Below are positions 1-34,227 of a stretch of 34,227 nucleotides of DNA, piece after piece. Each line of letters starts with the position of its first letter. Position 1 is the stretch's first letter. The translations under genes were made by a program, and so were the position numbers. Location of the stretch: positions 1 through 34,227 of the IMG/VR virus record IMGVR_UViG_3300027985_000173, one strand, 5' to 3'. This DNA is from a virus. A model generated the notes under the pieces. That model made no database searches. It had not been told where the DNA came from and saw only the letters and a program-made list of their open reading frames with translations.

Positions 1-654
1 GACGTTCTCCAGGATCCAAAAAGTACACTTCACATGCCGTACGATACATGCTGGGTAGACTATCAGGATTCGGCACATAAGTACAATTCAAAAGGCGCTA
101 TTCTGATTGTAAAGGATACGGAAGACCAAAACATCTTAATTGCTGGCTTTGACTATTATGACGAGGCCGGTATATGGTTCCCATTGCCGTTCGTGGCGAA
201 ATTAACCAAAGGAGAGATTCTATTCACCTGTCCTTTAAATGTGTCTGATGAAGTCGGTCGAGAGTTGTATCAAGACTCAACAGCACTGTTAGGCCGCGCT
301 GTAAATATCGGTTGCACCTTCTTACGGCTTATAAATTGCCGCAATATCGAAACTCAGGACATTCAGCCGTCACGTGTGCTGAATGCCAGACGTAAGCGCA
401 AAAAGCGCCTACCTTTCGTAAGCTATAAAGTGTTGAACGTGAAATGTCCCGGTAATAAGAAGGCCACCAGCACGAAGGAAGACCCTACTGGCGCACACAA
501 CAGAGTTCACCTCTGCCGCGGACATTTCAAGACCTTCACCGAGGACGCGCCTCTTCTTGGAAAACACGTTGGCACCTATTGGTGGCAACCGACCGTTCGT
601 GGAACTAAGTCGAAGGGACTTGTGAACAAGGAATATCACGTAAAAACGAGCTAA
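1..654 (+). CDS. Partial phage protein of unknown function (5' end outside window)
   Basis: The reading frame is open to the left edge. The first internal ATG is at 34, but codons 1-33 continue in frame and read as coding, so the gene very likely starts upstream. The C-terminal third has the pattern HLCRGHFKTF...GKHVGTYWW...VRG, which I recognise from a family of uncharacterised phage and plasmid proteins; its function is not known to me. A basic stretch (about residues 120-136 of the visible part) separates it from the N-terminal part. GC content is about 43 percent in the first 240 bases, well below the roughly 57 percent of its neighbours, which hints at separate acquisition. The stop codon overlaps the ribosome binding site of the next gene, so both are probably in one operon. 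Confidence 0.75.
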   Translation, partial: DVLQDPKSTLHMPYDTCWVDYQDSAHKYNSKGAILIVKDTEDQNILIAGFDYYDEAGIWFPLPFVAKLTKGEILFTCPLNVSDEVGRELYQDSTALLGRAVNIGCTFLRLINCRNIETQDIQPSRVLNARRKRKKRLPFVSYKVLNVKCPGNKKATSTKEDPTGAHNRVHLCRGHFKTFTEDAPLLGKHVGTYWWQPTVRGTKSKGLVNKEYHVKTS

Positions 655-664
655 GGAGCTAGTC

Positions 665-1021
665 ATGGCAAAGGAACTTATCTGCAAAACGGAAGCCGAA
701 CTCTTCGGCGAGGTCGAGAAGCTGTCCATCTACAGCACCACCTATGCCGACGGCAATTACGCTGTCATAGCCGAGTGCTACGACGCCGATTTCGGCTGTG
801 ACGCCGCATACGGTGCAATCTCGGTCAACGTCCCGGAGGAGGCGCACAACCTCAAGGAAGGCGAGTTTTTCGCCAAGGCGTATTCCGAGGGTCTCCCCCT
901 GTTCAACCACCTCACCTCGCAGGGTCTTATCGAGCCCGTGGGCTGGGGTGTCGGTCAGGGTCATGTCACCCTGCCGGTAATGCGTTTCACCGATAAAGCC
1001 AAGGGGACTTTCAATGGATAG
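665..1021 (+). CDS. Small phage protein of unknown function
   Basis: This 118-residue acidic protein is not recognised. It begins ten bases after the previous stop behind a TAAGGAG ribosome binding site that overlaps that stop. It has no signal peptide, membrane segment or cysteine cluster; two cysteines near residues 38 and 45 are isolated. The composition (many Asp/Glu/Ala/Gly) and third-position GC bias match the core of the phage. Its last eight bases overlap the next gene (ATGGATAG), which implies translational coupling and supports it as a real gene. Confidence 0.75.
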   Translation: MAKELICKTEAELFGEVEKLSIYSTTYADGNYAVIAECYDADFGCDAAYGAISVNVPEEAHNLKEGEFFAKAYSEGLPLFNHLTSQGLIEPVGWGVGQGHVTLPVMRFTDKAKGTFNG

Positions 1022-1298
1022 AATCATCAAAGACCTGTGCGCCAGCATGGGCAAGAAAGTCGAGGAACAGGAGAACTTCTGCGAGGAGTGTGCTGACTTG
1101 GAAGCCGAGCTTGACGCCGAACAGTTTGAGCACGAGAACGACCTGAAGACGCTGTACTCCAAGCGCGAAGTCGCTGCCATTGTAATCGAGGCGGTCCGTG
1201 TGGCCACAGGGTCTGAGAAGCTGCGTGGCGCGGCCCGGAACAAACTTCTGCTCCAGCTCGAGCGTGACCTTCCGGACAAGGGGGTTATCCGTGCGTAG
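1014..1298 (+). CDS. Small acidic helical phage protein, unknown
   Basis: This 94-residue protein starts at ATG 1014 inside the end of the previous gene, with an AAGGGG motif about eight bases upstream. Residues 15-50 are very rich in Glu and Asp with heptad-like spacing and are likely helical, possibly coiled coil; a Cys-x2-Cys pair lies near residues 23-26. I do not recognise a family. Its end overlaps the GTG start of the next small gene by eight bases, so it is part of a chain of coupled genes. Confidence 0.72.
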   Translation: MDRIIKDLCASMGKKVEEQENFCEECADLEAELDAEQFEHENDLKTLYSKREVAAIVIEAVRVATGSEKLRGAARNKLLLQLERDLPDKGVIRA

Positions 1299-1374
1299 CT
1301 ATGTCCCGGTTGTCTGGTTCGTCCTGCTTATCGCCTTGATGGTGTTCGGGCAGTATTTGGATCAGGTGAAATGA
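1291..1374 (+). CDS. 27-residue single-pass membrane peptide
   Basis: A GTG-initiated frame of 27 residues is placed between two coupled genes. Its start overlaps the end of the 94-residue gene (GTGCGTAG) and its stop overlaps the next start (ATGA at 1371-1374). A GGGGG run lies seven bases upstream of the GTG. The product is almost entirely one hydrophobic helix (VPVVWFVLLIALMVFG, residues 5-20) with a polar charged tail ending in QYLDQVK. The exact overlaps on both sides are the main evidence that it is translated. Function unknown; a small inner membrane peptide is the plain reading. Confidence 0.6.
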   Translation: MRSYVPVVWFVLLIALMVFGQYLDQVK

Positions 1375-1676
1375 CAAGCGATCTTCGGGCAGCTCTCCAA
1401 TTGCGCCAGCTTAAAGCATGGGTTGAGGGGGTATCGTATCACGACAACCTCCTCAACACATGCGTGCCGGACTTTTCCTGCTGCCGTCCGCACCTTGCCA
1501 TATCCCTTGAGGAGCGCGAGGTGTTCATGGAACGGTGGTTGGCTGGGGACACGCCATTCATCAAAAAGCGGTGTCTGGAGTTCCTGGATGCCCTTGTTCG
1601 GGACATCTACGGGGACGGAGACAAGGAGTTTCGTGTGCATTATACGGGGGATGCTGGTTCTGGCCTAAAACAGTGA
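1371..1676 (+). CDS. Phage protein with CVPDFSCC motif, unknown function
   Basis: This 101-residue protein carries the motif CVPDFSCCRP near residues 31-40, followed by a short helical region. The xCxPDFSCC pattern recurs in small uncharacterised proteins of many tailed phages; its spacing suggests metal binding, but that is inference. The ATG overlaps the preceding stop (ATGA), so it is coupled to the 27-residue membrane peptide. It is the last gene of the left plus-strand operon: the terminator at 1705-1730 follows within 30 bases. Confidence 0.75.
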   Translation: MTSDLRAALQLRQLKAWVEGVSYHDNLLNTCVPDFSCCRPHLAISLEEREVFMERWLAGDTPFIKKRCLEFLDALVRDIYGDGDKEFRVHYTGDAGSGLKQ

Positions 1677-1677
1677 T

Positions 1678-1690
1678 CGGCATACCTGTA
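1678..1690 (+). repeat. 13-bp repeat, copy 1 (second copy at 23850-23862)
   Basis: The 13 bases CGGCATACCTGTA occur here just after the last gene of a plus-strand operon and just before its terminator. The same 13 bases occur at 23850-23862 in the same setting, after the last gene of the other plus-strand gene cluster and before its terminator. The shared context is the point of interest; by chance alone a few 13-mers are expected to repeat in 34 kb. Confidence 0.6.
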
Positions 1691-1704
1691 TTTCATATAA
1701 TAGG

Positions 1705-1730
1705 GGGTAACCTACGGGTTACCCTTTTTA
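1705..1730 (+). terminator. Intrinsic terminator of the left plus-strand operon
   Basis: GGGTAACC (1705-1712), loop TACG, GGTTACCC (1717-1724), then TTTTTA. The stem is a perfect 8 bp with a T-rich tail on the plus strand, 28 bases after the stop at 1676. Confidence 0.85.
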
Positions 1731-1738
1731 TTCCACAT

Positions 1739-1761
1739 AAAAAATCCCCGTATAAACGGGG
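1739..1761 (-). terminator. Intrinsic terminator of the late operon (distal)
   Basis: CCCCG (1746-1750) and CGGGG (1757-1761) form a 5-bp stem with a 6-base loop. Read on the minus strand it is followed by ATTTTTT. It lies downstream of a stronger hairpin at 1784-1811, so the late operon has two terminators in tandem. Confidence 0.65.
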
Positions 1762-1775
1762 GTAGAAAATAGGTG

Positions 1776-1811
1776 AAATTTAAGGGGACCACCCGTGAAA
1801 AGGTGGTCCCC
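1776..1811 (-). terminator. Terminator of the late structural and lysis operon (proximal)
   Basis: GGGGACCACC (1784-1793) and GGTGGTCCCC (1802-1811) form a perfect 10-bp stem with an 8-base loop, six bases after the stop of the last minus-strand gene. The minus-strand tail is TTAAATTT, only moderately T-rich, which may explain the second hairpin just beyond it. Confidence 0.75.
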
Positions 1812-1817
1812 GGTGGG

Positions 1818-2129
1818 TTAGTTTGCCCGCTCCAAACGGTTCAGCTTTTCGAGGATCACTTGGTTCTGGAGCTCGACCCGAATCACCGTTTTCTCCACGG
1901 TGCGGACGGTGGTGGTCGTGTACCCCATGAATCCGATAATAACCACTACGATGATACTGAAGAGGGACAAGAACAATTTCGTACTCAGCTTGGCGTTGAT
2001 GGCGTTCCACATCGCGGTCCGAGACTTGTCCATGTCCTCCCGGTGCTCCTTACAGGCACATTTCAGGTTTTCCAGTTTCTCCATGACGACTCCATGGTTG
2101 ATGCACTTGTCGTCCGTGCAGTCGGGCAT
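1818..2129 (-). CDS. Membrane protein with C-terminal coiled coil, lysis-cassette associated
   Basis: This 103-residue protein has a Cys-containing N-terminal half (C4, C9, C24, C26), one strong transmembrane segment at about residues 53-71 (LFLSLFSIIVVVIIGFMGY) and a C-terminal heptad-like helix. The architecture resembles small XhlA-like or holin-accessory proteins, but no specific family is certain. It follows the endolysin and is the last gene before the late-operon terminators. A part in lysis (holin, antiholin or spanin-like) is inferred from position and topology only. Confidence 0.7.
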   Translation of the reverse strand: MPDCTDDKCINHGVVMEKLENLKCACKEHREDMDKSRTAMWNAINAKLSTKLFLSLFSIIVVVIIGFMGYTTTTVRTVEKTVIRVELQNQVILEKLNRLERAN

Positions 2130-2141
2130 CCCGGCATCTCC

Positions 2142-2561
2142 TTAATCTACGAGTTCGAAGTGGACAAGATCTTGGAAGTCCTGATCGGTCACAGGCTCAA
2201 GGTCCATGTCCCAATTCCCGCCCCATCTTACATTCAGGCCGAGGTGCTTGGCTTCAGTGAGGACGATCCCTGCCAGCAGGATGCAGTGCGCTTTGTGATA
2301 GGAGAGCTTTCCATTCACAAACGGAGTGAGGTCGAAAGCCTTGGCAAGATCGTCGGGGTGCATCACGTTGTGACGACTTTCCGGCCAATGTACTTTCGAC
2401 TTCTTCTCCGCAAAGTATTGTTCTTGCAACTCCCGGGAGCGCCGGCCATCGGTCACTGAAAAATCAATGAGCCCGATGGCCAGCACGTTGTGAGCGAGCT
2501 TCTGCAGTTCGGGAACCACAGTCGCGAGCCGTCTCTTGGATGCGTTACCGAACTGCAGCAT
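2142..2561 (-). CDS. Endolysin, M15 (VanY/L-Ala-D-Glu) peptidase type
   Basis: This 139-residue protein has the zinc peptidase signature of family M15: the SxH...AxD element ESRHNVMHPDDLAKAFDL (H64, D77) and the C-terminal DLVHFEL element (D131, H134). WGGNWD at 113-118 is the usual block between them. These enzymes cleave peptide bonds in the peptidoglycan stem. There is no signal peptide, so release across the inner membrane should need a holin. A few extra residues between the zinc-ligand His and Asp are common in phage members. Its neighbours are a holin-like protein, a lipoprotein and another membrane protein, which together form a lysis cassette. Confidence 0.92.
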   Translation of the reverse strand: MLQFGNASKRRLATVVPELQKLAHNVLAIGLIDFSVTDGRRSRELQEQYFAEKKSKVHWPESRHNVMHPDDLAKAFDLTPFVNGKLSYHKAHCILLAGIVLTEAKHLGLNVRWGGNWDMDLEPVTDQDFQDLVHFELVD

Positions 2562-2563
2562 GA

Positions 2564-2749
2564 TTAGCCCTCCGGGGGAACGTCACCGGGGAAAGCATCT
2601 TCGGCCTTGGGGAGTTCCTCAAGGCGAGCCTGCAACTCGGCAACGGTGGGTTCAGCATCATCCCAGCTGTCAATCAGGTCCAGGACAGCCGGTACGCCAT
2701 AGGTGAGAGCGGCCTTGACCAGCTCTTTCGTTACTTCAGGACTGAACAT
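2564..2749 (-). CDS. Small acidic protein in lysis cassette, unknown
   Basis: This 61-residue protein ends two bases before the endolysin start and begins 14 bases after the lipoprotein stop, so it is in one transcript with both. Residues 3-28 form a mildly amphipathic helix; the C-terminal half is rich in Glu/Asp/Pro. Small proteins of this shape are common next to phage endolysins, but I know no function for them. Confidence 0.7.
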   Translation of the reverse strand: MFSPEVTKELVKAALTYGVPAVLDLIDSWDDAEPTVAELQARLEELPKAEDAFPGDVPPEG

Positions 2750-2762
2750 AGTTCACGCCTCC

Positions 2763-3191
2763 TTAGTTCAACAGCCCGAACGCGGAGGCGAGATCGTCCG
2801 GGATGGCGATTTCTTCCTTACCGATATTCGTGGCCGTGCGGTTGTAGGTGTCCAGCATCGTCATAGCGTTGCCCACAAGGGACGAGATAGCCTTAATCAG
2901 CGCAGAACGGTTGTCGTCCGTCTTGGCCGAGATGTAGGCTTGCAGCGCTACGTTGCCGGTGGTGATGGCGGCTTCGGTTCCACCGAGGGCCGGAAGCATC
3001 GTGTCCTTGAAGGTGACACGGTCTTCGGCCGGGATGGTGGTATCCAGCCAGACCTGCTTGGATGCGGCGTGAGCCGTCTCGTACAAGGCTTCCACCGTCT
3101 TGAGGGTCCGGTCCGCGTACTTCACCTCATTGCAGCCGACAAGGGCCAGCATGAGGCACAGCAGGACCAGAATGGGGATGGTTTTACGCAT
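2763..3191 (-). CDS. Phage lipoprotein (possible outer spanin-like role)
   Basis: The 142-residue product has a basic N-terminus, a hydrophobic core and the lipobox LVGC with the modified cysteine at position 20, so the mature protein is about 122 residues on the periplasmic side. The mature part is Ala/Thr-rich and helical. Its start overlaps the end of the holin-like gene by eight bases. A lipoprotein in a lysis cassette suggests an outer-membrane lysis factor, but it is longer than typical o-spanins and no proline-rich region is seen, so spanin is only a hypothesis. Confidence 0.8.
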   Translation of the reverse strand: MRKTIPILVLLCLMLALVGCNEVKYADRTLKTVEALYETAHAASKQVWLDTTIPAEDRVTFKDTMLPALGGTEAAITTGNVALQAYISAKTDDNRSALIKAISSLVGNAMTMLDTYNRTATNIGKEEIAIPDDLASAFGLLN

Positions 3192-3426
3192 CGGGTTTAC
3201 ACTCCTTTTCCTTGGGTTTCTCGAAAGGCTTCTGGACCACCTTGCCAGTCAAGGCGGTGCCGATAAGCGATATTATGGTCGAGGCTTCCCAAACGGTAGG
3301 AAGTTTTCCCTCGTTCATAATCACATTTATGGCCAGCAGAAGAAGGTTGGCGACGACAATCGTGAACGCCATGATTCTTGTAAAGGAGGTGTCTCCGTTC
3401 GACTCCTGAAAGATTTGCCATGCCAT
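3184..3426 (-). CDS. Two-TM holin-like protein
   Basis: This 80-residue protein starts with MAWQIFQESNGDTS, then has two hydrophobic segments (about residues 18-36 and 47-63) and a basic, lysine-rich tail (KPFEKPKEKECK). The size, two TM helices and charged C-terminus match class II holins or related phage membrane proteins with the same N-terminal pattern. It lies directly after the protease gene, with only one base between the two, and overlaps the lipoprotein gene. Holin function is inferred from topology and neighbours. Confidence 0.72.
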   Translation of the reverse strand: MAWQIFQESNGDTSFTRIMAFTIVVANLLLLAINVIMNEGKLPTVWEASTIISLIGTALTGKVVQKPFEKPKEKECKPDA

Positions 3427-3427
3427 G

Positions 3428-6067
3428 TTAGCTCCCGATCGTCACGGTTGCGGGGTCGGAGGTCGTCTGCACCGGGCTAAAGTCGGGGGCCGAGGTGTAG
3501 CATTCCACGATGGAGTCATGAGACTCACCCACATGGTCCACGATAGCCTGCGCTTCGATGGATGCCAGACAGTAGTTGGCAATCGTTCCAGAGTTCTGCA
3601 CCGCCGTATAGCGAAGCTGCGCGATGCGTGTTCCACGCGGAACATTTACGCGCTTGCTCCGCTGCGTCCAGTTACCGGGGGCGGTAGTCTGGTCCGTGTC
3701 GGCTTCAAGCAGGGTAGGTGCGACACCGATGTTCGAGCGGCTTTCCCAACCAGCGATTGCCGGGTAACCGGAATCATCGGCCGTGTTGTTGTACCCGCGC
3801 TGGAAGAACTTGGTCGCGATGCTAACCTTGCCGGCGTCAACAGTCTCCTCGGCCTCAGTGGTGTTGGAGGCGTCGTAAACGCGCATCTGGATACCGTCGA
3901 AGATGCCGTTGCAGATGGTTCCACTCACCAGCGTTTGATTCACGTCAACACGAATCTTCGTGGTATTCGTGGGGATAGCAATACCGGACAGGAAACGCGG
4001 ACTCCACGTCTGGACGGTCCATTCAGTGTCGTCCGATTGGTGCAGTACAGAGATGTCCGTGTCGGTGTTGTCCACAGCGGTCACGGTCACTTGGATGGAG
4101 TCGTTCGGCAGAGCCTGCGCGAAGTTGCAGCCAATCGCGTACTCAAGGAAGAGGGCCGCGTTGCCTGCTGCAATTGTGGCCAGCGCCTCGGCATCGGTAA
4201 TCTCAGCGGTCTGGTGGATATGGGTCGTTCCGGTGGGCTGGAAATAGTAGTTCCAGGAGTACGCCCACCACGTCTGAGTCGTCTGCACGACTGCTCCGGT
4301 TCCCGTGGCAACCGTCCAGTTCGCGAAGCTGCCAAACTGAAAACATCTGTTAAGCAGGGGGACATCCCACATCTTAGCACCACACAGCACTTCAATGGGA
4401 ACACACTGATACCAATATCCTCCATCACCGATGACGCCGTTGAACAGTTCGCCGGCCGGCTGGAAAGGTTGGTCCTCGTAGTCTATGCCAGTAGGTGAAC
4501 CCATCTCCGAATTATTCCAGATGCGGGGTAAGTTGGCGGCCAGGATGGTTCCGGTCTGGCGCCAAGTCGTTGTCGTCTCGTCACCCAACCCGGTCGACCA
4601 AGTTGCCTCATTGGTCCATTGCACCATCCAAGTCTCGGCATCATCCGTAGTGGGAATCCAATCGTCCTTCACGGCCATTATGGTGTCATAGACGGATTCC
4701 AGCTCCCCGGCTTCGCGTAGGCGGGGGGTTACGTCAAAGGTCGTGAAACAATCGCAGATCGTGGTGGGGCCGATAAGCGCACCGAGCGGGTAGACCATGC
4801 GGTCCATCGTGAACGTGGGGCCGTCCCCGGTCGGGTCCAAGTAGGCCATTGCCGCCGTCGTGGAGGCGATGGTGTTCTTAGAAATCAGTCCGGGACAGGT
4901 CGCCGGGAAATACGCCTCAAGGGCAGCGATCACGGCATCCGTTTCGGTGGCGTCAGCGGGAGCGGACCAACCTTCCAAAAGGCAGCACACGACACCCGAC
5001 ATGAACCCGGTCGCCATGGATGTGCCATTGTACCAATCCATAGACAGCCCACGAGTCCCTGCGAGAATGTCACGACCGGGCGCGTTGGAGTCCACGTCCG
5101 AGCCGTAATTGGAAAAGGTGCAGTGCTGGTCGTCCATGTCCGTTGCCGCAATGGTGAATGTATGGGAGTCCGATCCGGGGAAAAAGTTCGCCGTGTTGCC
5201 GTTGTTACCAGCAGCACAGACAGGGATGATTCCCGCCCCGGCAAGAGCCGCCATCGGGGTTGAGTAAGAAAGGGAACCACCCCAAGAACAATTGCATATT
5301 GCGGGTGTATTGGGATAGTTCGCCGTGTGGTAGGACACGACAGCATTCACGGCATTGGTGAGGCTGGTAATGGTTCCGGAGCCGGCCGCGTTGAGACCCT
5401 TTCCCCACTTAACCGGAGATTGCTTGGCGGGGCCGAATACCTTGCCAGTACCGGAGGATGCCACATGCGTGCCGTGGGAGTTGTCGTCGATATTCGTGAC
5501 GTAATATTCATACAGCTTTTCCGATTTGGTGAGCTTACCGTCACAGACCAGAAATTCAGGATGCTCGTCGTCGACCCCGGAATCTACGTCATAGTAGATA
5601 ACCCCGTTGCCTTGCTTGCCAGTGTTCTGGATAACATGCACACCCTTGGCAATGCTGCGTTTCAGGGTTCCGCCCAAGTTATTCACCAAGGACTCAACAC
5701 GAAAATGGCCCCAATGTGCGCCTTGCACAGTCGGGTCGTATTCAACGTGCCTGTCCAATCCGGTGTACTTGTATTTGGCAGGGAGTTCACCAGATGCCAG
5801 CAGGTCGATGAAATTGGAATCATAGGTCAGGTTCTGTGCTTCACAATGGGAAACAGGCGTGTCACCATCGACAGCCTGTTCCACACTTTCACACATATTG
5901 ATACAGGCAAGGGCTTCTTCCTGCGTCATGTTTTCCGGGTAGTGCAGGCTGAAGTTCCGGGGGAGGGCATCATAGTCGGTGTCCACAGTGAACCCGAACT
6001 CCTCCAAAAAGAAATCGAAGTTGTCCCGGGTCGCCTGCTCGGTGAGAGAAACTTCAATGACGGACAT
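3428..6067 (-). CDS. Subtilisin-like (S8) serine protease with I9-like prodomain and jelly-roll C-terminal modules
   Basis: This 879-residue protein carries a complete S8 active site: Asp in DSGVDDEHPEF (D162), His in NSHGTHVAS (H198), oxyanion Asn in AAGNNG (N288) and Ser in NGTSMATGF (S350). Residues 1-70 resemble an inhibitor I9 prodomain and end with the typical VEQAVDGD. Residues 575-732 and roughly 748-842 look like beta-sandwich modules (a W in the first strand region; a P-x-GT/NT-x-KI/RI strand; a closing FDGIQMRV or ASIEAQA strand), similar in pattern to galactose-binding folds. There is no signal peptide. It lies after the tail fibre genes and before the holin, so it could be a virion tail or adhesion protease, a maturation protease, or a lysis-time enzyme. 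Its start overlaps the preceding stop by one base. Confidence 0.9.
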   Translation of the reverse strand: MSVIEVSLTEQATRDNFDFFLEEFGFTVDTDYDALPRNFSLHYPENMTQEEALACINMCESVEQAVDGDTPVSHCEAQNLTYDSNFIDLLASGELPAKYKYTGLDRHVEYDPTVQGAHWGHFRVESLVNNLGGTLKRSIAKGVHVIQNTGKQGNGVIYYDVDSGVDDEHPEFLVCDGKLTKSEKLYEYYVTNIDDNSHGTHVASSGTGKVFGPAKQSPVKWGKGLNAAGSGTITSLTNAVNAVVSYHTANYPNTPAICNCSWGGSLSYSTPMAALAGAGIIPVCAAGNNGNTANFFPGSDSHTFTIAATDMDDQHCTFSNYGSDVDSNAPGRDILAGTRGLSMDWYNGTSMATGFMSGVVCCLLEGWSAPADATETDAVIAALEAYFPATCPGLISKNTIASTTAAMAYLDPTGDGPTFTMDRMVYPLGALIGPTTICDCFTTFDVTPRLREAGELESVYDTIMAVKDDWIPTTDDAETWMVQWTNEATWSTGLGDETTTTWRQTGTILAANLPRIWNNSEMGSPTGIDYEDQPFQPAGELFNGVIGDGGYWYQCVPIEVLCGAKMWDVPLLNRCFQFGSFANWTVATGTGAVVQTTQTWWAYSWNYYFQPTGTTHIHQTAEITDAEALATIAAGNAALFLEYAIGCNFAQALPNDSIQVTVTAVDNTDTDISVLHQSDDTEWTVQTWSPRFLSGIAIPTNTTKIRVDVNQTLVSGTICNGIFDGIQMRVYDASNTTEAEETVDAGKVSIATKFFQRGYNNTADDSGYPAIAGWESRSNIGVAPTLLEADTDQTTAPGNWTQRSKRVNVPRGTRIAQLRYTAVQNSGTIANYCLASIEAQAIVDHVGESHDSIVECYTSAPDFSPVQTTSDPATVTIGS

Positions 6068-6450
6068 TAGCTACCTGCCTTCGGGGAAGCGAACTCGTGC
6101 ATCCAAGTGCCGATGTTATGGGTATTGCCAGAGGTCAGGGGAACCAACGAAGTCGGCACCATCAGCAGAATCGCCGAATTGGTGTCGTCCACGAGCGCAA
6201 GGTGGCTGCCGGTTCCGGTTGCCGTAATGGAGATTCCGGTCTTGGCCGCAACGGTGAAACGCCGGCCAGAGATCAGCCCTGCCGCCAGCGTAAAATCGCC
6301 GGAGGTCATGGCAACGGAGGAAAGGGTGGCGGCCGCAACCTCGGAGTAGAGATCAACTCCGGTGTTGAGGGTAACCATGCGTTCGGCGTTGTCCGCAATG
6401 TACTGGAGCGCGGCGTCCAATACAGCATCTGCGATCAGTCTATCGGCCAT
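6067..6450 (-). CDS. Small virion/tail protein of fibre region, unknown
   Basis: This 127-residue protein has an N-terminal helix (MADRLIADAVLDAALQYI) and a Thr/Ala/Gly-rich beta-like remainder. The segment LALVDDTNSAILLMVPTS recalls short beta modules in phage tail proteins. It sits ten bases after the tail fibre stop and overlaps the protease start, so it is in the late operon between host-recognition genes. It is probably a minor structural protein; no specific function is claimed. Confidence 0.72.
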   Translation of the reverse strand: MADRLIADAVLDAALQYIADNAERMVTLNTGVDLYSEVAAATLSSVAMTSGDFTLAAGLISGRRFTVAAKTGISITATGTGSHLALVDDTNSAILLMVPTSLVPLTSGNTHNIGTWMHEFASPKAGS

Positions 6451-6460
6451 GATATTCTCC

Positions 6461-7909
6461 TTATGTCAGGTTAACGAGAAGGGTTGCGGAAACATCGGCA
6501 AGCGTGGCATCCTGCGAGGAGGGTGCAACCACTCCAAGGACATCACCGATAGCAAAGTCGGTTGCGGTTGCCACGGTAAAAGTTGCAGTCTGCCCGGCAG
6601 CGGCGAAATCCATCGTCCCGATGGAGACACCGTTCTTCGTGATGGTAAAGGAGGCCAAGGCGGTCGCTGCTACGTTGCCATAACCTTGGGAACTGTTCTC
6701 AGCGGTTGCCGGCACCGTGAAGGGTCTGGCCGCCACATGCTGAAACACCAGCGCAGAGGCCGAGGGGAGCCCGGAGGTGAAGAACGACAGGTCATAAGGA
6801 CGGCCCGTTGCCGTGGTGAGCTCCACAACCTCACCCTGAATGAACGTACCCTCGTAGCCGTTGATAGTCACGGAGGTATCGGCTTCCACACGCATGGCGA
6901 TGTAAAAGTAATCGTCCTCAACAACTTCGGTGACCGGACCGGAGATAGTGAAGAACTCGTCGGTGGAACCTGTTTCAACGAGGGACCGGGCGATAACCGT
7001 ATCGGTGGCGCCTGCGTCGGTTACATGATGCAGGTGCGCGGACATCCACTCACCAGCGGTTGCGAGGGCCACCGAAACACAAGCGGTGACCTTCATCTTG
7101 CTAATGCCGGCCGGGACGTAGACTCTTCCGGGGTTGGTGCCGTTGTAGAATCCGTCCGTGTCGATCAGCGGGGAACCGAAAGCTGCTATTTCCGTGAGTG
7201 CCGAAATGTCCTGCGTGGTCAGGGCGGAACCGGGGGTCACAACACCCTTGAAGGGAACAGCGTAGGATGCACCGGAGGACAGGCCAAGGGTTGCCACGTC
7301 GATGAACTCAAGGGCATCACCAGCAGCATTGACCCGTGCAAGATACGTTTCCGACCCGGTGTAGGTCGAAGGGGTATCGGTGAGGGCCAGAAAGGTAGTG
7401 GAGCCACCCCCGGCAATGGTAGCGAAAACGAGCCCGTCTAACGTACCATTCACAACCAGCGCCTGCCCGGCAGTTCCGTAAGTGGCTGGGGTATCCGAGA
7501 GCCCGAGAAGGGTGGTCGCCCCGCCACCGCTGCCGCCGGAAGCAACCGCCCAAAGGCCGTCAGTCGTCCCGTCCATGTAGAGCAGGGCAAGGGTCTCGGG
7601 GTCGACGGTGACGGAGGTTGCACCCACGACAACGTCCACCGAATTGGTGTCGTCCGTGTTGTGGACAACGAAAAGGCGTTTTGTTGCCGCAATGGTCAGG
7701 CTATGACCCACTCCGGGGTTGGACACCGCAATGGTGATCGCCCTTTGGAGGTCAGTAATAGCCAGCACCGCATCGGCGGTCGCCATGTCAACGGCGAAAA
7801 CGTCAGTGATGGCTTTATCGATATTCGTAAAGCCGTCATTGATCGTCACTTCCTTGTTCGCCTGATTGGTGGCGACATGCGTGATAGCAAGGTTCGGGGA
7901 TTCTGCCAT
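6461..7909 (-). CDS. Tail fibre / DUF2793-type tail protein
   Basis: The start at 7909 is chosen because GGAGG lies eight bases upstream and the preceding gene ends at 7911; an upstream ATG at 7951 would overlap that gene. Residues 3-40 (NLAITHVATNQANKEVTIND) match the DUF2793 N-terminal pattern. Two repeats of the common phage fibre motif, xLLGLSDTPATYGTAGQxLVVNG and xFLALTDTPSTY, lie at about 132-163 and 171-203. A glycine hinge (SGGSGGG) precedes them. The C-terminal domain (from about 385) has the pattern FTVPATAENSS...ITKNGVSIGTMDFA known from phage receptor-binding proteins. The likely role is host surface recognition. Confidence 0.85.
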   Translation of the reverse strand: MAESPNLAITHVATNQANKEVTINDGFTNIDKAITDVFAVDMATADAVLAITDLQRAITIAVSNPGVGHSLTIAATKRLFVVHNTDDTNSVDVVVGATSVTVDPETLALLYMDGTTDGLWAVASGGSGGGATTLLGLSDTPATYGTAGQALVVNGTLDGLVFATIAGGGSTTFLALTDTPSTYTGSETYLARVNAAGDALEFIDVATLGLSSGASYAVPFKGVVTPGSALTTQDISALTEIAAFGSPLIDTDGFYNGTNPGRVYVPAGISKMKVTACVSVALATAGEWMSAHLHHVTDAGATDTVIARSLVETGSTDEFFTISGPVTEVVEDDYFYIAMRVEADTSVTINGYEGTFIQGEVVELTTATGRPYDLSFFTSGLPSASALVFQHVAARPFTVPATAENSSQGYGNVAATALASFTITKNGVSIGTMDFAAAGQTATFTVATATDFAIGDVLGVVAPSSQDATLADVSATLLVNLT

Positions 7910-7910
7910 T

Positions 7911-10900
7911 TTAGACCTCCAATACTTCCCGTCTACCGAAACCGCGCCCAACTGCGGCGCTCATTTGGAATACTTCTATTTCAATGGACCCGGTCAAGAT
8001 ATCGTATCCGTCCGTAATCTGGTCCGCGTTCGTATAAGTCACGGTCGTGTCGTCGGTTACGGTCAAGGTGCGAACCACCGCACCGCCAACGTAGATATCG
8101 ACCTCATACTTTTCGTATGCTTCGGCAAGGGGGATAATATCGGTTCCGTCTGCAAGGCCACCACCGATTCGGGTGCGCCGGACCCACGAGATATCCACGT
8201 TGTCGCTACCGTCATTCACGGCGGCAAGCTGCACAGGGCTATAAGGCTTCAAGACCTTACCGTCCGGGGAAAGGCCGGTGAGCGTGGAGCTCTCCAACAG
8301 CATCCCGAACGATACTGCCCTATAGTACAGAGACCCCCCAATGAAGTCAAGGGTGTTTGAGGTCACGCGCACGGAGTCGGTGTCCAGCATCACAAGGCGC
8401 TCCCCGGTGGAGTGCGTTGCACATGCGTAGTCTGTACCTCTTTGGGCGCGCAGCCAGTTCGTCAAAGTGTAGTAACCGGAAGCGGACTGCACTGCCGTCT
8501 GGAACCCACACACCTCGCCATTGATAACGCAGGCGTTCGCCCCGTTCATTAACTCTTCGTAGGTACACGATTCAAGCTCCCCGTTCTCCATGTAGACTTC
8601 CACCTCGGAGACAGTGTCAAGCTCCCAAGGGCTAGACGGGTCAACGAGTGCGCCATTCAGGTAGCCGAACCGGGCATCGTGGTAAACACGATTGTCCTCG
8701 CTCCAAGAATTGGCATCCAAAGAGCGGTAAATGAACGAGCCAGTCCAGTCGTCGGGGCGGGCTGCGCCGACCGTGAAATAGTCGCGGGTGAACGTGCCGC
8801 CCGTGTCGTCCTCGTCCCGGAGCAACGGTACGTCGAGGAACCAGAGGAAGGACGGGACCGGGTTGACAATCGTTTGAGGCGGGAAGCCCTGCCCGTTGTC
8901 GGCGGTTTTGCTCGAGGCGTATGTGGCCAAGTCATCAGACAGGGCTTCCATCTCGATGGTCATATCCACACCGACACCGGCCGAGATTAGGCGGTTACGG
9001 TAGACCACGTTGTCCACAGTAAGCTGCACGACATCGGAGGGGTCCAGGGCCAGGAACCGCCAAGGCAGTCGAAAGGCGTAGGTGCTACGCTCGACCCAAG
9101 CCTGATACAGCATCTTGCTAGCAAGCTGGAGCGCAAAGTCCGCCTCCATCACGATTGCGTACTGCTTCGTGATTTGGTTGTGCGAGAACATGGTGGGCTT
9201 CGGCTGCACAGTGCGCTTGTCAAACTGCGTACCGGACTCGTAGTCGTTTTCCTTGTCGCTGTAAACAACGGACACCTTCTCAGGGATCTCGACCTCTTGG
9301 GTACGGGTCTCGTCCATGAGCTTATTGGAGTCCACGAAAATGAGATCGTCCCGATCCAGTTCGGCTACAACCGCACGACCGCGCTTGCGGAAGTCCAGGA
9401 CGTAGTCGACCTCCACCCCGTCGAACATGAAGGCTTCGGCCAAGGGCTGGATCGCGGACCGGGCGGACATCTGCCGGGTTACCATGTACCCCAACACGGT
9501 GTCCGTTAACTCGTTCACGTTAAAATCACTAATTTCTAGCCCGGTACGTTGTATGATTTCACTAACGACCGACCCAAGGGTAACACCTAACCCCGTCCCA
9601 CGGTTTAGAAAATATTTATACAGCGTTACGTTAGCCCGATCAACGATGATTACAGACTGCTCACGACCGTTGAAATACTGCGCACCGTCCGAGCTAATAG
9701 GCCAGCCCGTTTGTGTGGTGTAAGAACCGTCACGAGTGTTGATCAGGTAAGTGGTGTTGTTCACGGCATAACCGTAGTATCCACTCTGCAAGAAGTTGGA
9801 CGGGGTGTTGTCCGCATAGCTCGGGATAACCGGAACTTGCGTGGCGAAGACAACCCCGTCCTCATTCAGCTTCACATACCAGTAATCTGTATTGGTATCA
9901 CGAACCATCAAGGAAATGGTGTTGTCCGTGATGTCGTACATGGGCGCATTGCAGGACAACCCCGTTGCGGAACTGCCAATGTCCGCGGCGGTGAGGTTGT
10001 AAAGCAACTCAAGATTCGTGCCGTACTGAATCCACAAGTCGTCGCCTTCCAGAATCTTATAATCGGCTCCGGGGGAGATTGTCAGCTTGTAGAGGTTCAG
10101 CGTATTGCCAAGGTCCGTCATGTGGTACGCAACACCATCCGGGCCGGTACAGCATCCGGTGCCAGAACCAACCATGTCCAGAACCGCCGAGCCGACTGCG
10201 CCGGGCATCTCACCTGCCAAGAAGGTATAGTCCTCCTTCAGGCAGCAGATCTTGGCGTCACCGATAGCGGTCTGGAACGAGTAAAAGCGCACCGGGCCTT
10301 CCAAGCCAAGCGTCACAACCTCGGCCATATACTTGACCGATTCAAACCCGGTGGGGGAGTTCGTACCGAATGCCGCTGCAACACCGAACCGCGCAACTTC
10401 TTTCATGGAGCTCGGGTCAATCTTAACGAGCGGGGCGTAGTTGGACAGGGTCAGCTTCAGGTGAATGAAGCCTTGGCTGTCAATTGCCATATATGTTCCG
10501 GTAGGTTGTCCCTGCGCCAGAGTGGAAAGCATGTCCTCGTCCAGGATGGACCGAATCTCGCGCATGGTACGGGCATCGTACTTGCGCAAGCCTTGGGTCG
10601 ACAGCATGTAGAAATATTCCCGGGTGGGGTCGACCACCAACTGATCCACTTGGAACGAGTTGACAGGGCTATTCAGGTTCGTTGCAGCGATGTAGGGTTG
10701 CGCGTCTTCCCGGTTGTAAGTGATCTCGGCCGTAATGTTCGGGATGCGGTTGCCGTAGTTGGCAAGCGGCAGGTCGTCGAACACAATCATGCACAAGCCA
10801 CGATGCGCCGGGGTGTTGGCAGCTCCTTTGTCGTCCTCAATCAAGGAATCGGGAAGCTGGGTTTCACTGCCGGTATAAAACCGGAAGTTGATATTGTCGT

Positions 10901-11336
10901 TGGAAACGGAACCTGTTCCGGTCTTGTCGTAAATGAGCTTGGAGTCGGCCCATATCCTGAGGACATCTTCGGCCACACCTTCACCGAACGCCACCGCGAA
11001 CGAACAGAAATAGGAATAAGTGATATTCGTTTGGGAGGAGGTGTCGCCACCCTTTCCGCTGGTAGAGATCGTCTCGGAGTTGCGCTGCTCCCGGATGCCG
11101 GCGGACCAGATCACATTGCCCGAGGTGCGTACAGTACCGAAGTTGATACCAATGGGCGCACCGTAGGCCGAAGAAGATACCGTCTTGTCACCAAGTTTGG
11201 CACCTTCAACATCGACGTTCGTATTTTCGGGGAACAGGTAGGAGCCGGCAAGGGAACCGATCATGAAACCAAGCTGCGGATTTCCGTAGTAGGCTCCAAT
11301 AACGGTTCCAACCGCAGTGAGTGCCAAACGTGCCAT
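7911..11336 (-). CDS. Tail tip / host specificity protein (GTA gp15-like, J-like) with propeller-like insert
   Basis: This 1141-residue protein starts with the Ala/Gly-rich hydrophobic segment MARLALTAVGTVIGAYYGNP typical of GTA-type tip proteins, then FGTVRTSGNVIWSAG and ITAEITYN blocks. Residues 580-800 contain the Phage-tail_3-like region (GVTLGSVVSEIIQRTGL, QMSARSAIQPLAEAFMFDG). Residues about 225-575, where related proteins may carry a TIM-barrel, instead hold repeated strand pairs such as YFYMLSTQGLRKYDARTM, GTYMAIDSQGFIHLK and TYLINTRDGSYTT, which read like beta-propeller blades. The C-terminal third is beta-rich. It follows the NlpC/P60 gene, as in RcGTA-like tails. It probably forms the tail tip and contacts the host. 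Confidence 0.88.
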   Translation of the reverse strand: MARLALTAVGTVIGAYYGNPQLGFMIGSLAGSYLFPENTNVDVEGAKLGDKTVSSSAYGAPIGINFGTVRTSGNVIWSAGIREQRNSETISTSGKGGDTSSQTNITYSYFCSFAVAFGEGVAEDVLRIWADSKLIYDKTGTGSVSNDNINFRFYTGSETQLPDSLIEDDKGAANTPAHRGLCMIVFDDLPLANYGNRIPNITAEITYNREDAQPYIAATNLNSPVNSFQVDQLVVDPTREYFYMLSTQGLRKYDARTMREIRSILDEDMLSTLAQGQPTGTYMAIDSQGFIHLKLTLSNYAPLVKIDPSSMKEVARFGVAAAFGTNSPTGFESVKYMAEVVTLGLEGPVRFYSFQTAIGDAKICCLKEDYTFLAGEMPGAVGSAVLDMVGSGTGCCTGPDGVAYHMTDLGNTLNLYKLTISPGADYKILEGDDLWIQYGTNLELLYNLTAADIGSSATGLSCNAPMYDITDNTISLMVRDTNTDYWYVKLNEDGVVFATQVPVIPSYADNTPSNFLQSGYYGYAVNNTTYLINTRDGSYTTQTGWPISSDGAQYFNGREQSVIIVDRANVTLYKYFLNRGTGLGVTLGSVVSEIIQRTGLEISDFNVNELTDTVLGYMVTRQMSARSAIQPLAEAFMFDGVEVDYVLDFRKRGRAVVAELDRDDLIFVDSNKLMDETRTQEVEIPEKVSVVYSDKENDYESGTQFDKRTVQPKPTMFSHNQITKQYAIVMEADFALQLASKMLYQAWVERSTYAFRLPWRFLALDPSDVVQLTVDNVVYRNRLISAGVGVDMTIEMEALSDDLATYASSKTADNGQGFPPQTIVNPVPSFLWFLDVPLLRDEDDTGGTFTRDYFTVGAARPDDWTGSFIYRSLDANSWSEDNRVYHDARFGYLNGALVDPSSPWELDTVSEVEVYMENGELESCTYEELMNGANACVINGEVCGFQTAVQSASGYYTLTNWLRAQRGTDYACATHSTGERLVMLDTDSVRVTSNTLDFIGGSLYYRAVSFGMLLESSTLTGLSPDGKVLKPYSPVQLAAVNDGSDNVDISWVRRTRIGGGLADGTDIIPLAEAYEKYEVDIYVGGAVVRTLTVTDDTTVTYTNADQITDGYDILTGSIEIEVFQMSAAVGRGFGRREVLEV

Positions 11337-11756
11337 TTAATCCTCCACGCCGGGGTAATCGAAAACGGCCACGAGCTTGTCGCGCCACAGTTTGTCGAAC
11401 AGTTCCTCCACCACCTTGCGCCGCTTGGCGTAACCGTGGATCAGGTAGAGTTCCCCATGCTTGCGGGAAATGATTCCGCAGTGGCACGGAAAGGCCGGCT
11501 CGGTCAACGTAACGATGCACCCCTCACGAAGAAGGGCGACCGGCTTTTCGTCGAAGCAATCCCGGAACCGCTGCAAGAACTGCGTTCCGTGTGTCCGGCG
11601 CTGGTAGTCAGTGCGCTCGTCAACGGGTACGCCGAACTCTAAGGCGACATTCACAACGACACCGGCACAGTCTATGCCAGCAAGGCCGCGTCCTTGATGC
11701 TGCCATTTAACGTCGAGCCATTTCCGTGCCGCTGTGATGATGTCGCTACGTTTCAT
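11337..11756 (-). CDS. NlpC/P60 family tail peptidase (GTA gp14-like)
   Basis: The 139-residue product has the NlpC/P60 triad pattern: Cys30 in GIDCAG, His92 in PCHCGII and His107 in YLIHGYAKRRKV. The family cleaves peptide bonds in peptidoglycan; in GTA-like tails the protein sits at the tail tip and helps penetration. Its gene order (DUF2460, DUF2163, this gene, tip protein) is exactly that of RcGTA g12 to g15. Start and stop overlap or abut the neighbours, so it is translationally coupled. Confidence 0.93.
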   Translation of the reverse strand: MKRSDIITAARKWLDVKWQHQGRGLAGIDCAGVVVNVALEFGVPVDERTDYQRRTHGTQFLQRFRDCFDEKPVALLREGCIVTLTEPAFPCHCGIISRKHGELYLIHGYAKRRKVVEELFDKLWRDKLVAVFDYPGVED

Positions 11757-13324
11757 TATTTCGCATCCGGGTATTGGAGGTATTCGTCCTGACCGGGGAT
11801 AAAGGGTTCCCCTCTGAAGTTTAATACGTTGTTATATGTATCACGGCAAGTAAAAAGTTTTTTCGTGCAGCCGGGGGTGGCAATGAACTCGTCCCCAACG
11901 GCGATCTCATAGTTCATGGGCAGGTACAGCGTCAGGAGGCCACCCGACACGCTCTTGATCTCCATGAGCTTGCCGGTGTTAGCGCCTGTGACCCATTCCA
12001 CAGTCCCGCCGACAAAGACGCTGGCATCTTGCCCGAGATTACCGGAGTAGAAACTGCGCTGGTCATTGGTCCCCGAGACGAAATCGTACCGGGTGAAGTG
12101 TTCCTTGGCAACCCATGTCGGCCCCTCAGTCTCCACCAGATCAACGAGGTACGTTTCCGTGAGCTCGGCACCGATGTCGGTGGGCCAGTCGGGCTCGTCA
12201 GGACCAGAGGTTCCAGCATTGGTGCATTCGAAATACACCGGCCAGGAACCATTCTCGTCCGCAGTAGCCACAACCCGCAGGGAGTCGAAACAGTGGTTCG
12301 CGTAGCTGCCGGCAACCTTATTCGCCTGTATGTAGATGCGGATGTAGGTTGTCCCTGCGGGGATGATAAGGCTCGGCGTATTGTGGTAGGTCCATTCGCC
12401 CAACGTGGGATTCGCGTAGGGGTCGGACTGCGCTTCGGCGAGGGTTGTGTCCGAGTCATTACGGCAACGCAGGGTCAGGAACCCGGTATCGTCTGCATAG
12501 GGGTTAGATTGGTATCCTTCGAAGTAGATTTCGTCCCCAACCGACAAGCCAAGTTCCTCAAGGGTCATGGATTGGTAGAAGGCGCAACCGGACAGCGTGC
12601 CTTCTAGGTAGAACATATAATCCCCTTCCAAGGGGAGGGAATCGCCAACGCTGGAGACAACACCGGCCGGACCGTTCTGGAGGTACTCCGTCCAACCCGT
12701 CATATCGCCAGTCTCAGCAGCCATGTTCTCAAAAGGTGCCAATCCGTAGCGCGTATAGCCGTAGGTCGGCACAACCGTGTCACCCACCGCGTAGGCCGTG
12801 TCCGCTGTCCACATGGTAAGGACGAGCAGGACAACCTTGCAGCGGTCGTCGCCGAGGTCGGCCCGGCACATGGAGGAATACAGTTCCCCGATGCGCTGGG
12901 ACAGGGCTTGGGACATACCACGCAATTCGGCGCTATACGTCCCGTTGTGGCTCACGGTCACCTCACCAAGACGCCCGGCCCGCATGCGCAGGATTCCCAT
13001 CGTGAGGTCCATCCAATTGAGCATGAACACCTCAACCTTGGCATAGTCGAACAGGCCGTTGCGGAGGTCTTCTTCCGTGATGGCGTCATTGTCCAGGATG
13101 CCCAAGATGTCAAGGTTGTCTACTGCCAAAGAGGAATCGTTCTCGATGGCGCTTCGGTCGTAACCTGACGCCGAAACGTACAGATTGCCGAGGTACAGAA
13201 TGTCCTGATCGTGGTCCGTGAAATAATAGGCCGTGCCGTCCATGCGTACAAGGTTCCAGCATGTGGCCAACGTGGTGACATCACCGTCAAGGTGGGTAGC
13301 GAGTTCGGTGGAGATGGCTTTCAT
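11756..13324 (-). CDS. Baseplate hub protein, DUF2163 (GTA gp13-like) with a jelly-roll-like insert
   Basis: Residues 1-165 match the DUF2163 N-terminal domain (MKAISTELATHLDGDVTTLATCWNLV, Y-FTDHDQDI, CRADLGDDRCKV). The C-terminus has the BR0599-type motif GCTKKLFTCRDTYNNVLNFRGEPFIPG. Between them about 220 extra residues are inserted; normal members are about 290-300 residues in total. The insert contains MTGWTEYLQNG, GDYMFYLEG, QSMTLEELGLSVGD, a WTYH and IPAGTTYIRIYIQA strand and a FDSLRVVA strand, the usual pattern of carbohydrate-binding or galactose-binding-like beta sandwiches. The hub joins distal tail protein to tip protein; the insert could add glycan binding. Confidence 0.9.
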   Translation of the reverse strand: MKAISTELATHLDGDVTTLATCWNLVRMDGTAYYFTDHDQDILYLGNLYVSASGYDRSAIENDSSLAVDNLDILGILDNDAITEEDLRNGLFDYAKVEVFMLNWMDLTMGILRMRAGRLGEVTVSHNGTYSAELRGMSQALSQRIGELYSSMCRADLGDDRCKVVLLVLTMWTADTAYAVGDTVVPTYGYTRYGLAPFENMAAETGDMTGWTEYLQNGPAGVVSSVGDSLPLEGDYMFYLEGTLSGCAFYQSMTLEELGLSVGDEIYFEGYQSNPYADDTGFLTLRCRNDSDTTLAEAQSDPYANPTLGEWTYHNTPSLIIPAGTTYIRIYIQANKVAGSYANHCFDSLRVVATADENGSWPVYFECTNAGTSGPDEPDWPTDIGAELTETYLVDLVETEGPTWVAKEHFTRYDFVSGTNDQRSFYSGNLGQDASVFVGGTVEWVTGANTGKLMEIKSVSGGLLTLYLPMNYEIAVGDEFIATPGCTKKLFTCRDTYNNVLNFRGEPFIPGQDEYLQYPDAK

Positions 13325-13941
13325 TACTTGCGAACCTCCACAAGCTCAATGGCCGGGATCGTACCCACGTTCCAAAGTTCCATGGTCACGTTCAAGGAGT
13401 CGTCATTGAACCGGACAGGGACATCGAACTCGCACAGGAAGGACACGACCTCTTCACCACCCGACCCGGAACCGCCCGTTGCCGCAGGGGCCGAAGCCAG
13501 TGTGATAATGCCGGTGTCTATGTCAACGGTGAAGCTGACGGGGACACCTTCAACGAACACTTCGGTCGTGTCGGCGACCAACTTGGTCAGGGGACGGTCA
13601 TAGGTGTAGGTGCCATCCGTATAGCGCTTGAACGCCTGAAACGACTTGGTGACGCCGTCGCCAAGAGCCAGCACCTGAATGGGGACTTCATAGTCTGCCC
13701 AATCTTTGAACCGGAACCCGTAGGCGCGTCCCCACCGGGCGTAGAAGAAACGGATAACCGCTTCAAGCTCTTCCTTGTGGGAAATGCCGTAGCTGATATT
13801 ATACTTGGCTCGCGTCTGCTGCCAATTGATATTTCGTTGTTCGTGACCGGAGCTCAGTTCCAGAACGGTTGTGTCGAACATGGGACCACCCTGCGCCCCA
13901 CGTTCGATCTCAACCGGCAGACGTACATTGTGAAAAGACAT
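13324..13941 (-). CDS. Distal tail protein, DUF2460 (GTA gp12-like)
   Basis: The 205-residue protein matches DUF2460: MSFHNVRLPVEIERGAQGGP at the start, then GHEQRNINWQQTRAKYNISYG, FFYARWGRAYGFRFKDWADY and the later ITLASAPAATG block. In GTA-like tails it forms the distal ring joining tail tube and hub. It sits between tape measure and DUF2163 as expected. Its ATG overlaps the tape-measure stop. Confidence 0.95.
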   Translation of the reverse strand: MSFHNVRLPVEIERGAQGGPMFDTTVLELSSGHEQRNINWQQTRAKYNISYGISHKEELEAVIRFFYARWGRAYGFRFKDWADYEVPIQVLALGDGVTKSFQAFKRYTDGTYTYDRPLTKLVADTTEVFVEGVPVSFTVDIDTGIITLASAPAATGGSGSGGEEVVSFLCEFDVPVRFNDDSLNVTMELWNVGTIPAIELVEVRK

Positions 13942-16016
13942 TAGTTGTTCCTCGCTGCTGCTCTACCCATTAACGCGCTTGCCCGGGACATGATCTGCCC
14001 TTGGGAGCGCTGGAAGGAATCGGCGTCCTTGGTAACGACAGTCATGCTGACGCCACCGTTGCCGCTTCCGCCAGTACCGTTGCGGTTCACGGAAACCCGT
14101 TCCCCGTCTCTAGCGCGGAAGGCCACGATGCGGTTATCGGTGCCGTTAGCACCACCGATGGAGGTTGCCTTGGATACGGTAAAGGAACCGCCCGAGGCGA
14201 AGCCCATCATGCTGGCGGCACTTGCGATCATGCCAGCGTAACCGCCTCCCCCTGCGCCGCCGGCGGATACTCCGCTCATCCAGCTTGCAATGGGGGCCAG
14301 AATCTGCTGCTGGATTGCCATGCGGAGCATCTGTTCCATGATGGAATCCACGAGGCTCGTAAAGTCCAGCTTGCCAGTGTTCACGAAGGTAACCAGCGCG
14401 TCTTCGGCTTGGCTAAAAGCGTCCGTGATAACGCCCTCGATCTTGGAGGCGCTATCCTCGTAGCTCTTGACCAAGCTGTCCAGACCACGCTTGGCACCGT
14501 CGACCCACGCCGTAGACGACTCTAGCGCGGCTTGGGCCTTGTCGTCAAGGAGTTTCTTACGTTCGTCCCGGAGCTTCTTGGTGGCCTGCGCATATTGGTC
14601 TATGGAGATCGTGCCACGGGACAGGGCGGCCTCAATCTCGGCCATCTGTGCGTCGAAATTGGTCTTGTCGGGATCGATGATGTTCCCGATCATGGCTTGG
14701 TCTTCGGTGCGCTGCTTATTGGACAGCTCTTCCCGCATGGCCTTCAACTTCTCCATTGCGGAGGTGTACTGCTGCAACGAGATGTAGCCCTTCTTACGGG
14801 CGGCGTCGAGTTCCCCCTCCTGCTTGGTGAGGTTGGCGGTATCCGGGTGTAACAGCTTCATGACCAAGTCAAGGGCGCGTTCCTTTTCGGCCCGGATCTT
14901 GGCCTCCTTGCCGGCATCCTTGGTTGCGCTGGTTCCCTGCTTGGTTGCGGTGGTGAAGTCGTCAATCTTCTTGCGCTCAAGACCCTTGCCCACCTTGGCA
15001 AGAGCTTCGTTGGCGTTGTCCAGCATCTCCTTCTGGAGTTCGCCCATACGCTTGTTCACCGCTTCCACTTCGGTCATGGTGTAGTCGGTAGCCGTACCGA
15101 CGAGCCTACGGTAAGCATCGATAATGGGCGCTACATTGGAGTAGAACTTGAGGACAGCCATCTCCATGGTCTGCCAGATCAAGGTCCAGTAATTCGGCAG
15201 GGTCTTCAACCCGTTCACGAAGTCGCCAATCCGGTCAGACAGCCAAGTGATACCCTTGGCGATATAGGACATAGACTTATCGTTCAACAGGGTGTCCGCA
15301 AGGTTGTCCCACGAGCTCTGCAACACCGAGAGCGCACCGTTCACGGTCGTGGCTTGGTTCGCCATAGCGCCGGCAAACTTGGTCCGGCCGAGCTCTTCGA
15401 GGTACGCCTGCATAGAGGCGGCATCCCGGCCGATCTGTGTGGTAACACCGCCGAACGTCAAGGCTACCTTGTCACCTTCGACACGGGCCTTGATACCGAA
15501 CTCCTTGAGGCGTTCGAACTCACCAACAACAGCATCAGCGACAGCTTCGGTGAACTGCATGATGCTCTTGCCAGTACCGGCCGCAATGTTTCCGAAGGAA
15601 GTGAGTGCAGCTTCGGTGGGCCGCAGGCCAAGGGACATCATCCTGACCACAGCTTGCGTAGCCTCGTCGACCGTCATGGGCAACGGCGCGGCGAAGTCCC
15701 GAATCGCCTGGAACATGCCCTTGGCCTTTTCCCCGTCACCGAGGAAGGTTTTCAGCTGCATGGTCAGGGATTCGAACTTGCGGTTAATGTCAAGGATGTT
15801 CTTGGCAACGCCGGCAACGGACAATGCGCCAAGAGTCAGGCCAACTGCTGCAATAGTGGACTTGAACGTGTTGAATCCAGAAGAAAGTGAGCTCCCCACC
15901 TTCTTTCCGGTCTGGTCTGCCTTCCGCTGTACGTTGTCCATCTCCTTTTCGGAGCGCCGGGCGGCCCGTTCAACGTCAGCAGTTTCGACCGTAATCTTGA
16001 TGGGGATATCACTCAT
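13941..16016 (-). CDS. Tail tape measure protein
   Basis: The 691-residue protein has a basic, coiled-coil-like N-terminus, a hydrophobic segment at about 54-75 (IAAVGLTLGALSVAGVAKNIL), the TMP block FGIKARVEGDKVALTFGG, long charged helices in the middle and a lambda gpH-like C-terminus (GAKRGLDSLVKSYEDSASKIEGV, MLRMAIQQQILAPIASW). At about 0.15 nm per residue this predicts a tail near 100 nm (inference). It lies directly downstream of the chaperone pair. Confidence 0.93.
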   Translation of the reverse strand: MSDIPIKITVETADVERAARRSEKEMDNVQRKADQTGKKVGSSLSSGFNTFKSTIAAVGLTLGALSVAGVAKNILDINRKFESLTMQLKTFLGDGEKAKGMFQAIRDFAAPLPMTVDEATQAVVRMMSLGLRPTEAALTSFGNIAAGTGKSIMQFTEAVADAVVGEFERLKEFGIKARVEGDKVALTFGGVTTQIGRDAASMQAYLEELGRTKFAGAMANQATTVNGALSVLQSSWDNLADTLLNDKSMSYIAKGITWLSDRIGDFVNGLKTLPNYWTLIWQTMEMAVLKFYSNVAPIIDAYRRLVGTATDYTMTEVEAVNKRMGELQKEMLDNANEALAKVGKGLERKKIDDFTTATKQGTSATKDAGKEAKIRAEKERALDLVMKLLHPDTANLTKQEGELDAARKKGYISLQQYTSAMEKLKAMREELSNKQRTEDQAMIGNIIDPDKTNFDAQMAEIEAALSRGTISIDQYAQATKKLRDERKKLLDDKAQAALESSTAWVDGAKRGLDSLVKSYEDSASKIEGVITDAFSQAEDALVTFVNTGKLDFTSLVDSIMEQMLRMAIQQQILAPIASWMSGVSAGGAGGGGYAGMIASAASMMGFASGGSFTVSKATSIGGANGTDNRIVAFRARDGERVSVNRNGTGGSGNGGVSMTVVTKDADSFQRSQGQIMSRASALMGRAAARNN

Positions 16017-16429
16017 TTGCGGCCCTTCTTCTTGTTCTTGTTATCCTGCTTGAGTGCATCTTCCTTGGCAATTTTCTCGAACACGCCAAACGCCTTGTCC
16101 ATCACGGTCACGAAACAGCGCACTGTTCCGATGATGCCGTAGAGCTCGAAGAACGCCTGCAATTCCCGGTATGGGATCTGCGTTGTTCCGTTGTGCGTCA
16201 TCAGCGCAACGGCTGCGTTGGCGTACCATGTGGTTATGGGATCCCCCTCCGGCTCTTCAGCCAGAGGGGTTTTGATCCCTTGTTCGTCCAACTGTTCAAA
16301 GAACTTGCGCTTCCGCTCGTACCGGAGGCTCCACTCCAGACGAGCGGCTACTCTTCCCCCGTTTCCTCCTCCTCGGCGGCGACGTAGTTCTCGATATTCA
16401 TCGAAAATGTGGTCACTGCGTTGAGGCAC
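16013..16429 (-). CDS. Tail assembly chaperone, downstream frame (GT-like extension)
   Basis: This 138-codon frame overlaps the upstream chaperone frame by 82 bases and lies at -1 relative to it. Its only start in the overlap is a GTG without a clear ribosome binding site, and its first 26 residues are Arg/Gly-rich out-of-frame-looking sequence, so most of it is more likely made by frameshifting from the upstream gene. From residue 27 it reads as a normal helical protein (ARLEWSLRYERKRKFFEQL) with a lysine-rich end. The position before the tape measure gene is the classic place for G/GT pairs. Confidence 0.7.
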   Translation of the reverse strand: MPQRSDHIFDEYRELRRRRGGGNGGRVAARLEWSLRYERKRKFFEQLDEQGIKTPLAEEPEGDPITTWYANAAVALMTHNGTTQIPYRELQAFFELYGIIGTVRCFVTVMDKAFGVFEKIAKEDALKQDNKNKKKGRK

Positions 16430-16734
16430 TCGGGGTCGTTGTTAATCAGCTGATAGGCGTTCTCGGGGGTGTATTCGAGTTCCTTACCACCGAGCTGAAA
16501 ACCGTCCCAGCCGACGATAATGGTTTCGGCGATGGTGCGCTTCAGCACCTCGTCCCGCTTCTTGGTCGGGAGCTTGTGGAACGGACGGCGGCCTTCCTTG
16601 GCGGCCAGTTCCTTCAGCTTGTCCAGAAACTTCGGGTTGTTCTGCCGTGCCACGCAAATCGAGACTCCGAGGTAGTCCATCCAAACGCCGTCGATCTCGG
16701 CAGTCTTGTCGATGTTCGTGATTTTGATTTCCAT
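16348..16734 (-). CDS. Tail assembly chaperone, upstream frame (G-like)
   Basis: This 128-residue protein lies between the tail tube gene and the tape measure gene, behind an AAGGAG site. It contains the block RRPFHKLPTKKRDEVLKRTIAETIIVGWDGF, seen in phage and GTA chaperone-type proteins, and a very acidic tail (AAEEEETGEE). The stop lies two codons after a run of five G bases that could promote a -1 shift into the overlapping frame at 16013-16429, giving a fusion of about 240 residues. The chaperone would coat the tape measure and recruit tail tube protein. Confidence 0.82.
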   Translation of the reverse strand: MEIKITNIDKTAEIDGVWMDYLGVSICVARQNNPKFLDKLKELAAKEGRRPFHKLPTKKRDEVLKRTIAETIIVGWDGFQLGGKELEYTPENAYQLINNDPECLNAVTTFSMNIENYVAAEEEETGEE

Positions 16735-16758
16735 AGTTGTGCTCCTTTTAAGTTATGG

Positions 16759-17940
16759 CTATACAGCCGGGAAGAAATCGAACTGGATAGTGCAGTTCGT
16801 GCTGGACGCATCACGGAGGGCGCGCAGGGAACCGGATTCCATAAGGAACTCGTCCTTGCCGCCGACAGGTTCAGTCAGTTCCTCGAACTTGCACTTGGGC
16901 ATGGTGATGACGATGATGTTACCGTCACCATCTTCGAGGGTGAACGCAACCGAGAACGGGGTCGAGTTCTTGTACTTGTTATAGAGGGTCAAATCCTCGA
17001 AGTACATCTCGATCGTGGCGGTCACGTTGACGGTGAAGTTCGCCAGACCGCGAGCGCCAAGCTGGCCGAGACCCTTCTGAGCGTTCACGTTGTTGTCGAC
17101 CGTCAGGTTCAGCGTGCTGAAAAAGGCGGTTGCGGGCAGGCCGGGCAGGTCCACCTTCGTGACCGAGGAGACACCGTTCATCAGGGTGTATGCCACGACG
17201 TCGTCGATGGACTCACCCGTGATCGGGGTCTCGGTTGCTTCGGAGGTCATGCCGGTGACGGTCATTTCGCCCTTCAGCAGTTCACCGGAGGCGAACTCCA
17301 TGGTCATGCCGGAAATCTGGCATCCCCGGTAGTAGAAGATGCTCTCCACACCGCCCGGAACGTCAAAGGACTTGCGGAAGGTGTAGCTGTCCGGAACCTC
17401 GGCACCGTTGCGGTAGCATTCGGCGTCGATGGTGATCGCGGGGGTGGCGGCCTCGTCCACGAGGGTGGTGCTGTCCACAGTGATGGCGTTGGCAGCCACG
17501 GCGGTGACCTTGAAAACGCCGTTGTTTTCTTCGTTGGCGAACCCGGCGACCCGGATGTAACAACCAACGATGATGCCCTCCGACACGAAGTCAGTGGAGC
17601 TGGACGTGAACTGGCTGGTCGCGTTCACCGCAGCGATGTCGGTAGCAGCCGAGATCAGCACGTCCGCGATGGAGGCTCCGCCCTGAAGGAGCGAAATCAG
17701 CATCGGCTTGAAAGGTGCGTAGGAAAGCTCGTACGGGACCGGGCCGTTCACGTCGAGGTCAACCACGACGAGATCGTCAATTTGCCGGTCCTTGCGGAGA
17801 ACCTCGGACGTCTTGGTGGCGATGTTATCCGTGAGGTTAACACCAGTGATCGGCAAGCGCTGGAAGGTGGGGGTGTCCGGAGTGGTCCCCGCAGTAACTT
17901 CCTTCACGTAAGCCAGATCGGTAACATTGGTAGATGCCAT
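16759..17940 (-). CDS. Major tail tube protein
   Basis: The 393-residue protein has the typical tail tube start MASTNVTDLAYVKEVTAGTTP..PTFQRLPITGVNL, the block PYELSYAPFKPML and repeated strand patterns. An added beta domain lies at about 95-165 (IIVGCYIRVAGFANEENNG, VFKVTAVAANAITV). The strong AGGAGG site, high GC third positions and place between tail terminator and chaperones fit a very highly expressed structural protein. Confidence 0.92.
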   Translation of the reverse strand: MASTNVTDLAYVKEVTAGTTPDTPTFQRLPITGVNLTDNIATKTSEVLRKDRQIDDLVVVDLDVNGPVPYELSYAPFKPMLISLLQGGASIADVLISAATDIAAVNATSQFTSSSTDFVSEGIIVGCYIRVAGFANEENNGVFKVTAVAANAITVDSTTLVDEAATPAITIDAECYRNGAEVPDSYTFRKSFDVPGGVESIFYYRGCQISGMTMEFASGELLKGEMTVTGMTSEATETPITGESIDDVVAYTLMNGVSSVTKVDLPGLPATAFFSTLNLTVDNNVNAQKGLGQLGARGLANFTVNVTATIEMYFEDLTLYNKYKNSTPFSVAFTLEDGDGNIIVITMPKCKFEELTEPVGGKDEFLMESGSLRALRDASSTNCTIQFDFFPAV

Positions 17941-17949
17941 TGTTTCCTC

Positions 17950-18330
17950 CTATTGGTAGTAGAAAGGAATGCTTACATTCGACTGCAAGAACCCCTCAGT
18001 TTCCCCTGCCTGATTCACGCTTGCCGCGTAAAAAGTCAGTTTGCCAAAAGTCTTGTTCTGGAAGACGACTTTTGCCACGTCTGCCAGCGCCAAGTTATTT
18101 CGTTCCCCTTCCATTTTAGGGGTGAAAATCTGTATCACGGCGAACCCGTTATCCCGCACGGCCTTGCCAAGTGCGGCATTCTCGGATTCCATGAGCAACA
18201 CCGTAATGCGCACGAAAGGTCCGTTCGTGGGACGCTTGAAGGGAACGTCACCGTAAGCGATCGGGGTCTGTGCTGCCCATGCCGAGGTGAACTCTTCCTC
18301 AATCAGCTTATGAATCGTTGCCCAAGTCAT
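17950..18330 (-). CDS. Tail terminator protein (DUF4128-like)
   Basis: The 126-residue product starts with MTWATIHKLIEEEFTSAWAAQTPIAYGDVPF, then FVRITVLLMES and GFAVIQIFTPK, the alpha-beta pattern of tail terminator or tail completion proteins annotated as DUF4128. It lies between the HK97 gp10-like protein and the tail tube protein, as expected for the ring closing the tail tube at the head-proximal end. Confidence 0.82.
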   Translation of the reverse strand: MTWATIHKLIEEEFTSAWAAQTPIAYGDVPFKRPTNGPFVRITVLLMESENAALGKAVRDNGFAVIQIFTPKMEGERNNLALADVAKVVFQNKTFGKLTFYAASVNQAGETEGFLQSNVSIPFYYQ

Positions 18331-18680
18331 TAGGTGAACTTCCTTGTCGTTTCGTTTATGGCCCGGTCAGTCATGCCGGCCGGTGCCTTGTCCGAATGCC
18401 CCTTATCCAATGCTTCAATATAGACTACGTTGTTCGTGATGTAGTACGTCTTCCCGGCTATGACCAGAATGGCCGGGGGGTCTTGAGGGCCGTATTGTCC
18501 AGGAGCGGGAACATACGTCGACGGCGACCCCTCGGCCAAAATCCAGCCAGCGCGTGCGCGCCCGGTTGCCACCGGAGTGTAATGCCCGAGCCTGCGGAAG
18601 AGGTCGAACAGCGCCATGCGGGTGATTTCGTTGCCACCCTTTATCACGGCCTGATACATTATCTTCCCGGCAAGAGACAT
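18330..18680 (-). CDS. Neck / tail completion protein, HK97 gp10-like
   Basis: This 116-residue protein has the HK97 gp10 pattern: TPVATGRARAGWILAEG near residues 35-51 and NNVVYIEALDKGHSDKAPAGM near 82-102. Family members act at the head-tail joint. The stop and start overlap those of its neighbours, so the connector genes are translated as a chain. Confidence 0.87.
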   Translation of the reverse strand: MSLAGKIMYQAVIKGGNEITRMALFDLFRRLGHYTPVATGRARAGWILAEGSPSTYVPAPGQYGPQDPPAILVIAGKTYYITNNVVYIEALDKGHSDKAPAGMTDRAINETTRKFT

Positions 18681-19066
18681 TAGACCTCCGTTGGGTTATG
18701 CAATCCGAGGTACAACTCCCACGTTGCACCCACCGGATCGGGCATCACATGCAGGACAGCATAAACGCCGTCCGGGCAATCGAGCGTTCCGTCGACCTCG
18801 GGAGTCAGGGAGAGCTCGTTCTGTAACACAACCGCCCGCTTGGATACGTTTTTCAACGGGGGTAGGTTGGTTATCTCCTTTAAGGAGAGGTCGTACATAA
18901 TACCACGGCCCCCGGCGGTTGTTCCACTTGGGGAAACCTGCCCGGTAGTGGGGTTATAATTTGAAGAATTTACGGGAACGGTGTAGGTAAAGGCCACCAC
19001 GGCCTCCGCCAAGTCCTCGTTCATGGCTTCCGCAAGGTCGGCCTGTATTTCAGTCTTGAGGCTCAT
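18680..19066 (-). CDS. Head-tail joining (stopper-like) protein
   Basis: The 128-residue protein contains a beta-rich core (VAFTYTVPVNSSNYNPTTGQ, GRGIMYDLSLKEI) and ends in VGATWELYLGLHNPTEV. I assign it by position between the adaptor-like and gp10-like genes and by size. The sequence alone does not prove a stopper. Confidence 0.72.
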   Translation of the reverse strand: MSLKTEIQADLAEAMNEDLAEAVVAFTYTVPVNSSNYNPTTGQVSPSGTTAGGRGIMYDLSLKEITNLPPLKNVSKRAVVLQNELSLTPEVDGTLDCPDGVYAVLHVMPDPVGATWELYLGLHNPTEV

Positions 19067-19068
19067 AC

Positions 19069-19482
19069 TTATGCCCTCACCAGCTGCACAACCGTGCTGC
19101 TGTTCTTGTAACAGATACCGGACAGGTAGGTGTCACACTTGGCCTTCGTTGCCGGGCGAAAAGATGCTGCGCTGAAATAGGACTTCGACGTGGTGACGGA
19201 ACCAGCCTTAACCGACTTGGATTTGATCCGGTCGGGGTTGGTGTTGGTATCGAACAGCCCGGTGTCCACAGCGTCCGCCGCCAGCCATGCGTTGACGTAT
19301 TCCATCTCGGTGGGGATGGCGGCCTCGTCCAGAGTCGGGCAGGAGTACCGATCGTCGATGTAGTAGCGCGCTTCCACAAGGGCGTCCAACTTCACGTCCT
19401 CGTCCAGCGCCAGCCAATCGGCGTTGCCTGCCAAAATTTCGTCCGCACGGACTACGGTGCAATAGGGATCTTTCAGTGCCAT
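19069..19482 (-). CDS. Head-tail adaptor (DnaT-like / connector family)
   Basis: The ATG at 19482 is chosen because AGGAG lies just upstream and the longer frame would run into the previous gene. The 137-residue product begins MALKDPYCTVVRADEILAGN and has WLALDEDVKLDALVEARYYIDDRYSCP, the helical pattern of phage adaptor proteins that are often labelled DnaT-like. It then has a C-terminal VKAGSVTTSKSYFSA block, also typical for the family. It would bind the portal on the inside of the neck. Confidence 0.85.
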   Translation of the reverse strand: MALKDPYCTVVRADEILAGNADWLALDEDVKLDALVEARYYIDDRYSCPTLDEAAIPTEMEYVNAWLAADAVDTGLFDTNTNPDRIKSKSVKAGSVTTSKSYFSAASFRPATKAKCDTYLSGICYKNSSTVVQLVRA

Positions 19483-19492
19483 AGCTTCGCTC

Positions 19493-20569
19493 CTAATCGT
19501 CCGTGACGAGGTGGCCCTGCGCCATGACATCGAAGGACACCAACGAGGACAAATCGTCCTGGATGTAAATCTTCAAGTCGTCGCCGGGATGAAGGCGCAG
19601 CACCGCGCCATGCTTGTCGTCACCGTTGTATGAATTTCGTGCCATCACCCCGTTCACGTTGATCGGGAGGGAGGCCGTATAAAATTGCGTATCGTAGGTG
19701 AGCAGGCCAAGGTCCGCATTCGTCTTGGCTACCCACATATTGTGATTGTCCGAGTCGGCGTTCTGGAGTTGCAGCAGAATACCACGGGTAAGCCCGCCAG
19801 TGATGTCCCCGAAGTCGTCAAACCCCGGAGCGCTGCTAGTGACCATGCGTATCATCAGCCGGGTCACGTCGAGGGTGAAGTCAAGGTTCTCTATACTGGA
19901 CAAGTCACGAAGCGTGAAAAGTACCGGAGTAGTAGCACCGTTTACGTTCATATTGTGGATGAGCCCAACGACTTCGGATCCAACGGTGAACGTGGTGTCC
20001 AAGGGGACGTTCAACGTCAGGACGTTACCGTTCACGGCAATGATGTCGGCAAAGGTGGCCTTCGGCGGTGTCTGCTGCAGCATGACAATGTGCATGCCGA
20101 CAGTGAAGCCAGTCGCCGAGGCAACGGTGATTGTACGGTCGTCGATGGCACCGGCTACGGCGAAAGTCGTGTATTGCCCGTTCTTGATGTGGAACCTAGC
20201 ATCAAAGGTGCGGGACTTATTATCTTGGCGGATAACGTCCAGTGCTGTTTCGGTGTAGTGCTGGCGACCGTCAATGACCGGGGAGGCGAACTCAATGTTC
20301 GGGGTCAACAGCAGATCGACGGGCGGGGAGTTCTGCCACAAGCGGACATAGTAGTCAACGGAAAGGGTGTTGACGATGGATGCGGGCCGGTTCACCATGT
20401 GGCCAATCGACCCGTTCCCGGGAACCGCCCCACCTGCCGAAACAGCAAGGAGCATCACGCCCTTGCCATGTTCCGGTTCGAGGACGTAGCTGGAACCGAT
20501 TGCGAGGGTGAAAATGTCGCTAAGTTTCGTCCATGTCTTGTCGGACAGTTTCTGGATTTGAGTAGCCAT
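19493..20569 (-). CDS. Virion protein between capsid and connectors, putative head fibre or decoration protein
   Basis: This 358-residue beta-rich protein is not firmly recognised. It contains a module at about 150-210 (TVASATGFTVGMHIVMLQQT, NGNVLTLNVPLDTTFTVGSEVVGL) that looks like a small beta barrel, and hydrophobic strand blocks before and after. The place after the capsid gene and before the adaptor suggests a head-surface protein (decoration or head fibre). A small tail-side protein is less likely. It starts behind a GGAGGGAG site. Confidence 0.7.
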   Translation of the reverse strand: MATQIQKLSDKTWTKLSDIFTLAIGSSYVLEPEHGKGVMLLAVSAGGAVPGNGSIGHMVNRPASIVNTLSVDYYVRLWQNSPPVDLLLTPNIEFASPVIDGRQHYTETALDVIRQDNKSRTFDARFHIKNGQYTTFAVAGAIDDRTITVASATGFTVGMHIVMLQQTPPKATFADIIAVNGNVLTLNVPLDTTFTVGSEVVGLIHNMNVNGATTPVLFTLRDLSSIENLDFTLDVTRLMIRMVTSSAPGFDDFGDITGGLTRGILLQLQNADSDNHNMWVAKTNADLGLLTYDTQFYTASLPINVNGVMARNSYNGDDKHGAVLRLHPGDDLKIYIQDDLSSLVSFDVMAQGHLVTDD

Positions 20570-20629
20570 TTTTCTCCCTCCGTTGCAACTTTAGTTCCGA
20601 CACCGACCGGAGCCGATGCCGGTCAAAAG

Positions 20630-20899
20630 CTACTTCTTGGCAGCGGGAGCGGCCGGAGCCTTGGGAGCTTCCTTCTTGGGCTCTTCGGGCTTGGCGGGCT
20701 CCGTCTTCGGTGCCTCGGTTTTCGGGACTTCGACCTTGGGAGCCTCAGTCTTCGGGGTCTCGGTCTTCGGGGTTTCGACCTCGAGTTCCTCAACCTTGGG
20801 CGGTTCGAGACTGTACTGCTTGGTCTTGAGCATGATCTCGGTCTGGTCCTTACCGCAGCGGCACTTCTTGCCGGTCTTGACGTGGTAGATGGTGGGCAT
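20630..20899 (-). CDS. Small PKTE-repeat protein with N-terminal CRCG motif
   Basis: The 89-residue product has a short N-terminal head with KKCRCGKD (residues 11-18), a charged spacer, then a run of degenerate PKTE/PKVE tetrapeptides from about 34 to 75 and an Ala/Pro/Lys end. Such repeats form an extended rod, as in TonB linkers. It lies between capsid and the putative head-fibre gene behind AAGGAG. It could be a capsid-surface or scaffold-like tether; no function is claimed. Confidence 0.75.
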   Translation of the reverse strand: MPTIYHVKTGKKCRCGKDQTEIMLKTKQYSLEPPKVEELEVETPKTETPKTEAPKVEVPKTEAPKTEPAKPEEPKKEAPKAPAAPAAKK

Positions 20900-20917
20900 G
20901 TGTTGCTCCTTGATTAT

Positions 20918-20943
20918 GGACCCCCTACCGGAGCAGGGGGTCC
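20918..20943. other. Perfect 9-bp hairpin between capsid and next gene
   Basis: GGACCCCCT (20918-20926) and AGGGGGTCC (20935-20943) form a perfect stem with an 8-base loop. Neither strand has a T-run after it, so it is more likely an mRNA-stabilising or partial-attenuation hairpin that keeps capsid message high than a full terminator. Confidence 0.6.
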
Positions 20944-20964
20944 GTTATTCACGAGGTCCAGGAC

Positions 20965-22104
20965 TTACTGAGTGTCACCGAGAACGGTGATACGGCGCGG
21001 GTCGAAGGCTTCGGCACCGCACAGCAGGTCGAGGGACATGGTCTCCTTCTTGGTGGTCATGTCGTAACCGCGGACGAGGCGGATGGACACGCCGTCCATG
21101 GTGACGACGGAGGCCGGCTTGTCGGAAGGCATGTCGAGCAGCGGGAACGCCGTGGCGAGGGAGCGGTCATCCATGATGACGCCGCGCACGTCGTAGGTGG
21201 TTCCGGAACCGATAACGGTAACGGCCGCACCGTCCTCGATGATCTCGGTGATCGGGTCAACCAGCGGGATCGCGGTTGCGCCGGCGAGAACTTCGGAGGC
21301 GACGATCAGCGGGCGACGCAGCCCGGTGACGGAGATGCGGTCGCCGGCGTTGAAAGTGCCGGTCGTGGCATCGACGGTCAGGGAGGACAGGCCGATCAGG
21401 TTGTTGGTGGCGACAGCGCTGTCCACAGTGGTGGCACCGTCTCCGGCGGTACGGGAGAACTCGGGGAAGGCGATGGAGGACCAGAAGTCCATGCCCATCA
21501 GGCGACCCATGAGGCCTTCGCGCAGGCGCCGTTCGGCGTCAGCGCCGCCGGTCTGTGCTTGGTTGAAGACGGTGTTGCCGAGCAGGGTAGCTTCGAGGGT
21601 CAGGTCCACGAGGGACAGACGGTTGAACTCGAGCTGCTGGATGGTGGCAGCCTTACGGGCGGCGGCCATATCGGCGACATCACCGAACAGGGATGCGGAG
21701 GTGTAGAGACCGGCGCCCTTCAGGAGCTTGGTGCCGACGTAGGTGTCGACCTTTTCGGCCAGACGACCCATCGCGGGAGCCAGGACTTCCTTGGAGAAGC
21801 CGTCGAAGTTGAGCGCCTGCTCCTTGGCACCGATCTGGACGGTGACGTCGAAGTGCTTCTCGATTTCCATGGAACGGACGGAGTTGCGGATGTTCTGGAC
21901 GTTCACGGTGCCGCTGAACTCGTCAACGGTGTAATCGCCGTACTGCTTGATATCGACCTTGGAACCGATGGCGTAGCCGTTCGGGCGTACCATGAAGTCC
22001 GCGGTCTTGTCCTTTGCCGTGAGGGGAGCAATGATCATCTTGTCCATAAGGATGGACAGCGCTTCGGCGGCAATCATGCTCGGGTTGTTGAAATAGTTGC
22101 TCAT
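20965..22104 (-). CDS. Major capsid protein (P22 coat-like fold family)
   Basis: The 379-residue protein starts MSNYFNNPSMIAAEALSILMDKM, with blocks GSKVDIKQYGDYTVDEF, KHFDVTVQIGAKEQALN and LAPAMGRLAEKVDTYVG, the pattern of P22-type coat proteins. A beta insert at about 240-300 (TFNAGDRISVTGLRRPLIV) is similar in place to the coat insertion domain. Codon use is strongly biased to C/G third bases. It starts behind AAAGGAG, and its message begins at a strong promoter about 210 bases upstream with a structured leader. It lies far from scaffold because an inverted gene islet separates them. Confidence 0.92.
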   Translation of the reverse strand: MSNYFNNPSMIAAEALSILMDKMIIAPLTAKDKTADFMVRPNGYAIGSKVDIKQYGDYTVDEFSGTVNVQNIRNSVRSMEIEKHFDVTVQIGAKEQALNFDGFSKEVLAPAMGRLAEKVDTYVGTKLLKGAGLYTSASLFGDVADMAAARKAATIQQLEFNRLSLVDLTLEATLLGNTVFNQAQTGGADAERRLREGLMGRLMGMDFWSSIAFPEFSRTAGDGATTVDSAVATNNLIGLSSLTVDATTGTFNAGDRISVTGLRRPLIVASEVLAGATAIPLVDPITEIIEDGAAVTVIGSGTTYDVRGVIMDDRSLATAFPLLDMPSDKPASVVTMDGVSIRLVRGYDMTTKKETMSLDLLCGAEAFDPRRITVLGDTQ

Positions 22105-22130
22105 GTGAGACTCTCCTTTTTGGATGCACC

Positions 22131-22179
22131 CAAAATGAAAAGCGGGCGCAGATTAACGTGATGTTATCCTGCACCCGCT
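22131..22179 (-). promoter_or_regulatory. Terminator-like hairpin in capsid mRNA leader (possible attenuator)
   Basis: AGCGGGCGCAG (22141-22151) pairs with CTGCACCCGCT (22169-22179), 11 bp with one G-U-type position. The loop can add an inner stem TAAC/GTTA. Read on the minus strand it is followed by TTTCATTTTG, a fair U-rich tail. It lies between the capsid promoter and the capsid start codon, so it could act as an attenuator or, for messages coming from further right, as a terminator. Confidence 0.65.
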
Positions 22180-22214
22180 CGGCCTTACCGTGCTGGCGGC
22201 TGTCCGGCCTTACC
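22180..22214 (-). repeat. 10-bp direct repeat in capsid leader
   Basis: CGGCCTTACC occurs at 22180-22189 and again at 22205-22214. The second copy is inside a 7-bp hairpin: TGTCCGG (22201-22207) with CCAGACA (22213-22219), closed by a 5-base loop. The repeat may be a protein-binding or RNA-structure element. Confidence 0.5.
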
Positions 22215-22317
22215 AGACAAACAATGGATCGTCGCTCTAGCCCCCTATTGCTCCAGCCTAACCTTTGCAAACTCCGCTGCGCCTAACGCATTGGGCGGGG
22301 AACGACCTGATGAACCA

Positions 22318-22347
22318 TGTATAGGGTACGGGGTGTAATCAAGTCAA
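22318..22347 (-). promoter_or_regulatory. Strong sigma70-like promoter for capsid and downstream late genes
   Basis: On the minus strand TTGACT (22342-22347) is followed after 18 bases by TATACA (22318-22323). The A/T tract at 22352-22385 lies just upstream and could act as an UP element. It is the only strong promoter I see that can restart late transcription after the bidirectional terminator at 23871-23906. Confidence 0.75.
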
Positions 22348-22387
22348 CCATGAATGTAAAAAATTTTTATTTTTCTTGTTTTTTAGC

Positions 22388-22416
22388 TTGCCAGCTTTGC
22401 GAAAGCTAGCTATATT
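22388..22416 (+). promoter_or_regulatory. Promoter of the inverted islet, TTGCCA family
   Basis: TTGCCA (22388-22393), 17 bases, TATATT (22411-22416), then GTATTCACC. It is back to back with the capsid promoter across a shared A/T tract and closely resembles the promoter at 23224-23252. Confidence 0.8.
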
Positions 22417-22444
22417 GTATTCACCAACGAGGAGGAAGAACGAA

Positions 22445-22600
22445 ATGACTACCGAACAACTGATCATAGACCTGCTGGAAGAGAACACTTTTGAAGGAAC
22501 CATTGAAGCCGCTCGCGTGTTCCACGCAGCCTTCCCGCAGGCCACCGACGAGGATTGGGCCTACGTCGATGAATACCGCGAACTCCCCGTTAACATCTAA
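22445..22600 (+). CDS. 51-residue acidic protein, first gene of inverted islet
   Basis: The ATG at 22445 is behind a GAGGAGG site, so the upstream in-frame ATG at 22376 is rejected: it lies before the promoter. The product is rich in Glu/Asp and aromatic residues (DEDWAYVDEYRELPVNI at the end). No family is recognised. It is probably expressed early from the promoter at 22388-22416. Confidence 0.78.
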   Translation: MTTEQLIIDLLEENTFEGTIEAARVFHAAFPQATDEDWAYVDEYRELPVNI

Positions 22601-22611
22601 GGAGCAAGACA

Positions 22612-22806
22612 ATGCAGATCATTTACATTTACGCCGAGTACAACCAGAACAGCCGTGGCTTCGGTAACCTCCTCACTGACCAGCACGACAGCATCACCAA
22701 CCAAGCCGAATACGCCGAAAACTACGCCGAGCACGTTCGCACCTGCACCGCCCCCGGCACCCCGATCATCCTGGATGAAGGCGATGGCGTCAGGATGGTA
22801 TGGTAA
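22612..22806 (+). CDS. 64-residue phage protein, unknown
   Basis: The gene starts 11 bases after the previous stop behind TAAGGAG. The product begins MQIIYIYAEYNQNSRG and has a Tyr/Glu/Asn-rich middle (EYAENYAEHV). No family is recognised. Its stop TAA overlaps the ATG at 22806 of the next gene. Confidence 0.75.
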   Translation: MQIIYIYAEYNQNSRGFGNLLTDQHDSITNQAEYAENYAEHVRTCTAPGTPIILDEGDGVRMVW

Positions 22807-23213
22807 TGCGCACCCTCGTCGTTGCAACCTGTAGTTTCCAGAAGGGGGCGGAGCCCGCCCCCGCCCGGGAACTGTATCAGGGAGATTACTTCAAGGCTAT
22901 GATGCGGTACGCCAACCGCTACGGCACAGACTGGTGCATCCTGTCTGCCAAGCATGGCCTGATTAACCCCACGCAAGTGATCACGCCTTACAACCTTGCA
23001 TTCCCGGACCCCGAATGTGTCAGCGTGTGCAAGACCGTCCATGTGATCCTGAAGTATGACCTGCACAAGTACGACCGAATCGTCCTGCTCGGTGGATACC
23101 ACTATCGGCACCACATGGTCACCGCGTTGGAGGCCGCTGGATACGAAGGCGAGGTTGTTCACCCCACCGCCAAGATGCGCTACAACGACCAGATAAAAAC
23201 TTTGCTGAATTAG
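22806..23213 (+). CDS. YaaA / DUF6884-like protein
   Basis: The start at 22806 gives a TAATG overlap; an alternative ATG at 22800 adds two residues. The 135-residue product has the pattern RTLVVATCSFQK..APARELYQGDYF (about residues 2-29), WCILSAKHGLINP and ITPYNLAF, the signature of DUF6884 and YaaA-like proteins (CSK...APARELY...ILSAKHGLL.P...PYD). YaaA itself binds DNA and lowers oxidative damage; phage members have no proven role that I know. The usual second Lys of CSKxK is replaced here (CSFQK). It is the largest gene of the islet. Confidence 0.82.
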   Translation: MRTLVVATCSFQKGAEPAPARELYQGDYFKAMMRYANRYGTDWCILSAKHGLINPTQVITPYNLAFPDPECVSVCKTVHVILKYDLHKYDRIVLLGGYHYRHHMVTALEAAGYEGEVVHPTAKMRYNDQIKTLLN

Positions 23214-23223
23214 AATTTTTCGC

Positions 23224-23252
23224 TTGCCAGACTTGCCGGTTTTCCGTATTGT
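23224..23252 (+). promoter_or_regulatory. Second promoter of the inverted islet, TTGCCA family
   Basis: TTGCCA (23224-23229), 17 bases, TATTGT (23247-23252), then GTATTCAAC. It begins ten bases after the YaaA-like stop. The -35 box, the TTGC just after it and the region after -10 match the promoter at 22388-22416. A small GGGG-TACG-CCCC hairpin (23268-23279) lies in the leader. Confidence 0.78.
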
Positions 23253-23299
23253 GTATTCAACAAGAACGGGGTACGCCCCAACACACAAGGAGAACCAAA

Positions 23300-23650
23300 A
23301 TGACCACAGCAGAAGCCCGCCAAGAAATCGTCGACGCCCTGACCGCCAATCGCACCGAAGCCGAGGACATCCTCAACAGCCTGCCCGAGTACGACGACAC
23401 CATGATCGTCCTGTGCGGCGACCTCCCCATCCAGTTCACCGTGAATGGCCGTCACTACAGCAACGCCACCCCGGCCAGCCTTTCCACCGCCACCCGCTTC
23501 AACGATGTCAGCCCCGCAGCGGTTGACCGTGTGGCCGGCGTCGTTCGCAATGGTAATGGAACCCGCGGTCACGCCGTTCCCATGCGCCTCGCATGTGAAC
23601 AGTGCATCGACCGTATCAACGAACTGCTTGCTTCCATCGAGGAGAACTAA
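23300..23650 (+). CDS. 116-residue phage protein, unknown
   Basis: The ATG at 23300 follows AAGGAG; the upstream in-frame ATG at 23249 lies inside the promoter and is rejected. The product has an N-terminal helix with MTTAEARQEIVDALTANRTEAED, a central part with IQFTVNGRHYSNATPASL and a C-terminal helix with one CEQC. No family is recognised. It is coupled to the next gene, whose ribosome binding site (GGAG) lies in its last codons. Confidence 0.78.
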   Translation: MTTAEARQEIVDALTANRTEAEDILNSLPEYDDTMIVLCGDLPIQFTVNGRHYSNATPASLSTATRFNDVSPAAVDRVAGVVRNGNGTRGHAVPMRLACEQCIDRINELLASIEEN

Positions 23651-23651
23651 A

Positions 23652-23846
23652 ATGGCCGAAACAGTCGTACAGATTCTGATGCGTAGGGATGGCAACACTG
23701 AACAGGAGGCCCGGGACCGGGTCTCCGAAACCAAGGAACTGATCGAGGAGGCCATTGAGCGCGGTGATTACACCGAACCGGACGACATAATCCGGGACGA
23801 ATTGGGCCTCGAACCCGACTACTGCTTCGAAATTCTCGGCTACTAG
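23652..23846 (+). CDS. 64-residue acidic helical protein, common in phage
   Basis: The ATG at 23652 follows GAGGAGAACTAAA; a longer frame to 23445 overlaps the previous gene and is rejected. The product reads as two helices ending in DIIRDELGLEPDYCFEILG. Small phage proteins with the same plan (EEA...V.E....I..GDY.E.DDI..DELGLE.DY.F..L) are common and uncharacterised. It is the last gene of the islet. Confidence 0.8.
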   Translation: MAETVVQILMRRDGNTEQEARDRVSETKELIEEAIERGDYTEPDDIIRDELGLEPDYCFEILGY

Positions 23847-23849
23847 GGC

Positions 23850-23862
23850 CGGCATACCTGTA
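23850..23862 (+). repeat. 13-bp repeat, copy 2 (first copy at 1678-1690)
   Basis: CGGCATACCTGTA again lies directly after the last gene of a plus-strand cluster and before its terminator, as at 1678-1690. Confidence 0.6.
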
Positions 23863-23870
23863 AATAGAAA

Positions 23871-23906
23871 AACACCCCCTAACCCGGTACACCGGGAGGG
23901 GGTGTT
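23871..23906. terminator. Bidirectional terminator between islet and scaffold gene
   Basis: AACACCCCCT (23871-23880) pairs with AGGGGGTGTT (23897-23906), with an inner CCCGG/CCGGG stem. The plus strand continues AATTTTTAAA; the minus strand continues TTTCTATTT. It separates the convergent islet genes and scaffold gene, so it can stop both transcripts. Confidence 0.85.
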
Positions 23907-23937
23907 AATTTTTAAATCGTGTAAGGTAGTAGGGGGG

Positions 23938-24699
23938 TTATTTACCCGCAGCCTTGGCCTTTTCCCGGCGAAGTCGGTTGTAGGTCTCCATGTCGCCCTT
24001 GGAGGCGGCAGCAGCCATACGCGCCTCGATATCGGAGCCGCCCATGTCCGCGCCATCACCACCGAGGCCACCACCCTTGGAGGCGGGCCAGTAGTGCGGG
24101 GCGTCCTTCTTCAGGGCTTCGAGGAAACGGGCCGGGGTCAGCAGGTCGCCGTCAGCGTTCTTGAGCAGGTTGCCGTCCTTGTCGCGGGCTTCGAGTTCAC
24201 CCTTTTCGTTCACGACGAACAGTTCACGGGCGCGGCGGTTGATATCGTCCAGGGCCGAGGGTACGACTTTGGATTCGAGTGCCAGCTTGCCGACCTGCTC
24301 GCTGACGACATGGGATTCATATTTGGACCGGAACAGGTCGCGTTCGCTGGCAGTCTGTTCCAGCGTACCCTTCATGCCCTTGAGCTGGTCCTCGTAGGTG
24401 GCCTTGACACCGTCGACCTTCTTGGCGACCAGATCATCCAGACGACCATCCTTCAGCATCTGGAGGTCGGCGTCCTTGTCCATCTTTTCCAGGAGCTCGC
24501 GGGTCTTGACCGGGTCAATACCTTCGAACTGCTTCAGGGTCTCACCCTGCTTATTCAGCTTTTCCAGCAGCTCGTTGTTCTTGCCCTTCAGCCCGTCGAC
24601 CTCTTTGCCGACAGCTTCCTGAACCAGCTTGCCAACCTGACCGTTCAGGCTTTCCTTTACTTCCTGCGGGATCTCCGCGGTTCCGAAATCGAGTTCCAT
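23938..24699 (-). CDS. Capsid scaffold protein
   Basis: The 253-residue protein is highly charged and helical: long Lys/Glu-rich coiled coil at about 25-130 (GKNNELLEKLNKQGETLKQF), then LLTPARFLEALKKDAPHYWP and a Gly-rich linker before a basic C-terminal helix (DMETYNRLRREKAKAAGK). This plan, and the place between the MuF-like gene and capsid, is typical of phage scaffold proteins. The basic end probably binds coat protein. It starts behind AAAGGAG. Confidence 0.88.
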   Translation of the reverse strand: MELDFGTAEIPQEVKESLNGQVGKLVQEAVGKEVDGLKGKNNELLEKLNKQGETLKQFEGIDPVKTRELLEKMDKDADLQMLKDGRLDDLVAKKVDGVKATYEDQLKGMKGTLEQTASERDLFRSKYESHVVSEQVGKLALESKVVPSALDDINRRARELFVVNEKGELEARDKDGNLLKNADGDLLTPARFLEALKKDAPHYWPASKGGGLGGDGADMGGSDIEARMAAAASKGDMETYNRLRREKAKAAGK

Positions 24700-24711
24700 G
24701 ATGTACTCCTT

Positions 24712-25836
24712 TTAAAGTTGATAACCCTTTGCCTGAAGTTCCGCGATCGTCAGCGGCCTCAAACCGTCTTCGCTGAAGGTCGTGAGCTTCATATTGTTCT
24801 TGCGGTACAAGGCACCTTTGCGCTTGCCGAGGACTCTGTCCTGCACCCAAGCCGGTTGGCGCTTGAACCACGCCTCATAGCGCGACCGTGTTTCCACAGC
24901 CAACCCACGGCGCTCCGCTTGTGGGTTTCGCACTCCTTTACGGACCACCTTACCCGACTCCGGGTCGTAACGCAAGGTGGAATGTGCCTTCGACTTCGTT
25001 TGTTGGTTGTAATCAACAGACGGACGAGACACGGCCTCAATCATGTCGTCGATGTTCTCCCCCTTCATGATTGGGGTGCCAGTGGAACGGCATCCCCAAT
25101 GCGCCTTCCCGGGACCGCCAACGTAGGGCAGCTTATGCCCGATCGGCTTCCCGTCCAGGGTGTAGGGCTTCCCATCACGAACCCGGCAGATGGGTGACGT
25201 GTGGCCATCCAAGGTTGCCAGCCAGAGTTCGGCCTTAATGAGATCAGCGTTGGCCTTGAAAGACTCGGTCCGGGCCGTAGCGGCCAGATCCATAATACCG
25301 GAACGGATCACCGCGGAGGTGTTCTGGTTGGCTCTTGCGAGCACCGGGCCGAGTGTTTTCTCAACGTCCTGAATGGACTGTCCGGTGGCCCATGCGTTTC
25401 GTATGGACCGTGAAACAGCCGTTTGGAGATTATTATCCAGACCTTCCCACCAATCGGAGAAGATAGCACCTTGGAACGGGGTCGAGGTGATGGCCTGTAC
25501 CACGGCGGAGCCAGTAATGGCCACAGTGTCGGCATCCGCCAACTTCGACAGGGTGTCGGCGTTCCAGCGCACCTCAAGGTCCGCCAGACTGTTCAGCTTG
25601 GACAGGTTATCCGACTGCAGCGAAGTGTAGAAGGACCGAATCATGGCCCGGACTAGGTTCAACTGCTGTTCCAGACGTTCACGCCGCCACGTTGTCAGCT
25701 TCCCGGCCCCGTAGAGCTCCTTCATGATGGACTTCTGCAAGTCCGCGAAGCGTTTCTGGACCGCGGAGAGTTCCCCCTTGGTCAAGCTCGCAAGCTCTAC
25801 TTGGTGACGGATGAAGATGTCTTCGCGTTCAAGCAT
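24712..25836 (-). CDS. Minor head protein, MuF / SPP1 gp7-like
   Basis: The 374-residue protein has the MuF-type block ATARTESFKANADL (about residues 187-200) followed by LDGHTSPICRVRDGKPY and HWGCRSTGTPI. Family members enter the procapsid with the portal and may go into the host with the DNA. No toxin domain is fused at the C-terminus. The start overlaps the previous stop (TAATG) with AGGA upstream. Confidence 0.9.
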   Translation of the reverse strand: MLEREDIFIRHQVELASLTKGELSAVQKRFADLQKSIMKELYGAGKLTTWRRERLEQQLNLVRAMIRSFYTSLQSDNLSKLNSLADLEVRWNADTLSKLADADTVAITGSAVVQAITSTPFQGAIFSDWWEGLDNNLQTAVSRSIRNAWATGQSIQDVEKTLGPVLARANQNTSAVIRSGIMDLAATARTESFKANADLIKAELWLATLDGHTSPICRVRDGKPYTLDGKPIGHKLPYVGGPGKAHWGCRSTGTPIMKGENIDDMIEAVSRPSVDYNQQTKSKAHSTLRYDPESGKVVRKGVRNPQAERRGLAVETRSRYEAWFKRQPAWVQDRVLGKRKGALYRKNNMKLTTFSEDGLRPLTIAELQAKGYQL

Positions 25837-25982
25837 TAGTGTATCCTGTAGCTAGGAAGGTTCTTGTCCGATAAGTCGCCGCTGAAGCATGTGCATGCCC
25901 AACCGGAGAAGCTGAAGATCACGTAGAACTCGCCGCTCCAATCGTTATATGCGTCATACAGTGGTATCAGTGTCTTCTGCAT
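25836..25982 (-). CDS. 48-residue protein between portal and MuF-like gene
   Basis: The frame starts with ATG 29 bases inside the portal gene end and its TAA overlaps the MuF ATG (TAATG). The product (MQKTLIPLYDAYNDWSGEF..., ending SDKNLPSYRIH) is aromatic-rich with two Cys spaced by one residue. The ribosome binding site is weak (GAGGA about ten bases upstream). The exact coupling on the 3' side supports translation; the function is unknown. Confidence 0.55.
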   Translation of the reverse strand: MQKTLIPLYDAYNDWSGEFYVIFSFSGWACTCFSGDLSDKNLPSYRIH

Positions 25983-27492
25983 CGGGGTCGTCCTCGGCGT
26001 TGGGATCCTTCTCGGGGTCCGTTTCCTTATTGGGCAGGATAAGCGCGGGCGCCTCCTGCTCGATAAGGGCGCGTTCCTCCTCGGCGGTGCGGTCGTTGGG
26101 GACGATGCCGGCCTGCTGCAGATTGTTGAAGAAGGTGTCATACGAAATGCCACCGGACATCCAGCATTGCGTGAGGGCCGAAAGCTCCTGCGGGGACAGG
26201 GTCACTTCGGACAAGTCACTGTCATAGGAGAACGTGAAGGACTCGCGGCTCTTGCCAGTCCATTCAGCGATAATGTCCAGGCAGTCGCCAATGGCCTTGG
26301 CACCGAGCTGCATAACAGACAGCAGGGAGGCACCGGAAGCATTCTGGCGAAGGCGAAGGGCATCACCCGACTCAACCTGCGACTTGGAGGCACCAAGAAG
26401 CTGTGCGCCGTATTCGGCCGCTTCACCGTGGAGGTCCGAAATGGCCTCACGCATGTGCTCAAGGGCTGTTCCAGAAGGTTCGATGTACTTGGCGTCGCAG
26501 GTCTCCTTATCCGGAAGTGAGATTGCTACGGTGGAGCCGATAACCGTGGGGGTGCTGTCTTTGTCCAGACCCAAGAAGATCAGGAGGGGGTTGCAGGACA
26601 TGACCTCAGACTGCGAAAGGTCCGCGTTCTTCATGTAGATCTGTCCAGCACAGGACAGGATGCCTTCCACGGGGATGGGGTCGGTATTCCAGTCACGGTC
26701 AATGGAACCACAGCACACGACAGGGAGGCGCTCCAGGCGCTTACCAGCAATCTCGGGAACGCTGATCTCGGCGTCGTCGAAATCACCATCACCTTTTTCG
26801 TCCTTGAGAACGACGTAGACCGGAGTACCTTCGGGAGCCTCCTCGTCCGTTTCCGGATCGTAGGGCATCCCGTCCGCGTTCAGCACCTTGAGGCACAGCT
26901 TGCACAGCTTGCGGCCCGTACCGCTATCGGTGGCCTTACGGCTCTTGTGGAACTCCTGGAAAATGACGTATTCATCTTGTTTCCAGTCGACACCGGAAAG
27001 CGCCTTGTACGTCAGGATGCGCAGTTTCTGTTCCTTCTCGTCGAACTCAACAACGAGCCAGATGCGCCCGTAGCCGAGAGCATTGGAAACAGTGCGGCGG
27101 TAAACGTCGAGGAGATTTTCACGGAGGTACTCCATATCCTCGGGGAGCACAATGGTGGGCTCCTTACGCATGGCAATACCTGTGAAGGACCGAACCGTGT
27201 GTGCCACGATCATGGGGTAGCGAGCGCGTTGCAGGTATCCCATGTAAGCGGGGTTCGGGTGGTAGAACGGAAGTTCGGAGATGGACAGGTCGTCCGCTTG
27301 CAGGTCGCTCAAGGTATTGGGCGTCCCGGTGTCCACATTGGTCGGCTGCGGCGGAAGGGCGAGCATGGCGGCCGGCATGGGCAGGTATCTTGTGTTCAGT
27401 CGTTTGACTGCGCTTTCCCCGGCCATAGCGTCCCGCACATACCCCCAAACGTACCGATTCTTCTGGTAATCTTGGTGATACTCTAAAGACAT
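25954..27492 (-). CDS. Portal protein (DUF4055)
   Basis: The 512-residue protein matches the DUF4055 portal family: YLPMPAAMLAL, YLQRARYPMIVAHTVRSFTGIAMRKEP, SNALGYGRIWLVVEF, and the long helix block GAQLLGASKSQVESGDALRLRQ. The C-terminal end is very acidic. It lies directly behind the terminase large subunit with an AGGAGG site. It forms the dodecameric DNA channel at the head vertex. Confidence 0.94.
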   Translation of the reverse strand: MSLEYHQDYQKNRYVWGYVRDAMAGESAVKRLNTRYLPMPAAMLALPPQPTNVDTGTPNTLSDLQADDLSISELPFYHPNPAYMGYLQRARYPMIVAHTVRSFTGIAMRKEPTIVLPEDMEYLRENLLDVYRRTVSNALGYGRIWLVVEFDEKEQKLRILTYKALSGVDWKQDEYVIFQEFHKSRKATDSGTGRKLCKLCLKVLNADGMPYDPETDEEAPEGTPVYVVLKDEKGDGDFDDAEISVPEIAGKRLERLPVVCCGSIDRDWNTDPIPVEGILSCAGQIYMKNADLSQSEVMSCNPLLIFLGLDKDSTPTVIGSTVAISLPDKETCDAKYIEPSGTALEHMREAISDLHGEAAEYGAQLLGASKSQVESGDALRLRQNASGASLLSVMQLGAKAIGDCLDIIAEWTGKSRESFTFSYDSDLSEVTLSPQELSALTQCWMSGGISYDTFFNNLQQAGIVPNDRTAEEERALIEQEAPALILPNKETDPEKDPNAEDDPDAEDTDTTV

Positions 27493-27503
27493 TGTCTTCC
27501 TCC

Positions 27504-28802
27504 TTACATTGCGACAGCGGTCAACCGCGCCTTGCGCTTTATGACCGGGAATTTACGGTTCATGAAATATCCAAGCGCATCCGGCGCGTGGTCTTTGCCT
27601 TGGCTCTTATCGGGTGCTCCGCTGTCTGCATAAACCTGCTGTTCTAAACAGGCGGCAACTTCTGGACACCTCGCCACGTTAACCCAATACCTAAAATTCT
27701 TCAACCCCTGATTTACAGATAAAACGCGGTCCCGAACAAGTGGGTTGCCCTTGGGCGCATCGACTGTAAATCCGGCCAGCTTCAGGAGGGAGATATCAGA
27801 CCGGCTGGCATTGCGTGTATCACGGCTACCACCAGAGGCATCCGGGTAGACGTAGATCTTGTGATCGCCACCGAACCTTCCCTTGATGGCGTTGATAACG
27901 TCCGGGGTGTCGGCGCATCCCATAATCTCGTCAAGGGCCAAGGCGTGCTCGTTGCCGAACCCGTCCTTGCGTATAACATGCACAACGGTCGCCATCTTGT
28001 TCACGTTGAAGTCCATGCCAATGTGGAGGTCTTCCCCGGTAGCAATCTCCTCGGTGCAGGCGTGCTGGAAACGGTCGAAGATGTAGACCGACCCCGACAC
28101 GAGGTTGACGAACATGCCGTTGATGTAAGCCTTGACCAGCTGCGCCGGATACGAGGCGTACAGCGAATCGATGTAACCGTCCGGCAGGTACGGGTTGGAC
28201 TCGGTGGTGGCACGAACAAGCAGCCTATCGCTGAAAAAGCCGGACCCGAAAAACTTGTGGCAGAACTTGAACCCTTCCGGCGTGGTTGTGGCCATCACCT
28301 GATTAGGGTACTGGAACGGTCGCCCGTCTGCACCCTGTATGACCGGGAAGGGCTGCCGGATACGGGAGATGATCTTGTTCCAGCATGCCTCGGCCTGCGC
28401 CATTGGGAGGACATCGAGCTCGTCGGCCACAGCGGCGCCGACTTTGAAACCGATCAGCTTGTCCGGGTGGAGGGTGCGGCACAGGATGCGACCGTATTCG
28501 CCACGTTCCCCGAACTCGATTACGTTTTCGGAGGTCTTGACGCGATACTTGCCTTCCCACTCGGTCCCTGCTAATATCTCGTTGACGGTCGGGTAAAAGA
28601 TGTCCCGAATCAACGGATAAGACGGAGTGGTATATAAAAGATCGACTTTCGGGTACTCAAACTTCAGGGACAGCAGCTTGAGCGTTCCCGTTGTGGTTTT
28701 TCCACTTCCGAAACCACCAACGAACGCGGGGAAGCGTACCAGAGAATTGAAGAATCTATTCTGCGGTCGCGTCAGTTCGTAGGTCGTCCGTTCCAGTGAC
28801 AT
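27504..28802 (-). CDS. terL: Terminase large subunit
   Basis: The 432-residue protein has Walker A GGFGSGKTT (residues 29-37, K35), Walker B AAVADELD (D127, E128) and a nuclease domain with GMDFNVNK, YPDASGGSRD and DHAPDALGYF, the acidic residues that bind metal in RNase H-type terminase nucleases. It packages DNA through the portal. The start lies 47 bases inside the small subunit gene, behind GGAG, so the two are coupled. Confidence 0.96.
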   Translation of the reverse strand: MSLERTTYELTRPQNRFFNSLVRFPAFVGGFGSGKTTTGTLKLLSLKFEYPKVDLLYTTPSYPLIRDIFYPTVNEILAGTEWEGKYRVKTSENVIEFGERGEYGRILCRTLHPDKLIGFKVGAAVADELDVLPMAQAEACWNKIISRIRQPFPVIQGADGRPFQYPNQVMATTTPEGFKFCHKFFGSGFFSDRLLVRATTESNPYLPDGYIDSLYASYPAQLVKAYINGMFVNLVSGSVYIFDRFQHACTEEIATGEDLHIGMDFNVNKMATVVHVIRKDGFGNEHALALDEIMGCADTPDVINAIKGRFGGDHKIYVYPDASGGSRDTRNASRSDISLLKLAGFTVDAPKGNPLVRDRVLSVNQGLKNFRYWVNVARCPEVAACLEQQVYADSGAPDKSQGKDHAPDALGYFMNRKFPVIKRKARLTAVAM

Positions 28803-29358
28803 CAGTGAACTCCACGTCTATATAATCGGGGTCATTGTAAGCAATGATCTTGAGCGGGGGAGGCCCGCCTGCCAAACTACGGTCAGGGGTGGGAGCGTTG
28901 GCACGAGGAATTGCACGGGGGTTAGACATGGCACCGCCACCACCCCCGCCAAGGAGGCCATAGCGCTGATACATGAGAGCAATCGCAGGTATGCTGGGAA
29001 GGTGCTCCTGGACAGTGACCTTGCGTTCGACGCAGACCTCTTCACTGTCCCCATTCCGCTCATACTTGTGTTCGACTTTCGTGGTGGTGAATTTTCCGGT
29101 AGCCAACCGGAGGCAGGTTTCGTCCAAGGACGGGATCACGTCCCGGAGACCCTCGAGCATGGCTTGGACTAGCTCGGGATGCTTCTTGCGGTAGTTGAGC
29201 ATCGTTGCCGGGGTGACACCGCACTTCTCCGCGATCTTGTTAAAAGACAAGCCCTCCCGCAGCCAGCCCGTGATTTCGGTCAAGCGCGGTTGGACATTGT
29301 TCTCGTAACTTTTACGAGGGATCAAGTCGTTGATATCTACGATAGCTGTATCACTCAT
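28756..29358 (-). CDS. Terminase small subunit (HTH DNA-binding)
   Basis: The product begins MSDTAIVDINDLIPRKSYEN and has a helix-turn-helix at LREGLSFNKIAEKCGVTPATMLNYRKKHPEL (split as the two helices around EKCGVTPAT). A Gly/Pro-rich linker and an acidic tail follow. The order directly before terL supports the call. The start is uncertain: no clear ribosome binding site precedes ATG 29358, and in-frame starts at 29475 (ATG) and 29523 (GTG) also lack one. I chose 29358 because a promoter-like pair (29366-29394) ends just before it. Confidence 0.8.
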   Translation of the reverse strand: MSDTAIVDINDLIPRKSYENNVQPRLTEITGWLREGLSFNKIAEKCGVTPATMLNYRKKHPELVQAMLEGLRDVIPSLDETCLRLATGKFTTTKVEHKYERNGDSEEVCVERKVTVQEHLPSIPAIALMYQRYGLLGGGGGGAMSNPRAIPRANAPTPDRSLAGGPPPLKIIAYNDPDYIDVEFTDVTGTDDLRTDATAE

Positions 29359-29365
29359 AACTACC

Positions 29366-29394
29366 GTATAACCATTCCCGGCCTTCAGCGTCAA
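29366..29394 (-). promoter_or_regulatory. Promoter-like site before the terminase genes
   Basis: On the minus strand TTGACG (29389-29394), 17 bases, TTATAC (29366-29371). The expected RNA start would fall at the ATG of the small terminase (29358), giving a leaderless message. If the gene starts further upstream the site lies inside coding sequence. Confidence 0.45.
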
Positions 29395-29583
29395 GGAGGA
29401 AGTTTTAGTTTGTGGGTTGATGCTCTTTTTGTTGTCGGGAGTGGACCCACGGCCACGACTATCCTTAGGTGACATCTGCTGGCAAAGATCTGAAAGCGGC
29501 CACCAGCAGAACTCCTCACACACGTTGCCAGAGCACCAGAACCGTGATAGAGAACGATATGTCTAGGCCGCCCCGCTTCCGGG

Positions 29584-29808
29584 TCAGGGAAGATGCTTCC
29601 AGGTGGTGCGGTTCAGGATCGCGTTCAGGGTTGGTTTCGGTATGCCATACTCGGCACAGAGCGCGTCCCGATCCGCACCATCTGAAAATTTACGCCGGAT
29701 TTCCCGGACTTGAAATTCTTTGAGTTTGGTACGGGGATTCGTACCCCCTACGTTACGTGATTTACCCGGGCAACCGTTTACCCCTTGGGGAAGGTTATTA
29801 CAGGCCAT
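29584..29808 (-). CDS. Stand-alone helix-turn-helix protein, HNH-associated type
   Basis: The 74-residue protein has FQVREIRRKFSDGADRDALCAEYGIPKPTLNAILN followed by RTTWKHLP (its two HTH helices and the wing). This is the pattern of the C-terminal DNA-binding module of many phage HNH homing endonucleases. The N-terminus (NGCPGKSRNVGGTNPRTKL) has no HNH catalytic residues. It could be a small regulator or the remnant of an HNH endonuclease. GAGG lies five bases before the ATG. Confidence 0.78.
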   Translation of the reverse strand: MACNNLPQGVNGCPGKSRNVGGTNPRTKLKEFQVREIRRKFSDGADRDALCAEYGIPKPTLNAILNRTTWKHLP

Positions 29809-29810
29809 TA

Positions 29811-30047
29811 CTACCTCGGAATCGGGAACCTACGGCGGGGGGTAGGTCCGTGAAAGTTAAGGTTCGGTTGCTTGGGCATGGCCGGGTGGAAGATGCAATT
29901 GAAGGCTTCCATGACCTCCTCGGCGGATGGGCCTTCCATGGACTTGCGGAGAGCCTCCATCATACGGCGTTCCGGTCCAGCGAAATCAATCACCAGCACC
30001 TTCTCCCCTTCCATGGCGGCATGCTCGTCAGGCGTCAACGTGTGCAT
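29811..30047 (-). CDS. 78-residue phage protein, unknown
   Basis: The ATG at 30047 is chosen because GGAGG lies six bases upstream; the longer frame to 30128 has none. The product starts MHTLTPDEHAAMEGEKVLVIDF and ends in a Pro/Arg-rich tail (GPTPRRRFPIPR). No family is recognised. It overlaps the end of the upstream gene by 20 bases. Confidence 0.7.
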   Translation of the reverse strand: MHTLTPDEHAAMEGEKVLVIDFAGPERRMMEALRKSMEGPSAEEVMEAFNCIFHPAMPKQPNLNFHGPTPRRRFPIPR

Positions 30048-30279
30048 AGACGTCCTCCGGCTTGGGCTGTCTGGCGCGGTGCCAATTGCCCGTCTTGAGC
30101 CCGTGCAGGAAGGCTTCCTTTTCGGCACCCCTACGGTTGCCGATAGGCTTCTGTGCTACGCCGGCCCGAAAGTGTTCAAGCAGGTTCAGGCGCGTGATGT
30201 ACGACAGCTCGACCTCGCAGATCGGGCAGGTGTACGAAAACTTGATCCCGTGTTGGTTGCAAGAGCTCATCAAAGTCAT
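30028..30279 (-). CDS. Small zinc-finger-like protein
   Basis: The start at 30279 overlaps the upstream stop (ATGA) and has GGGGAG six bases upstream. The 83-residue product has C7, H10, then CPIC (18-21) and a later His, a plausible Cys/His zinc site, followed by a basic helical region. It is probably a small nucleic-acid or protein binder; nothing more can be said. Confidence 0.72.
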   Translation of the reverse strand: MTLMSSCNQHGIKFSYTCPICEVELSYITRLNLLEHFRAGVAQKPIGNRRGAEKEAFLHGLKTGNWHRARQPKPEDVYAHVDA

Positions 30280-30671
30280 GACGTTCTCCCCTTGGCTCGA
30301 CACGCATATATGAAATAGCGCTCGACCTTCTTTTGCTTGGCCTCCATGCGGTGGCGCTCGGGTACGATACCCAGCATCTCGGCAACCGCGACCAAGTCGT
30401 TCACTTCTTGGCGCAGCAGTTCAATGTTCTCGATGTTTCCGGTCTTCTCGTGGAAGTCGTGTTCACCGAACCGCTGTATCTTTCCAACCGCCTGCACAAC
30501 CTCGCCCGATTCTTCGGACAGACAGGAGAACAGGTATTCCCGCTTGTGCGGGGTCATGGCTGGGACACCGTTCTTCTCGATTGCTCGGGCTATCTTGGCA
30601 TCCCAGCGGTCCACGTTCTTTTGCGCCATCTTACGTTGCGTAAGCATGGCCTCGATGTCATGTTCAGGCAT
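30276..30671 (-). CDS. MazG-like nucleotide pyrophosphohydrolase family protein
   Basis: The start at 30671 overlaps the upstream stop (ATGCCTGA). The 131-residue product has CLSEESGEVVQAVGKIQRFG and then NIELLRQEVNDLVAVAEML, the EExxE...ExxD-type metal-binding pattern of the MazG / all-alpha NTP pyrophosphohydrolase group. Such phage enzymes hydrolyse non-canonical or signalling nucleotides; the substrate cannot be told here. Confidence 0.8.
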   Translation of the reverse strand: MPEHDIEAMLTQRKMAQKNVDRWDAKIARAIEKNGVPAMTPHKREYLFSCLSEESGEVVQAVGKIQRFGEHDFHEKTGNIENIELLRQEVNDLVAVAEMLGIVPERHRMEAKQKKVERYFIYACRAKGRTS

Positions 30672-30951
30672 CCTTGACCCTTTTACCGAATCTGTGTGGC
30701 CACAGCGGGCAGGTTTTGATCTCACACTCGGCGACCTCTTTCCACGCGCCCTCTTCGCCGCAGTCGTTCAGGCACTTGAAACGGATGGACTTGAGCGGGG
30801 TGCGCTCGTAGGGTCCGTCCGGTCGGCACCCATCGCGGAAAATGTGAAGCGGGCATCCAGTGGCTTGGCAATGCCGAACCTCGTGAGTGTTATCTCCAGA
30901 GCAATCTACGCACTTGGCGCGGATGGCTTTCAACGGCCTTAATACTTCCAT
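30664..30951 (-). CDS. Tandem zinc-motif phage protein
   Basis: The 95-residue protein has two copies of a Cys pattern: IRAKCVDCSG...VRHCQATGCPL and IRFKCLNDCGEE...VAECEIKTCPLWPHRFG. This KxCxxC...C(x4-5)CPL repeat is common in small phage proteins and should bind zinc. The second copy has an extra residue in its CxxC. It is the first gene of an operon with its own promoter (30975-31003) and a GGAG site. Confidence 0.85.
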   Translation of the reverse strand: MEVLRPLKAIRAKCVDCSGDNTHEVRHCQATGCPLHIFRDGCRPDGPYERTPLKSIRFKCLNDCGEEGAWKEVAECEIKTCPLWPHRFGKRVKDA

Positions 30952-31012
30952 GATACGTCTCCTTTCTTTTCCCTAGTATAACTCGGGCCAATGGAAATCA
31001 CAAGACGTATCA
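30951..31012. repeat. Perfect 10-bp inverted repeat flanking a promoter (operator candidate)
   Basis: TGATACGTCT at 30951-30960 and AGACGTATCA at 31003-31012 are exact inverted copies, 52 bp centre to centre, close to five helical turns. One copy adjoins the start codon and ribosome binding site, the other overlaps the outer edge of the -35 box. Only the first can be in the mRNA, so this is a DNA-level site. Confidence 0.65.
30975..31003 (-). promoter_or_regulatory. Promoter of the zinc-motif / MazG-like operon
   Basis: On the minus strand TTGTGA (30998-31003), 17 bases, TATACT (30975-30980). The start codon of the first gene lies 24 bases after the -10 box, behind AAAGGAG. Confidence 0.75.
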
Positions 31013-31016
31013 CACA

Positions 31017-31163
31017 CTATTTTTGAGATTTTTTCGTGTGCTTGGAACCGTACTTCATGCCGAGGTAACCGACATAAGCACGCTCGGCCTTTTCCTTGGT
31101 TTCATAGATGCACTCCCCATCGCCGATGCGGTACTTCCCATTCGGGCATTTCTTAACAGGCAT
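31017..31163 (-). CDS. 48-residue conserved small phage protein (KCPNGKYRIG type)
   Basis: The frame starts with ATG behind GGAGG (six-base spacing). The product begins MPVKKCPNGKYRIGDGECIY, then ETKEKAERAYVGYL and a basic end. The pattern KCPNGKWRIGxGxCxYxTKxKAExAY is familiar from many phages; the function is unknown, the two Cys may pair or bind metal. It is a single gene between a terminator (31217-31254) and the next operon promoter. Confidence 0.82.
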   Translation of the reverse strand: MPVKKCPNGKYRIGDGECIYETKEKAERAYVGYLGMKYGSKHTKKSQK

Positions 31164-31184
31164 GAGGCACCTCCTAGATAACCC

Positions 31185-31214
31185 ACTATAGGGCAGTCAC
31201 CCCCATTAGGGCAA
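31185..31214 (-). promoter_or_regulatory. Promoter candidate of the 48-residue gene
   Basis: On the minus strand TTGCCC (31209-31214), 18 bases, TATAGT (31185-31190), 22 bases before the ATG at 31163. It lies just after a terminator, which fits a separately transcribed gene. Confidence 0.55.
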
Positions 31215-31216
31215 CA

Positions 31217-31254
31217 AGAAAAACCGGGAACCCCACCCAATGCAGAGTCCCCGG
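31217..31254 (-). terminator. Intrinsic terminator after the 114-residue membrane protein gene
   Basis: On the minus strand CCGGGGAC (31247-31254) pairs with GTTCCCGG (31224-31231), 8 bp with one G-U, followed by TTTTTCTTG. It lies 24 bases after the stop at 31278. Confidence 0.72.
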
Positions 31255-31277
31255 CGTCACAAGGAGTTGACAGAAAT

Positions 31278-31622
31278 TTATTTCTTCTTAGCCCGGCATT
31301 CGGGACAGGCCATCGGCTTGGGATCATACTTGTGCTGCTCGCAGGAAATGTCGTTCTCCTGCTTCCACCGGCGGAGGTCCATGATCTCCGTCATGGTCAT
31401 GCCGTACAGCTTGACTTCGTTGTGAACCAGCGCGTCCATGAGGACTTGGGTCGGGATGCGCAGGACTTCGCTATGGTAGTGAATCAGTATGCTGCCCATG
31501 TCCTCTTCGACCTTGACCCGTGCTGCCGCCTTGATTTTGAGAAAGGCGATTTCCTTGTCCTTCTTTTTCTGCATGATGTAGGCGCCGATAATGGCACCGA
31601 ACAGCAGCGCTACGATAATCAT
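31278..31622 (-). CDS. Membrane-anchored phage protein with C-terminal Cys pairs
   Basis: The start at 31622 overlaps the upstream stop (ATGA) and follows GGAGG. Residues 1-18 (MIIVALLFGAIIGAYIMQ) form one membrane helix, then a Lys-rich coiled helix, an acidic middle and a C-terminal CEQHKYDPKPMACPEC, a possible zinc site. No family is recognised. Confidence 0.75.
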   Translation of the reverse strand: MIIVALLFGAIIGAYIMQKKKDKEIAFLKIKAAARVKVEEDMGSILIHYHSEVLRIPTQVLMDALVHNEVKLYGMTMTEIMDLRRWKQENDISCEQHKYDPKPMACPECRAKKK

Positions 31623-32011
31623 GAGTTCCTCCAGAAGTGCCAGACTGCGCAGAACTTGCGGCAGCACTGACTTTTCGTTGCGGCGCACAAGACGCCCATG
31701 CGGTTCGAGTAGTCATGCCAAGGGCAACCAGCCGCAACGGCCTCGAACTCGTCCTCTGCCTGGATCTCAGCGCGCTCCCGTTCGTGTTCTTCGGCACGCT
31801 GCTTGTTCTTGGCATCCTCCCAGCCCTCGATCCAGTTCTCGCGCTGGTAGTCGATCTGCCTGTCAGGGCGCTCCTTTGTCTTGCCCGGTGCGTACTCATA
31901 AAATTCGTACTTGTACGGGCATTCAACAGCGGGGTCCATTTCGGGGTTGCCATAGTCCCGATATGCGCGCCGCCCTTGACAGCGGAAATATGATGGCGAC
32001 GAGTGTGCCAT
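31619..32011 (-). CDS. RMF-like phage protein with Cys-rich tail
   Basis: The 130-residue protein contains RRAYRDYG...ECPYKY... and then YQRENWIEGWEDAKNK, which fits the ribosome modulation factor pattern (A..xG...CPY...R..W..GW..A). RMF dimerises ribosomes in resting cells; phage homologues might shift translation, but that is inference. A long charged helix and a C-terminal Cys/Trp-rich tail (KSQCCRKFCAVWHFW) are added. Start behind GAGG. Confidence 0.68.
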   Translation of the reverse strand: MAHSSPSYFRCQGRRAYRDYGNPEMDPAVECPYKYEFYEYAPGKTKERPDRQIDYQRENWIEGWEDAKNKQRAEEHERERAEIQAEDEFEAVAAGCPWHDYSNRMGVLCAATKSQCCRKFCAVWHFWRNS

Positions 32012-32013
32012 AG

Positions 32014-32166
32014 CTACCTCGTAGCGTTCTGGAGGACGGCTGTGATGGTCGCAAAGTTGTCAACGACCAAGCGGTCCAGCATCGGGCGGATGCCCTGCTC
32101 AAACAGGACGAGGGAGCCCGTGAACGAAAGTGCCGTGAACATGACGTAATTGATAATGCGCGACAT
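32014..32166 (-). CDS. 50-residue membrane protein
   Basis: The ATG at 32166 follows GGAGG. The product starts MSRIINYVMFTALSFTGSLVLFEQGI, a single likely membrane helix, then a mixed helix ending in VLQNATR. Its stop is two bases before the next start. Function unknown. Confidence 0.7.
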   Translation of the reverse strand: MSRIINYVMFTALSFTGSLVLFEQGIRPMLDRLVVDNFATITAVLQNATR

Positions 32167-32181
32167 GGGAGCCTCCAGAGA

Positions 32182-32201
32182 GGGGGAGGCGAACCTCCCC
32201 C
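32182..32201. other. Perfect 8-bp hairpin with TTCG loop on the minus strand
   Basis: GGGGGAGG (minus strand 32201-32194), TTCG, CCTCCCCC. There is no T-tract, so termination is unlikely. It lies between two genes and could limit RNA decay or reduce transcription into the next gene. Confidence 0.5.
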
Positions 32202-32208
32202 GTTGATG

Positions 32209-32679
32209 TTAGTTCTCGGAATTGGAGCCGGGGACGAGGTAGAAGGTTTCGCCTTCCTCGGACTTGGGCTCTTCCGCTTCGCCGGCCTTGGCTGCTTCCC
32301 GGGCCGCAGTGCAATCAGGGCAGTCACACTCGGCGCGGAAGTCGGTGCCGTCACCGCCGGCGATCTTGGAGAAGATGCTGTTCAGCTGGCGGGCCATCTG
32401 CTGCTTCGCCATCTCCTGCGTCACCTCGGGATGTTCCCGAAGTGCGCTGTTCATCAGCTGCGCCAGGATACCCAGCTTGCCGAGGGCCATGCTGGTGGTC
32501 AGGAGGCCGGGCTTACCGTCGCGGGGTTCGGGGGTGCCGATGATAACGAGCACGCCGTAATCGTCGAGAGGTTCCACGCCCTTCAGGGGAGCGAACAGCT
32601 GGGAGATTTCGGCGGCCTTTTCGTGGGCCAGCTTGTAAATCTCTTCCGGGGTCAGTTCCTTTTTCGTTTCCTCAGTCAT
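32209..32679 (-). CDS. 156-residue phage protein with CDCPDC motif
   Basis: First gene after the promoter at 32730-32758, behind AAGGAG. The product begins MTEETKKELTPEEIYKLAHE, has the beta segment DYGVLVIIGTPEPR, a helical region (ALGKLGILAQLMNSALREHPEV) and a CDCPDC near residues 117-122, then an acidic tail. Possible zinc binding. No family is recognised. Confidence 0.78.
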   Translation of the reverse strand: MTEETKKELTPEEIYKLAHEKAAEISQLFAPLKGVEPLDDYGVLVIIGTPEPRDGKPGLLTTSMALGKLGILAQLMNSALREHPEVTQEMAKQQMARQLNSIFSKIAGGDGTDFRAECDCPDCTAAREAAKAGEAEEPKSEEGETFYLVPGSNSEN

Positions 32680-32729
32680 ATGATTCTCCTTGTTTGTGGG
32701 GTCGGGCCTTTCCCGTCCCCGTTGAAAAT

Positions 32730-32758
32730 ACCATACGAAATGGAAAAGGACTTGGCAA
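32730..32758 (-). promoter_or_regulatory. Promoter of TTGCCA family on the minus strand
   Basis: TTGCCA (32753-32758), 17 bases, TATGGT (32730-32735), followed by ATTTTCAAC. The -35 box, spacing and the sequence after -10 match those of the two islet promoters on the other strand. Confidence 0.75.
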
Positions 32759-32801
32759 TAGATTTTTCACGGTTTTTTGAAAATAATTTGGCTTGGCCAC
32801 A

Positions 32802-32990
32802 CTATACGATCAGCGAGTCCCGGGGCGGGCGCGGTGCGGGCCGGAACTGGAGAACCTTGCACGGCTGGCGCTTCGGCCCCTTGGTTGCGAGGGAGGAGCG
32901 CAGACGGTTCCGGTGCTGTTCCGTAGTCCAATGCCCTGCCATGTACTTGGCGACACGATACCAGAAATAGAGCCATAGCAAGCTAGTCAT
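32802..32990 (-). CDS. 62-residue basic protein with N-terminal membrane-like segment
   Basis: The ATG at 32990 lies across the end of the upstream gene (stop 32983-32985). The product starts MTSLLWLYFWYRVAKYMAGHW and continues as a basic Arg/Pro-rich tail. GGAG lies ten bases upstream. A second minus-strand frame (32767-32976) overlaps it almost fully, but it lacks a ribosome binding site. Function unknown. Confidence 0.62.
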   Translation of the reverse strand: MTSLLWLYFWYRVAKYMAGHWTTEQHRNRLRSSLATKGPKRQPCKVLQFRPAPRPPRDSLIV

Positions 32991-33375
32991 CTTCGCTGAT
33001 CTCCATGAGTCCAAGGGTCTTGAGAGCCTTGTTCACCATCTTGCGCAGGCGGGGGTGGAGTTCCACACACTCGCGCAATGTCTCCTCCACCACAATGCGG
33101 GAATCCCCGGACAGGTCTTCCGGCACGCGGTAGGTCATGGCAAGGCGGATATTGTTCGCCAGCAGGAACGCATAGAGGTCCATTTCCTTGCCGACGAGAT
33201 AATACCAATACCGACCGGAACGCTTGTTTCCACCGATGCGGGATTTCACGAGGTCGATGCTGTCTGTGAGATGCCAGCGGACCTCCTTCTCGGTTCGGGT
33301 CTGGTCCATGTAGATCAGCACCACATGGCGGCGGGCCACCTTGAGGGCATCCCTTTTCTCAATCTTTAATATCAT
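32983..33375 (-). CDS. 130-residue phage protein, unknown
   Basis: The product starts MILKIEKRDALKVARRHVVLIYMDQT and has RYWYYLVGKEMDLYAFLLANN, then a helical C-terminus. It reads as a small alpha/beta protein. The start overlaps the end of the upstream gene by 17 bases. No family is recognised. Confidence 0.78.
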   Translation of the reverse strand: MILKIEKRDALKVARRHVVLIYMDQTRTEKEVRWHLTDSIDLVKSRIGGNKRSGRYWYYLVGKEMDLYAFLLANNIRLAMTYRVPEDLSGDSRIVVEETLRECVELHPRLRKMVNKALKTLGLMEISEDD

Positions 33376-33718
33376 GGCGTTCCCTGTAGCTACGTTGCAG
33401 AGCAGGGCGATTGAATTTGGCGATCACCCGCTCAAAGGTTTCAGCGGTCAGCCCCTCCAAGGGAAGGCCCGAATCCAAGGCGTACAGCAAGTCCTCGAGG
33501 TCGTGTTCGGCGAAGTGGTCCTTTGCACAGGTCGGGCAGAACCACAACCCGCAATAGAAGCACTTGTATGCTGCCGTGACGGGAACGGTCTTGCCACACC
33601 CGCACGTTACCTCATGATCGCAATACCGGAGCTGGACAAGCTGCTCCCGCAATTTGCGGCGCTTCTCCTTGAGCTCCTTTTCCTTGAGGGTCATGAACCC
33701 ATTACGTTCCCTGCTCAT
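33359..33718 (-). CDS. Zinc-ribbon protein with coiled N-terminus
   Basis: The start at 33718 (or M9 just after) follows GGGAG and overlaps the end of the 47-residue gene. A Lys/Glu/Arg helix (LKEKELKEKRRKLREQLV) leads into two Cys pairs, CGCG and CFYCGLWFCPTC, likely a zinc ribbon. The C-terminal part is helical (DLEDLLYALDSGLPLEG). Function unknown; nucleic-acid binding is possible. Confidence 0.75.
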   Translation of the reverse strand: MSRERNGFMTLKEKELKEKRRKLREQLVQLRYCDHEVTCGCGKTVPVTAAYKCFYCGLWFCPTCAKDHFAEHDLEDLLYALDSGLPLEGLTAETFERVIAKFNRPALQRSYRERHDIKD

Positions 33719-33845
33719 CTCGTTCACGCTCCCGCCGCTCTTCGGCGGCTGTTTCGGCACCTTCTTCGTAGTCCTCAATCGAGTCGTACCACACCCCATT
33801 GATGCGGTATTCCCCGGTCGACGGGTCATAAGTGACGTTCGACAT
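33702..33845 (-). CDS. 47-residue acidic protein
   Basis: The ATG at 33845 follows AAAGGGGTGG and overlaps the end of the upstream gene by 20 bases. The product reads MSNVTYDPSTGEYRINGVWY, then an acidic helix ending in RRERERDEQGT. The overlaps with both neighbours support it. Function unknown. Confidence 0.65.
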   Translation of the reverse strand: MSNVTYDPSTGEYRINGVWYDSIEDYEEGAETAAEERRERERDEQGT

Positions 33846-34227
33846 CAGTTTCCACCCCTTTGAAATGCCTGTCAAGAACTTCCTTCACGAATTGCTTGCG
33901 CTTGTGCAAGAAGTGAGGACTGTTCCACATGGTAACGCTTGCGAGAAGTGTAGACGCTTTCGCGCTTGTGTGGTCACGGGGAAGAAGGTAGATCTCAACG
34001 GCGGCGTATCCGGGCGGGTAGTCCTCGGCATTGTCACAGACGATCTTGACGGACGTAATGAAGGCCCGGCGCAGGTCCATGGTCGTCGATTTCGCTGGTA
34101 TGGCATCGGGCGCAAAGTCGTCAAGGTTCACAGAGAAGTTCTCAACGTAGGTCTCCTCGGTGAAGGCATAGGCGATATCGGAAATGGGGCCATTGTGAAT
34201 GACCCCGATTGTTACGATGCGAATCAT
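33826..34227 (-). CDS. 133-residue phage protein at window edge
   Basis: The frame starts with ATG at the very last bases of the window, so the gene may be complete or may begin upstream. The product has MIRIVTIGVIHNGPISDIAYAF at the start, a beta strand block AAVEIYLLPRDH and a basic C-terminus with HFLHKRKQFVKEVLDRHFK. No family is recognised. Confidence 0.7.
   Translation of the reverse strand: MIRIVTIGVIHNGPISDIAYAFTEETYVENFSVNLDDFAPDAIPAKSTTMDLRRAFITSVKIVCDNAEDYPPGYAAVEIYLLPRDHTSAKASTLLASVTMWNSPHFLHKRKQFVKEVLDRHFKGVETDVERHL

Follow-up and report, generated by a model that had tools for sequence, protein, structure and literature searches.

By its published definition, a phage moron is inserted where related phages have two genes side by side and carries its own promoter and terminator, an example being the 'ant moron' of P22-like phages (PMC2629481, PMC2920897); a different GC content is usual for such elements but not required (PMC2920897). 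The DUF6884 protein family, recognised by the motifs CxxxK and LSAxxG, has been reported by the Pfam curators to have a core fold and a positively charged cleft in common with YaaA, and its member YfjM has been reported as an interactor of abasic sites and of RNA bases in DNA (PMC11701544). DpdC, a 7-deazaguanine DNA-modification enzyme, is likewise reported to have the DUF6884 domain (PMC11888242), and in the DNA of phage Rosebush dPreQ0 has been measured at about 28% of G (PMC6884629).

The locus described here lies in the IMG/VR virus record IMGVR_UViG_3300027985_000173, analysed over positions 1 to 34,227 (the whole stretch of 34,227 nucleotides, hereafter the window), where five small genes, cds1-cds5, stand in reverse orientation among the head genes. 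The anatomy of this islet, its difference from related phages and the membership of one of its proteins in DUF6884 were established by computation. The islet is best explained, with a probability of roughly 60%, as an inverted moron seated in a pre-existing seam between scaffold and capsid, with a DUF6884 protein that would act on altered DNA bases.

Anatomy of the inverted islet

The original prediction had five small plus-strand genes lying inside a minus-strand head operon, between scaffold and capsid, and the computed anatomy agrees (22445-23846; Table 1): a self-contained, oppositely transcribed cassette splits the head genes. The identities of the head genes are firm, and upstream of the scaffold a Mu F-like head protein, a DUF4055-type portal and the terminase all lie on the minus strand. 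Neither a tblastn search with the capsid nor a DNA-level search with the junction found a match in annotated phages. Elsewhere on the minus strand of the window, a tail-region protein of 879 aa (3428-6067) matches the protease family phrog_3677 at 1e-31.

The genes of the islet run in tandem, each being preceded by a ribosome-binding site or translationally coupled, and the start of cds3 overlaps the stop of cds2. Measured against the codon use of the phage late genes, the mean log-likelihood is -3.85 in the cds1-cds5 frames, compared with -4.05 to -4.93 in the other five frames, and GC3 is 0.736 in the islet and 0.722 in the late genes; because codon use fits the late genes and GC3 is equal, these look like genuine genes settled in the phage genome. 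A recent foreign origin was rejected as far as composition is concerned, neither base composition nor codon use being foreign. Family searches of the Pfam and PHROG type could assign only cds3, the other four proteins being orphans, and cds1, cds2, cds4 and cds5 gave nothing significant in annotated phages, while a search of viral contigs with cds3, cds4 and cds5 returned 0 relatives. AlphaFold2 predictions from single sequences had low mean pLDDT (43.5 for cds4, 41.4 for cds3), and the window gave no matches in Rfam or tRNA scans.

Phage host-takeover regions typically contain small orphan acidic proteins under strong-looking promoters, and this counts for a reading of the islet as an anti-restriction or host-takeover cassette in which the small acidic proteins are the active agents, as DNA mimics or inhibitors of host enzymes, and the DUF6884 protein is secondary. 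The very acidic cds1 (net charge -10) and cds5 (-12.5) would suit such a role, but acidity alone is a weak argument and homology searches linked them to no known DNA mimic and no family, and we regard this reading as unlikely.

Two promoters of the same type had been predicted for the islet, and computation agrees with this. P1 and P2, both just 5' of start codons, are identical at 33 of 48 positions, whereas no other 48-mer of the window goes beyond 26-27, and on account of this difference the two consensus matches are predicted to represent one promoter type; the bare promoter scan gives 2 sites against 2.4 expected, which is not above chance. Another promoter match, TTGCCA-17-TATGGT, lies on the minus strand at 32758-32680, with a GC hairpin and CACAAACAAGGAGAA behind it, and resembles the P2 leader; possibly it shares a non-late promoter type with P2. 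A shared early regulon of these two promoters was considered and not retained, their 24/48 identity being at chance level and only suggestive.

The cds4 and cds5 genes under P2 could be pictured as a toxin-antitoxin pair and the islet as a stabilisation module, given that they form a two-gene unit with its own promoter and that cds5 has a very weak likeness to the ParD antitoxin (E 0.07). The ParD score of 13.1 bits is, however, far under the cut-off of 46.2, no toxin family was found in the islet, and this idea has next to no probability in our estimation.

The bidirectional terminator announced for the scaffold side was also recovered, with a hairpin of -28.7 kcal/mol on the plus strand (z -5.5) and -27.2 kcal/mol on the minus strand (z -4.4), 0 of 200 shuffles as stable on either strand, and U-tracts on both strands. 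It would stop the islet and scaffold transcripts from entering each other. A host-type RNA polymerase may transcribe the islet independently of late transcription, and the two sigma-70-like promoters would in this way keep expression of the five small proteins separate from the late messages.

Table 1. Features of the islet and its flanks (window coordinates).
Feature	Coordinates	Strand	Description
Capsid	20965-22104	-	P22-coat-like; PF11651 4e-17, phrog_283 2e-40
Capsid leader RNA	22105-22311	-	Repeated hairpins; terminator-like hairpin at 22142-22178
Capsid promoter (putative)	22318-22347	-	TTGACT-18-TATACA; counterpart in relatives; assigned to the ancestral junction, not the islet
P1 (predicted)	22388-22416	+	TTGCCA-17-TATATT, consensus scan; precedes cds1
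cds1	22445-22600	+	51 aa, pI 4.05, very acidic, no family match
cds2	22612-22806	+	64 aa, acidic, no family match
cds3	22806-23213 (alternative ATG 22800)	+	135 aa, DUF6884 protein, basic, pI 8.65
P2 (predicted)	23224-23252	+	TTGCCA-17-TATTGT, consensus scan; precedes cds4
cds4	23300-23650	+	116 aa, acidic, no family match
cds5	23652-23846	+	64 aa, pI 4.08, very acidic, no family match
Bidirectional terminator (predicted)	23871-23906	both	Between islet and scaffold; fold energy
Scaffold	23938-24699	-	phrog_206 6e-30

The scaffold/capsid seam and the capsid leader

Capsid relatives were drawn from viral contigs and one MAG contig, and 64 loci with both scaffold and capsid gave 57 distinct junctions besides the window (individual loci are cited by L numbers). 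The original prediction had looked to related phages for presence or absence of the cassette, and in all of those sampled it is absent: the islet or an islet-like protein occurs in 0 of the 57 junctions, which are short in 44 cases (126-352 bp) and larger in 13 (560-3361 bp), and no relative contig encodes an islet protein. This absence suggests that the islet may be dispensable for morphogenesis. As no close relative of the window phage was found, only the breadth of the absence distinguishes a gain in this phage from a loss in the others.

The larger junctions contain HNH genes, in sense orientation in L035 and L089 and antisense in L012 (PF13392, 2e-8), DUF723/DUF4379/REase-like, endonuclease-like genes in L005, L039 and L091, and structural genes in L003, the occupants having been determined by domain scans for L012 and L005 and by sequence resemblance for the others. 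The proteins of L005, L039 and L091 are 552-625 aa long, with repeated HGxF/CxxC units and a REase-like segment (in L005 the domains DUF723, DUF4379 and MTES_1575), and are likely homing-type endonucleases. Because the 13 larger junctions hold other material, the scaffold/capsid junction can be regarded as a recurrent insertion site of which the islet is one occupant. The inserts are not all at one point, the best promoter match being on the scaffold side in L035, L042 and L005. The presence of HNH and other endonuclease-like genes at the same junction in several relatives, once even antisense (L012), would accord with an islet that is the remnant of a homing-endonuclease or other selfish insertion with only its cargo left; but no endonuclease domain or remnant (HNH, GIY-YIG, LAGLIDADG or similar) was found in cds1-cds5, and five intact genes with organised promoters and a terminator likewise argue against such an origin, which we consider improbable.

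Among the 44 short junctions, 21 have a capsid promoter with a score of at least 10, against 0.95 expected from shuffles. It is typically a sigma-70-like promoter 5-40 nt past the stop codon of the scaffold, and the capsid leader measures about 115-180 nt (examples are TTGACA-16-TATAAT in L078, and L034 and L057), and a terminator-like hairpin follows the scaffold in L036, L050, L053 and L083. Because insert-free relatives already have a capsid promoter after the scaffold, transcription of the capsid apart from the scaffold is ancestral by this comparison, and the cassette occupies a pre-existing seam. The divergent strong capsid promoter of the original prediction is retained in part: the site is present and its counterpart in relatives supports it, but by itself it is plausible and not outstanding. 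The proposed uncoupling of capsid from scaffold expression by the cassette is not supported, since insert-free relatives have the capsid promoter and several of them a terminator too. The cassette lies between the scaffold end and the capsid promoter, and the proposal reverses cause and effect; uncoupling probably came first and made the site tolerant of inserts.

The same evidence bears on the idea that the islet arose as a device for keeping capsid and scaffold expression apart and regulates head stoichiometry. Its exact position between the two genes, flanked by a terminator towards the scaffold and a divergent promoter towards the capsid, speaks for this, but both the capsid promoter and the leader are present in insert-free relatives, and in some the scaffold terminator as well, so that the islet is superfluous for uncoupling and the idea is very improbable. 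For the preferred explanation, an inverted moron in a pre-existing seam, a seat past the scaffold transcription unit and ahead of the capsid's own promoter would mean that an insert need not be polar on the head genes. A tight head operon would thereby tolerate accessory genes where relatives already part scaffold from capsid transcription.

In the window, the capsid promoter is followed by a leader of about 200 nt, in which four G-YNRSG-C motifs form the tips of hairpins (pentaloops), with a terminator-like hairpin just before the capsid ribosome-binding site. The motif occurs 23 times in 14 leaders of the clade against 4.2 expected (maximum 10 in 300 shuffles), and 5 times in 45 other relatives against 2.9 expected, an enrichment that is partly circular since the motif was defined after viewing some of the sequences. 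The flank-pairing test is not circular: swapping flanks between motif copies destroys the pairing (a native sum of -179 kcal/mol against -104 for the best of 5000 permutations), and the motif sites also fold better than other G-C-closed 5-nt loops of the same leaders (Mann-Whitney p 3e-9). Pentaloop hairpins are also seen in L002, L036, L050, L053, L056, L059, L063, L078 and L080, their stems differing in sequence and still pairing. L036 and L053 have, in the last ~130 nt before the capsid, a final motif hairpin whose 3' arm (CAUAG) can also pair downstream; in L036 this alternative joins CAUAGUAAAAAC with GUUUUUACUAUG as part of the following long hairpin. This suggests mutually exclusive structures, as in attenuator-type switches. 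The Rfam scan of the window gave no match for the leader, and a literature search on capsid leader RNAs found nothing specific. The hairpins are a candidate for a new RNA element controlling the capsid. If this were true, an undescribed leader element would set the capsid dose by antitermination, attenuation or protein binding, and a structured RNA element would be added to the balance of phage capsid and scaffold.

The DUF6884 protein and its occurrence in phages

The cds3 protein matches PF21818 (DUF6884) at 1.3e-24, with 87.4 bits against a Pfam gathering cut-off of 30, and phrog_5935 at 5e-21, and its translation carries both family motifs, as CSFQK and LSAKHG. To YaaA proper (PF03883) it scores 18.4 bits, under the cut-off of 29.6; of the YaaA/DUF6884-like protein first proposed, the DUF6884 part is confirmed and true YaaA is not. 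In PADLOC, it matches PDC-M57A at 7e-20 and DpdC models at 3e-6 over ~54 residues. Full identity with DpdC was rejected, since these ~54 residues compare with models of ~310 positions and cds3 is a stand-alone protein of 135 aa. TGT/DpdA or QueC had no match in the 34-kb record, which may be incomplete.

Other phages place DUF6884 beside 7-deazaguanine genes, as far as a small, non-systematic sample can tell. In HRTV-29 it directly adjoins dpdA, in phiFN37 it adjoins a queuine tRNA-ribosyltransferase and a queuosine-precursor transporter, and in Rosebushvirus and Saguarovirus it occurs in records annotating such a transferase, QueC, QueD, QueE and GTP cyclohydrolase. Three mycobacteriophage genera, Rosebushvirus, Saguarovirus and Trigintaduovirus, carry the DUF6884 gene inverted within the structural operon, although the first two belong to one subfamily and the insertion points differ. 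Inverted genes of this kind are Saguaro gp22 (L102/L106), Hedgerow gp8 (L103) and Rem711 gp8 (L099), and Saguaro and Hedgerow also encode a preQ0/DpdA-type DNA-modification pathway. DUF6884 is found in other contexts in KS14, Naby, Kronos, BDU-MI-1, Ponzi and Chancellor, and also in phages without annotated dpdA, e.g., Rem711 and KS14. A broader picture can be offered tentatively, and is less probable than its negation: an ancestral seam with a clade leader RNA setting the capsid dose would be ridden by the cassette, and DUF6884 genes would be recurrent inverted passengers of structural operons, tied to 7-deazaguanine chemistry.

Because DUF6884 is the domain of DpdC and occurs with 7-deazaguanine genes, the favoured role for the islet is that of an accessory in DNA modification, repair or anti-restriction whose expression would be separate from that of the late genes, and this would be a better guess than the host takeover or defence of the original prediction. 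The cds3 protein may bind DNA and act on or recognise altered bases, in 7-deazaguanine-type modification or in lesion repair, and this activity would help to protect phage DNA from restriction by the host or from damage, with the four small acidic proteins as putative helpers or inhibitors of host factors. The widespread, uncharacterised DUF6884 family would thereby gain a testable function, that of accompanying DNA modification or repair in phages.

Comparison with known systems

In the terms of the moron definition, the islet is inserted between genes adjacent in relatives (44 of the 57 junctions are short and none holds the islet) and has, by computation, its own promoters and terminator (P1, P2 and the bidirectional terminator); a different GC content, judged by GC3, is not seen. 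Like the 'ant moron' of P22-like phages, it is a group, predicted to be expressed independently, in a late operon, variable among relatives and with its own promoters and terminator, and the 'ant moron' likewise sits at one fixed site of the morphogenetic cluster. Unlike the 'ant moron', it is sited between scaffold and capsid, its cargo is DUF6884 plus four orphans and its composition is not different.

Cds3 has the DUF6884 domain in common with DpdC of bacterial dpd islands (PMC11888242, PMC6884629), but is far shorter than the DpdC models (135 aa alone versus ~310), and dpdA was not found in the window; its relation to E. coli YaaA (PF03883), under whose cut-off it falls, is distant. The opposite-strand position of a DUF6884 gene within an operon of virion genes is met again in Rosebushvirus gp8, Saguaro gp22 and Rem711 gp4-gp8, the last being a multi-gene inverted islet between terminase and portal. 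These mycobacteriophage cases differ from the islet in insertion points and partners, and the DpdA-type/preQ0 genes of Rosebushvirus and Saguarovirus were not found in the window. Kagunavirus K1H, an isolated phage whose group gave the best-scoring terminase matches among annotated phages, has in gp17-gp20 a comparable four-gene, opposite-strand block of DNA metabolism inside its structural module, although this block lies in the tail genes and contains kinase and exonuclease genes. The inverted DUF6884 insertion described here is, in this company, a standard kind of accessory insertion, and its architecture itself is not new.
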